Positions 1 to 64,000 of a DNA stretch of 64,000 nt are shown here, in pieces (within the stretch, counting starts at the first letter, position 1; the number at the start of each line of letters is the position of its first letter). The notes under the pieces are model-generated. The model was not told where the DNA came from and made no database searches. It saw only the letters and a list, made by a program, of their open reading frames with translations. The DNA is taken from positions 1 to 64,000 of the forward strand of contig NSIP01000007.1 in NCBI GenBank assembly GCA_002737725.1. Reading direction: 5' to 3'. The DNA comes from Rhodospirillaceae bacterium (GTDB taxonomy: Bacteria > Pseudomonadota > Alphaproteobacteria > Rhodospirillales > Rhodospirillaceae). The translations under genes were made by a program, and so were the position numbers.

Positions 1-345
1 GCAGCGTGCTTATCCCGTTTCGCCTGGACAAGCACATCGAGAACCTCGCCTTCGGCATCTACGGCTCGCCAAAGATAGGCCATGCGATCGTCGATCTTGA
101 GGTAGAGCCTCGTCCAGATGCCAGGTGGAGTGGGGCCTGGGCCGACGTTTGCGCAAGACCGATGCGATCCTCGGTCCGAAATAGTTCACCCAGCTCCGAA
201 CGGTCTCGTAGGAAACCGTGACGCCGCGTTCCGACAACAGATCCTCGACGTCGCGGAAGCTGAGCGTGAACCGGAGATATAACCAAATCGCCCGGTGAAG
301 GATCTCAGGCGGAAACCGGTAACCGGAATAGCTGATTTTATTCAT
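1..345 (-). pseudogene. IS6-family transposase, frameshifted, 5' part only
   Basis: The first 79 or so residues match the N-terminal region of IS6/IS26-type DDE transposases: an RFPPEI start, an LRFTLSFRDVEDLL helix-turn-helix-like segment, SYETVRSWV, then RPRPHSTWHLDE, which contains the first catalytic Asp. After WHLDE the frame is lost. The expected continuation (YLKIDDRMAYLWRAVDAEGE and on) is readable in the next frame, from about position 105 down to the window edge. Comparing the frames suggests one extra base in the GGCTCTAC stretch. The gene as written would give an inactive product unless the extra base is a sequencing error. The C-terminal catalytic half is outside the window. Confidence 0.85.
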
Positions 346-403
346 CAGCTTGGCTAACGGATGGTCAGTCTGGTCGCAGGGCTGCTGTCAATGTGACAAT
401 GCC
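1..403 (-). mobile_element. IS6-family insertion sequence, one end
   Basis: This is the right-hand end of an insertion sequence that runs off the left window edge. It holds the 5' part of an IS6-like transposase (to 345) and about 58 bases outside it. Read on the minus strand, the outer part begins GGCATTGTCACATTGACAG near 403, which resembles an IS6-type terminal inverted repeat. That end is tentative because the partner end lies outside the window and no target duplication can be checked. Confidence 0.6.
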
Positions 404-747
404 AACCGGAGGCGCCGGACCCACCACGCATAGCTTTTCTTAAGAGCGTAGCGAATTAGAAAAGCTGTTGCCCTGCCGGAGCGAAGTAATTGAGTCACTG
501 AGATCGCCTGACATTTGCAGTCTCTTCACGCCCGACTTCATCATACACATGATCTATAAGCTTGGATTGAATTTGTCGATCTATAAATGACAAAAATAAA
601 CCTTTCCAAAAAGATATTTGTCAACAGGCTTGTTGCGTTCTTCGGGCGGTGACGTGACAATACCGAAAGTATTACTGTATCACGGCGCCATTCGGATCTC
701 TTCTTAGCATAAGGCTAGGCGGGGGCCGGCCGTTCCAGGAGGCCAAA
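404..747. promoter_or_regulatory. Intergenic region upstream of the molybdenum enzyme operon
   Basis: No gene is visible in this 344-base stretch. It contains a perfect 9-base inverted repeat (432-440 with 458-466, AGCTTTTCT and its complement, 17-base loop). Nearer the gene is a small dyad AATAC-CGAAA-GTATT (659-673), about 75 bases before the start codon, which could be an operator. The segment around 540-620 is AT-rich. A clear ribosome binding site, AGGAGG, lies just before the ATG at 748. No -10/-35 pair can be assigned with confidence. Confidence 0.35.
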
Positions 748-3705
748 ATGAAATTTTCAGTCCTACTATGGGGATTGGTCCAAGCTTTGAGATTGGCGGC
801 GCGGTTTTATCCGGCCTTCGCGGCCCGTTTGCGGGAACGCAACGTTATTGCTCAGTTTAAGATTCGGGACAATTCGGCTGGGCGCTGGATCGCGTTTGAG
901 AACGGCAAGGTCAAATCAAAAAGCGGCATTCACCCGAAGCCGGATGTGACGATCTTTTTCCAAAACGAAGCGATTGCCGTAGAGTTTTTGACGCCCCCCT
1001 TTGACCAGCTTGTGCGGATCGATGCGGCCAAAAATTTCAAAGTTGGCATGGACGGTCCCGATGAGTTGGTCGTTTGGTTTGCATCCACGCTGACATTTAT
1101 GACGACGGTGGGATGGAAGAGCGGCACCGATATGGGTAACGGCGTCATGCGTTATACCAACGGTACCAATGGGGGGCCGATCTTTGTGTACGTCAAGGAT
1201 GGCAAAATCGTCCGCCTCACGCCCATGGAATTCGATGATGATGACGCGCCATCGTGGTCCATTAAAGCTCGCGGCAAGACTTTTACGCCGCCACGCAAGA
1301 CGTCATTGGCCTCCCATGGCTTGGCGCTTAAGTCGATGGTCTATTCCAAGGATCGCATTAACTATCCCATGAAGCGGGTCGACTTTGATCCTGATGGCAA
1401 CCGCAACATTCAAAATCGCGGGAAGTCTGAATTTGTGCGCATCAGTTGGGATGAAGCGCTCGAGATTGTCGTCAAGGAAATCAAACGCGCCAAGGCCGTT
1501 GGCCGCGGGGCGATCCTTGCTGCCAGTGGCTCACATCACCAGTGGGGAAATTTCGGGCATTATCTCAGCGCCTTTGGCCGGTTCATCAATCTTGTCGGTT
1601 GCACCAAGGTCATGGGCAGTCCCGATAGTTGGGAGGGATGGTTCTGGGGCGCGATGCACCACTGGGGCAACAGCATGCGCCTGGGCACCCCAGAGTTCTA
1701 CGGCACGGTCGAAGACTGCCTGAAAGAGGCCGAGATGATCGTGTTCTGGTCCAGCGATCCCGATAAAACCTATGGCTACGAGGGAACCATTCGGCGTGGT
1801 TGGGCTAAGGAACTGGGCATCAAGATGGTGCACATCGATCCCTACCTCAATCACACCGCAGCGCTGATGGGTGGCAAGTGGTTCGCGCCCAAGCCCGGCA
1901 CGGATGCAGCACTTGCCCAAGCGCTGTGTCACGTGTGGATCACGGAGGGGCTTTACGACAAGGAGTTTGTTGAAAAACGATCCACCGGATTCGAGGAATG
2001 GAAGACTTACATCCTTGGGCAAGCCGACGACACACCAAAGACACCTGAATGGCAGGAAGCCGAGACGGGAATTCCCGCACGCGAGGTCAGAGCACTGGCG
2101 CGAGAGTGGGGACGTAAGAAAACGTATCTCGGCGCGGGAAGTTGGGGGTGTGGTCTTGGAGGTGCGGGTCGCGGACCTATGGGTGCGCAATGGGCGCGGA
2201 TGATGGCCATCCTCGGGGCGATGCAGGGCTACGGACGGCCCGGTGTGAACTTCGGGAATCTGCAATTCGGTGCGCCGTTGGACTTTTCCTTCTATTTCCC
2301 AGGGTACTCTGAAGGGGGGATGTCTGGCGAACTAACCCAGAGCGCTAACGCAGCCAACAATTATCAGCGGATGCCGCACATCGTGACCATGAATTCAGTA
2401 CGGCAGTCTATTCCTCGGAAATTCATACCCGAGGCGATTATTGACGGAAAAGCCGCCGGCTTTGTGACGGACGTCTCGAGTGTTCAGGGCCAATTCCAAA
2501 GGACTGGCTACCCGGCGGCAGGGCACGCCAAAATTGAGATGATGTACAAATATGGAAGTTCATCATTCGGGACGCAGATCAACGGCAATCGTTACGTGAA
2601 GATGTATCAGTCGGAGAACTTGAAGTTTGTCGTCAACCAATCGATCTGGTGGGAAGGCGAGACAAAGTACGCCGACGTTATTTTGCCGGCCTGCACGGTG
2701 TTTGAGCACTGGGATATTGGCGAATGGTACAACGTGGGCACTGGTTATGTGCATCACATGTATTCGATGAACAATCACCGCGTCATATCGTTACAGCACA
2801 AGTGCATTGAGCCTCTGGGCGAGTCGAAGTCCGATCACGATATCTTCCTTGAAATTTGCAAACGTCTGGGCCTGGGCGCGGTCTACTCAGAGGGTGGCAA
2901 TACCGAGCTTGATTGGTGCAAACGGGCTTTCGATTCTTCCGATATGTCGAAACACACGACCTGGAAGAAGTTTCTCAAGAAGGGTTATTACGTCGTGCCG
3001 CCTGTTTCTGAAGGAACACGTGCGCCCACTGCCAATCGCTGGTTCTATGAAGGGCGGAACAAGGATGTCCCCGAGCCCTATCCATTGCCGGCCGATTACG
3101 TCGCCGACTATGGCAAAGGGCTGCAAACACCTTCAGGCAAGTTCGAGTTCGTGGCGCAGACGCTCAAGAACATTGATGATCCGGAACGCCCACCGCTGAA
3201 CAAATATATCCCGACCTATGAGAATTCGAAGAAGGATGCGCGCTTTAAAGACTTTCCTCTGCAGCTCCTTTCGCCACACTCACGCTATCCCTTTCACATC
3301 ATGGGTGATGAGCGGGGCTGCACCATTCGCGACATCAAAGAGCACCGCGTGCGGGTTGACGACCACGAATACTTGGTCGCCATTATCAACCGGCAGGATG
3401 CAGAGGAGCGGGGAATCAAAGGCGACGACCTTATTCGTTTGTGGAACTACCGCGGCTCGGTTGTTTGCGCGGCGTATGTGACCGATCGGGTTAGGCCGGG
3501 CATCGTCACCGCCCCCACAGCCTCGGCCGAATTCAGGCCCGTGGGCGAGCCGGGCAATTCGACCGATCTGGGGGGATGCGTGAATTTGCTCACGCCCAGT
3601 GAGAATATGACGCCACTCACCCATAGCATTAAGCCCAATGCCGCGCTGATCCAGATGGAAAAATGGACCGGTGTTGACACCTGGCGGCGCCAGGAGGCCG
3701 TGTAA
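748..3705 (+). CDS. Pyrogallol-phloroglucinol transhydroxylase-type molybdopterin enzyme, large subunit, with SCP2-like N-terminal domain
   Basis: From about residue 135 to the end (985 aa) this closely follows the large subunit of pyrogallol hydroxytransferase (TthL), a DMSO-reductase-family enzyme with a bis-MGD molybdenum cofactor. Conserved marks are VYVKDGKIVRLTPMEFDD, ARGKTFTPPRKTS, GSHHQWGN (residues 261-268), PDSWEGW (292-298, with the Asp-Ser pair that in TthL is the active-site Asp and the Mo-ligating Ser), FYFPGYSEGG (515-524) and QSIWWEGE. No Tat signal or N-terminal FeS Cys motif is visible, as in TthL, so it is probably cytoplasmic. The first 125 or so residues are extra relative to TthL (about 875 aa) and resemble an SCP2 sterol-carrier fold (W-x-F-x-x-G-K-V, then pDvTI); that assignment is my inference. 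The stop overlaps the start of the small-subunit gene. The actual substrate is unknown: hydroxyl transfer on a polyphenol is the family precedent. Confidence 0.85.
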   Translation: MKFSVLLWGLVQALRLAARFYPAFAARLRERNVIAQFKIRDNSAGRWIAFENGKVKSKSGIHPKPDVTIFFQNEAIAVEFLTPPFDQLVRIDAAKNFKVGMDGPDELVVWFASTLTFMTTVGWKSGTDMGNGVMRYTNGTNGGPIFVYVKDGKIVRLTPMEFDDDDAPSWSIKARGKTFTPPRKTSLASHGLALKSMVYSKDRINYPMKRVDFDPDGNRNIQNRGKSEFVRISWDEALEIVVKEIKRAKAVGRGAILAASGSHHQWGNFGHYLSAFGRFINLVGCTKVMGSPDSWEGWFWGAMHHWGNSMRLGTPEFYGTVEDCLKEAEMIVFWSSDPDKTYGYEGTIRRGWAKELGIKMVHIDPYLNHTAALMGGKWFAPKPGTDAALAQALCHVWITEGLYDKEFVEKRSTGFEEWKTYILGQADDTPKTPEWQEAETGIPAREVRALAREWGRKKTYLGAGSWGCGLGGAGRGPMGAQWARMMAILGAMQGYGRPGVNFGNLQFGAPLDFSFYFPGYSEGGMSGELTQSANAANNYQRMPHIVTMNSVRQSIPRKFIPEAIIDGKAAGFVTDVSSVQGQFQRTGYPAAGHAKIEMMYKYGSSSFGTQINGNRYVKMYQSENLKFVVNQSIWWEGETKYADVILPACTVFEHWDIGEWYNVGTGYVHHMYSMNNHRVISLQHKCIEPLGESKSDHDIFLEICKRLGLGAVYSEGGNTELDWCKRAFDSSDMSKHTTWKKFLKKGYYVVPPVSEGTRAPTANRWFYEGRNKDVPEPYPLPADYVADYGKGLQTPSGKFEFVAQTLKNIDDPERPPLNKYIPTYENSKKDARFKDFPLQLLSPHSRYPFHIMGDERGCTIRDIKEHRVRVDDHEYLVAIINRQDAEERGIKGDDLIRLWNYRGSVVCAAYVTDRVRPGIVTAPTASAEFRPVGEPGNSTDLGGCVNLLTPSENMTPLTHSIKPNAALIQMEKWTGVDTWRRQEAV

Positions 3706-4562
3706 TGACCAACAAATGGAATCTGATTGTTGACGTCGCGCGCTGTGATAACTGCCGCAACTGCTTTCTCGCGACCAAGGACGAGCATATCGGCAACGAT
3801 TTCCCGGGTTACGCCGCCTCACAACCCGAACGCACGCATAGTTGGGTCGATATCAAGACGAAGGAGCGTGGAAGCTGGCCCATCGTCGAGGCGCACTTCA
3901 TGCCGGTGATGTGCAACCACTGCGATGATGCGCCATGCATGAAAGTCGCGAAGGACGGTGCGATCACCAAGCGTGCTGACGGCATCGTGATCATCGATCC
4001 TGTGAAATCGAAGGGGCAAAAAGCGATTGTTGACGCATGTCCCTACGGCGCGGTCTATTGGAATGAGGAAAAGCAGATCCCGCAGGCCTGGATCTTCGAC
4101 GCGCATTTACTCGACCAAGGCTGGACTAAGCCGCGCGTCGAGCAAAGTTGCCCAACCAGTGTGTTCCGTACGCTGAAGGTAACCGACGACGAGATGCGGC
4201 AGATTGCCAAGCAAGAAAGTCTTGATGTTCTGCTCCCGGAGCAAAACTCAAAACCTCGCGTTTATTATAAAAACTTGCATCTGATGACCTCGTGTTTCGT
4301 GTCTGGGTCCGTGGTGGTTCATGTCAAGGGCGTGGAAGAGTGTGCCGCAAATGCAGACGTCGTCCTGAAGCGTAATGGGGCCGAAGCCGGGCGCACCACT
4401 ACTGATGTCTTTGGAGAATTCAAGATTGATAAACTTGAACCGCGAAGTGGCCGATATGAACTGCAGGTCGGCTTAGAGCCTGCGCACAGCTTATCGCTAA
4501 CGTTAGATCTGGTTGATGACAGCCTGAACTTAGGTGTCATGACCCTCAACGCGAAGGCATAA
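3705..4562 (+). CDS. Transhydroxylase-type small subunit, iron-sulfur protein with one cluster's ligands missing
   Basis: This 285-aa protein matches the pyrogallol hydroxytransferase small subunit (TthS): ferredoxin-like Cys motifs, then KPRVYYKNLH and a C-terminal Ig/transthyretin-like domain (about 200-285). Cys are kept at 14, 17 and 20, at 70, 73 and 78, at 112 (CPYG) and at 149. The fourth Cys of motif I is Thr24, and the late CxxC of the family is replaced by Trp129-Ile-Phe-Asp132. The missing residues are those that jointly bind one cubane in related NrfC/DmsB-type subunits, so two of the three [4Fe-4S] clusters of TthS probably remain. The gene starts on the last base of the large-subunit stop codon, so the two are co-translated. 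It ends 127 bases before the convergent katG. Confidence 0.85.
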   Translation: MTNKWNLIVDVARCDNCRNCFLATKDEHIGNDFPGYAASQPERTHSWVDIKTKERGSWPIVEAHFMPVMCNHCDDAPCMKVAKDGAITKRADGIVIIDPVKSKGQKAIVDACPYGAVYWNEEKQIPQAWIFDAHLLDQGWTKPRVEQSCPTSVFRTLKVTDDEMRQIAKQESLDVLLPEQNSKPRVYYKNLHLMTSCFVSGSVVVHVKGVEECAANADVVLKRNGAEAGRTTTDVFGEFKIDKLEPRSGRYELQVGLEPAHSLSLTLDLVDDSLNLGVMTLNAKA

Positions 4563-4642
4563 GGCCCGAACTCAGGAGAGATGGCTATACTTTAGGCGGC
4601 ACGCAACTATGCCATGTGCATGTGTGAGTGCTTATGGGCGAG

Positions 4643-4680
4643 GTGATCTGACGCTGGATAAATTTCTAGCGTCAGATCAC
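4643..4680. terminator. Hairpin between convergent operons
   Basis: A perfect 13-base stem (4643-4655 pairing with 4668-4680, core TGATCTGACGCT) around a 12-base AT-rich loop lies between the transhydroxylase small subunit and the end of katG. Its place just after the katG stop suggests a bidirectional terminator. No strong T-run follows on either strand, so it could instead be an mRNA 3' stabiliser. Confidence 0.6.
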
Positions 4681-4689
4681 GAGGCAACC

Positions 4690-7053
<2,364 letters not shown>

Positions 7054-7172
7054 TCATGCAATTATCTTAGAATTATTCTAATATATAATCTAGCAGAAAA
7101 CCTGCCCACTTTCTGCCAAGCCATGGATGAGTATCGGTTGTCCTGGCCCGACGGGGGTATGAATCGCTCAGA

Positions 7173-7530
7173 TTATTTGCTGGTCGCGACGTAGACGGTA
7201 TCCCAATTTGCGCCCGGCGGATGGGCGCGATACTCTTGACGCGCTCCAAATACAAATCGTAAAGCTCGGTGATGTCGGCAGCCGCATCTTTAACCACTTT
7301 GCTGAGAGGGTTGCAGGATAAACAGTTCCGTTGATCACATCGACTGCTGAAACGTAGTTTTTCCGATACTCAGCGCTTGGCGTGAAGTAGATAATTTTGC
7401 TGCCCTTAAAATCCGTGGGGACGGTGTAGCAGTCCCGCGAGCCGCGCGGTCGCATCAACAACTCAGCGATACCAAAAGTTTCGGTGGCTTTGTCAGTGCC
7501 GGCCAAAAAAGCCACAGTGAAAGTTGATAC
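7173..7530 (-). pseudogene. Degraded gene remnant of unknown function
   Basis: A minus-strand reading frame from about 7530 (FLAGTDKATETFGIAELL, then KGSKIIYFTPSAEYRKNY) to about 7310 continues in a second frame (SKVVKDAAADITELYDLYLERVKS). It ends in a third frame (YRAHPPGANWDTVYVATSK, stop at 7173-7175). The three pieces read as one protein tail broken by at least two indels. I do not recognise the family. The 5' end is cut where the oppositely oriented HlyD remnant begins, so no start codon or signal peptide remains. Confidence 0.5.
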
Positions 7531-7791
7531 CTATGACTACGCCCGGTAAGGCGGAATTAGCGGCGAAGTCATTTCGGTTGCCCCAGACTCGACGGTTCCC
7601 GACGGCGGAACGCCCTATATCAAGGTGGTGATTCGCACTGCTAAACCCTATCTCGGAAGCGAATCGAACCCGTTGCAGATTCTTCCGGGAATGGGCACTT
7701 CAGTAGATATCTGCACAGGTTCGAAGTCGGTTCTGAGCTACCTTTTAAAGCCCTTTATTAAGCTGCGCGATGAGGCGTTCCGCGAACGCTA
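7505..7791 (+). pseudogene. HlyD-family type I secretion membrane-fusion protein, C-terminal remnant
   Basis: The plus strand reads KKATVKVDTYDYAR, a TAA stop at 7547-7549, then GGISGEVISVAPDSTVP, YIKVVIRTAKPYLG, NPLQILPGMGTSVDI and LSYLLKPFIKLRDEAFRER before a natural stop at 7789-7791. This is the C-terminus of HlyD/PrsE/LapC-type periplasmic adaptor proteins of type I secretion. The stop falls where the family has an aromatic residue, so a single substitution would explain it. About 300 upstream residues and any partner ABC transporter are absent, so this is a relic. It touches the minus-strand remnant, suggesting a deletion joint near 7505-7530. Confidence 0.75.
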
Positions 7792-8163
7792 GAACTGCAA
7801 TGTTGCCTCACGTGAGATGGCCTTAAGACATTAGGCCGAGCCATCCAAGATCAAGAAAAGCCTCAGAAAACATGGCTCAAATGAGTGTTGCGCTGCGCTA
7901 CTGAGCGCGGCTAGGCGCTAATCAACGATGCTCTAAAATTCTCGATGTCAGTCCAATCCTCAGACGAAACATTGCCTCAACGTCTCATACTCCAGCCCTA
8001 AAATGAGCATTTTTAAGCCCTGGAAGCCTGCTGGCTGTATGCTATTCCTGGGGGTCAACCCCTCAAAAACCCCTATAAATAGTGTATTTTGGCTTGCATC
8101 AGGCTTCTTGCTGTGATTCTCTCTTTCACGATTTAACGCGTGTTCTAAAAAAGGAAGGACCCC
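7792..8163. promoter_or_regulatory. Region upstream of the HU-family gene
   Basis: No coding region is visible here. The last 100 bases presumably carry the promoter of the HU-like gene. A CTATAAAT element near 8070 and TTGCAT near 8094 are candidates, but their spacing does not make a convincing promoter. GGAAGGA at about 8152-8158 is the ribosome binding site for the ATG at 8164. The part from 7792 to about 8040 looks like non-coding decay next to the HlyD remnant. Confidence 0.3.
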
Positions 8164-8466
8164 ATGGCCAAATCAGACACCGCCAAACAAGAGATCGTCA
8201 CTTTGAAGCATCTCGCAGAAACACTTGCCACGAACCATGAACTGTCCAAGAAGCTCGCAAACGAGATCTTGGTCGACTTCGTTGGCCAAATCACCAAGCA
8301 CCTGAAGAAGGGCAGCAAGATTCGTATCCCGGATTTCGGCATCATGCAGGTCCGTAAGCGCCCCGCGCGCATGGGTCGTAACCCTGCCACAGGCGAAGCG
8401 ATCAAGATTAAAGCCAGTAAGAAAGTTGCGTTCCGCGCTTCAAAGGCGCTAAAGGAAGCGGTCTAA
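8164..8466 (+). CDS. HU/IHF-family DNA-binding protein
   Basis: A 100-aa nucleoid-type protein. The N-terminal helices (LKHLAETLATNHELSKKLANEILVDF) would form the dimer body. The β-arm region with GSKIRIPDFGIMQV, then RPARMGRNPATGE, then IKIKASKKVAFRASKALKEAV, is the canonical HU signature. The N-terminus is about ten residues longer than E. coli HU. It stands alone, with a good ribosome binding site before it and a strong intrinsic terminator after it, as expected for an abundant protein. I cannot tell whether it is the main HU or a paralogue. Confidence 0.92.
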   Translation: MAKSDTAKQEIVTLKHLAETLATNHELSKKLANEILVDFVGQITKHLKKGSKIRIPDFGIMQVRKRPARMGRNPATGEAIKIKASKKVAFRASKALKEAV

Positions 8467-8501
8467 GCCGCCAGCGGATTTATCCGTGAATGCTAAAAAA
8501 G

Positions 8502-8527
8502 CCCGGACGGTTGTCCGGGTTTTTTTT
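8502..8527 (+). terminator. Rho-independent terminator of the HU-family gene
   Basis: A seven-base GC-rich stem CCCGGAC/GTCCGGG with a GGTT loop is followed at once by eight T residues. This is a textbook intrinsic terminator, 35 bases after the HU stop. The A-run before the stem lets it also act weakly on the opposite strand for the convergent DUF1428 gene. Confidence 0.93.
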
Positions 8528-8555
8528 ATTTTGAGCCGTGGCGGTTGGGGCTTGC

Positions 8556-8919
8556 TTAGCTTCCAACCAAGGCCTTAAAGCCACCGAAGATCATGCGCTT
8601 GGGATCGAACGGCATTTTCACTTTGCCCGACATGTAGGGGGACATGCGCTTGTCCTTCATCACCTTAGCCATGACGGCATAGCGGTGCTTGCGTGATTTG
8701 TAGGTGATGACCGAAAACCAAACGGTTTCGGTTTTCTTCAACTTCACGCTGCGCGGGAACGACGTTACTTTGCCTACGGGTGCATCGTCGGCGATGGCTT
8801 CAAAGTAAGCTACGGCCGCCGTGGGCCATCCATACCTTGCGACCCAGCTTGGCCATGCGAATATAGGCAGCCTTATTTTTGGTGGGGACGGGAATCACAA
8901 ATCCATCAACGTAGGTCAT
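8556..8919 (-). pseudogene. DUF1428 family protein gene, frameshifted
   Basis: Starting at the ATG at 8919, with a GAGGAAA-like site upstream, the frame reads MTYVDGFVIPVPTKNKAAYIRMA, the typical DUF1428 (COG5507) N-terminus, up to MAHGG near 8815. It then hits a stop within a few codons. The family sequence resumes in another frame as YFEAIADDAPVGKVTSFP and runs to MPFDPKRMIFGGFKALVGS with a stop at 8556-8558. One extra base in a GGCGGCCG run accounts for the break. Repaired, it would be about 120 aa, normal for this small family of unknown function. It converges on the HU gene. It is either a recent pseudogene or carries a one-base sequencing error. Confidence 0.8.
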
Positions 8920-9030
8920 GAAAGTTTTCCTCTCAAATGGGCTAATAATTTCAACCAGACACTTATTAGTGTTTTCTCATTGGGATACCTAAGTGACAAT
9001 ATGAAACATGCTTGAATGGGGAAAATTGTG

Positions 9031-10179
9031 ATGTCCGTTAAGTTCTTACTTTCGCGTCGCAGCACCATGGCTGCTGCCGGTAGCCTGATAGCGGTCAATT
9101 TTAGCGGCCTGGCATCGGCCGCACGTGAGAATCAGCTAGGATTGGTGCCCAAGGGCAAAATGAGAACGTGGCAGCTAGGCGAGCAAAAAAGCTTCGACAC
9201 ATTGGCATTGGTGGAGCGCCCTATCCCTAAACCAGGCCCCGGACAGGCGCTGATCAAGGTGCATTACGCGGGCATTGCCGCGCGCGATCAAGGCATTGCC
9301 ATGAACATGTTCCCCGTGCCGCCGGGCCCGCGCGCGGGCACGCTGATCCCCTTAAGCGAAGGATGCGGCGAGGTGCTGGCGGTGGGTGCCGGCGAAACGC
9401 GCATCAAGGTGGGCTGGCGGGTTACCGCGCCGCACTGGGCGCAATGGATCAGCGGGCCATGGTTGCCCGCCAACTATATCGCCGATGTAGGCAATACCAT
9501 TGATGGCTGGTTGGGCGAGTATGTGCTGATGCCGACAATGGCGTTGGTGCAGGTGCCCGACAACGTAACATCGGAGCATGCAGCCACGTTGTCAGGCTCG
9601 GGCGTCACTGCCTGGCACGCCCTGCAAGAGGTGGCGCATGTGCGCAGCGACGATACGGTGCTGACGTTGGGCACAGGCGGGGTATCGACTTTCGGATTGA
9701 TCTTTGCCAAGGCGGCAGGCGCACGGGTAGTTGTGACGTCGTCGTCCGATGCCAAGCTAGACCAGATGAAAAAGCTCGGCGCTGATATCACGGTAAACTA
9801 CAAAACTAATCCGCAATGGGGCAAAGAAGTCTTCGATAAAACCGGTGGCGTGAGCGTGGTGATGGAGAATGTAGGGCCTGCGACGCTCGATCAATCCATG
9901 ACGGCGTGTGGCAACAATGCGCGTATCGTGATGATCGGCACCGGTCGCCCACCTGCAACGCCGCCGAACATGAACGGCATGTATTTGAAGAACCTGATGT
10001 TGAAAGCTATCAGTGCAGGCAGCCGCACGATGATGGAAAACATGGTCGCTGCCATGTCCTACGGTAACCTCAAGCCGGTGATTGCGTTAAGCGTGCCGTT
10101 CAGCGATGCACGTCGGGCGTACACCGAAATCCGCGATGGCGATCATTTGGGAAAGATCGTGATAAAAATTGCGGGTTAA
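9031..10179 (+). CDS. MDR-superfamily NAD(P)-dependent alcohol dehydrogenase/quinone reductase-like protein with Tat-type signal
   Basis: A medium-chain dehydrogenase/reductase: a GroES-like domain (about 25-160), then a Rossmann domain with VLTLGTGGVSTFGL, a VVVTSSSDAKLDQMKKLGAD strand-helix, and a C-terminal GKIVIKI. The catalytic-zinc Cys/His pattern of classical alcohol dehydrogenases is not evident (GIAARDQGI where zinc enzymes have GICHTD), so it is probably a zinc-independent member. The first 35 residues contain SRRSTMAAAGSLIAVNFSGLASAA, a good twin-arginine signal, which is odd for an enzyme that normally uses a soluble nicotinamide cofactor. I prefer the ATG at 9031; an in-frame ATG at 9016 is possible. 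Its stop overlaps the stop of the convergent MATE gene by four bases. The substrate is not predictable. Confidence 0.8.
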   Translation: MSVKFLLSRRSTMAAAGSLIAVNFSGLASAARENQLGLVPKGKMRTWQLGEQKSFDTLALVERPIPKPGPGQALIKVHYAGIAARDQGIAMNMFPVPPGPRAGTLIPLSEGCGEVLAVGAGETRIKVGWRVTAPHWAQWISGPWLPANYIADVGNTIDGWLGEYVLMPTMALVQVPDNVTSEHAATLSGSGVTAWHALQEVAHVRSDDTVLTLGTGGVSTFGLIFAKAAGARVVVTSSSDAKLDQMKKLGADITVNYKTNPQWGKEVFDKTGGVSVVMENVGPATLDQSMTACGNNARIVMIGTGRPPATPPNMNGMYLKNLMLKAISAGSRTMMENMVAAMSYGNLKPVIALSVPFSDARRAYTEIRDGDHLGKIVIKIAG

Positions 10180-11527
10180 ACTTTGATCGTCTGCCACTTG
10201 CCTGAATTCCATATGGCAGCAAATGTACCCGCGGTCAGGAAGCGCGAGAAGATAAACCACGCCCACACGCCCAGCAGGCCGAAGCCGAGCACGCTATCAA
10301 TGACGTAGGCTATGGGCAGCATCACCAGCCACTGCAACCCGACACTGAACTTAGCCACGGTTTTGGTGGCACCGGCACCTTGCAGCGCGTTGAGAATGAT
10401 AATGCCCACGGCCTCAACCATGATGGTGGAGCCGGCCAACTGCAGCGGAAGTTTGGCGATGCCGACCACCGCCGCATCGCGCAGGAAAATGCCTAGGATC
10501 GGGGTGGGGAACAACACCATGGGAAGGCCAATAATTGTCATGACGACCAGGCCGACGCGCATGACCTGCCAGCCCCAGGCTTTGGCGTCGGCGGGGTCGC
10601 CGCGCCCCAGCGCCTGACCCACCAGTGAGGCGGCGGCTATGCCTAAACCCAGGCCCGGCAAGAATGCGGTTTGCGAAATGTTCAGTAGTACATTGGCCGC
10701 GGCCAATTCAGCGGTGCCGATGCGGCCGATGATGGCGAAGAGAACCGTGAATGCGCCAGCGAAGAACAACTGTTGCACCGAAGCCGGCAAAGAGATTGAG
10801 AGGATGCTTTTCAAAGTCTCGCGCCTCGGCAGGCGCTCCAAAAAGCCGTTGCCGCGCGCTAAGTCCCACGCTTGAATCGCATAGAGCGCACTGCCGAAGA
10901 CAATCGACAACGTCGTGCCGATGCCCGCACCCAAGGCTCCCAGTTCGGGTGCGCCGAGGTTGCCGAAAATAAAAACCCAGCTGAACGTGATTTGCGCAAT
11001 GTGGATGGCGATGATGGTGCGCATATAGATGCGCGGGCGGCTGATGCCGTTCCAATACCCACGAAACGCAAAGTTCATGCCGTTAAACGTCATTCCCGCC
11101 ATGCGCGCTTGCAGATAGGGCGTGCCGATTTCGCGCACGAGCGGGTCGGTGGACAGTAGCGTGAAAATCCACGGTGCGAGAAAAATGAGGATGATGCTAA
11201 CTGGAATGCCGACGACTGCGGACAAAAATAAACCGCCGTTGAGCGCAATGGCGGTTTCAGAGTCGCGGCTCTCCCCTTTCTGCGGGCGGCGATGGCTTGC
11301 ACCCCCGCCGATAGCCCCGTGACCAGCGAAATGCACATGAAATTGACGAAACTGGCGATGCCTACGGCGGCCAGCGCGGTCGAGCCGATGAAGCCCATCA
11401 TGCCGATGTCGATGAGGTTGGTGATGTTCTGCGACACCATGCCCGCGACAATGGGCAGCGCCAGCACAGCAATTGTGCGGCGGCGCTCAGGAAGCGTCAG
11501 TGGCGGGGAGGCGGGTAGTGATGTCAT
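10176..11527 (-). pseudogene. MATE-family multidrug efflux transporter, frameshifted
   Basis: Two reading frames together give one about 450-aa MATE antiporter. The first, from the ATG at 11527, reads LPERRRTIAVLALPIVAGMVSQNITNLID through VTGLSAGVQAIAARRKG. The second continues from about 11270 with ESRDSETAIALNGGLFLSAVVGIP to the stop at 10176. The break lies in a run of four G (about 11272-11275 on the plus strand as CCCC); a fifth G restores the frame. The twelve hydrophobic segments and the two-fold MATE pattern are otherwise complete. The defect may be a homopolymer sequencing error, a phase-variable tract or a true lesion. The family exports cationic drugs and metabolites using Na+ or H+ gradients. 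Confidence 0.85.
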
Positions 11528-11729
11528 GTTCTGTCAAGTCTGGAAGCTAGCATCGGGCTTCTAACCTGCGCGCTTTATTTGGTATAAAACAGCGTACTTT
11601 CGTGAATAAGTGTTATGCGTTTTTGCCAACAGTGCAGCCCCATAGCCCGCCGGGTGGGCAGTGTGGAGATTGCCTGGGAGCTCCATGCTGACCTATCCTT
11701 ATGCTTCGAGCGTAAATTTGGGGATTGCC

Positions 11730-13301
11730 ATGTTACATCAATGGGGCGTGCTTGCGGTCGTGATTCTGGGCTTTGCGTCAGGTGCGCATGCACAAGCGCC
11801 GAGCGATACTTCTAAACAGTGCGCAGCGGTAGCGGGAACGGATTTCTCGAGGGTGATGGACGCCCCGACACAGATCACGTCGTCAAAGAATGTTGCGGCG
11901 ACAACGGACTTACCAGCATTTTGCCAGGTGCAGGGCTATGTTGCCCCGGCGGTAGGGTTTGAGTTGCGTCTGCCCATGTCGGATTGGAATGGCAAGTTTT
12001 TCAAAGTCGGCTGTGGCGGCTTCTGTGGAGCGGTATTTACTGCCGCCTGTAACGCTCCGTTGAAGAAAGGCTACGCCTGTATCGCATCGGATATGGGTCA
12101 TAAGTCGACGGCGCTCGATGCGAAGTGGGGTTATAACAACACCCAGACGGAAATCGATTTCGGTTATCGAGCAACGCACGTCAGTGCCGTCGCGGGCAAA
12201 GCGATTACCCAGCAGTTTTATTCAAAAGCCCCCACGCGCTCGTACTACGCGGGTTGCTCGACCGGCGGACGCCAAGGTTTGGTCGAGGCGCAACGCTTCC
12301 CCTATGATTTCGACGGAATCATTGCAGGCGCACCGGTCATCAACGAAACCGGCGCAGGGATGCAATTGCTTTGGAACGTCGTCGTTAACCGCGACAAGTC
12401 GGGCAAACAAATTCTCGGGCCAGATGAGGCCAGAATGGTCAACGCCGCCGTGGTGAACAAGTGCGACATGCAAGACAATGTTGAAGATGGCATCATCGGC
12501 GATCCGCGCACCTGTAAATTTGATCCAGCCGGATTGCAGTGCAGGGGTAGCCAGACTGCAAATTGCCTGACGCCTGAGCAGGTGAGTGTTGTGAGGAAAA
12601 TCTATGCGGGCCCGAAAAATTCACAAGGATTAGCTCTCTATACGGGGGGTGCCTTGCCGGGTTCGGAGATGAACTGGATCGACAATTACATCAGCCGTGA
12701 TGGCGCTGAGTCCACGTACTGGAAGTTCATGGGCGATTTGTTCCGCTATATCGGTTTCATGCCAGACCCAGGCCCCGATTGGCAGCCAACGCAGTTTGAT
12801 TTTGACCGCGACTATAAGCGGCTGGGGATGATGGAGACGATGTACTCGGGCTCGAACCCAGATTTGCGCAAGTTCAAATACAACGGCGGTAAAATCATCG
12901 CTTACCAAGGCTGGGCCGATCAATCCGTGGTGCCGCTGAATGTGATCGATTATTACGAGCTGACCGAGCGCACCATGGGCGGTCGTGCCGCAACGCAGGA
13001 TTTTTTCCGCCTGTTTATGGTCCCTGGCATGAATCATTGTCGCGGGGGCGTGGGTGCTGATGCGATTGATTATCTCGGTCATCTTGAGGCCTGGGTCGAA
13101 CAGGGCAAGGCCCCTGACATGGTGCTGGCCACACGTCTCAAAGACGAGGCTGCGGCGAAGTATTTGCCAACGGGCTACAGCTTTCCGCTTGCCGCGAGTG
13201 AAGTGGAATTTACACGGCCTGTGTATCCCTATCCGGCGGCTTATCGCTACAATGGCTCTAGCGACGCTAAAGATGCGGCTAGCTTCAAAATGACAAAGTA
13301 A
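11730..13301 (+). CDS. Secreted tannase/feruloyl esterase family protein
   Basis: An α/β-hydrolase of the tannase and feruloyl esterase family, which hydrolyses ester bonds of gallate or hydroxycinnamate esters. The nucleophile motif GCSTGGRQG has Ser177, preceded by Cys176. The acid is in GWADQSVVP and the His is in VPGMNHCRGG, followed by Cys: the CS-D-HC arrangement of this family, where the two Cys form a disulfide. I choose the ATG at 11730 because it gives a clean signal peptide (MLHQWGVLAVVILGFASGAHA, cut before QAP) and GGGGA lies upstream; earlier in-frame starts extend to 11661. The mature enzyme is about 500 aa with several Cys, consistent with export. The last base of its stop is the first base of the next start codon. 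Confidence 0.9.
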   Translation: MLHQWGVLAVVILGFASGAHAQAPSDTSKQCAAVAGTDFSRVMDAPTQITSSKNVAATTDLPAFCQVQGYVAPAVGFELRLPMSDWNGKFFKVGCGGFCGAVFTAACNAPLKKGYACIASDMGHKSTALDAKWGYNNTQTEIDFGYRATHVSAVAGKAITQQFYSKAPTRSYYAGCSTGGRQGLVEAQRFPYDFDGIIAGAPVINETGAGMQLLWNVVVNRDKSGKQILGPDEARMVNAAVVNKCDMQDNVEDGIIGDPRTCKFDPAGLQCRGSQTANCLTPEQVSVVRKIYAGPKNSQGLALYTGGALPGSEMNWIDNYISRDGAESTYWKFMGDLFRYIGFMPDPGPDWQPTQFDFDRDYKRLGMMETMYSGSNPDLRKFKYNGGKIIAYQGWADQSVVPLNVIDYYELTERTMGGRAATQDFFRLFMVPGMNHCRGGVGADAIDYLGHLEAWVEQGKAPDMVLATRLKDEAAAKYLPTGYSFPLAASEVEFTRPVYPYPAAYRYNGSSDAKDAASFKMTK

Positions 13302-13666
13302 TGTGGGTTTTACATTTAGTCTTCGTCGCATTGATCAATGTCAACGCATGGGCGAACACCGATAAATCCATCCAGGGCATTGATCTTGCCCGCGCATGCC
13401 GAAGCGATGTGGCTGCCGATCAATCGCTCTGTCGTGGCTTTCTCGATGGCTTCACGTTTGGCAGCCAAATGAATGTCGGGTCGGAATTCATTGGCCAATG
13501 GCGCTACGGCGGCCAGTCGTGGTGTTTCCCACGAGAGATCGATAAGGATAGTGTTCGGCAAACGTTACTCGAGTTCGCACAGAAGAATACGGGAATGCTG
13601 CATTTTCCGGCTGCCGTGGTTTTGGCGAACGCACTGACAGTCGCGTTTCCCTGCAAGCCCCGTTAG
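13301..13666 (+). CDS. Rap1a/Tai-like small secreted protein
   Basis: A 121-aa protein with a signal peptide (hydrophobic 3-17, cut near NAWA). Its mature part, with DLARACRSD, QSLCRGFLDGF, WCFP and a terminal AFPCKP, matches the Rap1a/Tai fold, including four Cys likely paired in two disulfides. Members are known as immunity proteins against type VI amidase effectors, but many are stand-alone periplasmic proteins. Here no effector is visible. Translation restarts on the tannase stop (TAATG), so it is co-produced with the esterase and may assist or inhibit it; that role is inference. It ends in a four-base overlap with the convergent 231-aa gene. Confidence 0.65.
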   Translation: MWVLHLVFVALINVNAWANTDKSIQGIDLARACRSDVAADQSLCRGFLDGFTFGSQMNVGSEFIGQWRYGGQSWCFPREIDKDSVRQTLLEFAQKNTGMLHFPAAVVLANALTVAFPCKPR

Positions 13667-14358
13667 GTTGGCCAGACCATCTTTTGCGTTTCAAGCGCGA
13701 CCAGATCGTACACCGAGCCTTCTTTATCGCCCTCGGCGACCAAAAGCCTCACGAACATATGGTGCGGGCCTGTGCGCCAGACGTGCAGGATTTTATCGAA
13801 AGATGTATTCCAAATAAATTTCTCGCACTCAAATGTGCCTGCGGGCCCCGTGATGCGCTCGGTTCCGGCGAACTTGGCGCTGCCGGTTACTTTTTGGCCA
13901 TGACCGAGCGAACTGCCGTTCCAACTGTTTGAGACGGTATGTCCCAAAATGGGCTGGAACTCGTGATGTGATGTGTCGAGAAAGCTCATTTTCCAGGCGT
14001 CGTGAAAGATAGGGTGGAAGCCGATGTTCATGTTGGGTGGAGCATCGAACTCGGCGAACTCAACAGTTCCGCTTTGCGGCCAGACGTAGGAATGAAGCTT
14101 GTCCCCCATGGTGCGCCGCAGGACCGTGCCTTGTGCTTGGTTTTTGTAAAACAACCGCCCTATCGCCTCGATCGGTCGCCAGTTTGCTGCAACCAACTGA
14201 TTGGTATCACGCAGAAGATCGCCATTGGGCGAGTGCGTGAGCGTGCGCAAGGTGCGTGTGCCGTCGGGATTGGCCGTGAGAATGAAGACTTCGTAATCGA
14301 ATTTTGTGCCGTCAGGCTCGGTGAGGTCGATACGCCCGATGTAGGTTTCAAAGCTCAT
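13663..14358 (-). CDS. Hypothetical protein, probably cytoplasmic β-rich
   Basis: A 231-aa protein without signal peptide or membrane segment. It is rich in short β-type strands and aromatic residues (YIGRIDLTEPDG, SGTVEFAEFDAPPN, GPAGTFECEKFIWNTSFD, VWRTGPHHMFVRLLV). The closing pattern (tFeceKf, then a residue reporting on cargo state) is faintly like DUF3108-type β-barrel proteins, but I do not recognise a family with confidence. Its start overlaps the end of the flavin oxidase gene by 11 bases, so both form one transcript and it may act on the same pathway. It ends in a convergent four-base overlap with the Rap1a-like gene. Confidence 0.6.
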   Translation of the reverse strand: MSFETYIGRIDLTEPDGTKFDYEVFILTANPDGTRTLRTLTHSPNGDLLRDTNQLVAANWRPIEAIGRLFYKNQAQGTVLRRTMGDKLHSYVWPQSGTVEFAEFDAPPNMNIGFHPIFHDAWKMSFLDTSHHEFQPILGHTVSNSWNGSSLGHGQKVTGSAKFAGTERITGPAGTFECEKFIWNTSFDKILHVWRTGPHHMFVRLLVAEGDKEGSVYDLVALETQKMVWPT

Positions 14359-15943
14359 GGTTTTGGACCTTTTTTGATTTCAAGCCGCCGAGTTTTCCTG
14401 GGCTGAGATGGCTCGTGGGATCAAGCGTGCCTTTGATATCTTCCAGCAAGCGCAACGTCGTAGGCTCAATGGCCTTGGTAAAATCGTAGAACCCGCCGAT
14501 CTGAATATGGACCGCACCCATGTCAAAAAACAGATCGCGGAGTTTGTCACGCAATGTGCGAACCATAGCGCGCGTTTCGGCAGCGCCGCTGAGTGATTTG
14601 AAACGTGCGGCTTCTTCGGCCGACAGTGCGCGTAAATGCAAATCCGACAGCTTATCATTCCAATAAAAGCAAGGCTCGCTGAGGAAATAATGCTGGCCAA
14701 AGTTTGTGACGTACGAATGAATAATCTTATGGCGGTCCATGGCAGCTTTATGGGTTACAAAGAAGGCTTCAGTTGCCTTTGCGACCTCGACCGCGCGACC
14801 CAAAGGCCACATGGAGCTTGTCGCGATCCAGCGCTCGCCATCTTTGCCCAGGAATTTACGGATCGAGAAGCCAATGGCTTCGCGCGCACGCGGTAGAATG
14901 GCTGGAAATTCACGGCCGCGTTTTGCGGCAATGGTTTTGACAATGGCAATACCATCTTCGGCGGCGCGCTCGGAGTGAGACTCGACTTTCAAATGCAAAG
15001 ACCATTTCACGCCCGCCATAAAATCAAGCCCGCCCGCCGCCATGTCGGCCATGGCCCTGAGCCCCGCCGTTAAGCCGCGCTCTTGGCCCGCAATTTTTGC
15101 GGCTGCGGCTACAGCATCTTTCATACTCACCTTGGCAATAGACTGACTTTCATATGGGTCGAGGCCCGTGCGACGCGTAATAAAGTCGTAGGGCGAGAGG
15201 TCGATCATGGTTGCCGCCATGGCTTCATAGGTTTCAAAGGCGAAGGAGGCGTACACCTGGGCCTTGGCGCGGTGTTTGAGGTGCAGGCCAGCCGCAAGCT
15301 TGATGCCGAACGTACCGTTATCGCCCAAAAAGAGCCCGGTCAGGTCTGGCCCATAGTTGCGTGTGAACGGCTTGCCGTTGATACGCGCCGCCCAGGAGCC
15401 CGTGCGCACCACATCGCCATTGGCGCGAACCAATTCTAACCCCAACACGCCTTGCATACCGCCCGGTACATTTTGGGCCAATGCCCCGCCGACTGTGGAA
15501 TGACTGCCCGACAAAGGCGGCGCAAAATCAACAACCATATTATGTGGTGCCAGGGCTTGCACAACTTGGGCCCAGGTACACCCGGCCTCAAGCGCAATAA
15601 AGCGGTTGAGTGGATCGACTTCGATGATCCGATTCAATCCACCGAGATCGAGAATGATACTGCGGGTGAGGGCGGGGCCATAGCCGTTTGTGTATGACAT
15701 ACCGCCGCCACGCACATAAATTGCCACATCATGCGACACAGCGGCGCGAACAATGGCAGGGACCTGCTCGCGCGTTGTTGGTCGAACGACAGCCAAGGGA
15801 TCGACCCGCTCGTCCCAGAAGAAAAGGTCGTTGCCATAGTAAGCGCGATCGCCCTCCGTAGTCAGGACTGCATCCTGGCCTACGATCCGGACCGCCTCGT
15901 CGAGAAATGCTGAAATTGGTAACGACGCTGATGGGCTCGTCAT
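14348..15943 (-). CDS. FAD-linked oxidase of the VAO/PCMH superfamily
   Basis: A 531-aa flavoprotein. The FAD-binding PCMH domain fills about 50-225, with IYVRGGGMSYTNGYGPA, ALEAGCTWAQVVQAL and PPLSGSHSTVGGALAQNVPGG. The C-terminal cap has LSEPCFYWNDK and QIGGFYDF, and a final LDPTSHLSPGKLGGL helix as in GlcD/D-lactate dehydrogenase and 4-cresol or vanillyl-alcohol oxidase relatives. Such enzymes oxidise α-hydroxy acids or para-substituted phenols. The substrate cannot be read from sequence, but the nearby tannase makes a phenolic substrate plausible. There is no signal peptide. It is the first gene of a two-gene operon with the 231-aa protein. Confidence 0.85.
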   Translation of the reverse strand: MTSPSASLPISAFLDEAVRIVGQDAVLTTEGDRAYYGNDLFFWDERVDPLAVVRPTTREQVPAIVRAAVSHDVAIYVRGGGMSYTNGYGPALTRSIILDLGGLNRIIEVDPLNRFIALEAGCTWAQVVQALAPHNMVVDFAPPLSGSHSTVGGALAQNVPGGMQGVLGLELVRANGDVVRTGSWAARINGKPFTRNYGPDLTGLFLGDNGTFGIKLAAGLHLKHRAKAQVYASFAFETYEAMAATMIDLSPYDFITRRTGLDPYESQSIAKVSMKDAVAAAAKIAGQERGLTAGLRAMADMAAGGLDFMAGVKWSLHLKVESHSERAAEDGIAIVKTIAAKRGREFPAILPRAREAIGFSIRKFLGKDGERWIATSSMWPLGRAVEVAKATEAFFVTHKAAMDRHKIIHSYVTNFGQHYFLSEPCFYWNDKLSDLHLRALSAEEAARFKSLSGAAETRAMVRTLRDKLRDLFFDMGAVHIQIGGFYDFTKAIEPTTLRLLEDIKGTLDPTSHLSPGKLGGLKSKKVQNHEL

Positions 15944-16122
15944 CTCTGGGACCTTGGACTGATGGTTGAATGTTCGCAGTTCGTGGGAATGGCTACAAGT
16001 CAGATCACCGATCTGCGCGTCTGCCGAACAGCAGGGATGGGTCCAGAGTGATCTGGTGGCGAGTTTCGGTCACCTTCACGAAAGCATTTTGTCTTTAACG
16101 GGCAAGCCCATTTAGCGGGCGA

Positions 16123-18990
16123 TTACCAACGATATGATAAGCCTGCGTTGGCCGTATGACCTCCCAGCCGGTCATTCAAAATTCCTGACCATCCCATGCG
16201 CGCCATCAGTCCTGGCATGATCTCGATGTTGACGCCGGCTTGTGTATTTAACCAACCGCGTTTTTCAGCCATGCCAACAATTATGAAATCGCTACCGGGC
16301 AGTCCGCTCAAGCGAGCCTGAGCTGTCCGATCATTGTCCTTCAAGTTTTGCGACCAGAAAACCGCTGCGCTGAAATGCACGGGCCCTGGCTTGGCGATGG
16401 CCCGCACGCCGACATCTCCACGCAACGAAGATGCTGTTTCTTGCCTAACCGCCAAGCCCGTGGTGGCGCGTTCATCAAGGCTCCCGATTTTGGCTCGCAC
16501 ATACGTCAAGCTTGCGGTTGGTTTCAGCAGCCACATCTCGGTGCCCATGGCATAGCTCGTTTGGATGAACGCACTTTCACCGCCCGTATCGGCTCGCGAC
16601 ATAAAGTTCGATATTTGGGCGCCAAGCGTTTGTGTGCGCTTGGCATTCAGTTGACCATCGCTGGTCGTGATTCCCGCTCCAGCCCGCCAATTCGGCCACG
16701 CTTGTGAGAGATACAAGCTCAACGAGTTCGTCGATAAGCTAGTTTTAGCCGCCCCGGCTGCAAAAAACGTTTCGCCAGTTATGCGAGAAGCCGCAACGCC
16801 GATGCGCGTTCCGTCGCTAACGGCATAATCGCCAGCCGCAATGACGCCTTGCATGTCGTAATCAAAGTTGGCGCTATCGGTTTTTGAGCCGCCTTCGCCT
16901 GTCCGTGCGAACACGCTGCCCCACGTACGCCATTGACCGCGTGGGCTGTCAGATGGCGCCACCTCGAGCCAAGGAGAAATCGCACTCGCCAGGCTTGTTC
17001 CGGCCATAAGCCCCCAGGTTTGTGAGGCGGCGGGCTGGTCGCTCGTTAGGTTGCTAAAGGTTGCGCGTGCTTCACTCGCGGTTTGCTGGTCCAACAGCGT
17101 CACAACGCTTGATGGGTTCGTTCCGCTGGCAACAGCACGGTCAAAAAACGCTGCAAGCGCGAATTCCTCGGGCAGTTGCGCGACAGAGGCGAACGGTCGG
17201 CGTGTTGTTCGAAGCGTCACGCGGTTAGCGCTCATGATGATCGTCGAGTTAATGAAGTAAGGCGAGTTGTCGGTAACTTGGGTAAATGCCCCGCTGGTTC
17301 GCAACGTGCCCCCAGTTGGTGCGTCGAACAGGATAATGTCCTGGCCGTCTTTCACAGGCGCTCCAGCGTAACGGAGATTCAGGGTGCCCAGAAAGCTTGC
17401 CGTTCCATTCACCAGAATGCGGTCACTGGTGGGGCCATTGACGTCAAGAACTGTTTGCCCCGTTGCTCCTTGCAGGAACGCGCCGACAATCGTGATGGCC
17501 GCACCTGCTGGACCATTCAGGCCGGGCGATAACGTTCCGTAATTTTCGAGTTCGTTTTGCAGCGGCCTAGGCCCGCTGAGTTCGCCGAACGTATAGTCTG
17601 ACCCTGCGAGCGTTGCCGTGGGAGAAACAGTAATGCCCCCTGTAAAGCGACGATTGGCTGCAATTTCCAAAGTGCCTTCAATGACTTCGATGGGATAAAA
17701 GAATTGATAGTCACGAGCGAGCGTCCATGTGCCAGCGCCGACCTTAAATATGGTAAAGTTACCAAGAAGGACATTTGAAAAAGTTCCCGACCCATCTAGC
17801 GTAAGGTTGCTGCCAACGGCTTGACTGCCATCAATTACGCCGTTGATGATGCTGCCGGTCTTCAAAGTGACTTCATTGAAGGAACGACCGAGAATGATAT
17901 CTCCGTCGATACGTCCAGAATTTGTGATGATCAGGTCGAAGAGCGCGTTCGTGAATAAAGGGCGAATGGCGGCCACCCCATTCCCCTGAATCGTGCCACT
18001 ATTCGTGATCTCGATCTTACGCTCAATGCCGGATACACCGCCCTGCCCAAACAAAATGGCGGCACCTGGGCGCGACGAAGTGGTTAGCGTGCGCGCAGAG
18101 ATCGTGCCATCATTGCGAACGGTTCCTTGCGCGAGAGAGAAATAAACACCTGCGTAATCGCCCCGAATCGTACCGCTATTCACCACAGTGCCCCCACCGT
18201 TCTCGACCGCGATTCCGACACTTTCTTCGCCGTCGCGTGTAGTGAGGGCGGGTAGGGCTGTGATTGTGCCGCGATTGACCACACTATTTCCGCTGCCGCG
18301 GAGGCGAACACCAGCCGAAGAAATGCCAGTTGTTGTAATCGTCCCGGTGTTGGTAACTAGGTTGCCAGCCCCTACGTCGATGCCGAAACTCCCGGCGTTT
18401 ACTGTCAGAATCCGGCCATCGTTGGTGATGGTGTTCGTATTCTCAACAAAGATTCCAGGCGAATCTGCTCCTGTCGTTTCAATCACCCCAGTGGCTGAAT
18501 TGATGAAGCGTCCCCGGCTTGCCCCCACAAACGCTGTGCTGCCCGCGCTCACGGTTCGCAGGGTTCCGCTGTTGGTTACATTGAACCCATCGCCCGCCAA
18601 TACGGCGAAACCCACCTCGGCATCGGTAATGATCGTGCCCTCATTGCTCAAAGTCAGGCCGATGAGTGCTTCGATTCCCAAGCCGCACGTCCCGCGCCCG
18701 AGCATCTGACCACGATTGGTCACGCGTGCATTTTGCCCGAGACGCAGTGCAGAGCGAAATTCGGGGCACAAGGTGTCTGGATTACCGTCGTAAATGCTGT
18801 CGACGCTGGCCCCGGTCTCGACAGTCACGGTCAAATTATTGCCGCCGATAAAGCCATCGTCGTCGCGGCCCGTGCAGGTCACAGTGCCCCCAACGAGCAC
18901 ACAGGCTGCGCTCGCAGGCGTTGAACCAGCAGAGACGGTGATCAGGGCGGCGAAAAAGCTAAATAAGCCTAAGTGAGCCTGTAAATTCAT
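16123..18990 (-). CDS. Autotransporter with β-helical passenger and outer-membrane β-barrel
   Basis: A 955-aa type V secretion protein. It has a signal peptide (about 1-28, cut at ASA-AC). The passenger (about 30-620) is built of degenerate β-helix repeats of roughly 18-22 residues carrying an N-[ST]-GTI motif at each turn (VTNSGTLRTV, VTNTGTITTT, VVNRGTITAL, VVNSGTIRGD, ITNSGTIQGN). An autotransporter β-barrel lies in about the last 270 residues and ends in the typical aromatic C-terminus (YRW). The passenger is Asn/Thr/Gly-rich with few Cys, as expected for a surface fibre. No protease or lipase active site was recognised in it, so adhesion or biofilm is only a family-based guess. It is monocistronic, transcribed away from ettA, with a GAGGTCAGG ribosome site before the ATG. 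Confidence 0.9.
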   Translation of the reverse strand: MNLQAHLGLFSFFAALITVSAGSTPASAACVLVGGTVTCTGRDDDGFIGGNNLTVTVETGASVDSIYDGNPDTLCPEFRSALRLGQNARVTNRGQMLGRGTCGLGIEALIGLTLSNEGTIITDAEVGFAVLAGDGFNVTNSGTLRTVSAGSTAFVGASRGRFINSATGVIETTGADSPGIFVENTNTITNDGRILTVNAGSFGIDVGAGNLVTNTGTITTTGISSAGVRLRGSGNSVVNRGTITALPALTTRDGEESVGIAVENGGGTVVNSGTIRGDYAGVYFSLAQGTVRNDGTISARTLTTSSRPGAAILFGQGGVSGIERKIEITNSGTIQGNGVAAIRPLFTNALFDLIITNSGRIDGDIILGRSFNEVTLKTGSIINGVIDGSQAVGSNLTLDGSGTFSNVLLGNFTIFKVGAGTWTLARDYQFFYPIEVIEGTLEIAANRRFTGGITVSPTATLAGSDYTFGELSGPRPLQNELENYGTLSPGLNGPAGAAITIVGAFLQGATGQTVLDVNGPTSDRILVNGTASFLGTLNLRYAGAPVKDGQDIILFDAPTGGTLRTSGAFTQVTDNSPYFINSTIIMSANRVTLRTTRRPFASVAQLPEEFALAAFFDRAVASGTNPSSVVTLLDQQTASEARATFSNLTSDQPAASQTWGLMAGTSLASAISPWLEVAPSDSPRGQWRTWGSVFARTGEGGSKTDSANFDYDMQGVIAAGDYAVSDGTRIGVAASRITGETFFAAGAAKTSLSTNSLSLYLSQAWPNWRAGAGITTSDGQLNAKRTQTLGAQISNFMSRADTGGESAFIQTSYAMGTEMWLLKPTASLTYVRAKIGSLDERATTGLAVRQETASSLRGDVGVRAIAKPGPVHFSAAVFWSQNLKDNDRTAQARLSGLPGSDFIIVGMAEKRGWLNTQAGVNIEIMPGLMARMGWSGILNDRLGGHTANAGLSYRW

Positions 18991-19148
18991 CCTGACCTCC
19001 TCATGTCCAATTTAGGTCCCCTCAAACCCTAGTTTATGGGCTCTGCGGGGGCAATCAGGCCTTACCGGTTATTCAAGCTTCTCAGGTCGACAGTTTGCAA
19101 GGGTTCGGGTAAAAGCCGCGCAATTCTGTCCTCTAGTGAGCAGGCGAC

Positions 19149-20828
19149 ATGGCGAGCAATCAGTACATTTACGTGATGAAGGGCCTCGGCAAGGCCTATC
19201 CCGGCGGCAAAGAGGTCATGAAGGACATTTGGTTGTCCTTTTTACCCGGAGCCAAGATCGGCGTGCTGGGGCTCAATGGGTCGGGCAAATCCACCCTAAT
19301 GCGTATTATGGCCGGGATTGATACGGAATTTACCGGGGAAGCCTGGGCCGCCGATGGTGTCAAAATTGGCTACCTGTCGCAAGAGCCCCACTTGGACGAA
19401 ACCAAAAATGCCCTCGAAAACGCTATGGACGGTGTAGGGGAGGTGAAGGGTCTTCTCGACCGGTTCGAGGCTGTTAGTGCGAAGTTCTCCGAAGAACTGT
19501 CTGACGACGAAATGAACGCCGTCATTGCCGAGCAAGCCGAACTCCAAGAAAAAATCGATGCGGCCAATGGCTGGGATTTGCAGCGTAATGTCGAGATCGC
19601 CATGGACGCGCTGCGCTGTCCACCCGGTGATGCGGAGGTCGCTAAACTTTCTGGCGGCGAGCGCCGTCGGATTGCGCTGTGTCGCTTGTTGCTCTCCAAG
19701 CCCGATATGTTGCTGCTCGATGAACCGACGAACCATTTGGACGCCGAGTCTGTCGGTTGGCTGGAAACCTTCCTTGAAGAGTATCCCGGAACCGTCGTGG
19801 CTGTGACCCACGACCGCTATTTCTTAGACAACGTGACGGGTTGGATTTTAGAGTTAGATCGCGGTCGCGGCATTCCCTACGAGGGCAATTATTCGTCTTG
19901 GCTGAAGCAAAAGAAAAAGCGCATCGTTCAGGAAGAGCGCGATGAAGCCGCCCGCGAGCGCACCATTGATCGTGAGTTGGAGTGGATCGGGCAAAGCCCA
20001 CAGGCGCGGCGAACCAAAAGCAAGGCGCGTATTGCAGCCTTCAACGATCTCGTCGCTGAAGCCGCCGAGAAGGCCCCCGATACCGCTCAGATTGTGATCC
20101 CGGCGGGCGAGCGCCTAGGCGGCTTGGTCATCGAATTCGAAAATTTGACAAAGGGCTATGGCGACCGGCTGCTCATCGACAATCTGTCGTTCAAGTTGCC
20201 GCCCGGCGGCATCATTGGGGTCATTGGCCCGAACGGTGCGGGTAAAACGACACTCTTTCGTATGATCACCGGGCAAGACAAACCAGATTCCGGCACCATC
20301 CGTATCGGCGAAACGGTTAAGCTTGGCTATGTGGATCAAAGCCGCGATAGCTTGAAAGATACCGCCACCGTTTGGGAAGAAATTTCCGGCGGTCAGGACG
20401 AGATCATGCTTGGCAAATTCAAGGTCGCCAGCCGGGCCTACGTGGGCCGATTCAACTTCAAGGGCTCAGACCAGCAAAAAAAGGTCGGGCAGTTGTCAGG
20501 GGGCGAGCGCAATCGCGTTCACTTGGCCAAAATGCTGAAAACCGGCTCCAACGTCATTCTGCTTGATGAGCCAACCAACGACCTTGACGTCGATACGCTG
20601 CGCGCACTCGAAGAGGCGCTGCTCGATTTCGCGGGTTGCGCAGTCATAATTTCACATGATCGGTGGTTCTTGGATCGCATTGCGACCCACATTCTCGCTT
20701 TCGAAGGCGAGAGCCATGTGGAATGGTTTGAGGGCAACTATGACGCCTATGAAGTTGATAAGAAGCGTAGGCTCGGCGTAGACGCCACTCAGCCGCATCG
20801 TATCAAGTACAAGCCGATCTCGCGCTAA
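19149..20828 (+). CDS. ettA: ABC-F protein EttA, energy-dependent translational throttle
   Basis: A soluble 559-aa protein with two ABC domains and no membrane part. Walker A motifs are GLNGSGKST (about 39) and GPNGAGKTT (about 361). The signature motifs LSGGERRR and LSGGERNR and the Walker B boxes [11 protein letters not shown] and [11 protein letters not shown] are intact. The linker contains the charged P-site tRNA interaction motif region ([20 protein letters not shown]) and the EttA-type arm. EttA binds the ribosomal E site and gates entry into elongation according to the ATP/ADP ratio. Length and motif order match EttA rather than Uup. It converges with mlaC eight bases after its stop. 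Confidence 0.95.
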
Positions 20829-20836
20829 TTGCTCGC

Positions 20837-21457
20837 TTAAGCCAGCTTAGCCTTCATCTCGTCGACCTGCTTTTGCATCTGGGCGAGCAATCCGCCGATA
20901 CCGCCATTCTGCTGAATGATGGTGGAATACTCCTGGCGATAGGTAATCGCCATGCTGACCCCTTCGATGATGATGTCAACGACGCGATAACCTGCTGCAC
21001 GCTTGCGCAGTCGCCACGCTACAGCAAAGCTTTGGCTGTCATTATCCATGATGTAGGAATTGACGAGTGCGCCGTCATTGCCGTCGGGCGTGTTATCTTT
21101 GACCTTAAGTATCTGCCCCTTGTATTCGCCGAAGCGCCGCGACCACGTGTAAACGATTACATCTTCAAACAGCATTGCAAATTTCTCGTTCTCTTCGGCA
21201 GATGCCGTTCGTGCAAACCGCGCCAGCACAAAGCGACCAATTGAGGGGATATCGAAAAAGTCCTTGAAGAGGACGCGGAAACGATCGGCTTTCTCACGTT
21301 GCGAGATCGCAGCGCCGAGAATGTCGGTGATGCCCTTCTCGGCAAATTTCTCGACCAGGGCGTTCGGGCTGTTGCGCCAATCTTGTGCAAAGGCGGATCT
21401 GCTGACAGCAACGCAGGCCACTGAAAGGGTTGCGAAATCACGGCGTGAGATCATCAT
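20837..21457 (-). CDS. mlaC: Phospholipid-binding protein MlaC
   Basis: A 206-aa periplasmic carrier of the Mla pathway (MlaC/Ttg2D family), which ferries phospholipid between the outer-membrane MlaA complex and the inner-membrane MlaFEDB transporter. It starts with a twin-arginine signal (MMISRRDFATLSVACVAVS, cut after AFA). The typical MlaC body follows (FFDIPSIGRFVLARF, NEKFAMLFEDVIVYTWSRRF, YRVVDIIIEGVSMAITYRQEY, then GGIGGLLAQMQ). It lies 32 bases downstream of mlaA in the same operon. The mlaFED genes are not in the window. Confidence 0.93.
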   Translation of the reverse strand: MMISRRDFATLSVACVAVSRSAFAQDWRNSPNALVEKFAEKGITDILGAAISQREKADRFRVLFKDFFDIPSIGRFVLARFARTASAEENEKFAMLFEDVIVYTWSRRFGEYKGQILKVKDNTPDGNDGALVNSYIMDNDSQSFAVAWRLRKRAAGYRVVDIIIEGVSMAITYRQEYSTIIQQNGGIGGLLAQMQKQVDEMKAKLA

Positions 21458-21489
21458 GGGGGAGGTCCTGAGTATGTGTGGCGCGCAGC

Positions 21490-22308
21490 TTATTTATTGG
21501 CCGGGGCCTCGGCAAACGGATCGTCCTCGCCATTGGTCATGGATGGCAGAGGAGCAGGCGCACCGTTACGGATTTCTTTCTCCCGATTTTGACGGTAGGC
21601 CGAGCGCAGGGAGGCGTAATGGTCGATGGACGAGGCTTTCAATTCATCGGTAGCTGTCATGGTGTTCGCTCTTGCGTCTATATACACCGATCCGAAATAG
21701 GCCCATCGCACCCAACCCGGGTTGTCGGCATAGTTGTACCAAGCGACGGGGTCGATCAGGAATGTATCAAGCGCTTGACTAAAACCATCGCGGAAACTGG
21801 TGGGGCCAATGACAGGAAGATAAAGGTACGAGCCATCCTTCAAGCCCCAAGTCGCCAGCGTTTGCCCAAGGTCTTCATAATGATAGGGCGTGCCCAGGTC
21901 TGCTGCGATATCAGCAAAACCAAGCACACCAATGGTGGTGTTTACAACAAAACGACCAATTGTCTGCCCGGCGCGGTCAACATTGCCTTGCAGAAGATCG
22001 CTCGCCAACGTGATGGGTGAGCGTAAATTGCGTAGGAAATTCGTGATCCCACGCCGCACAGGGTCGGGGACGAACTCGCGGTAAGTCCAGGCGACAGGGC
22101 GAAAGATGACGGCATCAATCGCTTGGTCGACGTCAAACATCGCCCGGTTGAAGGGCTCGAGACGGTCGTTGTTTTCTTTAAACGCAGATCTGGCGGCTAG
22201 GTCTGATGCAGGGGGCTTGGTTGCACAGCTGCTGATGACCAAGGTGAGGGCTGCGACGAAGAGAAGTTTGATTATAAATTTCTGGCTATGGGGCAAAATC
22301 TTGAGCAC
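21490..22308 (-). CDS. mlaA: MlaA (VacJ) outer-membrane lipoprotein
   Basis: A 272-aa lipoprotein with a lipobox near LVISSC (Cys about residue 28). The MlaA body has DRLEPFNRAMFDVDQAIDAVI, RPVAWTYREFVPDPVRRGI, NLRSPITLASDLLQGN, NTTIGVLGFADIAADLG and the GDYLYLPVIGPT-like GSYLYLPVIGPTSFRDG. It removes phospholipids from the outer leaflet and hands them to MlaC, whose gene follows directly. The C-terminal tail is rich in Pro, Ala and Asp. The first in-frame ATG gives a normal lipoprotein signal, so I keep it. Confidence 0.95.
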   Translation of the reverse strand: MLKILPHSQKFIIKLLFVAALTLVISSCATKPPASDLAARSAFKENNDRLEPFNRAMFDVDQAIDAVIFRPVAWTYREFVPDPVRRGITNFLRNLRSPITLASDLLQGNVDRAGQTIGRFVVNTTIGVLGFADIAADLGTPYHYEDLGQTLATWGLKDGSYLYLPVIGPTSFRDGFSQALDTFLIDPVAWYNYADNPGWVRWAYFGSVYIDARANTMTATDELKASSIDHYASLRSAYRQNREKEIRNGAPAPLPSMTNGEDDPFAEAPANK

Positions 22309-22578
22309 GCTCGAATTCGGAACCTTTTCAAAAGGACTTAATCGTCTTCCCGATCAAGCGCTATTTGGCGCTGCATACCAGGTATGAGCGAAACAATTAT
22401 CACGTCATCGCCCCCACAGACTATACACGAATATGTAATCATCAAGGTCCAATTCTGATCGGTTTGTGCTATGCCAATTCTGGCGTCGTTGCTTCTAGAA
22501 TAAGGCATCCTAAAACGTTTATGTTGCGCCATGGGTTGAATTCTGTCTGCATGTTAAATCGATTCAAGGTTAAGGGTT
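22309..22578. promoter_or_regulatory. Divergent promoter region between mlaA and metF
   Basis: These 270 bases separate the divergent mlaA and metF genes and must hold both promoters. I looked for a SAM riboswitch, as metF is a methionine gene, and found no SAM-I or SAM-II like pairing pattern. No other structured element stood out. Confidence 0.3.
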
Positions 22579-23472
22579 ATGTCAGTTATTTCTAAGCCCC
22601 TCATGATGCCCGATTCGGGCTCAGGCTCACCTCCAATCCGAGTCTCCTTCGAATTCTCCCCACCCCGGACCGAGGTGCTATCCGAGCAATTGTGGGTGGC
22701 GATCGAGCGCCTCGCGCCCCTGAAGCCAAACTTCGTTTCGGTGACCTACGGTGCGGGAGGTTCAACCCGCGAACGCACGCATGAGATCGTTGATCGCATT
22801 CAGCGCGAAAAAGGGCTTCGGGCGGCTGCGCACCTGACCTGTGTTGCTGCGACCCGCGAGGAAGTTGATGCTGTGGCGCAGCGGTATTGGGCTTCGGGGA
22901 TTCGCCATATTGTGGCTTTGCGGGGTGATCCGCCGAGCGGTGTTGGCCATTACGAGCCGCACCCCGGCGGCTATGCATTTGCGGCGGATTTGGTGACGGG
23001 CCTGAAAAAGGTCGCCGATTTTGAAATTTCCGTTGCGGCGAATCCTGAAGGTCATCCCGAAGCGCCGACCAGGGCTGCCGATATCGACAATTTGAAGCGC
23101 AAAATTGACGCTGGGGCCTGCCGTGCCATCACGCAATTTTTCTTTGATGTGGATATCTACCGCAGATTTATGGATCAGGCGCTGGCTGCAGGCATTAAGG
23201 TGCCTATTCTGCCCGGTATCATTCCCGTCACCAACTTCGTCTCAACGGCCAACATGGCCATTAAAGCGGGTGCTGCGGTGCCCCAATGGCTCTCGAAGCT
23301 TTATGAGGGCCTTGAGGACGATGTTGAAACGCGCCGTCTGGTTGCAGCCACGGTTGTTGCCGAGCAGGTCCGGCAATTGCGTCAGGATGGCGTGCAAGAC
23401 TTTCATTTCTACACCCTCAACCGCGCCGATTTGACCTACGCGATTTGCCATGTCCTAGGGGTGAAGCCGTAA
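22579..23472 (+). CDS. metF: Methylenetetrahydrofolate reductase
   Basis: A 297-aa flavoprotein forming 5-methyl-THF for methionine synthesis. The N-terminal SFEFSPPR has the catalytic Glu. VSVTYGAGGSTRERT, HLTCVAATREEV, HIVALRGDPP, ISVAANPEGHPEA, ITQFFFD and PILPGIIPV are family signatures along the TIM barrel, and FHFYTLNR closes it. The length fits E. coli MetF. The ATG at 22579 follows AAGGTTAAGGG. No metH or regulator is adjacent. Confidence 0.96.
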   Translation: MSVISKPLMMPDSGSGSPPIRVSFEFSPPRTEVLSEQLWVAIERLAPLKPNFVSVTYGAGGSTRERTHEIVDRIQREKGLRAAAHLTCVAATREEVDAVAQRYWASGIRHIVALRGDPPSGVGHYEPHPGGYAFAADLVTGLKKVADFEISVAANPEGHPEAPTRAADIDNLKRKIDAGACRAITQFFFDVDIYRRFMDQALAAGIKVPILPGIIPVTNFVSTANMAIKAGAAVPQWLSKLYEGLEDDVETRRLVAATVVAEQVRQLRQDGVQDFHFYTLNRADLTYAICHVLGVKP

Positions 23473-23573
23473 CTTAAGTAGGGCTAGCCAGCTTGGAATT
23501 TCACGCGAGTGCTACCAAAGCGTGTTTGACCGTCTGCCGCGGCTTGGATTAAATGAAGGCTTTGGGGGCGTTC

Positions 23574-24627
23574 ATGTCAAAGCCATCATTTAAGCGCGAA
23601 AACGAAGCCGCAGACGCGGTGCTGCGCATTCTCCGTACTTCTTTCTCTTAAGCCCGAGCCACTCAGTTATGCGGTGTGGTTTACGTATTGCAGCGGGGAA
23701 AGCCTCTATTTGAAGGCTGAACTCGATACTTATTTCAAAGCCAAGACGCCCATCACACCCGATATTAACGAAGCCATTTTTGCCAAATACATTGCGCAGG
23801 CCATGGTTGGTGGGGCCGATCAAGCCACCCGCCAAAAACTCGATGACGCCAACGGCCGTCAGGCCAAAACGCTGAACTCGGTCATGAGCCTCGTCGCCTC
23901 GGGCGCCCAGGGCACCGAAGGCTTTGCACAAGCCCTTGATAAGTTCAAAAATGAAATGGACACGATTGATAATCCAAAGTTGGCAGCAGCCGTTAAATCA
24001 ATGTTCGCTGAAACGCACAAGATGGCGAAGTTGAATGCGGAGTTGCAAAGAAAAATCGCCGCGACCTCCAGCGATATCGGCGCGCTCAAAAACTATCTGA
24101 GTGTCATCCGCCAAGATGCCTTGACCGATGGCCTCACCGACATCCCCAACCGCAAGGCTTTTAATCAGAGGATCGGTGAGCTTACCGCGTCGTTGAAATT
24201 GAAGAGCGGCTATTTTTGCCTCTTGATGACGGATATTGATCGTTTCAAAGCCTTCAACGACAAACACGGACACGTCGTTGGCGACCAAGTCCTTAAGGCG
24301 GTCACAAAGACGCTGGCGAAGAATGTGCGCGAGGCTGATTTTGCCGCACGCTATGGCGGCGAAGAATTTGCCGTTTTGTTTCCCAATACCAGGCTCAAGG
24401 ATGCCATCGCCATTGCCGAGAAAGCTCGCAATGTAGTACGCGCGAAGGATAAGCAAAATCGTCGCACAGGCGAAAATCTCGGCAAAGTCACAATTTCAAT
24501 CGGTGTGGCTGAATATTCCATCGGCGAAAGCATTGAGGATTTTATTGCCCGTGCCGACACAGCGTTGTATCTCGCCGAGCAAATAGGCCGTGACCGGGTC
24601 ATGTCGCAGCTTGATCTCCCGCGCTAG
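23574..24627 (+). CDS. GGDEF diguanylate cyclase, N-terminus frameshifted
   Basis: The C-terminal domain (from about 24100) is a full GGDEF cyclase that makes c-di-GMP. It has DGLTDIPNRKAFNQ, MTDIDRFKAFND, the active site RYGGEEF, and an allosteric I-site RxxD (READ) five residues before it. About 140 helical residues precede it with no recognised sensor. From the GTG at 23674 the frame is open, but the family-like beginning (MSKPSFKRENEAADAVLRIL from the ATG at 23574, preceded by GGGGGCG) is in another frame, and the two join at a TTTCTCTTAAG run near 23645. One base too many explains it. Either translation starts internally near 23674 or the gene carries a recent or artefactual frameshift. 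No transmembrane segment is seen. Confidence 0.82.
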
Positions 24628-24676
24628 CGGAGTACTTTTTTTGCCCAACCGGGGCGAAGCGCGTATATAAGCCTGC

Positions 24677-26956
24677 ATGCCTGATCCTTTCGATCTTTCC
24701 ACTGACGCTGAACCTGCGGCTGGGCCCATTTCCGCAGCCCCTCGGACACTGCCTTGGCTGGCCGATCTAAACCCCGAGCAACGTGAGGCAGTGGAAACTA
24801 CGGATGGGCCGTTGCTGGTACTGTCGGGCGCAGGCACCGGCAAGACGCGCGTGCTGACCTGCCGGGTGGCTTACATTCTGGCGAAGGGATTAGCCAAGCC
24901 CTGGCAAATCCTGGCTGTGACCTTCACGAACCGTGCGGCTAAGGAAATGCGTGAGCGCGTGGCCACGCTTGTGGGGCCGGTGGCCGAAGCGGTGTGGTTG
25001 GGCACCTTCCATGCGCTGTGTGTGCGGATGTTGCGCCGTCATGGCGAGCTGATTGGGTTGCGATCTAGCTTCACGATTCTCGATTCTGACGATCAGCTGC
25101 GCTTGCTCAAGCAGGTGATGGAAGCCGATGAAATCGATATCAAAAAATGGCCGGCGCAGGCGTTGATGGGCGTGATCCAGCGTTGGAAAGACCGCGGCCT
25201 GACGCCGGATAAGGCATCGCAAGAAAGCAGCAGTGAATTTGCGGGCGGCCGCGCGCTGGCCATGTATGCAGCCTATCAAGAGCGATTGCGCGTGCTGAAT
25301 GCGACTGATTTTGGTGATCTATTGCTGTTGTGTCTCGACCTTTTCCGAAAACACCCAGCTGTTCTGATCGAGTATCAAGAGCAGTTCAGATATATCCTGG
25401 TTGATGAGTATCAAGACACCAACGTCGCGCAATATCTGTGGCTGCGGCTGCTCTGCCAGAAGCATAGCAATCTGTGTTGCGTCGGTGATGACGACCAGTC
25501 GATCTATTCATGGCGCGGGGCAGAAGTCGGAAACATTTTGCGCTTCGAGAAAGACTTTTCGGAAGCCAAAGTTGTGCGCCTGGAGCGCAATTACCGCTCA
25601 ACGCCGGTGATTCTCGAAGCCGCATCGCACCTGATTAGTCACAACGAAGACCGCTTGGGTAAAACGCTGCGAACCGGGCACGGTGGTGACGTCGAGCGCG
25701 GTGCGCCCGTGAAAGTGCGCAGTGTATGGGACGGCCCCGAAGAAGCGCGCTGGGTGGTTGAAGAAATCGAGGCCTTGCAACGCAAAGGCCAGGCACTTAA
25801 ACAAATCGCCATTCTGGTGCGGGCTGGGTTTCAAATGCTTGAATTTGAAGAACGCCTCATTACAACGGGCATTCCTTATCGTGTGATCGGTGGCCCGCGC
25901 TTTTACGAGCGCCTGGAAATCCGTGACGCGATTGCCTATTTGCGTCTTGTGCAGCAGCCCGATGACGATCTGGCATTTGAACGCATCGTCAATAAACCCA
26001 AGCGCGGCATTGGCGAGTCAACAGTTCAGAAAATCCACATCCTCGCGCGCGCCGAAGGTATTCCATTGTTTGAGGCAACCCGGCGCATGGTTGAAACTGA
26101 CGAATTGCGGCCTAAGGTGCGCACCACGTTGAAAGCGCTGACACATGATTTCGAGCGTTGGCAAAGCTTGAAAGAAGCCATGGCGACGTCGGAATTAACG
26201 GCGATGATTTTGGAGGAGTCCGGTTATAGCGAGATGTGGCGGCAGGATAAAACCGCCGAGGCGCCGGGTCGGTTGGAGAATTTGCGCGAGTTCGCAAGCG
26301 CCATGGAGGATTGGGATACCATCGGTGCGTTCCTGGAGCACGTTAGCCTGGTGATGGAGAACGATGCCCAAACCGGTGAGGATTGCATCACGTTGATGAC
26401 CTTGCACGGCGCCAAAGGGTTGGAGTTCGACGCGGTTTTTTTGCCGGGTTGGGAAGAGGAAATCTTTCCCCATCGGCGCGCATTGGACGAGGGCGGTCAG
26501 AAGTCGCTGGAGGAGGAGCGCAGGCTCGCCTACGTCGGCCTGACACGCGCCCGAAAAAAGGCCTATGTCTCGTTTGCGGCCAATCGTCGTGTCTACAATC
26601 AGTGGCAGGCCAGCTTGCCGTCGCGGTTTATCGACGAACTGCCAGAAAGTGCCGTTGAGCGCCAATCCGACTCTGGGCTTTACGGCAGTTCCCATGGTGG
26701 CGGCATCGGCCTCGGTGATGGTTGGAAACAGCCATGGTGGCGTGATGGGCAAAAAAGGAAGGCGCCCGAGATAGCGGATGCAACTTGGGATGTCAGCCCG
26801 CGGGTTAATAATAGTTCTTTCAAAGTTGGTGAGCGTGTCTTTCACCAGAAATTCGGCTACGGCGTGGTGAAAAGTATCAACGACACCAAGCTCGATATTC
26901 AATTTGAAAAATCCGGTATCAAGAAGGTGTTAGATAGCTTTGTGCAGCCCGCCTGA
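24677..26956 (+). CDS. uvrD: UvrD/PcrA-type superfamily 1 DNA helicase
   Basis: A 759-aa 3'-5' helicase for nucleotide-excision and mismatch repair. It carries the SF1 motifs in order: LNPEQREAV (Q motif), LSGAGTGKTRVL (Walker A), VTFTNRAAKEM (Ia), LVDEYQDTN (II), GDDDQSIYSWRGA (III), LERNYRS (IV), LMTLHGAKGLEFDAVFLPG (V) and EERRLAYVGLTRARK (VI). A C-terminal domain (FKVGERVFHQKFGYGVV) is the Tudor-like RNA-polymerase-binding module of PcrA/UvrD. A 50-base gap separates it from the GGDEF gene, so it probably has its own promoter. Confidence 0.95.
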   Translation: MPDPFDLSTDAEPAAGPISAAPRTLPWLADLNPEQREAVETTDGPLLVLSGAGTGKTRVLTCRVAYILAKGLAKPWQILAVTFTNRAAKEMRERVATLVGPVAEAVWLGTFHALCVRMLRRHGELIGLRSSFTILDSDDQLRLLKQVMEADEIDIKKWPAQALMGVIQRWKDRGLTPDKASQESSSEFAGGRALAMYAAYQERLRVLNATDFGDLLLLCLDLFRKHPAVLIEYQEQFRYILVDEYQDTNVAQYLWLRLLCQKHSNLCCVGDDDQSIYSWRGAEVGNILRFEKDFSEAKVVRLERNYRSTPVILEAASHLISHNEDRLGKTLRTGHGGDVERGAPVKVRSVWDGPEEARWVVEEIEALQRKGQALKQIAILVRAGFQMLEFEERLITTGIPYRVIGGPRFYERLEIRDAIAYLRLVQQPDDDLAFERIVNKPKRGIGESTVQKIHILARAEGIPLFEATRRMVETDELRPKVRTTLKALTHDFERWQSLKEAMATSELTAMILEESGYSEMWRQDKTAEAPGRLENLREFASAMEDWDTIGAFLEHVSLVMENDAQTGEDCITLMTLHGAKGLEFDAVFLPGWEEEIFPHRRALDEGGQKSLEEERRLAYVGLTRARKKAYVSFAANRRVYNQWQASLPSRFIDELPESAVERQSDSGLYGSSHGGGIGLGDGWKQPWWRDGQKRKAPEIADATWDVSPRVNNSSFKVGERVFHQKFGYGVVKSINDTKLDIQFEKSGIKKVLDSFVQPA

Positions 26957-26991
26957 CGTGACCGCTCCAGACTGTGCGAGAGGGAAGAAAT

Positions 26992-27026
26992 ACGGCGGGG
27001 ATGCTGGGAGAATGCAGCCCCGCCGT
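26992..27026. terminator. Hairpin after uvrD
   Basis: A nine-base perfect GC-rich stem (ACGGCGGGG at 26992-27000 with CCCCGCCGT at 27018-27026) around a 17-base loop lies 35 bases after the uvrD stop. There is no T-run behind it on the plus strand, so it may be a weak or Rho-assisted terminator. The remaining bases to prmA (27027-27191) show no gene. Confidence 0.5.
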
Positions 27027-27191
27027 GAGTTCCGGTACTGAGGGGGAGGAATTTCAGTTAACCGGCTTTCTGACCAAGGCTTTGCCTTGATATGTACTCA
27101 TTACGCACCCAAGCAAGATTTGGATCACGCTTAAGTGGGCCGTAGCATTCCCCCTTTTTGCAGGGCATAAACCCTTCTCGCATTTAATGTT

Positions 27192-28139
27192 TTGGCTCTT
27201 CCTCGTTGGTTGATCGTGAAGTCCGCCCGCAATACCCCACAATCTTTCTGGGCTGTACGCTTAGAATGCCCCTACATTCAGTGCGAAGTCTTTGAGACGG
27301 CGCTGGCCGATATCGCACTCGCGGTTAGTTCCTATGAGGTTGAAGAGCACGCGAAACCCGAAGCTATTTGGGGCGTGGAAGGGTTGTTCACCGAGCAACC
27401 TGATGCAGGACTGATTGCCACGCGCATTGCGCTGGCGGCAAAGGCGCACAATCTCAGCGAGCCCAAATTTCGCATCGAGCATGTCCCCGCCCGAGATTGG
27501 CTGAAAGAAAGTTATGCCAGTTTCGCCCCCATACGCGCTGGGCAGTTTTATATCTATGGCGATCATATCGAAACCCCGCCACCCCCCAGTGTCGTGCCCC
27601 TTCGGCTGAATGCCGCAACCGCTTTTGGGTCGGGTGAACACGAGAGTACCTTCGGCTGTATGTTGGCGCTTTCTGAATTGCGAAAAAGATCGGCCACAAC
27701 CCATCTCGTCCGTTCAGGCGGGGATGTGCTCGATCTTGGGTGCGGGTCTGGAATCTTGGCTTTGGCGATGACCAAAGCGTGGCGGCGTTCAGTGCTGGCA
27801 ACTGACATCGACCCCGAGGCTGTGCGTGTGGCCGGTATCAACGTCCGGCGCAATCGTGAACAGGCCTGGGTGCGGGTTGCCGTGGCTGATGGGCTGCAAG
27901 CCGCTGCCTTGCGCGGCCGTGGGCCCTTTGCCCTGATTACTGCCAACATCTTGGCTCGTCCGTTGTGTAAAATGGCGCGTGGGATCGCGGCTCGTCTGAT
28001 GCCTGGTGGGCGCTTGGTGATGGCGGGGTTATTGCAACGCCAAGAGGCCATGGTTCTGGCTTCGTATCGCATGCAAGGTTTGCGCCTGCACAAACGGATT
28101 GTGCTCAATGGCTGGTCCACACTGATCCTGGCCCGTTGA
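27192..28139 (+). CDS. prmA: Ribosomal protein L11 methyltransferase
   Basis: A 315-aa SAM-dependent enzyme that trimethylates ribosomal protein L11. The N-terminal substrate domain contains WLKESYASFAPIRAGQFYIYG. The linker LRLNAATAFGSGEHESTFGC is the PrmA signature. The Rossmann SAM site is VLDLGCGSGILALA, followed by ATDIDPEAVRVAGIN, and ITANILARPL provides the catalytic NxL-type motif. The start is unsure: TTG at 27192 gives the longest form, and GTG at 27216 (VKSARNTPQSFWAV) is closer to the usual family start. No strong ribosome site precedes either. Confidence 0.92.
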   Translation: MALPRWLIVKSARNTPQSFWAVRLECPYIQCEVFETALADIALAVSSYEVEEHAKPEAIWGVEGLFTEQPDAGLIATRIALAAKAHNLSEPKFRIEHVPARDWLKESYASFAPIRAGQFYIYGDHIETPPPPSVVPLRLNAATAFGSGEHESTFGCMLALSELRKRSATTHLVRSGGDVLDLGCGSGILALAMTKAWRRSVLATDIDPEAVRVAGINVRRNREQAWVRVAVADGLQAAALRGRGPFALITANILARPLCKMARGIAARLMPGGRLVMAGLLQRQEAMVLASYRMQGLRLHKRIVLNGWSTLILAR

Positions 28140-28170
28140 AATGCAGGGCTACAATGACTAGCTTGGCCTT

Positions 28171-29985
28171 ATGAACCATAGCCAATCACAGTTACGATTT
28201 GCGGCTCAGGCGCAGCGCTTGGCGGCCCTTCGAGTAGCGATGTCTGGCGCTAACGTTGACGCCTACATTGTCCCTCATGCCGACGAACACCAAGGCGAAT
28301 ACGTGGCAGCTTATGCTGCAAGACTGGAATGGCTGACAGGTTTTAGTGGCTCGGCAGGACTTGCCATCGTTACGAAAGACGCGGCTACTGTTTTCATCGA
28401 CGGCCGTTATACTTTGCAAGTCCGCGACCAAGTCGATGGACGTCTGTATGAGTACCGCCATCTTATCGACGAACCACCACAAATGTGGTTGGCCAGCCAG
28501 CTAAAAGCGGGCATGAGGCTTGGGTTTGATCCGCGCCTACATACACCCTCGGGCCTCACCAAGATTGAGGATGCCGCGCGTAAGGCTGGCGCTGAACCCG
28601 TGCCGGTGTCACAAAACCTGATTGATACGATTTGGGAGAGCCAGCCGTCGCGCCCGCATGGCCCTGTTGAAATTTACCCTGATAAATTCGCAGGCCGTAC
28701 TGCGGCGCAAAAACAAAAATTGGTTGTGGACTGGCTCAAGGCCGAACGACTTGACGCCTTCATTTTTTCTGCGCTCGATTCGATTGCTTGGTTGTTCAAT
28801 ATCCGCAGCGACGACGTTGAATTTACCCCGCTGGCACTGGGCTATGCGCTGCTGACCGATCAGGGGAAGGGCACGTTGTTTGTTGAGGCAGAAAAAATCA
28901 CACCCTCTTTGCAACAGCATTTGGGGGCAGATATCTTGCTCGCACCATACGATAGTGTGAATGCCGCGTTACTCGGCCGGGATGGAGAGCTGAAAACGAT
29001 TGGCGTTGACCGCGACACAGGGTCGCGCTGGCTTGTCGATTGCATTAAAAATGTTGGCTTCGAGGCCAAGATCAGTGCGGACCCTGTCACGGCGATCAAG
29101 GCCCGCAAGACCAGCGAAGAGCTGGATGGCGTACGCGCCGCTCATTTACGCGACGGCGCGGCGCTCACCAAGTTCTTAGCATGGCTGTCTCGCGACGCAC
29201 CGAAAGGCCATCTCACCGAAATCGAAGTTGCGGACAAATTGGCGAGTTTTCGAGCTGAGGCGAACCTCTATCGCGGCCCTAGCTTTGCGACAATTGCCGG
29301 GGCTGGGGGTAATGGGGCTATCGTGCACTACCGTGCTTCGCCCGACAGTAACGCGACGATTAAGCCTGATATGCTTCTGTTGGTGGATTCGGGCGGGCAG
29401 TATTTGGATGGCACAACCGATGTCACCCGAACTGTTGTGATTGGGACGCCGACGTCGGAACAGAAGAAGCGTTTCACACTCGTTCTGAAGGGCCATATTG
29501 CGCTGGGCTCGGCCCGCTTTGTCAAAGGAACCACGGGCAGTCAGCTCGATGCGCTTGCGCGTCACGCTTTGTGGCAAGAAGGCCTCGATTATGATCACGG
29601 CACAGGTCACGGCGTTGGGACGTTTTTAGGCGTTCACGAAGGCCCTCAACGCATCAGCAAGGTCGGTAATACGGTCGCGCTAGAGCCTGGCATGGTGATC
29701 TCAAACGAGCCCGGTTATTACAAAACAGGCGAGTACGGTATCCGCATTGAGAATTTGGTTGCGGTTCGCGCGGCACAAGGCCCCGCGAGCGCCGAGAAAA
29801 TCATTTATGAATTTGAGACCCTGACAATGGCGCCGATTGATGTAAGCCTCGTCGACACGTCGATTCTGACCCCCAGCGAAACCATGTGGCTGAACGCTTA
29901 TCACGCCCGCGTCCGAGAAGTCTTGGCGCCGCTCCTCGATGCTGAGACGCAGGATTGGCTGAAGAATGCCACGCCCACACTTTAA
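28171..29985 (+). CDS. pepP: Aminopeptidase P (Xaa-Pro aminopeptidase), M24 family
   Basis: A 604-aa metallopeptidase that removes N-terminal residues before proline. It has two creatinase-like N-terminal domains (about 10-310) and a pita-bread catalytic domain. Metal ligands are visible: the Asp pair in LLVDSGGQYLDGTTDVTRT, the His in GTGHGVGTFLGVHEGP, and the Glu residues in SNEPGYYKTGEYGIRIENL. The three-domain, roughly 600-aa build resembles eukaryotic-type cytosolic APP1 found widely in alphaproteobacteria, not the shorter E. coli PepP. It lies 31 bases after prmA and is probably co-transcribed. Its stop is one base from the ligA stop, convergent. Confidence 0.92.
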   Translation: MNHSQSQLRFAAQAQRLAALRVAMSGANVDAYIVPHADEHQGEYVAAYAARLEWLTGFSGSAGLAIVTKDAATVFIDGRYTLQVRDQVDGRLYEYRHLIDEPPQMWLASQLKAGMRLGFDPRLHTPSGLTKIEDAARKAGAEPVPVSQNLIDTIWESQPSRPHGPVEIYPDKFAGRTAAQKQKLVVDWLKAERLDAFIFSALDSIAWLFNIRSDDVEFTPLALGYALLTDQGKGTLFVEAEKITPSLQQHLGADILLAPYDSVNAALLGRDGELKTIGVDRDTGSRWLVDCIKNVGFEAKISADPVTAIKARKTSEELDGVRAAHLRDGAALTKFLAWLSRDAPKGHLTEIEVADKLASFRAEANLYRGPSFATIAGAGGNGAIVHYRASPDSNATIKPDMLLLVDSGGQYLDGTTDVTRTVVIGTPTSEQKKRFTLVLKGHIALGSARFVKGTTGSQLDALARHALWQEGLDYDHGTGHGVGTFLGVHEGPQRISKVGNTVALEPGMVISNEPGYYKTGEYGIRIENLVAVRAAQGPASAEKIIYEFETLTMAPIDVSLVDTSILTPSETMWLNAYHARVREVLAPLLDAETQDWLKNATPTL

Positions 29986-29986
29986 G

Positions 29987-33765
<3,779 letters not shown>

Positions 33766-33810
33766 TCCCGTGTGGCGCCTATGAACGCTTTGCGTATGCC
33801 TGAACGCCGC

Positions 33811-34629
33811 CTACCAAAGCTGATACCAGGGCTTGTCGCTGTTGGCTTGTTGCTGGACTGACTTTTGCTCACGCCCCTGGACCAACTCATAGGCGTCTTC
33901 GTACCAATCTGTCCCAGGATAATTAAAGCCCAAAACTGCTGCACTCTTTTGTGCTTCGCCAGGAATTCCGAGCACGGTGTAAGTCTCGGTGAGCCGATAT
34001 AACGCCTCGGGAACGTGGGTGGTGTTCCCGTAGGTGTCGACGACGTTCTTGAACCGGTTAATTGCAGCTAAGTATTGCTTTCGGCCGAGATAGAAGCGCC
34101 CGACGGTCATTTCTTTGCCAGCCAAATGGTCGCGTGTCAGGTCGATTTTAAGACGGGAATCGCGGGCATATGAGGTGCCGGGGAAGCGCGTCAAAACATC
34201 TTGTAAGGCTTCCAGCGACTTACGGGTCATATCTTGGTCGCGCTGAACGTCGGTAATTTGTTCGTAGTAGCACAGCGCTTTCAAATAATAGGCGTAAGCA
34301 ACGTCTCGATTGCCTGGGTGTACGGCAATGAAGCGGTCGATACCCGAGATGGCATCGTCGTATTTATTGTTCTGATAATGCGAATAGGCTGACATCAGTT
34401 TGGATTTTGTCGCCCAAACGGAATAGGGGTGCTGGCGTTCGACTTCGTCGAAATATGCCGCTGCATCCTTGTAGCGGCCATCGTCGAGGTAGGTCATGGC
34501 CTGGCTATAGATTTCGTAAACGCTTTGCTCTTTGTATGCGATTTCGTCGTCGCCAGCGCATGCCGAGAGAAGCACGGCAGCGACCATGGCGGGGATGAAC
34601 AAACCAAGCTTAGCCGCGAGTGACGTCAC
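33811..34629 (-). CDS. bamD: Outer-membrane assembly lipoprotein BamD
   Basis: An essential lipoprotein of the BAM machine that folds outer-membrane β-barrels. The signal LGLFIPAMVAAVLLSAC ends in a lipobox Cys. Five TPR-type helices follow, including EIYSQAMTYLDDGRYKDAAAYFDEVERQHPYSVWA and SYARDSRLKIDLTRDHLAGKEMTVGRFYLGRKQYLAAINRFK, close to family consensus. I place the start at the GTG at 34629, which has GGGAGG ten bases upstream and yields 272 aa; a longer frame to 34668 adds an unlikely N-terminus. It heads the recN-ligA block. Confidence 0.93.
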   Translation of the reverse strand: MTSLAAKLGLFIPAMVAAVLLSACAGDDEIAYKEQSVYEIYSQAMTYLDDGRYKDAAAYFDEVERQHPYSVWATKSKLMSAYSHYQNNKYDDAISGIDRFIAVHPGNRDVAYAYYLKALCYYEQITDVQRDQDMTRKSLEALQDVLTRFPGTSYARDSRLKIDLTRDHLAGKEMTVGRFYLGRKQYLAAINRFKNVVDTYGNTTHVPEALYRLTETYTVLGIPGEAQKSAAVLGFNYPGTDWYEDAYELVQGREQKSVQQQANSDKPWYQLW

Positions 34630-34781
34630 GACAATCAGACCTCCCACAGGGGTTTGTAGCCACAGCAAGCTTGCCGATCAACGCCGACAATAATGCTGGG
34701 TGCGGAGTATACCATCTGGCCTTGGTGTGTCACGCCGGAGCGTTCGACCGTGACAAAAAGGATTTGCCACAATTTGGCGGC

Positions 34782-35765
34782 TTAGGCGAGGGCTGCGAAG
34801 GGTTGAGAATCAACCCGAGCTGATTCAGACATGTTATCGCCGACTTCGACTAATTCCCAACAGCTGGGGTCGGCGAGGACCTGCCGCATCAGTCGGGCCG
34901 TATCCCCGTGGCTCGAGCAATGGCCCGAGAAATGTCCAATGATGGGGTGTCCACAAAGGTAAAGATCGCCGATGGCATCGAGAACCTTATGGCGCACAAA
35001 CTCGTCGGCATGGCGCAGGCCATCGTCATTTAAAATGCGGTCACCATCCACGACAATGGCGTTCTCTAAGCTCCCGCCGCGCGCCAAGCCAGCTTCCCGC
35101 AGGGCGGTAACCTCAGACAAGAGGCCAAAAGTACGTGCCCGGCTGATCTCGGATTTGAAGGTCTCGGCGCTAATGCTAAAACTACAATGCTGCCGACCGA
35201 TGGCGGCAGCCCTGAAATCGATCTCGAAATCGATACGTAAATCACTTTGGGTGGGGACGAGGGAGACCCGCTTCGCGCCGTTCGTAAAGCTTTTGGACTT
35301 GCGGATGCGAAAGGCTTTGCGAGTGACCTGAAGTTCTGCGAGGCCTGCGCATTCCATCAAGAACATGAACGGCCAGGCGCTTCCATCCATGGCAGGTACT
35401 TCAGGGCCGTTCACTTCGACAACTGCATTATCTATGCCCATGCCGTAAAGGGCGGCCATGAGGTGCTCGACTGTTGTCACACTCACGCCATGCTCGTCAG
35501 CGATCACCGTGCAAAGTCGCGAGTCTGTTACATTGCACCAGCGGGCCGGGATTTCTCTCCCGCCCCCGACCAAATCAATTCTGCGGAAGATAATGCCCGT
35601 ATCGGCTGGGGCGGGATGAAGTTTTAGGGCTACGCGTGAGCCAGAATGAAGCCCCACGCCGGTGCAGCCAATTGATGTTTTAAGGGTCTTTTGCATGATC
35701 GGGCGCGCCGAGAAGGACGCGCGTGCCCCATCTCGTGGCTCTGGGTTGCTAAAATCCAAGTTCAT
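34782..35765 (-). CDS. lpxC: UDP-3-O-acyl-N-acetylglucosamine deacetylase LpxC
   Basis: The zinc enzyme of the first committed step of lipid A synthesis. TLKTSIGCTGVGLHSG opens the fold. Zinc ligands are the His in TTVEHLMAALYG and the His and Asp in RHKVLDAIGDLYL. The catalytic base region EVPAMDGSAWPF and the His in GHFSGHCSSHG are present. I choose the ATG at 35765, which gives about 327 aa; in-frame starts at 35792 and 35840 add poorly conserved residues. The gene sits between ftsZ and bamD, as in many alphaproteobacteria, and is separated from ftsZ by a terminator, so it has its own promoter. Confidence 0.95.
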   Translation of the reverse strand: MNLDFSNPEPRDGARASFSARPIMQKTLKTSIGCTGVGLHSGSRVALKLHPAPADTGIIFRRIDLVGGGREIPARWCNVTDSRLCTVIADEHGVSVTTVEHLMAALYGMGIDNAVVEVNGPEVPAMDGSAWPFMFLMECAGLAELQVTRKAFRIRKSKSFTNGAKRVSLVPTQSDLRIDFEIDFRAAAIGRQHCSFSISAETFKSEISRARTFGLLSEVTALREAGLARGGSLENAIVVDGDRILNDDGLRHADEFVRHKVLDAIGDLYLCGHPIIGHFSGHCSSHGDTARLMRQVLADPSCWELVEVGDNMSESARVDSQPFAALA

Positions 35766-36028
35766 TTCATCAGTTCTTTCAAAACGAACCATAAGGCAGA
35801 GCAAGCAGGTGATCGACAAGTTGGTGTTCTTGGGTAGCAATCCTCTGAGGTCGCTAAGAATTATATTTGCAGAAAGGCCTTGAGAAACAAAGGAAGAAGT
35901 TGCTGTAACGATGTTTCATTACGCTCAAGTTTATCGCAGTAACCTATTGTTTAATATGGCTTTCTTAAGGCGGTGAAGTAGGAGCCATCGATCACTCGAT
36001 CGCTTTAGATTGCCGAAAGCTTAAAGCA

Positions 36029-36058
36029 AGAAGGGGCCTGCAGATTCAGGCCCCTTCT
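36029..36058 (-). terminator. Terminator after ftsZ, end of the dcw cluster
   Basis: A perfect 12-base stem AGAAGGGGCCTG/CAGGCCCCTTCT around a six-base loop starts 31 bases after the ftsZ stop. On the minus strand it is followed by TGCTTTAAGCTTT, a weak T-tract. It is the only strong hairpin in the ftsZ-lpxC gap and most likely ends the division-cluster transcript. The rest of the gap (35766-36028) should contain the lpxC promoter but shows nothing decisive. Confidence 0.8.
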
Positions 36059-36088
36059 GTTAACAGAAAAAATACTGTCGGTAAGTAT

Positions 36089-37957
36089 TTAGTTCGCTTG
36101 GCGGCGTAAGAAAGCCGGGATTTCCAGCTCGTCCTCAGTTTGCGACGCAAGCGGGCGATCCAAAGGGCCAACCGAGATATTCATCGCCGGTGCTGCTCTT
36201 TCGGCCTTTAATTGTGGCTCTACAACAGCCTTAGGGGCCTCATCAGTCTTGGCCTTGCTGGTTATCAGGCTGCGATAGCGGCTGAACAAGCTCAGTCGGC
36301 TACCGCCATCGTCGGTCTTGGCCGCAGGAGCAGGAGGAGCAATAGCGGCTGTTTTCGCTTCGGCAGCGAGCTTAGGTTCTGCCAATGCCAAAGTCGGAGC
36401 CTTCATCTCCACTTTCGGCTCCATTGGTGCGCGGGGAATAAACACATCTTTGGGTTTATTAACCGTCACAAGCGGAATCCGAGGTTGAGCCGCAGGGATC
36501 GTAGAACGCGCGACCGCTTCGGCAACCGCGGCAGCCTGTGCGGCTTGAGAGGCCGCAGCCATGACAGGCGCCAAGACCGCTGCGATTGGAAGTTCAGTCG
36601 CAACAGGCTCAGACATTGGCGCTGGTTCGGCCTCAAGCCCTGAAGCTTCGGCATATTGCGGCACCATTTCTTCAATCACCGCAACTTCGAGCTCTTCTTC
36701 TGCCGCAACCAGTAGGGCTTTTTCTGCCTTGATCGCCGCAGCCATTTGGACGAGGGCTTTCTCCTCGTTACTGAGCTCGGACACCTGCGCAACCGGGGCC
36801 GGTGCAGGTGCGCCGAGCCCAAATGCGAGGGTTGGCTGAGCCGGTGCGGGTGCGGCTTTCGCCACGGGTGCTGCGGCAGCTCTTGCCACAGGTGCGGGTG
36901 CCGACGTTCTGATCTCTGGCACGAAGCGACCCACGGCGCGGGTTTCGGGTCGATTGAACATGGGGCGCGGTTGGACGCCCGCAACGGATTCAATGCCTGT
37001 GGCCACAACCGACACGCGGATGCGCCCTTCCATATTTTGATCGAAGCATGACCCGAAGATTATAATAGCATCACTCTCGACTTCGTCACGGATACGGTTG
37101 GCGGCTTCGTCCACCTCGAACAAGGTGATGTCGGCTCCGCCGGTGATGTTAATCAACACCCCTTTAGCACCTTTCATCGAGGTTTCTTCGATCAGCGGGT
37201 TGGCGATGGCTGCTTCGGCTGCATCCAACGCACGACGATCACCTTCGGCTTCGCCGGTACCCATCATGGCACGGCCCATTTCCTTCATCACGGTGCGCAC
37301 GTCCGCGAAGTCGAGGTTGATGAGGCCTGGCATGATCATCAGGTCGGTGACGCTGCGAACGCCTCCGTACAAAACATCATCTGCCATTTTAAAGGCATCA
37401 GCGAAGGTGGTTTTCTCATTGGCCACCCGGAACAGATTTTGGTTCGGGATGACAATGAGTGTATCCACCAAGCCCGCCAATTCTTCGATGCCAGCATCGG
37501 CAAGGCGCATTCTGTTTGCACCTTCAAAGTGGAACGGCTTAGTAATAACGCCAACGGTGAGAATGCCCATTTCGCGTGCGATACGCGCGATCACGGGCGC
37601 AGCGCCAGTGCCTGTGCCACCGCCCATACCAGCGGTAATGAACGCCATGTGGCTACCGTCCAATTCGCGGGCGATCAGCTCCACAGATTCTTCGGCCGCA
37701 TGACGGCCGATATCGGGTCGAGCGCCAGCGCCAAGGCCTTGGGTCGTATCGCGGCCAAGTTGGATGCGCCGATCCGTCCGTGAAAGGGACAGGGATTGAG
37801 CGTCGGTGTTGGCGACGACGAAGTCGACGCCTTCCATCGCGGCGTTAATCATATTGTTCACCGCATTGCCGCCGGCACCACCGATGCCGACTACGGTGAT
37901 GCGCGGCTTGAGCTGCGCCTCGATCGTTGTCTTGGGTACGCTTAGGTTGATTGTCAT
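36089..37957 (-). CDS. ftsZ: Cell division protein FtsZ with long C-terminal linker
   Basis: The tubulin-like GTPase of the division ring. The GTPase core (about 15-325) has [14 protein letters not shown], the tubulin signature [26 protein letters not shown] as T7 loop, and [22 protein letters not shown]. It is followed by an unusually long Ala/Pro/Glu-rich linker of about 280 residues and the conserved C-terminal peptide [13 protein letters not shown] that binds FtsA. I start at the ATG at 37957 because GGAG lies six bases before it; an in-frame ATG is four codons upstream. It follows ftsA after a 136-base gap, so it may also have its own promoter, and it is the last gene before the terminator. 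Confidence 0.97.
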
Positions 37958-38093
37958 TTTTGGCTCCATCTTTTTTCTGTGTTCGTTGCAACGACACCCA
38001 TGGGTCGACCCACGGTTATTATTTTTTTATTGAATCGTCGCGGTGGGGGACCGGTCGTCCACCGCGAAGATCCCGATTCGGCCCTGCTCCTCA
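37958..38093 (-). promoter_or_regulatory. ftsA-ftsZ intergenic region, candidate ftsZ promoter
   Basis: This is the widest gap in the division cluster. It contains two GANTC sites (38032-38036 and 38075-38079), the target of the alphaproteobacterial CcrM methylase. It also has overlapping perfect palindromes ACCCATGGGT (37996-38005) and TGGGTCGACCCA (38001-38012) and a GC-rich 8-base stem (CGCGGTGG with CCACCGCG, near 38040-38066). CcrM control of ftsZ is known in Caulobacter. No -10/-35 pair could be fixed. Confidence 0.4.
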
Positions 38094-39344
38094 TTAGAAA
38101 TTTTCTCGCAGCCATTGGCCTATCCGACCAAAGCCACGTTTTTGATTGGCGGCCGCCATGACCGCATAACTGGGACGCAATACGTGCTCTTTCAGGCCAT
38201 AGCGAAGAAGGCCTGCCGCCGTCGAAAACGCTGGGCCTGAAACTGAATCGGGGAGACCCCGAATCAATTTCGGTCGACCCAAGCGAACCTGCTTATCAAG
38301 TACGAGTTCAGCTAAATCGCGAACGCCTTCAAGTTGGCTAGCGCCTCCTGTCAGCACGACCCGGCGACCAGCGCTTTTGACAAAGCCACTGGCATCAAGG
38401 TGGGAGCGGACAAGCTCGAAGGTTTCCTCGATGCGAGGTTGGATAATTTGCACCAGCATCGACTTAGGAACTTCGCTGGCATTGGTTTCATCGTCCTCGC
38501 CAACGAGGGGGACTTTCAACAGTTCGCGCGCATCGCCGGGTGTCATGGCCACGGTACCATAGACCGTCTTCAAACGCTCGGCCTTGGCGACGGGCGTGGA
38601 TAAGCCCTTGGCGATGTCATTGGTGACGTGGTTGCCGCCAATGGTAATGGATTCAACGAACACCACTTGGCTGTCATTAAAGACAGCGATAGAGGTTGTG
38701 CCGCCGCCCATATCAATCACGGTTACGCCCATGTCTTTCTCGTCGTCGACGAGGCAAGCCAATCCGGCTGCATAGGGCGAGACCACGCGGTCTTTGATAT
38801 CGAGATGGCAACGATCAATGACGGTGGCGAGGTTGCGCCCTGGCCCGATTCCCGCAGTGACCAGGTGAATCGTCACACCCAACTTCTCGCCGTACATCCC
38901 GCGTGGATCAATGATACCGTTGCCGCCGTCGATGCTGTAGCCGGTGGGAATACAATGAATTAACTCGCGATCGGCATCGTCGAACATGCTGCTACCATGA
39001 TCCAGCACCCGGCGCACATCGGTATCACGGATTTGGTGGCCTGAAACTGATAGTTCCACCTCGACGCGCGTTGAGCGAGGCGTACCGCACGACATATTGA
39101 CGAACACTTGGTCGACGCGCACGTTAGCCATCTGCTCAGCCGCTTCGACGGCCTCGCGTACTGATGCTTCGACTTCATCCAAGTTCGCGACCTGACCGTT
39201 GCGCATGCCACGCGAACGATGATGTCCGACACCAATCACCTGCAGGTCGCCATCTTCACCGCTATTAGCGATAAAGCACGCGACCTTAGTGGTTCCGACA
39301 TCCAACGCGGCGATATGTGCGCCGGGGGACACAGCTTTTGACAC
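38094..39344 (-). CDS. ftsA: Cell division protein FtsA
   Basis: The actin-like protein that tethers FtsZ filaments to the membrane. It has the ATPase motifs IAALDVGTTKVACFIA (phosphate 1), MGVTVIDMGGGTTSIAVF (phosphate 2) and VVLTGGASQLEGV (adenosine), and the SHS2/1C region around RVDQVFVNMSCG. It ends in an amphipathic membrane helix (GFGRIGQWLRENF). I place the start at the GTG at 39344, which has AAGGAGAT about eight bases upstream, giving 416 aa; an earlier in-frame start exists at 39374. It follows ftsQ by 58 bases. Confidence 0.96.
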   Translation of the reverse strand: MSKAVSPGAHIAALDVGTTKVACFIANSGEDGDLQVIGVGHHRSRGMRNGQVANLDEVEASVREAVEAAEQMANVRVDQVFVNMSCGTPRSTRVEVELSVSGHQIRDTDVRRVLDHGSSMFDDADRELIHCIPTGYSIDGGNGIIDPRGMYGEKLGVTIHLVTAGIGPGRNLATVIDRCHLDIKDRVVSPYAAGLACLVDDEKDMGVTVIDMGGGTTSIAVFNDSQVVFVESITIGGNHVTNDIAKGLSTPVAKAERLKTVYGTVAMTPGDARELLKVPLVGEDDETNASEVPKSMLVQIIQPRIEETFELVRSHLDASGFVKSAGRRVVLTGGASQLEGVRDLAELVLDKQVRLGRPKLIRGLPDSVSGPAFSTAAGLLRYGLKEHVLRPSYAVMAAANQKRGFGRIGQWLRENF

Positions 39345-39402
39345 TGAACGTATCTCCTTTAACTTTCTAGTCACGATCGTCTCCGTTCAGTCGCTCTCAT
39401 CT

Positions 39403-40227
39403 CTAGACGTCCCGTTTAACGATCTTGATGGCACTTGGACGTTGGTTTTCTGCTTTGGGCACAGCAGTGTTTGCTGTCTGGCCCTGGTTCAGTTGCACGA
39501 TCAATCGGTCGGGCAATTGCATGTCGATGGATGCTAGATCGCGCTCGAGAAGGCTATGTTCGCGCTGAAGGGTGGCCAAGCGCGCCCAAGTTGCTGCGAT
39601 TCCCGTTTCGGGCATGCGCACGGCAATCCCAGATTCAAAAGAATCGAAATGAATGTTCCAGCGTCGTTCACCAATTCTGACAGCACCACGCACGCGGCTG
39701 AGCAACTCAGGTTCCGTCTTGAGTGTTTCAAAGAGTTCAAAGGCATGAGTGGGGGCGTCGTTGCCGACAATCAAAGGAAGCTCGCCGATTTGGCCAGGCA
39801 CATCGACGATGCTGTGGCCGCTGGCGTCGATCAGAGTGTAACGCTTGCCGCGTTGCCACAGGGCGTAAGCCACGCGCTCCTCGATCACGACATGCACGGC
39901 GCTTGGCAGTTGACGTTCGACTTGGGCAGACTTGACCCACGGCAGGCTTTCCAAGGCTTCGCGCGCCTCGCCAACGTTGATTGACAGAATTGGCGTTCCG
40001 CGTTCGATATCCATAGACGCTAAAATATCCTCGGGATTGGTGTTGCTTCGTCCCTCGACGGTCAAAGCTTCCAGGCGCAAGCCTGCCATGGCACTCAGAT
40101 CCAACGTATGGTCCATGGCGTTGTTGTATGGCGAGACGATTTGCGGCCAACGATCCGTGGCTCGCAAGGCTAACGTTGCCAAGCCGACCAAGGCGATCGA
40201 ACCAAAAAGGATGGCTAAGCGTCGCAT
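39403..40227 (-). CDS. ftsQ: Cell division protein FtsQ
   Basis: A bitopic division protein of about 274 aa. It has a short cytoplasmic start (MRRLA), one transmembrane helix (about 4-25, ILFGSIALVGLATLAL), a POTRA domain (GLRLEALTVEGRSNTNPEDILASMDIERGTPILSINVGEARE, ESLPWVKSAQVERQLPSAVHVVIEERVAYALW) and the β-domain (LPLIVGNDAP, IAATWARLATLQREH). It recruits FtsL and FtsB to the septum. The start at 40227 follows GGTGGAG and overlaps the end of ddl by 13 bases; a longer frame begins at 40248. Confidence 0.92.
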   Translation of the reverse strand: MRRLAILFGSIALVGLATLALRATDRWPQIVSPYNNAMDHTLDLSAMAGLRLEALTVEGRSNTNPEDILASMDIERGTPILSINVGEAREALESLPWVKSAQVERQLPSAVHVVIEERVAYALWQRGKRYTLIDASGHSIVDVPGQIGELPLIVGNDAPTHAFELFETLKTEPELLSRVRGAVRIGERRWNIHFDSFESGIAVRMPETGIAATWARLATLQREHSLLERDLASIDMQLPDRLIVQLNQGQTANTAVPKAENQRPSAIKIVKRDV

Positions 40228-41135
40228 GCGGCGTGCTCCACCATCCACTGGATGAGTTGATTGAAACTAATGCCCAGATGCAGGGCCTGCTCTGGGACCA
40301 GCGATGTTGGCGTTAAGCCTGGCTGGGTGTTGACTTCCAGCATGTAGAATTCCGTGCCGTCAAAACGCAAATCAGCACGCGAAACGCCGCGACAGCCCAG
40401 GGCGCGATGCGCGGTAAGAGATAGTTCCATGGCCCGGTCGTAGAGTTTTTTATCCAAGGCTGCTGGAATGACGTGCGTTGAGCCGCCTGAAGCGTATTTC
40501 GCCTCGTAGTCGTAGAAGGAGCGGTCTGTCATGATCTCGGTGACGGCCAGGGCTTTCTCACCCATGACGGCGACTGTCACTTCGCGGCCTGGGATGTATT
40601 GCTCAACCAAGATGAGTCCATCGGCAGGTATGCCCAGATCTTCCAAGGGTTGACGATTGTCACCCGGATGGACAAAACGAATGCCAACGCTGGAGCCTTC
40701 GTTAGTTGGTTTCAGAACGTAGGGCGGTGGCAACACATCGCCTTTTTCTGCTTCGGCGCGCGTGACGACGCGATCTTTGGCAACCGGGATCCCCACAGAT
40801 GCGAAAATCTTCTTCGCCATGGGTTTATCCATGGCCATGGCCGAGGCCATGCGGCCTGAATGCGTATAGGGCAGGGCCATCATGTCGAGCAAGCCCTGAA
40901 TGGAACCATCTTCACCGACGCGCCCGTGGAGCGCATTGAAAACAACGTCTGGCTTTCCGACGGTAATGTCGCGCACAAGGGCGGCCACATCGCGAGTCAC
41001 GTCAATGGTGATCACGTCGTAGCCGAGCGCCCCAAGCGCGCGTGCTGCTGCGCCTGCCGACACAAGCGAAACCTCGCGCTCCTTCGAGGGGCCGCCTGCG
41101 AGCACGGCAACGCGTTTGATGTTGCGTGTGCTCAT
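40215..41135 (-). CDS. ddl: D-alanine-D-alanine ligase
   Basis: A 306-aa ATP-grasp enzyme making the D-Ala-D-Ala dipeptide of peptidoglycan. Marks are VAVLAGGPSKEREVSLVSA (N-terminal), NALHGRVGEDGSIQGLLD (substrate), LKPTNEGSSVGIRFV (ATP loop), SRADLRFDGTEFYMLEVNTQPGLTPTSLVPEQA (metal and D-Ala site). The ATG at 41135 overlaps the murB stop as ATGA, and a longer frame upstream is not needed. By position in the cluster it corresponds to ddlB. Confidence 0.96.
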   Translation of the reverse strand: MSTRNIKRVAVLAGGPSKEREVSLVSAGAAARALGALGYDVITIDVTRDVAALVRDITVGKPDVVFNALHGRVGEDGSIQGLLDMMALPYTHSGRMASAMAMDKPMAKKIFASVGIPVAKDRVVTRAEAEKGDVLPPPYVLKPTNEGSSVGIRFVHPGDNRQPLEDLGIPADGLILVEQYIPGREVTVAVMGEKALAVTEIMTDRSFYDYEAKYASGGSTHVIPAALDKKLYDRAMELSLTAHRALGCRGVSRADLRFDGTEFYMLEVNTQPGLTPTSLVPEQALHLGISFNQLIQWMVEHAACDA

Positions 41136-42082
41136 GACGGCTTCACCAAGGCGCGTGGATCCATGGCAGTAACGCCAATGCGGCGAATTTCCCACTCCAA
41201 GCTAATGCCAGTTTTTTCTTTCACGCGGCGGCGGAGTTCATCACCCAGCCCTTCAATGTCTGAAGACGTCGCGTTGCCGGCATTGATCAGGAAATTGGTG
41301 TGCTTGTCTGAGACCATTGCCCCGCCCCGCACTAACCCGCGCCCACCCACATCATCGATGAGCTTCCATGCTTTGGCTTCGGCAGGATTTGCGAATGTCG
41401 ACCCGCCCGTGTGACTTTGGGTCGGCTGACTTTCTTCGCGTTCAGCGCGGATCTCGCGGATACGCGCCGTGATGGCATCGGGGTCGCCTTTGGCGCCACG
41501 CAGTTCGGCACCGATGAACACCCAATCTTCTGAAATAGCGCAGTGACGATAACTGAAACCTAATTCGTCGAGTGAGAGCTTGTGTAACTCGCCGTGGTTA
41601 TCGAGCGCGGTAGCGTTGACGCAAATATTTTGAATTTCGTGGCCATAGCAGCCCGCATTCATGCGCACTGCGCCGCCGATGGTGCCGGGAACCCCGGTCA
41701 AGAATTCTAATCCAGTGATGGCCGCATCGCGCGCAGCTGTGGCGATATTGGCATCAACGGCTGCTGCGCCGCAGCGCAAGCTTAATCCGTCGGTTTCGAT
41801 GTTATTGAAAGCTTTGCCCAGACGAATCAGGACTCCCGGGACACCGCCATCACGCACCAGCAAGTTCGAACCCAGTCCGATGACTGTGACAGGCACATCG
41901 GCAGGCTTGGCCTTCAGAAAAGCCGACAGATCAGTCACGTCCGCAGGCGTAAACAGCACCTCGGCTGGACCGCCGACACGAAACCATGTCATGCGCCCGA
42001 GATCAGCCATGGACTCATAGCCGCCGCGCACACGTGGCAGGCGATCAGCCAAGCTCGACGATGAGGCGCTGGCCGTCATCAT
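41132..42082 (-). CDS. murB: UDP-N-acetylenolpyruvoylglucosamine reductase
   Basis: A flavoenzyme reducing UDP-GlcNAc-enolpyruvate to UDP-MurNAc. The FAD domain has [38 protein letters not shown] and [21 protein letters not shown]. The C-terminal domain has the catalytic Ser in [10 protein letters not shown] and the Glu in LEWEIRRIG. At about 315 aa it is a type II-like MurB without the type I loop. The start codon overlaps the murC stop (ATGATG, either ATG possible). Its stop overlaps ddl. Confidence 0.96.
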
Positions 42083-43530
42083 GCAGTGCTCCCCGAACAA
42101 CGGTCATTGGCCGTTGCGCTTTTGTGGATGGCACTCAGTTCAGCCGGAAGGGCGTTCGCCCAAGCGGTAATGTTGCCTGCCCCCATGCACACGACGAAGT
42201 CGCCGGGCTTGGCGATGTCGTCGATGACCGCCGCTAAGTGTTTCGGGGCCAGCAGCGCTGTGACTTGCGGGTGGCCGTACGCATGCAAACCGTTGATCAA
42301 GGCATCGCGATTGATGCCCGCGATTGGGGCTTCGCCAGCTGGATAAACATCAGCGACGACGACATGGTCGGCATCGTTGAAGCAAGTGCAGAATCCTTCG
42401 AATAGCTGCTGAAGCCTTGAATAGCGGTGCGGCTGCACAACAGCGATCACTCGGCCCTTGGTGGCGGTCCGGGCTGCTTTCAAGACAGCGGCGATCTCGA
42501 CAGGATGGTGGCCATAGTCATCGATTACCGTAATGCCATCGACCTCACCAACTTTGGTGAAGCGGCGTTTGACACCTTTGAAGCGCCCAAGGCCTTCCCT
42601 GATCACATCATCGGCGATACCCATTTCGGCAGCGACCGACACTGCGGCCAAAGCGTTGAGTACGTTGTGCTGGCCAAACATGGGCAAGTGAATATCTTTA
42701 ATTGTGCGCTCGCCACCGACCACGCGGTCAGACATGGCGGCATCGAAGCGCACACCATGTCCATCCAAGACAACGTTGAGACCGCGCACGACGGCGGTCG
42801 GGCTCAGGCCATAGGTGATAATCTTGCGATCTTGGAGATGCGGAATCAAAGATTGCACTTCAGGGTGGTCGATGCACAACACAGCAAAACCGTAGAACGG
42901 AATGGACTCGATAAATTTGCGGAAGGCCGCTTTCAGGCTTGCGAAGTCGCCATAAAAATCCATGTGCTCGGGGTCAATGTTAGTTACCACGGCAATCGTC
43001 GCAGGCAGGCGATTAAACGTGCCGTCAGATTCGTCGGCTTCAACGACCATCCATTCGCCGGTGCCCAGGCGCGCATTCGTTCCGTAGGCATTAATAATTC
43101 CACCGTTGATCACGGTCGGGTCCAGCTTGGCTGTTTCCAGAACACTTGCGATCAGCGATGTGGTGGTTGTCTTGCCGTGCGTGCCGCCAATCGCAATCGA
43201 CCATTTCAGTCGCATCAACTCGGCGAGCATTTCAGCGCGCCGGACCACCGGCAACATGCCCTTGCGTGCGGCGAGAACTTCAGGGTTTTCGGGTTTGACC
43301 GCAGACGAAATGACGATGACCCGTGCCTCGCCCAAGTTCTCGGCGCGGTGGCCCACTTCGACTTTGATACCGAGGCCGCGCAAACGGTCTACATTGGCGT
43401 TTTGCGCGATGTCGCTGCCTTGGACTTTATAGCCAAGGTTATGTATCACTTCAGCAATGCCGCTCATGCCGATGCCGCCGATGCCGACGAAGTGAATAAT
43501 GCCGATGTCGAGTGGCATGGACTGCATCAA
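42079..43530 (-). CDS. murC: UDP-N-acetylmuramate-L-alanine ligase
   Basis: The first of four Mur ligases here, 483 aa, adding L-Ala to UDP-MurNAc. The N-terminal Rossmann domain reads [29 protein letters not shown]. The ATP loop is [51 protein letters not shown] is the MurC signature, and [18 protein letters not shown] and [15 protein letters not shown] mark the C-terminal domain. It overlaps murG upstream by four bases (ATGA) and murB downstream. Confidence 0.97.
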
Positions 43531-44762
43531 GCGACTCCTCGTGTCATTTTGTGGTCCAATGTGTGGCGTTCCATTGAGCTATTTTTATTGAGCGTGGTCA
43601 CAGAGGCTGAGACAGATGAGGCAGAGATGTTCCGCCCGGCGTGCGCGCCATTCTTGCCATGGGCCACAGTGGCCACCACCGCCGCTATACGACTGGCAGC
43701 CTCGGGGATGCTAAAGGATTGTGCAGCAGCTGCAGCGTCAGTGAGTAGGTGTGGTTGTTCGCTGAACTGAATCAACCGTTCTGCTAAAGCCGACGCGGTG
43801 AATTTATCTTGCGTCATCACCCAGCCGCCGCCTGCAGTCGTGAGCACCCTCGCGTTGGCCGTTTGATGATCATCGGCAGCGAAGGGATAGGGCACGAGCA
43901 AGCTGGGCCGGCCGGCCACTGTGACTTCGCCAACGGTGGACGCGCCAGCACGCGCAATCAGCACGTGTGCCTTGGCGAGCAGTTCGGGGACGTTGTCGAA
44001 GAAATAGCGCAGTTCCACATGAACGCCGAGCCCCTCGTAGGCCGCGAGCGTGCGGCCGATTTCTTCCGGGCGGCATTGTTGTGAAATCTCAAGCCGATGG
44101 CGCAAGCCCTCGGGCAATAATTGAACGGCAGCGGGCAGCACATCGCTGAATACGCGCGCACCTTGGCTACCGCCCAGCACCAAAATCCTGAAGGCGCCAT
44201 TGGTTGTGGGCGCTTGATAGGGCGTGGCGCGCACGGCGGCGACGGCGGGTCGCACAGGCATCCCAGTGCGAATCACGTGCGCTTTATCAGGCGCGTGGCG
44301 CGCCAACTCGAACGAGATGCAAACTTTGGTCACAAGCCCGGCCAATTTTCGGTTGGCCCAGCCCAGAATGGCATTTTGCTCATGAATGATGGTTGGCACG
44401 CCTGCCAATATTGCTGCAGCCACTGTGGGTGCCGCCGCATACCCACCAAAACCGACGACTACGGCGGGCTTCACGCGTTTGAGCAAGCGATAGGCTTGAA
44501 TCAAACCAATTATCAGTCGCACCCCAGAGATGGCTTTGCCGAAGAGGCCATGGCCTGCGAGGGCACCGGCGCTGATGGAGTATTTCTCGATCAAACCCAA
44601 CGTGCCGCCATAACGCTCGCCCCGGCTGTCGGTGACAAGTGCCAGGCGATAATCCTGTCCCAGCAACTCTTGCGCTAAAGCTTCGGCTGGAAATACATGC
44701 CCGCCGGTCCCGCCAGCAGCTAAAACGATGAGGGGGGCGTCAGGTGAAGGAGTTGGCGTCAT
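43527..44762 (-). CDS. murG: MurG glycosyltransferase, with extra C-terminal tail
   Basis: Makes lipid II by adding GlcNAc to lipid I on the inner face of the membrane. [14 protein letters not shown] is the first G loop. [52 protein letters not shown] and [38 protein letters not shown] follow the E. coli fold. The protein is 411 aa, about 50 residues longer than usual. The last 45 or so residues, after [12 protein letters not shown], are Ser/Asn/Thr-rich and look disordered. It is coupled to ftsW and murC by ATGA overlaps. Confidence 0.96.
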
Positions 44763-45889
44763 GTGGAATGGCCCTCCAAATCGCGACGGCGCCGCGTCAG
44801 CGCCAGTATCATGCCCATGCCGACACCGAGCGCGACCAACGATGAGCCGCCGTATGAAATAAACGGCAGTGTCATGCCCTTGGTAGGCATCATATGAAGG
44901 CTCGAAGCCATGTTGATGATGGCTTGCAATCCGAATTGCACGGCCAACCCGCCGACGGCAAGCAACACAAACATGTTTTCCTCGCGCAGCACTTTCAGCA
45001 AAGCGCGGATCACAAGGAACGCGAACAAGGCGACCATGAGCAGGCAGAGAAGAATACCAAACTCCTCGCCCGCGACGGCGAAGATAAAATCCGTATGCGC
45101 ATCGGGAAGAGCTTCCTTGACGCGCCCCTCGCCGGGTCCGCGCCCGAAAAGCCCGCCTTGCTGGAACGCGCGCATGGCCTGCGTGATTTGGTAACTGTCG
45201 CCGGTCGTGGGGTCGAGAAACCGATCAACTCGGCTGGCCACATGCGGGAAGGTAAAATAGGCACTAACGATCGCCCCCATGCCCGCGACAATAATCAAAA
45301 TCACCCAAAAGATCGGCAACCCGGCCATGAAAAATTGTGCGCACCACACGGCTGTGACCACGAGTGTCATCCCGATGTCAGGTTGGCTGAGTAGAACGGC
45401 GATCACGGAGAACAACAAACCCATCGAGATTATGTTTCCAGGAAAGTCCTCGCGCAGGCGATGCTCGGAAAACATCCAGGCTGCAACGACAGCAAAGAAA
45501 GGTTTGATGAACTCTGAGGGCTGCAATGACATGCCTGCAAAGTAAATCCAGCGCTTGGCGCCTTTGACTTCGATGCCGATCAATAAAGTCAAGACCATCA
45601 GGCCGAGGGCAATCAAAAATCCGATGACAGCAAAGCGCCGCACTTGAACAGGGGCCAGCAGCGAGATGCCAAAAATCACCATAATCGTCAGTGGAAGGAA
45701 CACCATCTGACGACGCACAAAGTGGAACATTTCGACACCGATGCGCTCGGCTGCCGGTGGGCCAGCCGCAAAATTCAGGATGATGCCAATAAAAATCAGC
45801 AGAGTGGTGGCGGCGAGGATCCATTTGTCGATGGTCCACCACCACCGGCCGACGGTGCTAATATCGGTGCGGGCGACGGTCATGCTCAT
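44759..45889 (-). CDS. ftsW: SEDS peptidoglycan glycosyltransferase FtsW
   Basis: A 376-aa polytopic protein with about ten transmembrane segments, the septal peptidoglycan polymerase working with FtsI. Conserved segments are KGAKRWIYFAGMSLQPSEFIKPFFAVVAAW, LLSQPDIGMTLVV, GRGPGEGRVKEALPDAHTDFIFAVAGEEFG (with the catalytic Asp region) and GMTLPFISYGGSSLVALGVGMGMIL. It starts on the murD stop (ATGA) and ends in an overlap with murG. Its position in the cluster marks it as FtsW and not the elongation paralogue RodA. Confidence 0.96.
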   Translation of the reverse strand: MSMTVARTDISTVGRWWWTIDKWILAATTLLIFIGIILNFAAGPPAAERIGVEMFHFVRRQMVFLPLTIMVIFGISLLAPVQVRRFAVIGFLIALGLMVLTLLIGIEVKGAKRWIYFAGMSLQPSEFIKPFFAVVAAWMFSEHRLREDFPGNIISMGLLFSVIAVLLSQPDIGMTLVVTAVWCAQFFMAGLPIFWVILIIVAGMGAIVSAYFTFPHVASRVDRFLDPTTGDSYQITQAMRAFQQGGLFGRGPGEGRVKEALPDAHTDFIFAVAGEEFGILLCLLMVALFAFLVIRALLKVLREENMFVLLAVGGLAVQFGLQAIINMASSLHMMPTKGMTLPFISYGGSSLVALGVGMGMILALTRRRRDLEGHST

Positions 45890-47295
45890 GGACTTAAGCT
45901 CTCCGTCATGGGGTCAGCAGCATGCGGCAAGAAGTTTCTGACTTCCGAGCGAAACCGATCGCCGCGCTCTTCAAAATTCTTGAACATGTCGAATGAGGCG
46001 CACGCGGGCGACAGCAACACTACAGCTCCGGGCAGTTTTTCCGCGAGCGCGCGGCGGCCTGCGTCTTCAATCGCCGTTTCGAGATCTTCATAAAGATCAT
46101 ACGCGACTTTGCCTTCGAGTTTGTCGGCAAAGTCATCTGCTGACTCCCCGATCAGAAATGCATAACGAATGCGCGGGAACAAAGGTGCTAACGACGCAAT
46201 GCCGCCCTCTTTGGCAACACCACCAGCGATCCAATAGATATTTTGGTAGCACCGCAGTGCTTTTTCAGCTGCGTCGGCGTTGGTCGCTTTACTGTCATTG
46301 ACGAATTGGACGCCGTTGACGGTCGCAACCAATTCTTGACGATGAGATAAACCCGTAAATGATTTCAAAGCAGCCGCAATGACGGGGCCGGGGATGCCTT
46401 GGCTCAGTGCGGCTGCGGCCGCCGCCGCTGCGTTCTGCCAGTTGTGTTCCCCCGGCAGTGTGGCGATGGTTCGCAAATCGGCGATTGTGTTTGGGCGGCG
46501 GTCGGTGGCATCAATCAGAACGCCGTTCTCGACATAAACACCACCCGCAATCGCATGTTTGCCTGAGATCGGAATCACAGTGTGCAGTCCTGCGCGAACC
46601 AATTGATCGCGTACCGAGGCTGAGTAAGCGTCATCGATGCCGATGATCGCGGCGCGAGGATGGCGCTGGTTGGCAAAAATATTTTTCTTCGCGGCCACAT
46701 AGTCATCCATGTTGCCGTGTCTTTCGAGATGATCGGGTGTGATGTTGAGAAAAATGGCTGTCTCGAGGGCCAAAGACGGCACGAGCTCTAACTGATACGA
46801 TGACAGCTCAATCACATAGGTTCCAAGTCCACCCAATGCTTTCAGATCAAGCGCTGGCGTCCCCAAGTTGCCGCCGACGGCGGTGGGGCGGCCCGCGTGC
46901 TTGAAAATGTGAGCGGTCAAGGCAGTAGTGGTTGATTTGCCGTTAGTGCCGGTGATGCCAATAAACGATGAGGCTTCCTGCGCCCGGGCCAAGAGGTCCA
47001 CATCACATACGATCTGAATGTTTTGCTCACGCGCTTTGATGGCCAGTGGGTGGGGCTTGGGGCGCGTATGTGGAACGCCGGGGCTCCACACCAGAGCCGT
47101 AATATCAAGGCGGTTTGACGTGATATCGAGCAGCGCCCAACCCGCCGTTGTCGCTGCGGTGCGTTGCTCGGCCTTGTCATCCCAGACGAGAACGGTCGCC
47201 CCGCCCGCTTTCAATGCAGCAGCAGCCGAGAGCCCGGATTTCCCGAGGCCCATCACGCCGACGCGCTGCCCTGCAAATGTGAAAACGGGAATCAT
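45886..47295 (-). CDS. murD: UDP-N-acetylmuramoyl-L-alanine-D-glutamate ligase
   Basis: A 469-aa Mur ligase adding D-Glu. It has VGVMGLGKSGLSAAAALKAGG (N-terminal), ITGTNGKSTTTALTAHIF (ATP loop), VIELSSYQLELVPSLALETAIFLNITPDHLERHG, GEHNWQNAAAAAAAAL and FVNDSKATNADAAEKALRCYQNIYWIAGG as MurD signatures. LSPACASFDMFKNFEERGDRF closes the active site. It is separated from mraY by nine bases and overlaps ftsW by four. Confidence 0.97.
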   Translation of the reverse strand: MIPVFTFAGQRVGVMGLGKSGLSAAAALKAGGATVLVWDDKAEQRTAATTAGWALLDITSNRLDITALVWSPGVPHTRPKPHPLAIKAREQNIQIVCDVDLLARAQEASSFIGITGTNGKSTTTALTAHIFKHAGRPTAVGGNLGTPALDLKALGGLGTYVIELSSYQLELVPSLALETAIFLNITPDHLERHGNMDDYVAAKKNIFANQRHPRAAIIGIDDAYSASVRDQLVRAGLHTVIPISGKHAIAGGVYVENGVLIDATDRRPNTIADLRTIATLPGEHNWQNAAAAAAAALSQGIPGPVIAAALKSFTGLSHRQELVATVNGVQFVNDSKATNADAAEKALRCYQNIYWIAGGVAKEGGIASLAPLFPRIRYAFLIGESADDFADKLEGKVAYDLYEDLETAIEDAGRRALAEKLPGAVVLLSPACASFDMFKNFEERGDRFRSEVRNFLPHAADPMTESLSP

Positions 47296-47304
47296 TTTGT
47301 GCGC

Positions 47305-48390
47305 CTACCTCAACTTCAATGTTGCCAAGCCGGCGATGGCCAGAATCATGGCGATGATCCAGAAGCGAATGACGATGGTGGATTCAGCCCAGCCTTTTTC
47401 TTCGTAGTGATGGTGCAGTGGTGCCATGCGGAACACGCGCTTGCCCGTCAGTTTGAATGACACGACCTGAACGATGACCGAGATCGTCTCGAGTACGAAT
47501 AAACCGCCAACAAGTCCAAGAACGATTTCGTGTTTGGTGACGACGGCCACCGAGCCCAGCGCGCCACCCATGGCCAGCGAACCGGTATCGCCCATGAACA
47601 CCATGGCGGGTGGTGCGTTGAACCACAGGAAGCCAAGTCCTGCACCAACAACCGCACCGCAGAAGATGGCTAGTTCGCCAGCGCCGACGACGTAATGGAC
47701 CTGAAGGTAGTTGGCGAACACCGTATTGCCGATCAGATATGCAATAGCAACGAACACACCCGCTGCGATGATGACCGGAACGATGGCCAGGCCATCCAAC
47801 CCATCGGTCAAATTTACGGCGTTCGATGCCCCAGCCATGATGAAGACTGCGAAGGGCACGTAGAAAACGCCAAGGTTGATCAACAGGTCTTTGAAGAACG
47901 GCACAGCCAGCATTCCCGAAAGGTTGGGGCTGCTGATGTCAGTGATCCAAATTGCTGCACCTGCAGCGATGGCGATTTCAGCGATGAGCTTAATGCGCCC
48001 GGCAAGCCCACCTGAAGATCGGCGCGTGACTTTCAGGTAGTCGTCGAGGAACCCTATGAAACCATACCCAAGTGTTACCAGCAGCACGACCCAGACATAC
48101 CGGTTGGACAAGTCCGACCAGAGTAATGTTGCCACGCCGATGGCCAGCAGCATCATGACGCCGCCCATGGTCGGCGTACCTTGCTTGGTGATCAGGTGTC
48201 CCTGCGGCCCGTCTTGACGGATCGGCTGGCCTTTTCCTTGCTTGACTTTCAGCCACTGAATAATGGCTGGTCCAAAAAGGAAGCAAACCACCATCGCGGT
48301 TACAACAGACGCGCCTGCGCGGAACGTCAAGTAACGGAACAGGTTCAAGGCTGGTAACTGATCGGAAAATTGTGCGAGACTGAATAACAT
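47305..48390 (-). CDS. mraY: Phospho-N-acetylmuramoyl-pentapeptide transferase MraY
   Basis: A 361-aa integral membrane enzyme with ten transmembrane segments that makes lipid I from UDP-MurNAc-pentapeptide and undecaprenyl phosphate. Key marks are [42 protein letters not shown] (the catalytic Asp pair), [44 protein letters not shown] and [26 protein letters not shown]. The ATG at 48390 is 15 bases after the murF stop. It is the only step of the cluster that needs the lipid carrier first. Confidence 0.97.
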
Positions 48391-48405
48391 CGCGTTCTGT
48401 TTCCC

Positions 48406-49833
48406 CTATGAACCGTTCGCTGCTTTGGGCATCGGATGCGCGATACTGCCAAGGGCCTCAACCACGTGGCTCATGCGGCTGCCGTTGGATCCCTTGACCG
48501 CAAGGACATCGCCAGGCTTCACAGATGCGGCCACAAGTGGCGCAAGGGTGGCTGCATCTTTGGTGTGGCCGCCGCGTTTTTCACGTGGCAAAGCATGATG
48601 AAGATGTTCCATCAATGGGCCGGCAGTAAAAACCGTATCGATTCCGTTAGCGACAATGGTGGTTTGTAGCTCGGCATGCAGTTCGGCAGACTGAGTGCCC
48701 AACTCAAGCATGTCGCCCAGCACCAAGACGACGCGCTTTTTACTGTTGGCTTTGATTTGGCCCAATGTCTCGGCCAAAGCTTTCACGGATGCGGGGCTTG
48801 CATTGTAGCTTTCATCGATGAGCGTGAATGACCCGCCCTGGAGCTGAATTGCGGTCCTTGTTCCACGGCCTTTTGTTGGCGTGAGTTGAGATAAAGCCGC
48901 CGCGGCCGCAAGCACGTCGCCGCCTATTACTTTCACTGCCGCCAACACCGCCAGCGCGTTGATGGCCCATTGCCTTCCGGTGACGCCGAGGTCGAACGTG
49001 ATGCGCTGGCCCAGGATATCAGCAGCGACCTGCATTCCTTTGGCATTGAAGGCCGCACTCACCAAGCGCGCTTGCGCATCGCCATCAGCACCGAAGGAAA
49101 TGATGTTGCGACACCGGTGGGATCGAACTTGTGCGCATAAGCGATCAAAAAATTCGCTATCAGCTGGCAGAATCGCCATGCCATCATAGATCAAGCCTGC
49201 CGCAATGCTGGCTTTTTCATCGGCGATGCCCGCGACACTATCAAAGAATTCAAGATGCACTGCGGCGACGGTTGTGATGATCACGACATGCGGCGCTACT
49301 AATTTTGCCAGTGGCGCAATTTCGCCAGCATGATTCATGCCGATTTCAAAAATGCTAAACTGAGTTTCACGCGCCATCCGTGCAAGGCTAAGCGGGACCC
49401 CCCAATGATTGTTCAGGTTGCCGCTGGTCGCGTACGTTGCGCCGAGCGCTGCAAACGCCAGCTTCAAGGCTTCTTTGGTTCCAGTCTTGCCGACACTGCC
49501 CGTGACAGCGACGATCTTTCCATCGCAGCGTGCGCGCGCAGCCCTGCCAAGATCATTCAGCGCTGTGAACGTATCCTTAACGAGTAATAGTTTATCGTTA
49601 GAATCGGAGGAGAAGGCCTTGGGTTCGTGATGCACAAGAAGACCAGCCGCGCCCGCCGCAATTGCCGCCTCCACATGATCATGGCCATCATGATTCGGAC
49701 CTTGTAAAGCGATGAATAGATCACCTTTCTGAATCGTACGGCTATCAATCGAAACGCTACTTGCGGTCCAAGATCCTGAGGTTGCTCCGCGTGTTGCGGC
49801 GGCGATGTCTTGTGCATTCCACAAAGCTGTCAT
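48406..49833 (-). CDS. murF: UDP-N-acetylmuramoyl-tripeptide-D-alanyl-D-alanine ligase
   Basis: A 475-aa Mur ligase attaching the D-Ala-D-Ala product of Ddl. It has the N-terminal VSIDSRTIQKGDLFIALQGPNHDGHDHVEAAIAAGAAG, the ATP loop IVAVTGSVGKTGTKEAL, FSIFEIGMNHAGEIAPLAKLVAPHVVIIT, LIDESYNASPASVKALAETLG and VLVLGDMLELG. Its start overlaps the murE stop by four bases, so the tripeptide and pentapeptide steps are coupled. Confidence 0.97.
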   Translation of the reverse strand: MTALWNAQDIAAATRGATSGSWTASSVSIDSRTIQKGDLFIALQGPNHDGHDHVEAAIAAGAAGLLVHHEPKAFSSDSNDKLLLVKDTFTALNDLGRAARARCDGKIVAVTGSVGKTGTKEALKLAFAALGATYATSGNLNNHWGVPLSLARMARETQFSIFEIGMNHAGEIAPLAKLVAPHVVIITTVAAVHLEFFDSVAGIADEKASIAAGLIYDGMAILPADSEFFDRLCAQVRSHRCRNIISFGADGDAQARLVSAAFNAKGMQVAADILGQRITFDLGVTGRQWAINALAVLAAVKVIGGDVLAAAAALSQLTPTKGRGTRTAIQLQGGSFTLIDESYNASPASVKALAETLGQIKANSKKRVVLVLGDMLELGTQSAELHAELQTTIVANGIDTVFTAGPLMEHLHHALPREKRGGHTKDAATLAPLVAASVKPGDVLAVKGSNGSRMSHVVEALGSIAHPMPKAANGS

Positions 49834-51317
49834 GAGGGGCTTCGCGTCAGCTGGTCGCGCGCTACATCGGCATCATTGAAGGGAATAACATTTGTTCCGA
49901 CAATCTGGCCATTCTCGTGACCCTTGCCTGCAATCAGTAAAACGTCGCCTGCGTTCAGCGCGGCAATGGCAGTTTGAATGGCCAGCTCGCGATCACCGAT
50001 CTCGGTGGCATCCGGGCAGCCTTGCAATATTTCTCGACGAATCGTGGCTGCAGGTTCGGTGCGCGGATTGTCATCAGTCACAAAAACGAGGTCGGCGTGC
50101 TCTTTGGCTTTCTCGCCCATCAAGCGGCGCTTGCCTTTGTCACGGTCGCCGCCGCAGCCGAACACGACGACAAGTTTCCCAGATGCGTGTGGCCGCAAGG
50201 CAGCTAAAACGGTCTCAAGGGCATCGGGTGTATGTGCATAGTCCACGTAAACCGGCGCGCCAGCAGCCGAATCGCCCACATGCTCTAGACGGCCAGAAAC
50301 GCCATGTAAGGATTCAAGCGCAGTCACAGCAGCTTTTGGATCTGCGCCTGAGGCCAAGACCAGGCCAAGTGCGCACATGGCGTTGCTGGCTTGGAAGCGA
50401 CCTGTCAATGGCAGCCTGACATCAAAAGACTGTCCAAAAACCGTGAGCTTCAGTTTTTGTGCAGCCGCTTCGCGTGTGACGTCGTCTAGTCGAATGGCAT
50501 CGCCACTTTCGCCAAAGGATAACACGCGATGACGGCGCAGACGGCACGCGGCATCAAATGCTAGAAACTCAGGCGCATCGGCGTTCAAAACGGCCGTGCC
50601 GCCCTCAATCATGACATCTGAGAACAACCGCAATTTAGCAGCCAAATACGCGGTCATTGACCCGTGATAGTCGAGGTGGTCCTGGCTCAGATTGGTAAAG
50701 CCAGCCATCGCTATCCTTACGCCATCAATGCGGAATTGGTGCAAGCCATGGCTCGAAGCTTCCATCGCCAAGTGAGTCACGCCAGCCCTCTCAAGATCTT
50801 CCAATACACGATGCACGCCAACAGGGTCGGGTGTGGTCAAGCTGCCATTTATTTTCTTTGATCCACCCCACGCGCCCAACGTTCCCATATAGCCCGAGCG
50901 TTTCCCCAGGGTCTGCCACAGTTGCTGCGTGAAATGAGCAACGGATGTTTTGCCATTGGTGCCCGTGACGGCGGCCACGGTGTTAGGTTGATTGCGATAG
51001 AATTTTGCAGCCATCAACGCGAACCGACGACGTGGATTGCTGTCGGTGATGAGTCGAACCACCTTTCCGTTCGCATCAGCCCGCGCATCACCTAAATCTG
51101 TTCCGGGTGGTGCTAAGATTGCACTAGCCCCACGCGCAACGGCGTCAACTAAAAATGCGCGGCCATCGACCTTTGCTCCGGGCAAGGCCGCAAAAAGATA
51201 GCCCGGTTCGACGTCGCGCGAATCCGCGGTCAAGCCGGCAATTTCCAACTCTTTTAAAGCCGCAGGGTCCATGCCCCGTTCTTCCAATAATTCACTCAAC
51301 TTCACCGTCACCACCAA
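49830..51317 (-). CDS. murE: UDP-N-acetylmuramoyl-L-alanyl-D-glutamate ligase, meso-diaminopimelate type
   Basis: A 495-aa Mur ligase adding the third stem residue. The ATP loop is AVTGTNGKTSVAHFTQQL. MEASSHGLHQFRIDGVRIAMAGFTNLSQDHLDYHGSM and YVDYAHTPDALETVL are MurE signatures. VFVTDDNPRTEP contains the DNPR motif that selects meso-diaminopimelate, as expected for Gram-negatives. The start is unsure: GTG codons at 51317, 51314 and 51305 are all in frame, and each would overlap the ftsI stop (51292) by 14-26 bases. Confidence 0.96.
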   Translation of the reverse strand: MVVTVKLSELLEERGMDPAALKELEIAGLTADSRDVEPGYLFAALPGAKVDGRAFLVDAVARGASAILAPPGTDLGDARADANGKVVRLITDSNPRRRFALMAAKFYRNQPNTVAAVTGTNGKTSVAHFTQQLWQTLGKRSGYMGTLGAWGGSKKINGSLTTPDPVGVHRVLEDLERAGVTHLAMEASSHGLHQFRIDGVRIAMAGFTNLSQDHLDYHGSMTAYLAAKLRLFSDVMIEGGTAVLNADAPEFLAFDAACRLRRHRVLSFGESGDAIRLDDVTREAAAQKLKLTVFGQSFDVRLPLTGRFQASNAMCALGLVLASGADPKAAVTALESLHGVSGRLEHVGDSAAGAPVYVDYAHTPDALETVLAALRPHASGKLVVVFGCGGDRDKGKRRLMGEKAKEHADLVFVTDDNPRTEPAATIRREILQGCPDATEIGDRELAIQTAIAALNAGDVLLIAGKGHENGQIVGTNVIPFNDADVARDQLTRSPS

Positions 51318-53226
51318 TAGTGTCGATGAGCGTGCCGATTGTGTCGTGCTCGTCTTGAATTGTTCGATCTGATTCGCCGTCGTCCGGCAACGTATTGCGC
51401 ATCACCAGCGGTGCGACTGTTGCTTTTTCTGCTGCTGGTGTTGATACGAGTGCCGTCTTGATTGGCGCAGCATGGTCATTGTCGTGATGGTTGCCGCCGG
51501 CAGCCATCAGGCCGACTAGCGGCTGAAACGAATCTGTGTGTCCAATCGGAAATACGCCGAGCATCGGTGCGATCCGGCCGATGATGTTGCCCGCAGTGGG
51601 GGCCGCATTCCAACCGGCCGTCGCAAAATTATAAGTTTCTTTGATGCCCTTCGGCTCATCGAGCACAACCAGCACGACATAACGTGGCGCATTAATGGGG
51701 AACGCCGAGACGAACGATGTGCGCAGCGAGCTTTCCATGTAACCACCACGACGCGAGACTTTTTCGGCCGAACCAGTTTTGCCGCCGACAAGGTAGCCCT
51801 TCACATCGGCTTGCTTACCAGAACCTTCCAACACAACCATGCGCATCAACGCGCGCATGGCATCGGATGTTTTTTGTGACAGAACTTGGCGGCCTTCTGG
51901 CATCGCGCCTGACTCATGATGGATGATGGTCGGTTGATACAACACGCCACCATTGACCAGCGCGCCGATGGCCGAGACGACATTCACCGGCGTGACGGAG
52001 ACGCCGTGGCCATATGAAATCGTAATGGTGTTAATGTCACGCCAGGTACTGGGGAATTGGGGTTTGCCAATTTCAGGTAACTCAAGGTTTGCCTGCGTCA
52101 GAAGGCCCAGTTTACGTAAAAATCCCTTTTGACGCTCGGTTCCGGCATCCAGCGCCATTTTCGCTGCGCCAATGTTGGATGAGTGGATCAAAATCTCAGG
52201 CACGCTTAGCCAACGGTTTTGCGCGTGATAGTCGGTGATGGTGAAGCGGCCGATTTTGATTGGCTTGCTGGCGTCATAGCGGCTCTCAAGGTTCGCAGTG
52301 CCCGCGTCCAACGCCATTGCTGCGGTAAAAAGTTTGAACGTCGAACCCATTTCATAAAGGCCAAGCGTGACGCGATTGAAGCGTGAATCTTCGCTGGCGG
52401 TTCCCAGTGACTTAGGGTCGAAGTCAGGTAACGACACCATGGCCAGCAAGGCGCCGGAATTGGCATCCATCACCACCGCGCTGCCGGCAGATGCACGATA
52501 GCGCGCGATGCCTTCAGCCAATGCATCGCGCACCGAATGCTGAATGCGGACATCCAGTGAAAGTTTGATGGGCTCGTCTAGTGTTGTCAGCTGCTGATCG
52601 AAAGATTTCTCAACACCAGCATTGCCGTGATTCTCGGTATCGGTCACCCCGACGACATGAGAGAGGAGTGATCCGTGCGGATAAGCACGCCGTTCAGCGT
52701 TCTCAAAATAGAGGCCAGGGATTCCCAGGCTGTTGACCGACATTTGCTCGGTGGGCGTTAAATGACGGCGTAGGTATATAAAGCGCTGACCGGATGACAA
52801 GCGTCGCAACGTGTCGGCGCGATTAATGTCGGGCAAAATCTCGGTTAGCTTTTCAGCCGCATGAACTGCGTCTGGCACTTTTTGTGAGTCGGCATACAGA
52901 TTGACCGTCGGCAGGTTTGTTGCAATCAAGATGCCATTTCGATCGATGATATCCGCGCGGTGGTGCGCGGGGGTGGGGATTTTGGCGCTCGTTCTCGCGG
53001 CGGGGATGCCGAGAGCATTTTCCAAGAGCATCAAGTCGACGATACGCCCGGCGATGCCGATAAAGGCCAGGCCGAACAAGCCGGCCGTAACGATCAAGCG
53101 AATACGGCCCGTATCGACGACGCGTTTGGTGGCTCCATCAAGTCGCAGTTTGGGCGTGCGGCTGGGGCGCACTTCTTCGCCCGGGTAAAGGAAGTTACGG
53201 CGCTTGGCCGTCATGGAACCGATCAT
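51292..53226 (-). CDS. ftsI: Septal peptidoglycan transpeptidase FtsI (PBP3)
   Basis: A class B penicillin-binding protein of about 644 aa. It has a cytoplasmic start, one transmembrane helix (RLIVTAGLFGLAFIGIAGRIVDLMLL), a pedestal domain (HHRADIIDRNGILIATNLPT) and a transpeptidase domain with SxxK in MGSTFKLF (Ser about 295), SxN in HSSNIGAAKMAL and KTG in VGGKTGSAEK. The C-terminal 100 or so residues form a His/Asp/Glu-rich tail beyond the catalytic fold. I start at the ATG at 53226, which overlaps the ftsL stop as ATGA; the longer frame to 53262 adds only shadow sequence. The partner polymerase ftsW lies further along the same cluster. Confidence 0.96.
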   Translation of the reverse strand: MIGSMTAKRRNFLYPGEEVRPSRTPKLRLDGATKRVVDTGRIRLIVTAGLFGLAFIGIAGRIVDLMLLENALGIPAARTSAKIPTPAHHRADIIDRNGILIATNLPTVNLYADSQKVPDAVHAAEKLTEILPDINRADTLRRLSSGQRFIYLRRHLTPTEQMSVNSLGIPGLYFENAERRAYPHGSLLSHVVGVTDTENHGNAGVEKSFDQQLTTLDEPIKLSLDVRIQHSVRDALAEGIARYRASAGSAVVMDANSGALLAMVSLPDFDPKSLGTASEDSRFNRVTLGLYEMGSTFKLFTAAMALDAGTANLESRYDASKPIKIGRFTITDYHAQNRWLSVPEILIHSSNIGAAKMALDAGTERQKGFLRKLGLLTQANLELPEIGKPQFPSTWRDINTITISYGHGVSVTPVNVVSAIGALVNGGVLYQPTIIHHESGAMPEGRQVLSQKTSDAMRALMRMVVLEGSGKQADVKGYLVGGKTGSAEKVSRRGGYMESSLRTSFVSAFPINAPRYVVLVVLDEPKGIKETYNFATAGWNAAPTAGNIIGRIAPMLGVFPIGHTDSFQPLVGLMAAGGNHHDNDHAAPIKTALVSTPAAEKATVAPLVMRNTLPDDGESDRTIQDEHDTIGTLIDTIGGDGEVE

Positions 53227-53756
53227 TGCTGCGGCCCCTGAAAGAGCATCGACCCAGACCACGTTGGTCCTAACATACGCTGAAGACGGGCAACGGTGAC
53301 CGCGATGGCGCTGGGACGATTAGTTTCAGCAGCGGCCGTCATAAATAAGGCGCTCGGCTGTTCATTCTCAAATGTCGTAAAGGCGATTGGGGTGACCATT
53401 GCAGTTTTTATACCGATGGTTTTCTTCGGCGTGCCTGCGGGCGGCATTGGCGTTGACGCGCCTTCGGGGATGGGGGTGCGTCCATCGCGGTAGGGCAATT
53501 GCGCCAAGGTCGCCACTTGCTTCGCGTTTGGTGCACCAAAACCAAGGTGCTGCTCGCTCAATCGACGCAAGCGTGCGGGGTCGTTCAGATATGTCCATTC
53601 CGCGTGAAGGACCCGGATCGCACTTTTATCTTTTTCAATCTGTGTATAGGTCGCTTGGAGTTGATCCTCCAGTTCTTGAACTTGGTACTTCAACAAGAAC
53701 AAGCTAATTCCAACAACGACGGTCAGTGCCGCCCACATGAGCATGGAAAATCTCAT
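53223..53756 (-). CDS. ftsL: Cell division protein FtsL, long form
   Basis: A small bitopic septal protein. A transmembrane helix (about 5-22, MLMWAALTVVVGISLFLL) is followed by a coiled coil (KYQVQELEDQLQATYTQIEKDKSAIRVLHAEWTYLNDPARLRRLSEQHLG), which pairs with FtsB. At 177 aa it is longer than the usual 90-120 aa. The extra C-terminal 90 residues are Pro/Thr/Ala-rich and probably unstructured in the periplasm. Identification rests on the position between rsmH and ftsI and on the topology, as FtsL sequences are poorly conserved. Confidence 0.88.
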   Translation of the reverse strand: MRFSMLMWAALTVVVGISLFLLKYQVQELEDQLQATYTQIEKDKSAIRVLHAEWTYLNDPARLRRLSEQHLGFGAPNAKQVATLAQLPYRDGRTPIPEGASTPMPPAGTPKKTIGIKTAMVTPIAFTTFENEQPSALFMTAAAETNRPSAIAVTVARLQRMLGPTWSGSMLFQGPQQ

Positions 53757-54739
53757 GCCTGACCTCCTGCGACGGCGGCCAGCGCCGTTGCTGAGGTGCG
53801 TTCGGCTGCACGCAGACGTGCTGAATGCGAGCGGGGATTGCGGTCGATCTCGTCGTTGCTAGGCAGTGCTGGGCGCTTTGTGATTAGAGTAAAGGTTGGC
53901 ACGCTGGCCTTCACTGCACTCGCAGGCATATGACGCGAGGGCCTTGCGGCCTCAGCCGAGCGCGTTCGCAGAAATGTTTTGACGATGCGATCTTCGAGCG
54001 AATGAAACGATACCACGGCGATACGCCCGCCGGGGCGCAGTAAAAATTCAGCACACCGCAGCCCACGCCCTAATTCGCCAAGCTCATCGTTCACATAGAT
54101 CCGCAATCCTTGGAACGTGCGGGTTGCAGGGTCGATGCCATCAAGCGCACGGCGGACAACGGCACGAATCACATCGGCCAAATGCAGCGTCCGCGAGAAG
54201 GGGCGTTCTAAGCGCGCGGCAACAATGGCCTTGGCAACACGCCGGGCATACCTCTCTTCGCCAAATGTGAAAATGATATCCGCGAGTTCTTTTTCGGGCA
54301 AGGTGTTGACGATGTCTGCAGCGCTACGTCCGGCGCGCTCCATGCGCATATCGAGCGGCCCGTCGCGTAAAAAAGAAAAGCCGCGGGCGCGATCGTCGAT
54401 CTGCATCGAGCTGACACCGATGTCGAGCGCAATCCCGTCGACATTGCGTACGCCCTGGGCTGCGAGCAAATCAGCCATCTCGCCAAACCGCCCCGCGATC
54501 AGATGCAAGCGGTCGGGGAAGCGCTCGGCCAATGCTGCGCCGCGAGCTAGCGCATCGGGGTCGCGGTCGATGGCCCAGACCTGACAGTGCGCCGCCTCCA
54601 GAAGGGCCGACGTGTAACCGCCAGCGCCAAAGGTGCCGTCGACATAAATACCGCCGTCGCGCGGTTGCAGCGCAGCGATAACTTCAGCAAGCAAAACAGG
54701 AACATGAGGTGTTTCTGATGATGCGGCGGCTGTGTTCAT
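53753..54739 (-). CDS. rsmH: 16S rRNA (cytosine1402-N4)-methyltransferase RsmH
   Basis: A 328-aa SAM-dependent methyltransferase (formerly MraW) acting in the 30S P site. It has HVPVLLAEVIAAL, the SAM site DGTFGAGGYTSALLEAA and the LDIGVSSMQIDDRARGFSFLRDGPLDMRM motif. TRTFQGLRIYVNDELGELGRGL and GGRIAVVSFHSLEDRIVKTFLR complete the family signature. It is coupled to mraZ and ftsL by ATGA overlaps. Confidence 0.97.
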   Translation of the reverse strand: MNTAAASSETPHVPVLLAEVIAALQPRDGGIYVDGTFGAGGYTSALLEAAHCQVWAIDRDPDALARGAALAERFPDRLHLIAGRFGEMADLLAAQGVRNVDGIALDIGVSSMQIDDRARGFSFLRDGPLDMRMERAGRSAADIVNTLPEKELADIIFTFGEERYARRVAKAIVAARLERPFSRTLHLADVIRAVVRRALDGIDPATRTFQGLRIYVNDELGELGRGLRCAEFLLRPGGRIAVVSFHSLEDRIVKTFLRTRSAEAARPSRHMPASAVKASVPTFTLITKRPALPSNDEIDRNPRSHSARLRAAERTSATALAAVAGGQA

Positions 54740-55200
54740 CGCGCCTCATCTTTACCGACGGCGAGTTGAGCTTGCCGTGCGGCGAGTACGCGTTTCATCA
54801 GCGCGTCTTGTGTTTTGGCCAACGCACTTGGTTCCCATATTTGGAACGTGCGGCCCTTGCCGACAAAGGCGCCTTTGTCGGTGAGCTTCGCTTTGGCAAT
54901 GAAGTCCTCCGGCAGCACAATTCGCCCGCCAGCATCAAATGGCGTCTCGCGGGCGCTGCCGACAATGAGGTGAGCAATCGCGTCGTCGTCGACGCTGGGT
55001 AGGGGGTCATCGCGCATCGACTCCACAAGGGTTTCGATGCGGTCCATACCGCAACCCTCGATGCAATCGCCGATCAGTGCGGGAAACAAAGCAACGCCGG
55101 TTAGCCCTTTTGCCTGCAACGCAGTACGAAAAGGCGCCGGGACTGAAATTCGTCCCTTCGCGTCGATTTTGTTAACAAAGGTCCCGATATATGCCTTCAC
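54736..55200 (-). CDS. mraZ: Transcriptional regulator MraZ
   Basis: A 154-aa protein made of two tandem AbrB-like MraZ half-domains. Each has the DxxxR signature: NKIDAKGRISVPAPFR near the start and FDAGGRIVLPEDF near residue 93. It binds DNA as a ring and represses its own operon. The start is a GTG at 55200. It is the first gene of the division cluster, 68-112 bases downstream of TGGGN repeats and a TTGACA promoter element described separately. Confidence 0.96.
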   Translation of the reverse strand: MKAYIGTFVNKIDAKGRISVPAPFRTALQAKGLTGVALFPALIGDCIEGCGMDRIETLVESMRDDPLPSVDDDAIAHLIVGSARETPFDAGGRIVLPEDFIAKAKLTDKGAFVGKGRTFQIWEPSALAKTQDALMKRVLAARQAQLAVGKDEAR

Positions 55201-55267
55201 GGCCGGACCGCCCTCTACCCGTTCCCCGCAGACCCATCATCCAGGCGCAAATCGAGCGCTTAGATTT

Positions 55268-55312
55268 TGGACCAGCATGGTATCTCATGGGAAAATATGG
55301 GTGTCAATGGGA
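55268..55312 (-). promoter_or_regulatory. mraZ promoter overlapped by MraZ-box repeats
   Basis: On the plus strand three TGGGN boxes lie at 55288-55292, 55298-55302 and 55308-55312, each separated by exactly five bases, which is the MraZ recognition pattern known from E. coli. Two weaker TGG copies keep the same 10-base phase (55268 and 55278). On the minus strand a perfect TTGACA (55307-55302), a 17-base spacer and GATACC (55284-55279) make the likely promoter, with transcription starting near 55272. The boxes cover the -35 element and spacer, so MraZ binding should block polymerase. The rest of the gap between mraZ and rnpB (55313-55517) shows no gene. Confidence 0.85.
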
Positions 55313-55517
55313 TCGGCTCCTAAGCCCATGAAAATGTTCTTTATTTGTTCTTTATCTAAGTGCTTCGCCTACCACGACATTCTTGGAAATTAAGAATGAT
55401 AAACGCCGATGAGTAAGACTGACCATGCTGGGGATTTAAGGTGATTTAACGCCCCCTGCGCGGCGCAATCGTGGCAACGCGCAAAAAACAACTAACTATC
55501 TGAATATAAAAGAAAAA

Positions 55518-55909
<392 letters not shown>

Positions 55910-55938
55910 AGCCAACATGGTCTTCTGTTAAGATGAGG

Positions 55939-56688
55939 TCAAGCGAGGTCTGGCGCGGCCAGAGCTTGAATCAGGGCCAGCGTTTCAGTGTCTAAGACGC
56001 CGTCGATGCGTGCCGGGCGATAGTGGCGCTGGAATGCGGCCACAGTGTCGGCGGGCGCGGCCAAAATGTCTGCGCCCAATTCCGCCAACAGCGGCACGGC
56101 GTATCCAATTTGCGACAACAGTATCATCGCGTCGTTGGTGGTGATGAGATGTTTGGTGCCGCTCAGCTTAGGCCAGCGGCCCAGGCCAGTGCTTGCCAAG
56201 TGTTCCCACGGGAATAATTCGCCTGGGTCAATTTTGCGGCCCGGCGCGATATCCGAATGCCCGATGACAGCGTCAGCATTGAGCATATGGCGTGCCAGAA
56301 TGTCTTTGACCAAGTCGCGCACCGCATCAATTTGCGTCTGCGGAAATGCGCGGTAGCCGCAATCGTGTCCGGGGTTGGTGATTTCGATGCCAATCGAAAG
56401 ACTGTTGAGATCGCGCCGTCCCTGCCAGTAAGAAACGCCCGCATGCCATGCGCGGCGGTCTTCTGGCACAAGGTGGAAGATCTCGCCCTCGTCATTGATG
56501 AGATAGTGCGCACTAACTTGCGCTAATGGGTCCGTCAGTCTGGCGAGGGCCTGCTCGGCTGTTGCCATGCCGGTGTAATGCAGAACGACAAAACGCACAG
56601 CCGTGGCTCCGTCCACGGGCTGGCGCGCACCATGATTGGGCGAGGGGCGGTCAATAACTTTAAGGCGCGGGAGTCCGGGAGGGGTCAC
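55939..56688 (-). CDS. AmpD-like N-acetylmuramoyl-L-alanine amidase with peptidoglycan-binding domain
   Basis: A 249-aa Amidase_2 protein. Zinc ligands appear to be the His in VVLHYTGMATAEQAL, the His of VIGHSDIAPGRKIDPGELFPW and the Asp of that same motif. HLVPEDRRAWHAGVSYWQGRRDLNSLSIGIEITNPG carries the substrate-side residues. A C-terminal PG_binding_1 segment (about 175-245, AVAAFQRHYRPARIDGVLDTETLALIQAL) is present. No signal peptide is clear, so it may be a cytoplasmic recycling AmpD or an AmiD-like enzyme. It lies upstream of rnpB on the same strand. Confidence 0.9.
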   Translation of the reverse strand: MTPPGLPRLKVIDRPSPNHGARQPVDGATAVRFVVLHYTGMATAEQALARLTDPLAQVSAHYLINDEGEIFHLVPEDRRAWHAGVSYWQGRRDLNSLSIGIEITNPGHDCGYRAFPQTQIDAVRDLVKDILARHMLNADAVIGHSDIAPGRKIDPGELFPWEHLASTGLGRWPKLSGTKHLITTNDAMILLSQIGYAVPLLAELGADILAAPADTVAAFQRHYRPARIDGVLDTETLALIQALAAPDLA

Positions 56689-56756
56689 GGTCGGCCAAGC
56701 GTTTCATTATGAGACTCAATTGAATGATCGCCAGGCCCGCAAACGTCAATACCCAC

Positions 56757-56791
56757 AAAGAAAAGGCTGCGGCGATTTTACTCGCCGCAGC
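56757..56791 (-). terminator. Rho-independent terminator of the rpoH-type gene
   Basis: A perfect ten-base stem (TCGCCGCAGC and GCTGCGGCGA, 56766-56775 with 56782-56791) with a six-base loop is followed on the minus strand by CTTTTCTTT. It starts 15 bases after the sigma-factor stop, so it ends that transcript before the amidase gene. Confidence 0.9.
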
Positions 56792-56805
56792 ATATCTGCG
56801 TGGGG

Positions 56806-57753
56806 CTAAGCGTTCGATTCTGCAACGGCAAAGAACATCGCAAAAAGGCCGCTGATCAAGGCCGGCTGGCGCATTTTGGGGTTCATGTACTGTTTGATTT
56901 TCTCAATCGCCTTCGATTCAATTTGGCGAACGCGCTCGGCTGTCAGGCCATAGATGCGGGCCAACGTCGACAGAGTCACAGGCTTTTCTGTCAAATAACG
57001 CCGTGTAAGGATCTCACGCTCGCGCTTGTCAAGTTTCTCGACGGCATCGCGCAAAGCTCTCGAGCGCCAGGCGCGATCATCGGATGCAATCAGAATTTCT
57101 TCGGCATTTGGCGAGTCGTCAGCCAACGTGTCGCCGAATTCAATCGCGTCGCCATCATGGCTTTGTCCGACCGTCTGTGACATCGACACATCGTTAGCCG
57201 ACATGCGGCGGTCCATCGCGACCACGTCATCCTTGCTGACACCAAAGTGACGCGCCAGATGAGCGATGTCTTTTTCGCTGAGATAACGCTCGCCATCAAC
57301 ATGCAGGGCGCGCTTGGCACGGCGCAAGTTGAAGAACAGACGTTTCTTGTTCGCGCCATTCCCAACTTTGACGAGCGACCACATTCTCAAAACGTAATTC
57401 AAAATGGCGGCCTTGATCCACCAGCGGGCATATGTGGAAAACCGGAAGCCTTTCTCGGGCATGAAGCGCTCGACCGAATGCAACAGTCCGACGTTGCCTT
57501 CGCTGATGAGGTCGCTGACGTCGATTCCGTACCCTGCATATTTCTGTGCGATCTTGGGGACCAACCGCAAATGGCTGGTGATCAAGGCTTCAAAAGCCTT
57601 TTGGTCGCCATGTTGATACCAGCGCTCGGTCAGCGCGTGCTCTTCCTGTTCGGTCAGCACGGGGTAGGCTTTCACACGGCTCAAATAATCGACGCTGTTT
57701 ACGCCATTGATTTTGAGCGCGGCTGTCGCGCCTTTGGACATGGCTTTCGACAT
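56806..57753 (-). CDS. rpoH: RpoH-type (sigma-32) RNA polymerase sigma factor
   Basis: A sigma-70-family factor of about 315 aa. Region 1.2/2 (YPVLTEQEEHALTERWYQHGDQKAFEALITSHLRLVPKIA) and region 2.4 (FRFSTYARWWIKAAILNYVLR) are present. The RpoH box KKRLFFNLRRAKR marks it as heat-shock type. Region 4 ends in VTLSTLARIYGLTAERVRQIESKAIEKIKQ. I prefer the ATG at 57753; the frame stays open to 57855 but adds an unusual Arg-rich start from a TTG. Alphaproteobacteria often have two RpoH copies, and this may be either. It is divergent from the acyl-CoA dehydrogenase gene, with dyad repeats between them. Confidence 0.92.
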   Translation of the reverse strand: MSKAMSKGATAALKINGVNSVDYLSRVKAYPVLTEQEEHALTERWYQHGDQKAFEALITSHLRLVPKIAQKYAGYGIDVSDLISEGNVGLLHSVERFMPEKGFRFSTYARWWIKAAILNYVLRMWSLVKVGNGANKKRLFFNLRRAKRALHVDGERYLSEKDIAHLARHFGVSKDDVVAMDRRMSANDVSMSQTVGQSHDGDAIEFGDTLADDSPNAEEILIASDDRAWRSRALRDAVEKLDKREREILTRRYLTEKPVTLSTLARIYGLTAERVRQIESKAIEKIKQYMNPKMRQPALISGLFAMFFAVAESNA

Positions 57754-58089
57754 TAAACCAGGTCGGGCGGCGGTGGATGCCTTACGAAAGAAATTAAAGG
57801 CCACCTGTGAACTCCGTCGTCTACGGCCTTGGCGGGCCTGGTTTGAACCACTCAATTAAGACTAATATAGTCCTATATTTCAAGAGCATTCGGACTGATA
57901 TGGTCTACATTCGCTACGAAACTGACCATATTTTGGATCAGGCCATTGAAACCGTTGAAAAATTCCCGCTGGCTGCCGGGTTGACCGCAAATCGCCTTAG
58001 CTTAATCTAAGGCCCTTGATCGGGCGCTTTTGTGCCGAATCGGGGCCCCGTCCAAGTATTACAATCACTTCAAAAGACATAGACACACC
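57754..58089. promoter_or_regulatory. Divergent control region with three dyad repeats between rpoH and acyl-CoA dehydrogenase
   Basis: This 336-base gap contains GACTA-ATA-TAGTC (57860-57872), GACTG-ATA-TGGTC (57893-57905) and a weaker GACCA-TAT-TTTGG (57924-57936). Their centres are 33 and 31 bases apart. They look like copies of one operator placed on the same face of the helix. TTGAAA on the minus strand overlaps the first interval (57882-57877). The regulator is unknown. No convincing ORF lies in the gap. Confidence 0.5.
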
Positions 58090-59874
58090 ATGACCACTTA
58101 CACCGCACCGCTGCGCGATATGCGTTTTGTCCTTCACGAGGTCTTTGCTGCTGAAAAAACACTGACGGCTTTGCCTGGCCTTGAGGACGTGACAGCCGAT
58201 GTCATGGACGCGGTATTAGAGGAGTGCGCCAAGCTTTGCCAAAACGTGTTGCATCCACTCAATCAGTCGGGCGATCTTGAAGGCTGCACTTTCAAAGACG
58301 GGCAAGTCATAACGCCGAAGGGTTTCAAAGAGGCCTATAAGCAATACGCCGAGGGCGGCTGGTGTGGCCTGACCGCAAGCCCCGACTTTGGCGGACAAGG
58401 TTTGCCCGAGGCGCTCGATTACTTTGTCGCTGAGATGGTTGGCTCAGCCAACTTGTCATTTGGGCTGTACCCGGGACTTAGTCAGGGCACGATGTTGGCC
58501 TTGGCTGCGCACGGTACCGTAGAGCTTCAACAAATGTACCTGCCAAAGCTTGTCAGTGGTGAGTGGCAAGGCGCCATGAATTTAACCGAGCCCCATTGCG
58601 GTTCGGACTTAGGACTGTTGCGGTCCAAGGCCGTTCCCAATGGTGATGTTTCTTTTAGTGTGAGCGGCACAAAGATTTTTATTTCCGCAGGCGACTCAGA
58701 TTTGGTCGACAATGTGGTTCATCTGGTCCTGGCGCGCTTGCCTGATGCGCCTGAAGGCAGCCGCGGGATTTCCTTGTTCTTAGTGCCAAAGCTGTTCGTG
58801 AACGCCGACGGCTCATTGGGCGCGCGCAATGCGCTCAGCGTTGGTTCTATTGAACATAAAATGGGCATTAAAGGCTCCGCCACGTGCGTGATGAACTTTG
58901 ATGGCGCCAAGGGATGGTTGGTCGGTCAGCCGCACAAGGGCTTGGCTTGCATGTTCACCATGATGAACAAAGAGCGCATGTTCGTGGGCGCTCAAGGGAT
59001 CAGCCAGTCTGAATTAGCCTATCAAAACGCCACGGCCTACGCCAAAGATCGCCTCCAAGGCCGCGCTGAAGATGGAGCAAAGCGGCCCGACAAGGCGGCC
59101 GATCCTATTTTGGTTCACCCTGATATTCGCAACAAACTGCTTTATGCCCGCGCCGTCGTTGAAGCGCAGCGTGCGCTGGCGTTGTATGCCCATATGCAGG
59201 TTGATATCTCGCACCGTCATGCTGACGCAGCCGTGCGTGAACGCGCTGACGATATGGCTGGCATTCTGACGCCCATCATTAAAGCTGGTGGCAGCGGCTT
59301 TGGCTCAGAGATCACGAATCTCTGCCTGCAAGTCTTTGGTGGACATGGGTACGTGCGCGAATGGGGCATGGAGCAAATGGTGCGCGATGTGCGCATCACC
59401 GAGATTTACGAAGGCACCAACACGATTCAGTCGCTTGATCTCATCGGTCGTAAGTTAGGACTTGGCGGCGGCAGACTGGTCAAAGGCTTCATGGCGGAAA
59501 CAGACTTGCTGCTCGCGCGCGCGAAAGGCCAAACCGTGATGGCTGAGTTTATCGGCCCCTTCAAAGATGCGCGCGATAAGCTTGCGGCCTGTACGCAATG
59601 GATTGTCGATCAGTCACAAGCTGACCCAAATTTGCGCGGTGCTGTGGCCAATGACTACCTTCGGATGTTCACGATTACATGCATGGCGTGGATGTGGGTG
59701 TTGATGGTTGAAGCTGCGCTGCCCAAAAAAGACAGCGGTGATTCGTTCTATGCCACGAAGTTGCAGGTTGCACGTTTCTTTATAGCCAAGGTGTTGCCGC
59801 AAATAGCTTCGCTCGATGCGCTCATCCGCACTGGGAGCGCAGCTACCATGGCCGTGCCCGAAGCTGCGTTCTAG
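58090..59874 (+). CDS. Acyl-CoA dehydrogenase, long DmdC-like type
   Basis: A 594-aa flavoenzyme of the acyl-CoA dehydrogenase superfamily, in the roughly 600-aa group that includes 3-methylmercaptopropionyl-CoA dehydrogenase DmdC. It has FVLHEVFAAEKTLTAL (group-specific N-terminal helix), GGWCGLTASPDFGGQGLP, MNLTEPHCGSDLGLLRSKA (FAD site), GISLFLVPKLF, KMGIKGSATCVMNFDGAKGWLVGQPHKGLACMFTMMNKERMFVGAQG and the catalytic Glu in ITEIYEGTNTIQSLDLIGRK. The C-terminal extension (about 470-594) is typical for the group. The substrate could be a short or branched acyl-CoA. The start is the ATG at 58090; an upstream frame to 58030 is not supported. Confidence 0.88.
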   Translation: MTTYTAPLRDMRFVLHEVFAAEKTLTALPGLEDVTADVMDAVLEECAKLCQNVLHPLNQSGDLEGCTFKDGQVITPKGFKEAYKQYAEGGWCGLTASPDFGGQGLPEALDYFVAEMVGSANLSFGLYPGLSQGTMLALAAHGTVELQQMYLPKLVSGEWQGAMNLTEPHCGSDLGLLRSKAVPNGDVSFSVSGTKIFISAGDSDLVDNVVHLVLARLPDAPEGSRGISLFLVPKLFVNADGSLGARNALSVGSIEHKMGIKGSATCVMNFDGAKGWLVGQPHKGLACMFTMMNKERMFVGAQGISQSELAYQNATAYAKDRLQGRAEDGAKRPDKAADPILVHPDIRNKLLYARAVVEAQRALALYAHMQVDISHRHADAAVRERADDMAGILTPIIKAGGSGFGSEITNLCLQVFGGHGYVREWGMEQMVRDVRITEIYEGTNTIQSLDLIGRKLGLGGGRLVKGFMAETDLLLARAKGQTVMAEFIGPFKDARDKLAACTQWIVDQSQADPNLRGAVANDYLRMFTITCMAWMWVLMVEAALPKKDSGDSFYATKLQVARFFIAKVLPQIASLDALIRTGSAATMAVPEAAF

Positions 59875-59895
59875 CCGCGCAACGACTAAACCCTC

Positions 59896-62800
59896 GTGAC
59901 TTCGTCCGGTACATCGCGGACCGCAATTGTCTTCGCCGCATTTCTCGTGGGCCTGCTCACGCTGGCTGCGATTTTTGCCCCGCGACTCATTGATCTGCGT
60001 TCGCTCAGTCCAAGCATCACGGCGGAACTCAGCCGCGCATTAGGCCAAGACGTTCGTGTGCGCGGCGATATTTTTCTGTCGCTCATTCCTCGCCCTCAGC
60101 TGATGATTCGCGATATTGCGACCAAACCTTATAGCGGGACTCAGTTGGCGCTCGCAGCGGGTGAGGTTCGGGCCGACCTGAGTTGGGGCGATTTGATTCT
60201 CGGTCGCTACGCCATCACCAACGTGACGTTGCGAAGCGCTGAGATTGATGGCCGCTGGGCTGATCTCGCTTCGTTTGGCGAAGCTGTAACCCAATTATCT
60301 TTTGAACGGGCTCGGCTCAGATTACATGTCGCTGACCGCCCTCTGGTTTTCGATGGGCTGGATGGTGCCGTCTCGTCCACTGCCAACGGAGCGTTGACGT
60401 GGATGACGAGTGGTGTGTTCGAGAGCGCGCCCATTACGATGGATGGCAAGCTGAATGCGCCGAGCAAAGGCGATGGTCGTTATGGCCAGCTCACCGTGAA
60501 GTTACCTGAAGCCGATGTGACCATTGAGCTTTCCGGAACGATGTCATCACCCGAGCCTCAGGGTGTGCTTGCGCCGTCATTCAAGGGCCGCATGAACTTA
60601 TCGGCGTTGCATGTCGTGGATGCGCTCAGCTTGGCGTCGTTTGCCGACTTCGATCTGACTCGCTGGCCATGGTCGGCACAACCGCTTTCTATTTCATCTG
60701 ACATTGAGGCGAGCGCGCAACGGATCAGCATCAGTGATACAACCCTTGGTCTGGGCGATCAAACCGCCCGTCTTTCAGGGGCCCTCGAACTCACGCCGCA
60801 GCCCAAATTTAATCTTAACGCTGAACTGACCAACATTGATGCCGCGCAATGGTTCCCCACTGGGCCATCAGGCGCGTTGCAAGCCTCAATTCCATCACGC
60901 GCCAGTGTGCTTGATGCATTGACTCAGAAACCATGGGCCGGGGCCATCAAAGTCAATGGAACAATGCTCCGTTTGGGTGATCAGGTGGCGCGCGATGTCA
61001 CCATCGACCTCGCGTATGACAAATCTGAATGGGCGATCCGCAATGCCGCCATGACTCTGCCAGGCCAAGCACGCGTCTCGGTGGCGGGGCTATGGACGTC
61101 CGCTTCTGAAGATGCAGGGTTCACGGGGTCTTGGCGCGGCGATATTCAAGACGTGCGAGGGTTTTTGTCGTGGCTCAGCGTCGATAGCGCGGCCATACCC
61201 GATGGCCGTCTCGCCAATTTCTCGGCCAGTGGGCTCGTTCAGAACAATGCAAAGCTGACGGTCCTCAGCGATGTCGCCCTGTCCTTCGATGCCATGCAAG
61301 CCAAAGGTCGCTTGGCTTTTGGATGGGATCAAGCCACACCGTTTGCCATCGATCTCGACGTTGATCGTTTAGCGCTGGATGTTTATGTGCCGCTGATCCG
61401 CCAAGGAATCGGCGCGATCATTGGGTTGTCACCGACCTCAGGCCCGCAAGCGTCGGGCTACGGCGTCAACCCGCTGGCGCCGTGGATGGGCACTTTGGCT
61501 GCGCAACGCGGGCTTGTCAGGATTGCAGTGCCAATCTTGACGTGGCGAGATCTGCTGGCTGGCCCACTTGGCATCGACGTTGCGTTCGGAGATGGCTTTG
61601 TCGATGTGCGCTCGATTGCGTTTACCGATGCCTCGGGTGCCGCGGTGTGGGTGGGCGGCAAAATCAAAAACCTGGATGGCGTGCCGACAGCGGAAAGTTT
61701 GCAGTTTGACATGAAGGTCAGCGATGTCGCGCGCTTTGCACGTGCCACACGCACGGACATTGCCGCGCCTTTACGTGCGATGGCCCCGTGGTCCATGACC
61801 GGGGCCATCAATGGCTCGTTGCTCGATGCGACCGTGGCGCTTGAGGGCAAGCTTGGGCCCGTTGACGCGAATGCACGCGGCAAGGCGAGCGTGGCCGACC
61901 GACGCTTGAAACTCGATCTTGCATTGGATCTGTCGCACCCCAATGCCAACCAAGTGCGTGATTTGGCGTGGCCGGGTTTGAAATTTAAGACCAAGCTTGA
62001 TGGCTCCATGACGGTTGCCGCCAAGCTTAAGCTTGATGGCGCGAAGCTGGCGGTCAACGATATAGCTGCGACTATTGGGCGTTATGGCCTGCGCGGACAA
62101 ATGGATGTCGATCAGTCAACGCAGCCTCGTTCAGTGAGCGCGACATTCAGTAACATCGATATCGACTTCACAGCCCTGACGCCGCTGCCGATCTTTCCTT
62201 TGCCGGCGCCGGGCGGCTGGCAGGGCGAAGTCACGTTGTCTGGCCCGCACATCCGGTCGTCTATCCTCGACGCGGAAAATTTTACGGCGCGCTTTGTCGC
62301 GGTTTCCGATTCTGTTGAACTGGCAGAATGGCAGGGCAAACTTTTTGGCGGGCAGTGCCAGGTTGGACTGAAGTGGTCCAAAGCACCCGATGCCACCACA
62401 AGCGAAAACGCGCAACACCTGCAAGGCCAACTGGTTCTCAATGGGGCTGACCCCTCCTTGATGTTTGATGGATTGACCACAACATCGAAGGCCCAGGCCG
62501 ACCTCAGTCTCAGCTTTGCCACATCTGCAGCCAAACCCAATGGATGGCTCAAGGCATTGTCGGGCACAGGAACCGCGCGATTGTCATTACCTGCCAATGC
62601 GCCCTTGAAAGCGTCAGGCCTGTTTGCCCCGCTTGCCGCGGTTGCGCAGGCCGAAGGGCCGGGGGGGCAAGTGCCGACGAAGCAAGAGAGTACGGCGTCG
62701 TTTACCATCGATAGCGGTGTCGCGACGTTGAAGGATCTGCGCATTCAATCCAATGCCTATAGCGCTATGTTTGACGGGGCGGTTGATCTGAATCGACAGA

Positions 62801-62955
62801 CCTTTGATTTGAAAGGGACGCTCAAGCTGCGCGACCGTGGCTTGATTGTTGGCCCATCGGCGCAACTGGTGTTACCGCCCACTGCGCCTATGACCATCAC
62901 CGGGCCGATTGCAGCGCCGACCATCAAACTCGATGTCTCCCGCGCTCAGCGCTAG
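59896..62955 (+). CDS. AsmA-family protein
   Basis: A 1019-aa protein with one N-terminal transmembrane anchor (about 8-30, TAIVFAAFLVGLLTLAAIFAP). AsmA repeats of amphipathic β-strands follow (DLRSLSPSITAELSRALGQDVRVRGDIFLSLIPRPQLMIRDI at the start). It ends in the AsmA C-terminal domain (VATLKDLRIQSNAYSAMFDGAVDLNRQTFDLKGTLKL, then PITGPIAAPTIKLDVS). Members bridge the periplasm and are thought to move phospholipids to the outer membrane. It begins at a GTG 21 bases after the acyl-CoA dehydrogenase stop and is probably in its transcript. Its stop overlaps the stop of the convergent ribbon-helix-helix gene. Confidence 0.9.
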   Translation: MTSSGTSRTAIVFAAFLVGLLTLAAIFAPRLIDLRSLSPSITAELSRALGQDVRVRGDIFLSLIPRPQLMIRDIATKPYSGTQLALAAGEVRADLSWGDLILGRYAITNVTLRSAEIDGRWADLASFGEAVTQLSFERARLRLHVADRPLVFDGLDGAVSSTANGALTWMTSGVFESAPITMDGKLNAPSKGDGRYGQLTVKLPEADVTIELSGTMSSPEPQGVLAPSFKGRMNLSALHVVDALSLASFADFDLTRWPWSAQPLSISSDIEASAQRISISDTTLGLGDQTARLSGALELTPQPKFNLNAELTNIDAAQWFPTGPSGALQASIPSRASVLDALTQKPWAGAIKVNGTMLRLGDQVARDVTIDLAYDKSEWAIRNAAMTLPGQARVSVAGLWTSASEDAGFTGSWRGDIQDVRGFLSWLSVDSAAIPDGRLANFSASGLVQNNAKLTVLSDVALSFDAMQAKGRLAFGWDQATPFAIDLDVDRLALDVYVPLIRQGIGAIIGLSPTSGPQASGYGVNPLAPWMGTLAAQRGLVRIAVPILTWRDLLAGPLGIDVAFGDGFVDVRSIAFTDASGAAVWVGGKIKNLDGVPTAESLQFDMKVSDVARFARATRTDIAAPLRAMAPWSMTGAINGSLLDATVALEGKLGPVDANARGKASVADRRLKLDLALDLSHPNANQVRDLAWPGLKFKTKLDGSMTVAAKLKLDGAKLAVNDIAATIGRYGLRGQMDVDQSTQPRSVSATFSNIDIDFTALTPLPIFPLPAPGGWQGEVTLSGPHIRSSILDAENFTARFVAVSDSVELAEWQGKLFGGQCQVGLKWSKAPDATTSENAQHLQGQLVLNGADPSLMFDGLTTTSKAQADLSLSFATSAAKPNGWLKALSGTGTARLSLPANAPLKASGLFAPLAAVAQAEGPGGQVPTKQESTASFTIDSGVATLKDLRIQSNAYSAMFDGAVDLNRQTFDLKGTLKLRDRGLIVGPSAQLVLPPTAPMTITGPIAAPTIKLDVSRAQR

Positions 62956-63164
62956 GCTTGGTACGATTTCAATACATACAAGCGGATCGCACTTGAGAGA
63001 TTGCCAGGTCTGTCGGCATCAATGCGTGTCAGTAAATCCGAGACGGTCATGCTCTGCGATTGCGCGAGTGTTTTGAGAACCTCCCAAAACTCATCTTCCA
63101 CAGAAACACTGGTGCTGTGCCCGGCCAGTTTGACCGAGCGCTTTCGGATTGTGCCGGTGCTCAC
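62952..63164 (-). CDS. Ribbon-helix-helix domain protein (RHH_4 type)
   Basis: A 70-aa protein. [45 protein letters not shown] is the RHH_4 domain: a basic strand, then two helices. [14 protein letters not shown] forms the tail. It is probably a small DNA-binding regulator. It starts at a GTG overlapping the fumC stop (GTGA), an association seen often in alphaproteobacteria, so it is in the fumC transcript. Its target is not known. Confidence 0.85.
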
Positions 63165-64000
63165 GCGGTCGGACCGATCATGTCGCGCGCGCGCACCCAG
63201 CGATCAAAGTCGGCGTCAGACACATGGCCTAATTTCAGGGCGGCTTGCTTGAGTGTGAGATTGTCGTGATGCGCTAACTTGGCAATAGCTGCCGCTTTGT
63301 CATAGCCGATATGCGGCACCAAGGCGGTGACCAGCATTAGCGATTCATCCAGATGGCGCTGAACGGTCGTACGGTTAACCTCAAGGCCTGCGATGCAATT
63401 CTCGGCAAAGCTCAGCGACGCATCGGCCAGCAGACGAATAGACCGCAGCACATTAGCGATGATCACAGGTTTATAGACATTCAGTTCTAAGTGCCCTTGG
63501 GATCCGGCGATGGTGACAGCGGTGTGGTTGCCCATCACCTGTACGCACACCATCGTCAACGCTTCGGCCTGCGTGGGGTTCATCTTGCCGGGCATGATCG
63601 ATGAGCCCGGTTCATTTTCAGGCAATGACAATTCGCCAATGCCTGCGCGTGGACCAGAGCCCAGCAGCCGGATGTCGTTGGCAATTTTCATCAATGACAC
63701 AGCTAAAGTGTTCAGCACGCCCGAGCATTCCACCAATGAATCATGTGCCGCCAACGCTTCGAAGAAATTGGGCACGGGCGTGAAGGACAATGCCGTGATT
63801 GCGCTCAGTTCCCGACAAAACTGCGTGGCAAAACCAGCTTTTGCATTTAATCCCGTGCCCACAGCCGTACCGCCCTGGGCCAAGCGCGACAACGCAGGCG
63901 CGACGTTTTGCACACGTTCAATCCCGTAATGCAGTTGCGCGGTGTAGCCAGAGAATTCCTGCCCCACGGTTAGTGGCGTCGCGTCTTGCATGTGGGTGCG
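63161..64000 (-). CDS. fumC: Class II fumarate hydratase, 3' part
   Basis: This is the C-terminal 280 residues of a class II fumarase, reading off the right window edge where the frame is still open ([19 protein letters not shown]). It interconverts fumarate and malate in the TCA cycle. [21 protein letters not shown] is the fumarase/aspartase signature with the catalytic Ser loop. [25 protein letters not shown], then [37 protein letters not shown] and [14 protein letters not shown] support fumarase over aspartase or argininosuccinate lyase. It is co-transcribed with the downstream ribbon-helix-helix gene. Confidence 0.95.

Follow-up and report, generated by a model that had tools for sequence, protein, structure and literature searches.

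Transhydroxylases are regarded as enzymes of strict anaerobes, and the SCP2 fold is known as a module of enzymes acting on apolar substrates. The closest described relatives of the gene pair analysed here are BthLS/AthLS and PgtL (PDB 4v4c-4v4e), whose large (L) and small (S) subunits are homologous to the pair along their length. According to PMC10100899, RhL and PgtL belong together in a single family whose molybdenum has a serine ligand. The pair is located in a 64,000-nucleotide stretch of DNA from a Rhodospirillaceae bacterium (hereafter the window), and all features described below lie on its forward strand.

Sequence and structural features of the gene pair

The large (Mo) subunit gene spans 748..3705 and encodes 985 aa, an SCP2 domain followed by a transhydroxylase-type Mo subunit, as judged from homology and from full-length matches in relatives. 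An AGGAGG ribosome-binding site (737..742) is positioned 5 nt upstream of the ATG at 748, the stop codon occupies 3703-3705, and the gene for the small Fe-S subunit (3705..4562, 285 aa), recognized by homology and alignment, overlaps it by one base; the coordinates originally proposed for the large subunit and its partner are thus correct. No catabolic partner gene adjoins the pair in the window, where the left-side neighbours are lost to the contig end.

The catalytic part (residues 133-975, 1144..3672) is homologous to BthL 4-869 and matches the L subunit of pyrogallol hydroxytransferase (4v4c_A) with an E-value of 3.5e-272; it includes a domain match to AhtL-like domain 1 (PF21423; residues 143-197, 1174..1338). 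Alignment to BthL demonstrated that His144, Asp174, Ser175, Trp176, Tyr404 and Tyr560 are all kept: His263 (1534..1536) corresponds to His144, Asp293-Ser294 (1624..1629) with Trp295 to Asp174-Ser175-Trp176, and Tyr520 of the FPGY motif (2305..2307) to Tyr404, the serine being assigned its ligand role from the description of the family in PMC10100899. The transhydroxylase-type Mo family and the active-site motifs named in the original prediction are therefore confirmed. A reductive dehydroxylase or an S- or N-oxide reductase, as found among other DMSO-reductase members, might be suggested by matches to the NCBIfam models BisC, TorA and DmsA, but these are weaker and all far under their cut-offs, while pyrogallol hydroxytransferase is by far the best solved match and AhtL domain 1 is present, which makes such a reductase improbable. 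Judged by its sequence, ORF 748-3705 encodes the large subunit of a DMSO-reductase family enzyme that belongs with the pyrogallol and resorcinol (trans)hydroxylases.

At five positions that we take to belong to the substrate pocket of BthL (Tyr152, Arg153, Trp354, Phe468 and Cys557) the window protein carries the substitutions Y152H, R153Y, W354L, F468T and C557V. The pair His271-Tyr272 (1558..1563), aligned with Tyr152-Arg153, is identical in 61 of 61 rows of branch A, the branch to which the window belongs. Since these residues are unlike those of BthL, the reaction may differ. Furthermore, the large subunit has no cysteine before residue 285 and so, in common with BthL, no Fe-S site at its start.

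N-terminal to the position equivalent to BthL residue 4 stand 132 residues, of which residues 1-121, as aligned to 6z1w (748..1110), are predicted to adopt the SCP2 fold. In a Pfam scan the N-domain of the window itself matched no model; among 30 family N-domains, 11 matched PF02036 (SCP2) weakly at E<=1 (best 0.0024) and three matched the second-ranked family, PF14864 (alkylsulfatase C-terminal domain). The AlphaFold2 model of the N-domain, based on a 30-row alignment, reached a pLDDT of 83.7 and a pTM of 0.73. Foldseek comparison of this model with solved structures returned 31 chains at E<=0.001, all of SCP2, UbiJ or alkylsulfatase type (YjcS included), and VIA aligned 111 residues with SCP-2L (6z1w) at Z 12.1 and rmsd 2.9, the highest row outside these three types being a methyltransferase at Z 7.5. 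Sequence identity in the VIA rows was 8-19%, and neither the N-domain sequence nor its profile retrieved a meaningful match from the PDB. A full-length AlphaFold2 model was poor (pLDDT 66) and was excluded from use. The SCP2-like segment proposed earlier at the front of the enzyme is thus borne out by structure prediction and comparison with SCP2 folds.

The appearance of UbiJ among the structural matches would suit a hydroxylase that acts without O2 in quinone (ubiquinone) biosynthesis and whose SCP2 domain, like UbiJ, holds polyprenyl phenols. Such a role is highly improbable, since a Ubi hydroxylase above its curated cut-off is already present in 16 of 18 carrier genomes (the other two being Acidobacteria), and the patchy occurrence of the enzyme, found in three of five members of one genus, together with its carriage on plasmids, fits an accessory function.

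Evolutionary relatedness and gene neighbourhoods

Fused relatives occur in Alpha-, Beta- and Gammaproteobacteria, in Acidobacteria and in delta-labelled bacteria. Among 76 loci, 67 align from residue 1-6 and eight start later, all of them at most 40 bases from a contig end; the single unfused locus, L073, is a Bathyarchaeon. The best eight plasmid records align from residue 1 or 3, at 52-55% identity. In the evolutionary tree the fused sequences form one clade apart from BthL and L073, with 100% SH-aLRT. On this sequence evidence the fused form is a conserved branch, and the database search for the fusion and its taxonomic spread, as originally suggested, has traced it across several proteobacterial classes and Acidobacteria. 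Among the papers searched, none joined 'transhydroxylase' with 'SCP2' or with 'sterol carrier' (the spelling 'SCP-2' lying outside this pairing), and the fused branch is apparently undescribed so far.

The surroundings of branch A genes vary, VOC, chaperone or Moco genes being often close by. A VOC gene lies immediately upstream in 14 loci. Of the 29 branch A genomes, 22 contain a full-length VOC homolog, and the remaining seven (L011, L036 and the five acidobacterial genomes) gave weak matches or none; these counts concern a large superfamily and come from a search that covered carriers of the enzyme. Inspection of the branch A VOC by eye showed no canonical set of extradiol ligands, and this protein had no PDB sequence match. 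Around two VOC paralogs of the window's own genome and in five stretches of other genomes, only housekeeping or mixed genes and no pathway were seen by eye. Intradiol ring cleavage was rejected as the following step (3 of 18 genomes, the window's own not among them), as was the gene at 11661-13298, tannase/feruloyl esterase-like by eye, as a partner, its relative occurring in one other locus, L005.

Two of the three branch B members are housed in a phloroglucinol-type operon. In both, L058 and L061, genes for a cyclase (PF04199), an SDR, a 3HCDH and a BKACE (PF05853) precede the fused gene; the top NCBIfam model for the L061 BKACE is the 3,5-dioxohexanoate enzyme, with a score under its cut-off. 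These four families correspond to the PGR-DPGC-TfD-TAL phloroglucinol pathway of C. scatologenes, as set out in PMC10470551. Because one setting of the fusion is a phloroglucinol operon of anaerobic type, SCP2 alone is no mark of an aerobic setting.

The operons of these fused relatives and the retained catalytic His, Asp, Ser and Tyr would agree with an ordinary pyrogallol-phloroglucinol transhydroxylase working on small water-soluble phenols, with SCP2 serving solely for docking or stability. However, with the DPGC-type cyclase of L061 as query, no phloroglucinol ring-opening cyclase above 30% identity was detected in any of the 29 branch A genomes, the window's own giving no match, a point that does not touch branch B; the altered pocket likewise stands against this explanation, which is quite unlikely. 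Given the changed pocket, the lack of a cyclase match in the window's genome and the loss of one cluster's ligands, the polyphenol transhydroxylase activity originally predicted stays hypothetical.

Branch C comprises plasmid records of cultured bacteria, namely Burkholderia, Paraburkholderia, Ensifer, Sinorhizobium, Rhizobium, Cupriavidus and Salipiger. Genes for an FAA hydrolase, an acyl-CoA synthetase and a VOC protein adjoin the enzyme in seven of the eight records, and an OmpW or FadL porin gene is nearby in six; in the Salipiger record (L109) this set is missing save for distant matches. The FAA hydrolase and the porins have no close relative among the branch A loci examined, and the notion that the branch A and branch C VOC proteins are homologs was rejected, similarity being undetectable.

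Lost ligands of an Fe-S cluster and signs of oxygen-exposed hosts

Aligned to 4v4c_B with an E-value of 1.3e-68, the small subunit retains eight of the 12 cluster cysteines of BthS, Cys 23, 126, 129 and 145 being replaced. BthS presumably holds three clusters, and we take the lost cysteines to be the ligand set of one [4Fe-4S] cluster. All four are absent in 65 of 70 small-subunit rows, and the complete set of 12 is found in five (BthS, L058, L061, L073 and L078). All four are gone in branch A and three or four in branch C, where Cys145 is retained in seven of eight small subunits. As the loss maps to one change on the tree, the alignment indicates that the small subunit lost the ligands of this cluster once, a newly noted feature.

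This loss bears on whether the enzyme could be a true hydroxylase of RhL type, taking oxygen from water and releasing electrons via the small subunit. The joint Ser-ligated family of RhL and PgtL described in PMC10100899 would favour that, as would NAD(P)-binding proteins of NmrA type, assigned by a family scan on one member, which recur in the vicinity of branch A genes at 11 loci; a missing cluster, unless it lay off the electron path, speaks against that path being a longer one, and we consider an RhL-type reaction unlikely, if worth keeping in mind.

A COX1-family gene is present in 34 of the 37 genomes searched, including the window's own, in support of the oxygen-exposed host proposed at the outset; the three without it are L058, L061 and the unfused L073. 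The sulfate reducer L078 also has one, so COX1 by itself is no proof of aerobic life. Some carrier MAGs have titles pointing to lakes and sea.

Proposed function

In our preferred reading, to which we give a probability of roughly one half, the L and S subunits form a probably cytoplasmic Mo enzyme that hydroxylates, or transfers a hydroxyl on, an apolar phenol held by SCP2 and feeds an O2-dependent route. The Ser-ligated Mo-bisMGD would hydroxylate phenolic rings or move a hydroxyl between them, while the SCP2 domain would hold or deliver an apolar substrate or co-substrate, such as a phenol bearing an alkyl or terpenoid side chain. A hydrophobic substrate is a fair inference, strengthened by the porin and acyl-CoA synthetase genes near the enzyme in branch C. 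The operon partners of branch B suggest that the fused ancestor probably made phloroglucinol in anaerobes; the window's branch would then have entered oxygen-respiring bacteria, altered its pocket and dropped one small-subunit Fe-S cluster, a loss that would fit redox-neutral chemistry, in which no electron exit is needed. The product would pass into an oxygen-dependent route. A bolder version, tentative and on balance doubtful, is that this branch from anaerobic phloroglucinol metabolism hydroxylates SCP2-presented phenolic lipids, e.g. alkylresorcinols, without O2 and before O2-dependent ring cleavage, with an electron chain slimmed because the chemistry is redox-neutral; a literature search around alkylresorcinol ring cleavage gave no match.

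A cluster-depleted fused branch in bacteria usually grown with air would represent a new ring-hydroxylation route in oxic water and soil. Its natural series, with 12 versus eight cluster cysteines and with SCP2 versus none, is suited to probing the purpose of the enzyme's Fe-S chain.

Comparison with known systems

Whereas the six conserved catalytic-part residues are shared with BthLS/AthLS and PgtL, the window L subunit differs from BthL in the 132 extra residues with the predicted SCP2 fold and in the five pocket changes, its S subunit lacks four cysteines of BthS, and its genome has no match to the ring-opening cyclase. According to PMC10100899, resorcinol hydroxylase RhL/RhS of Azoarcus anaerobius belongs to the same Ser-ligated hydroxylating branch. 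With the phloroglucinol cluster PGR-DPGC-TfD-TAL of PMC10470551, the link runs through L058 and L061 of branch B, which the same four families adjoin; in the window's genome the cyclase, the one enzyme of the cluster sought there, was not detected. MFE-2, alkylsulfatases and UbiJ share the predicted fold of the N-domain, at the low identities of the VIA rows, but their partner enzyme differs from the Mo subunit to which the fold is joined here.

The gene pair and its N-terminal domain

The gene of the large (Mo) subunit (L; 748–3705, + strand) is an open reading frame of 985 amino acids with a good ribosome-binding site, and that of the Fe-S small subunit (S; 3705–4562, + strand; 285 amino acids) starts with a one-base overlap of the L stop codon. 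In a search of solved structures, L residues 133–975 corresponded to residues 4–869 of the large subunit of pyrogallol hydroxytransferase (4v4c_A, BthL; E 3.5e-272), versus 2.7e-63 for the second-best match, a DMSO reductase, as expected from the original prediction of a transhydroxylase-type catalytic part. The window S matched the small subunit, BthS (4v4c_B; E 1.3e-68). In its own genome, PF00384 had four matches and PF21423 a single one, the window L. A katG gene with a twin-arginine-like N-terminus (SRRNVLAA) was recognized by eye at 4690–7005 (− strand), as was a transposase-like remnant (10–345, − strand); the latter sits at the contig end, which cuts off the genes to the left of the operon.

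The N-terminal domain of the window L, searched alone, gave no match in Pfam, and the SCP2 Pfam model was matched weakly by 11 of 30 family rows. Its predicted structure was matched by Foldseek to 31 chains of solved SCP2-type domains (E 4e-6 to 9e-4), and with VIA one such domain was aligned over 111 residues (Z 12.1, rmsd 2.9), while the first row annotated as other than SCP2, UbiJ, AF1534 or alkylsulfatase-type was a methyltransferase at Z 7.5. The SCP2 fold proposed earlier for this front segment is thus taken as shown by structure prediction. The putative SCP2 ligand is most likely the apolar portion of the substrate; alternatively, SCP2 may act as a docking module.

Distribution and evolutionary relatedness

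Relatives were sought in 84,980 species genomes by six exact peptide patterns. Of the 94 candidate stretches obtained, 87 proved to be true relatives, and the analysis continued with the 80 best (76 loci); because one pattern (KNFKVGMD) derives from the SCP2 part, the scan is biased to close, fused relatives and is not a census. The fusion, for which a database search had been suggested, recurs among these best 80 of 87 relatives: 67 of the 76 loci match from query residue 1–6, eight match from a later start, all within 40 bases of a contig end, and L073 (Bathyarchaeota) is unfused, matching from residue 135 with 50% identity. In a sample of 398 genomes drawn from Pseudomonadota, in each of which no more than 16 candidates were scored, PF21423 exceeded its cut-off in the own genome alone, with one further, weaker match, so the gene looks rare. 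The kin set comprised 78 genomes, the own one counted: 11 show a fused match starting at profile position 1–3, two others (G452, G493) have partial matches, and G502 has an unfused homologue (514 bits) without several catalytic positions of BthL. This 859-residue protein is encoded with an Fe-S subunit (L133, 8703–12096) beside genes that by eye resemble corrinoid methyltransferase/O-demethylase parts. Within the own genus, three of five genomes carry the fused gene, that of G434 being nearest to the plasmid-borne genes (59–63% identity). Several of the kin genomes, including that of L026, are also represented among the 76 loci. The best eight plasmid records, all from named bacteria, show 52–55% identity from residue 1 or 3 to 977–984; in the Sinorhizobium terangae plasmid (L112, 12423–13899) the SCP2 and catalytic parts match as two pieces about 1.5 kb apart, and this gene looks interrupted.

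In quick-search trees of the catalytic part, with SH-aLRT support only, all fused rows form one clade (100%), with BthL and L073 outside; the pairing of these two is unsure since both are long branches. Inside the clade lie branch B (L058, L061, L078; 94–96%) and a grouping of L063 with L080 (83–91%). Another group (98–99%) unites L068/L069, the plasmid branch C (eight rows; 100%, present in one of the two trees) and branch A, which contains the window (100%; 61 rows in one tree, 27 of them in the other). L026 groups with the window's gene although its record is titled Candidatus Marinimicrobia, a doubtful label.

Substrate pocket and Fe-S clusters

The pocket alignment comprised 70 rows (68 of 76 loci, BthL and the window; eight loci below 780 residues were omitted). 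His144, His145, Ser175, Trp176, Tyr404 and Cys543 (BthL numbering) are conserved in all 70 rows and Asp174 in 67; the window L retains the His144, Asp174-Ser175 and Tyr404 positions, as had been read from its sequence. At positions 152–153, which we take to belong to the substrate pocket, His-Tyr occurs in all 61 rows of branch A, Tyr-Arg in BthL and L073, Tyr-Trp in branch B, and Tyr-Tyr in branch C except L109, which has Tyr-Trp.

The S alignment likewise held 70 rows (68 of 76 loci, BthS and the window): S is missing in L013, L029, L062, L071 and L072, which end at or near a contig end, is too short in L053, and was not found beside L063 and L080. Cys23, 126, 129 and 145 of the 12 cluster cysteines of BthS are all absent in 65 rows, the window included; all 12 are kept in BthS, L058, L061, L073 and L078. 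With the eight branch C rows added, Cys23, 126 and 129 are absent in 73 of 78 rows, all 73 having Trp at 126 and Asp at 129, and seven of them, all from branch C, keep Cys145. In ferredoxin-type subunits the last cysteine group supplies its first three members, and the first group its fourth, as ligands of one cluster. As the four absent cysteines would be such a ligand set, S in these rows looks to have lost exactly one cluster, a loss needing one change on the tree (L063 and L080 not counted). The enzyme may alternatively be a hydroxylase exporting electrons.

Genomic context

Neighbouring reading frames were clustered over the 76 loci, with family names assigned by scanning one or two members of each cluster. 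For branch A, the clusters near the gene include VOC (15 loci, directly upstream in 14), NmrA-type (11), MoeA (10), TorD-like chaperone (9), CN_hydrolase (8) and DUF1838 (5); additional Moco genes were recognized by eye. In 43 of the 76 loci, the end of a same-strand gene lies no more than 350 bases upstream. Of the 29 branch A genomes, 22 contain a full-length VOC homologue, usually with more paralogues, at an identity of at least 66% in 12 (the query's own counted) and of 44–46% in 10 (own genome, 45%, G000:C34); the four cyclase-carrying genomes contain none. In three alphaproteobacterial loci (L006, L042, L059), recurring exported-looking genes, DUF1592/DUF1552-like by eye, lie near the branch A gene.

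In seven of eight branch C records, the pair adjoins FAA hydrolase and acyl-CoA synthetase relatives. A 356-residue VOC protein is encoded in L106, L108, L110 and L111, three of which also carry OmpW; it and the hydrolase match HpaD/HpaG-like families with scores far under the cut-offs. The rhizobial L107, L112 and L113 have a different VOC, a FadL-type porin and TetR, and Salipiger L109 sits in a different aromatic island.

In branch B, genes for a cyclase, an SDR, a 3-hydroxyacyl-CoA dehydrogenase and a beta-keto acid cleavage enzyme precede L and S in L058 and L061; the top solved match of the L058 SDR is 5g4k, a phloroglucinol reductase. The L078 locus contains beta-keto acid cleavage and LigB genes and, by eye, FAA-hydrolase-like genes and two cyclases. 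Searched with the L061 cyclase, only the genomes of L058, L061, L073 and L078, of 37, gave at least 43% identity; the L063 genome gave 37%, none of the 29 branch A genomes exceeded 30%, and the own genome had no match. In L063 a gentisate 1,2-dioxygenase-like gene (2030–3049, below cut-off) lies 14 bases before a fused L that has no adjoining S.

These findings are most simply explained by a transhydroxylase/hydroxylase branch that would have acquired SCP2 before leaving anaerobic phloroglucinol metabolism, and would then have moved to oxygen-respiring hosts with an altered pocket and one cluster fewer. The fused transhydroxylase lies inside a phloroglucinol-type operon in two MAGs (L058, 2–7960; L061, 1223–9496), labelled Deltaproteobacteria, with Myxococcota in the tree's origin line. 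Their gene set represents the same four families as the phloroglucinol pathway.
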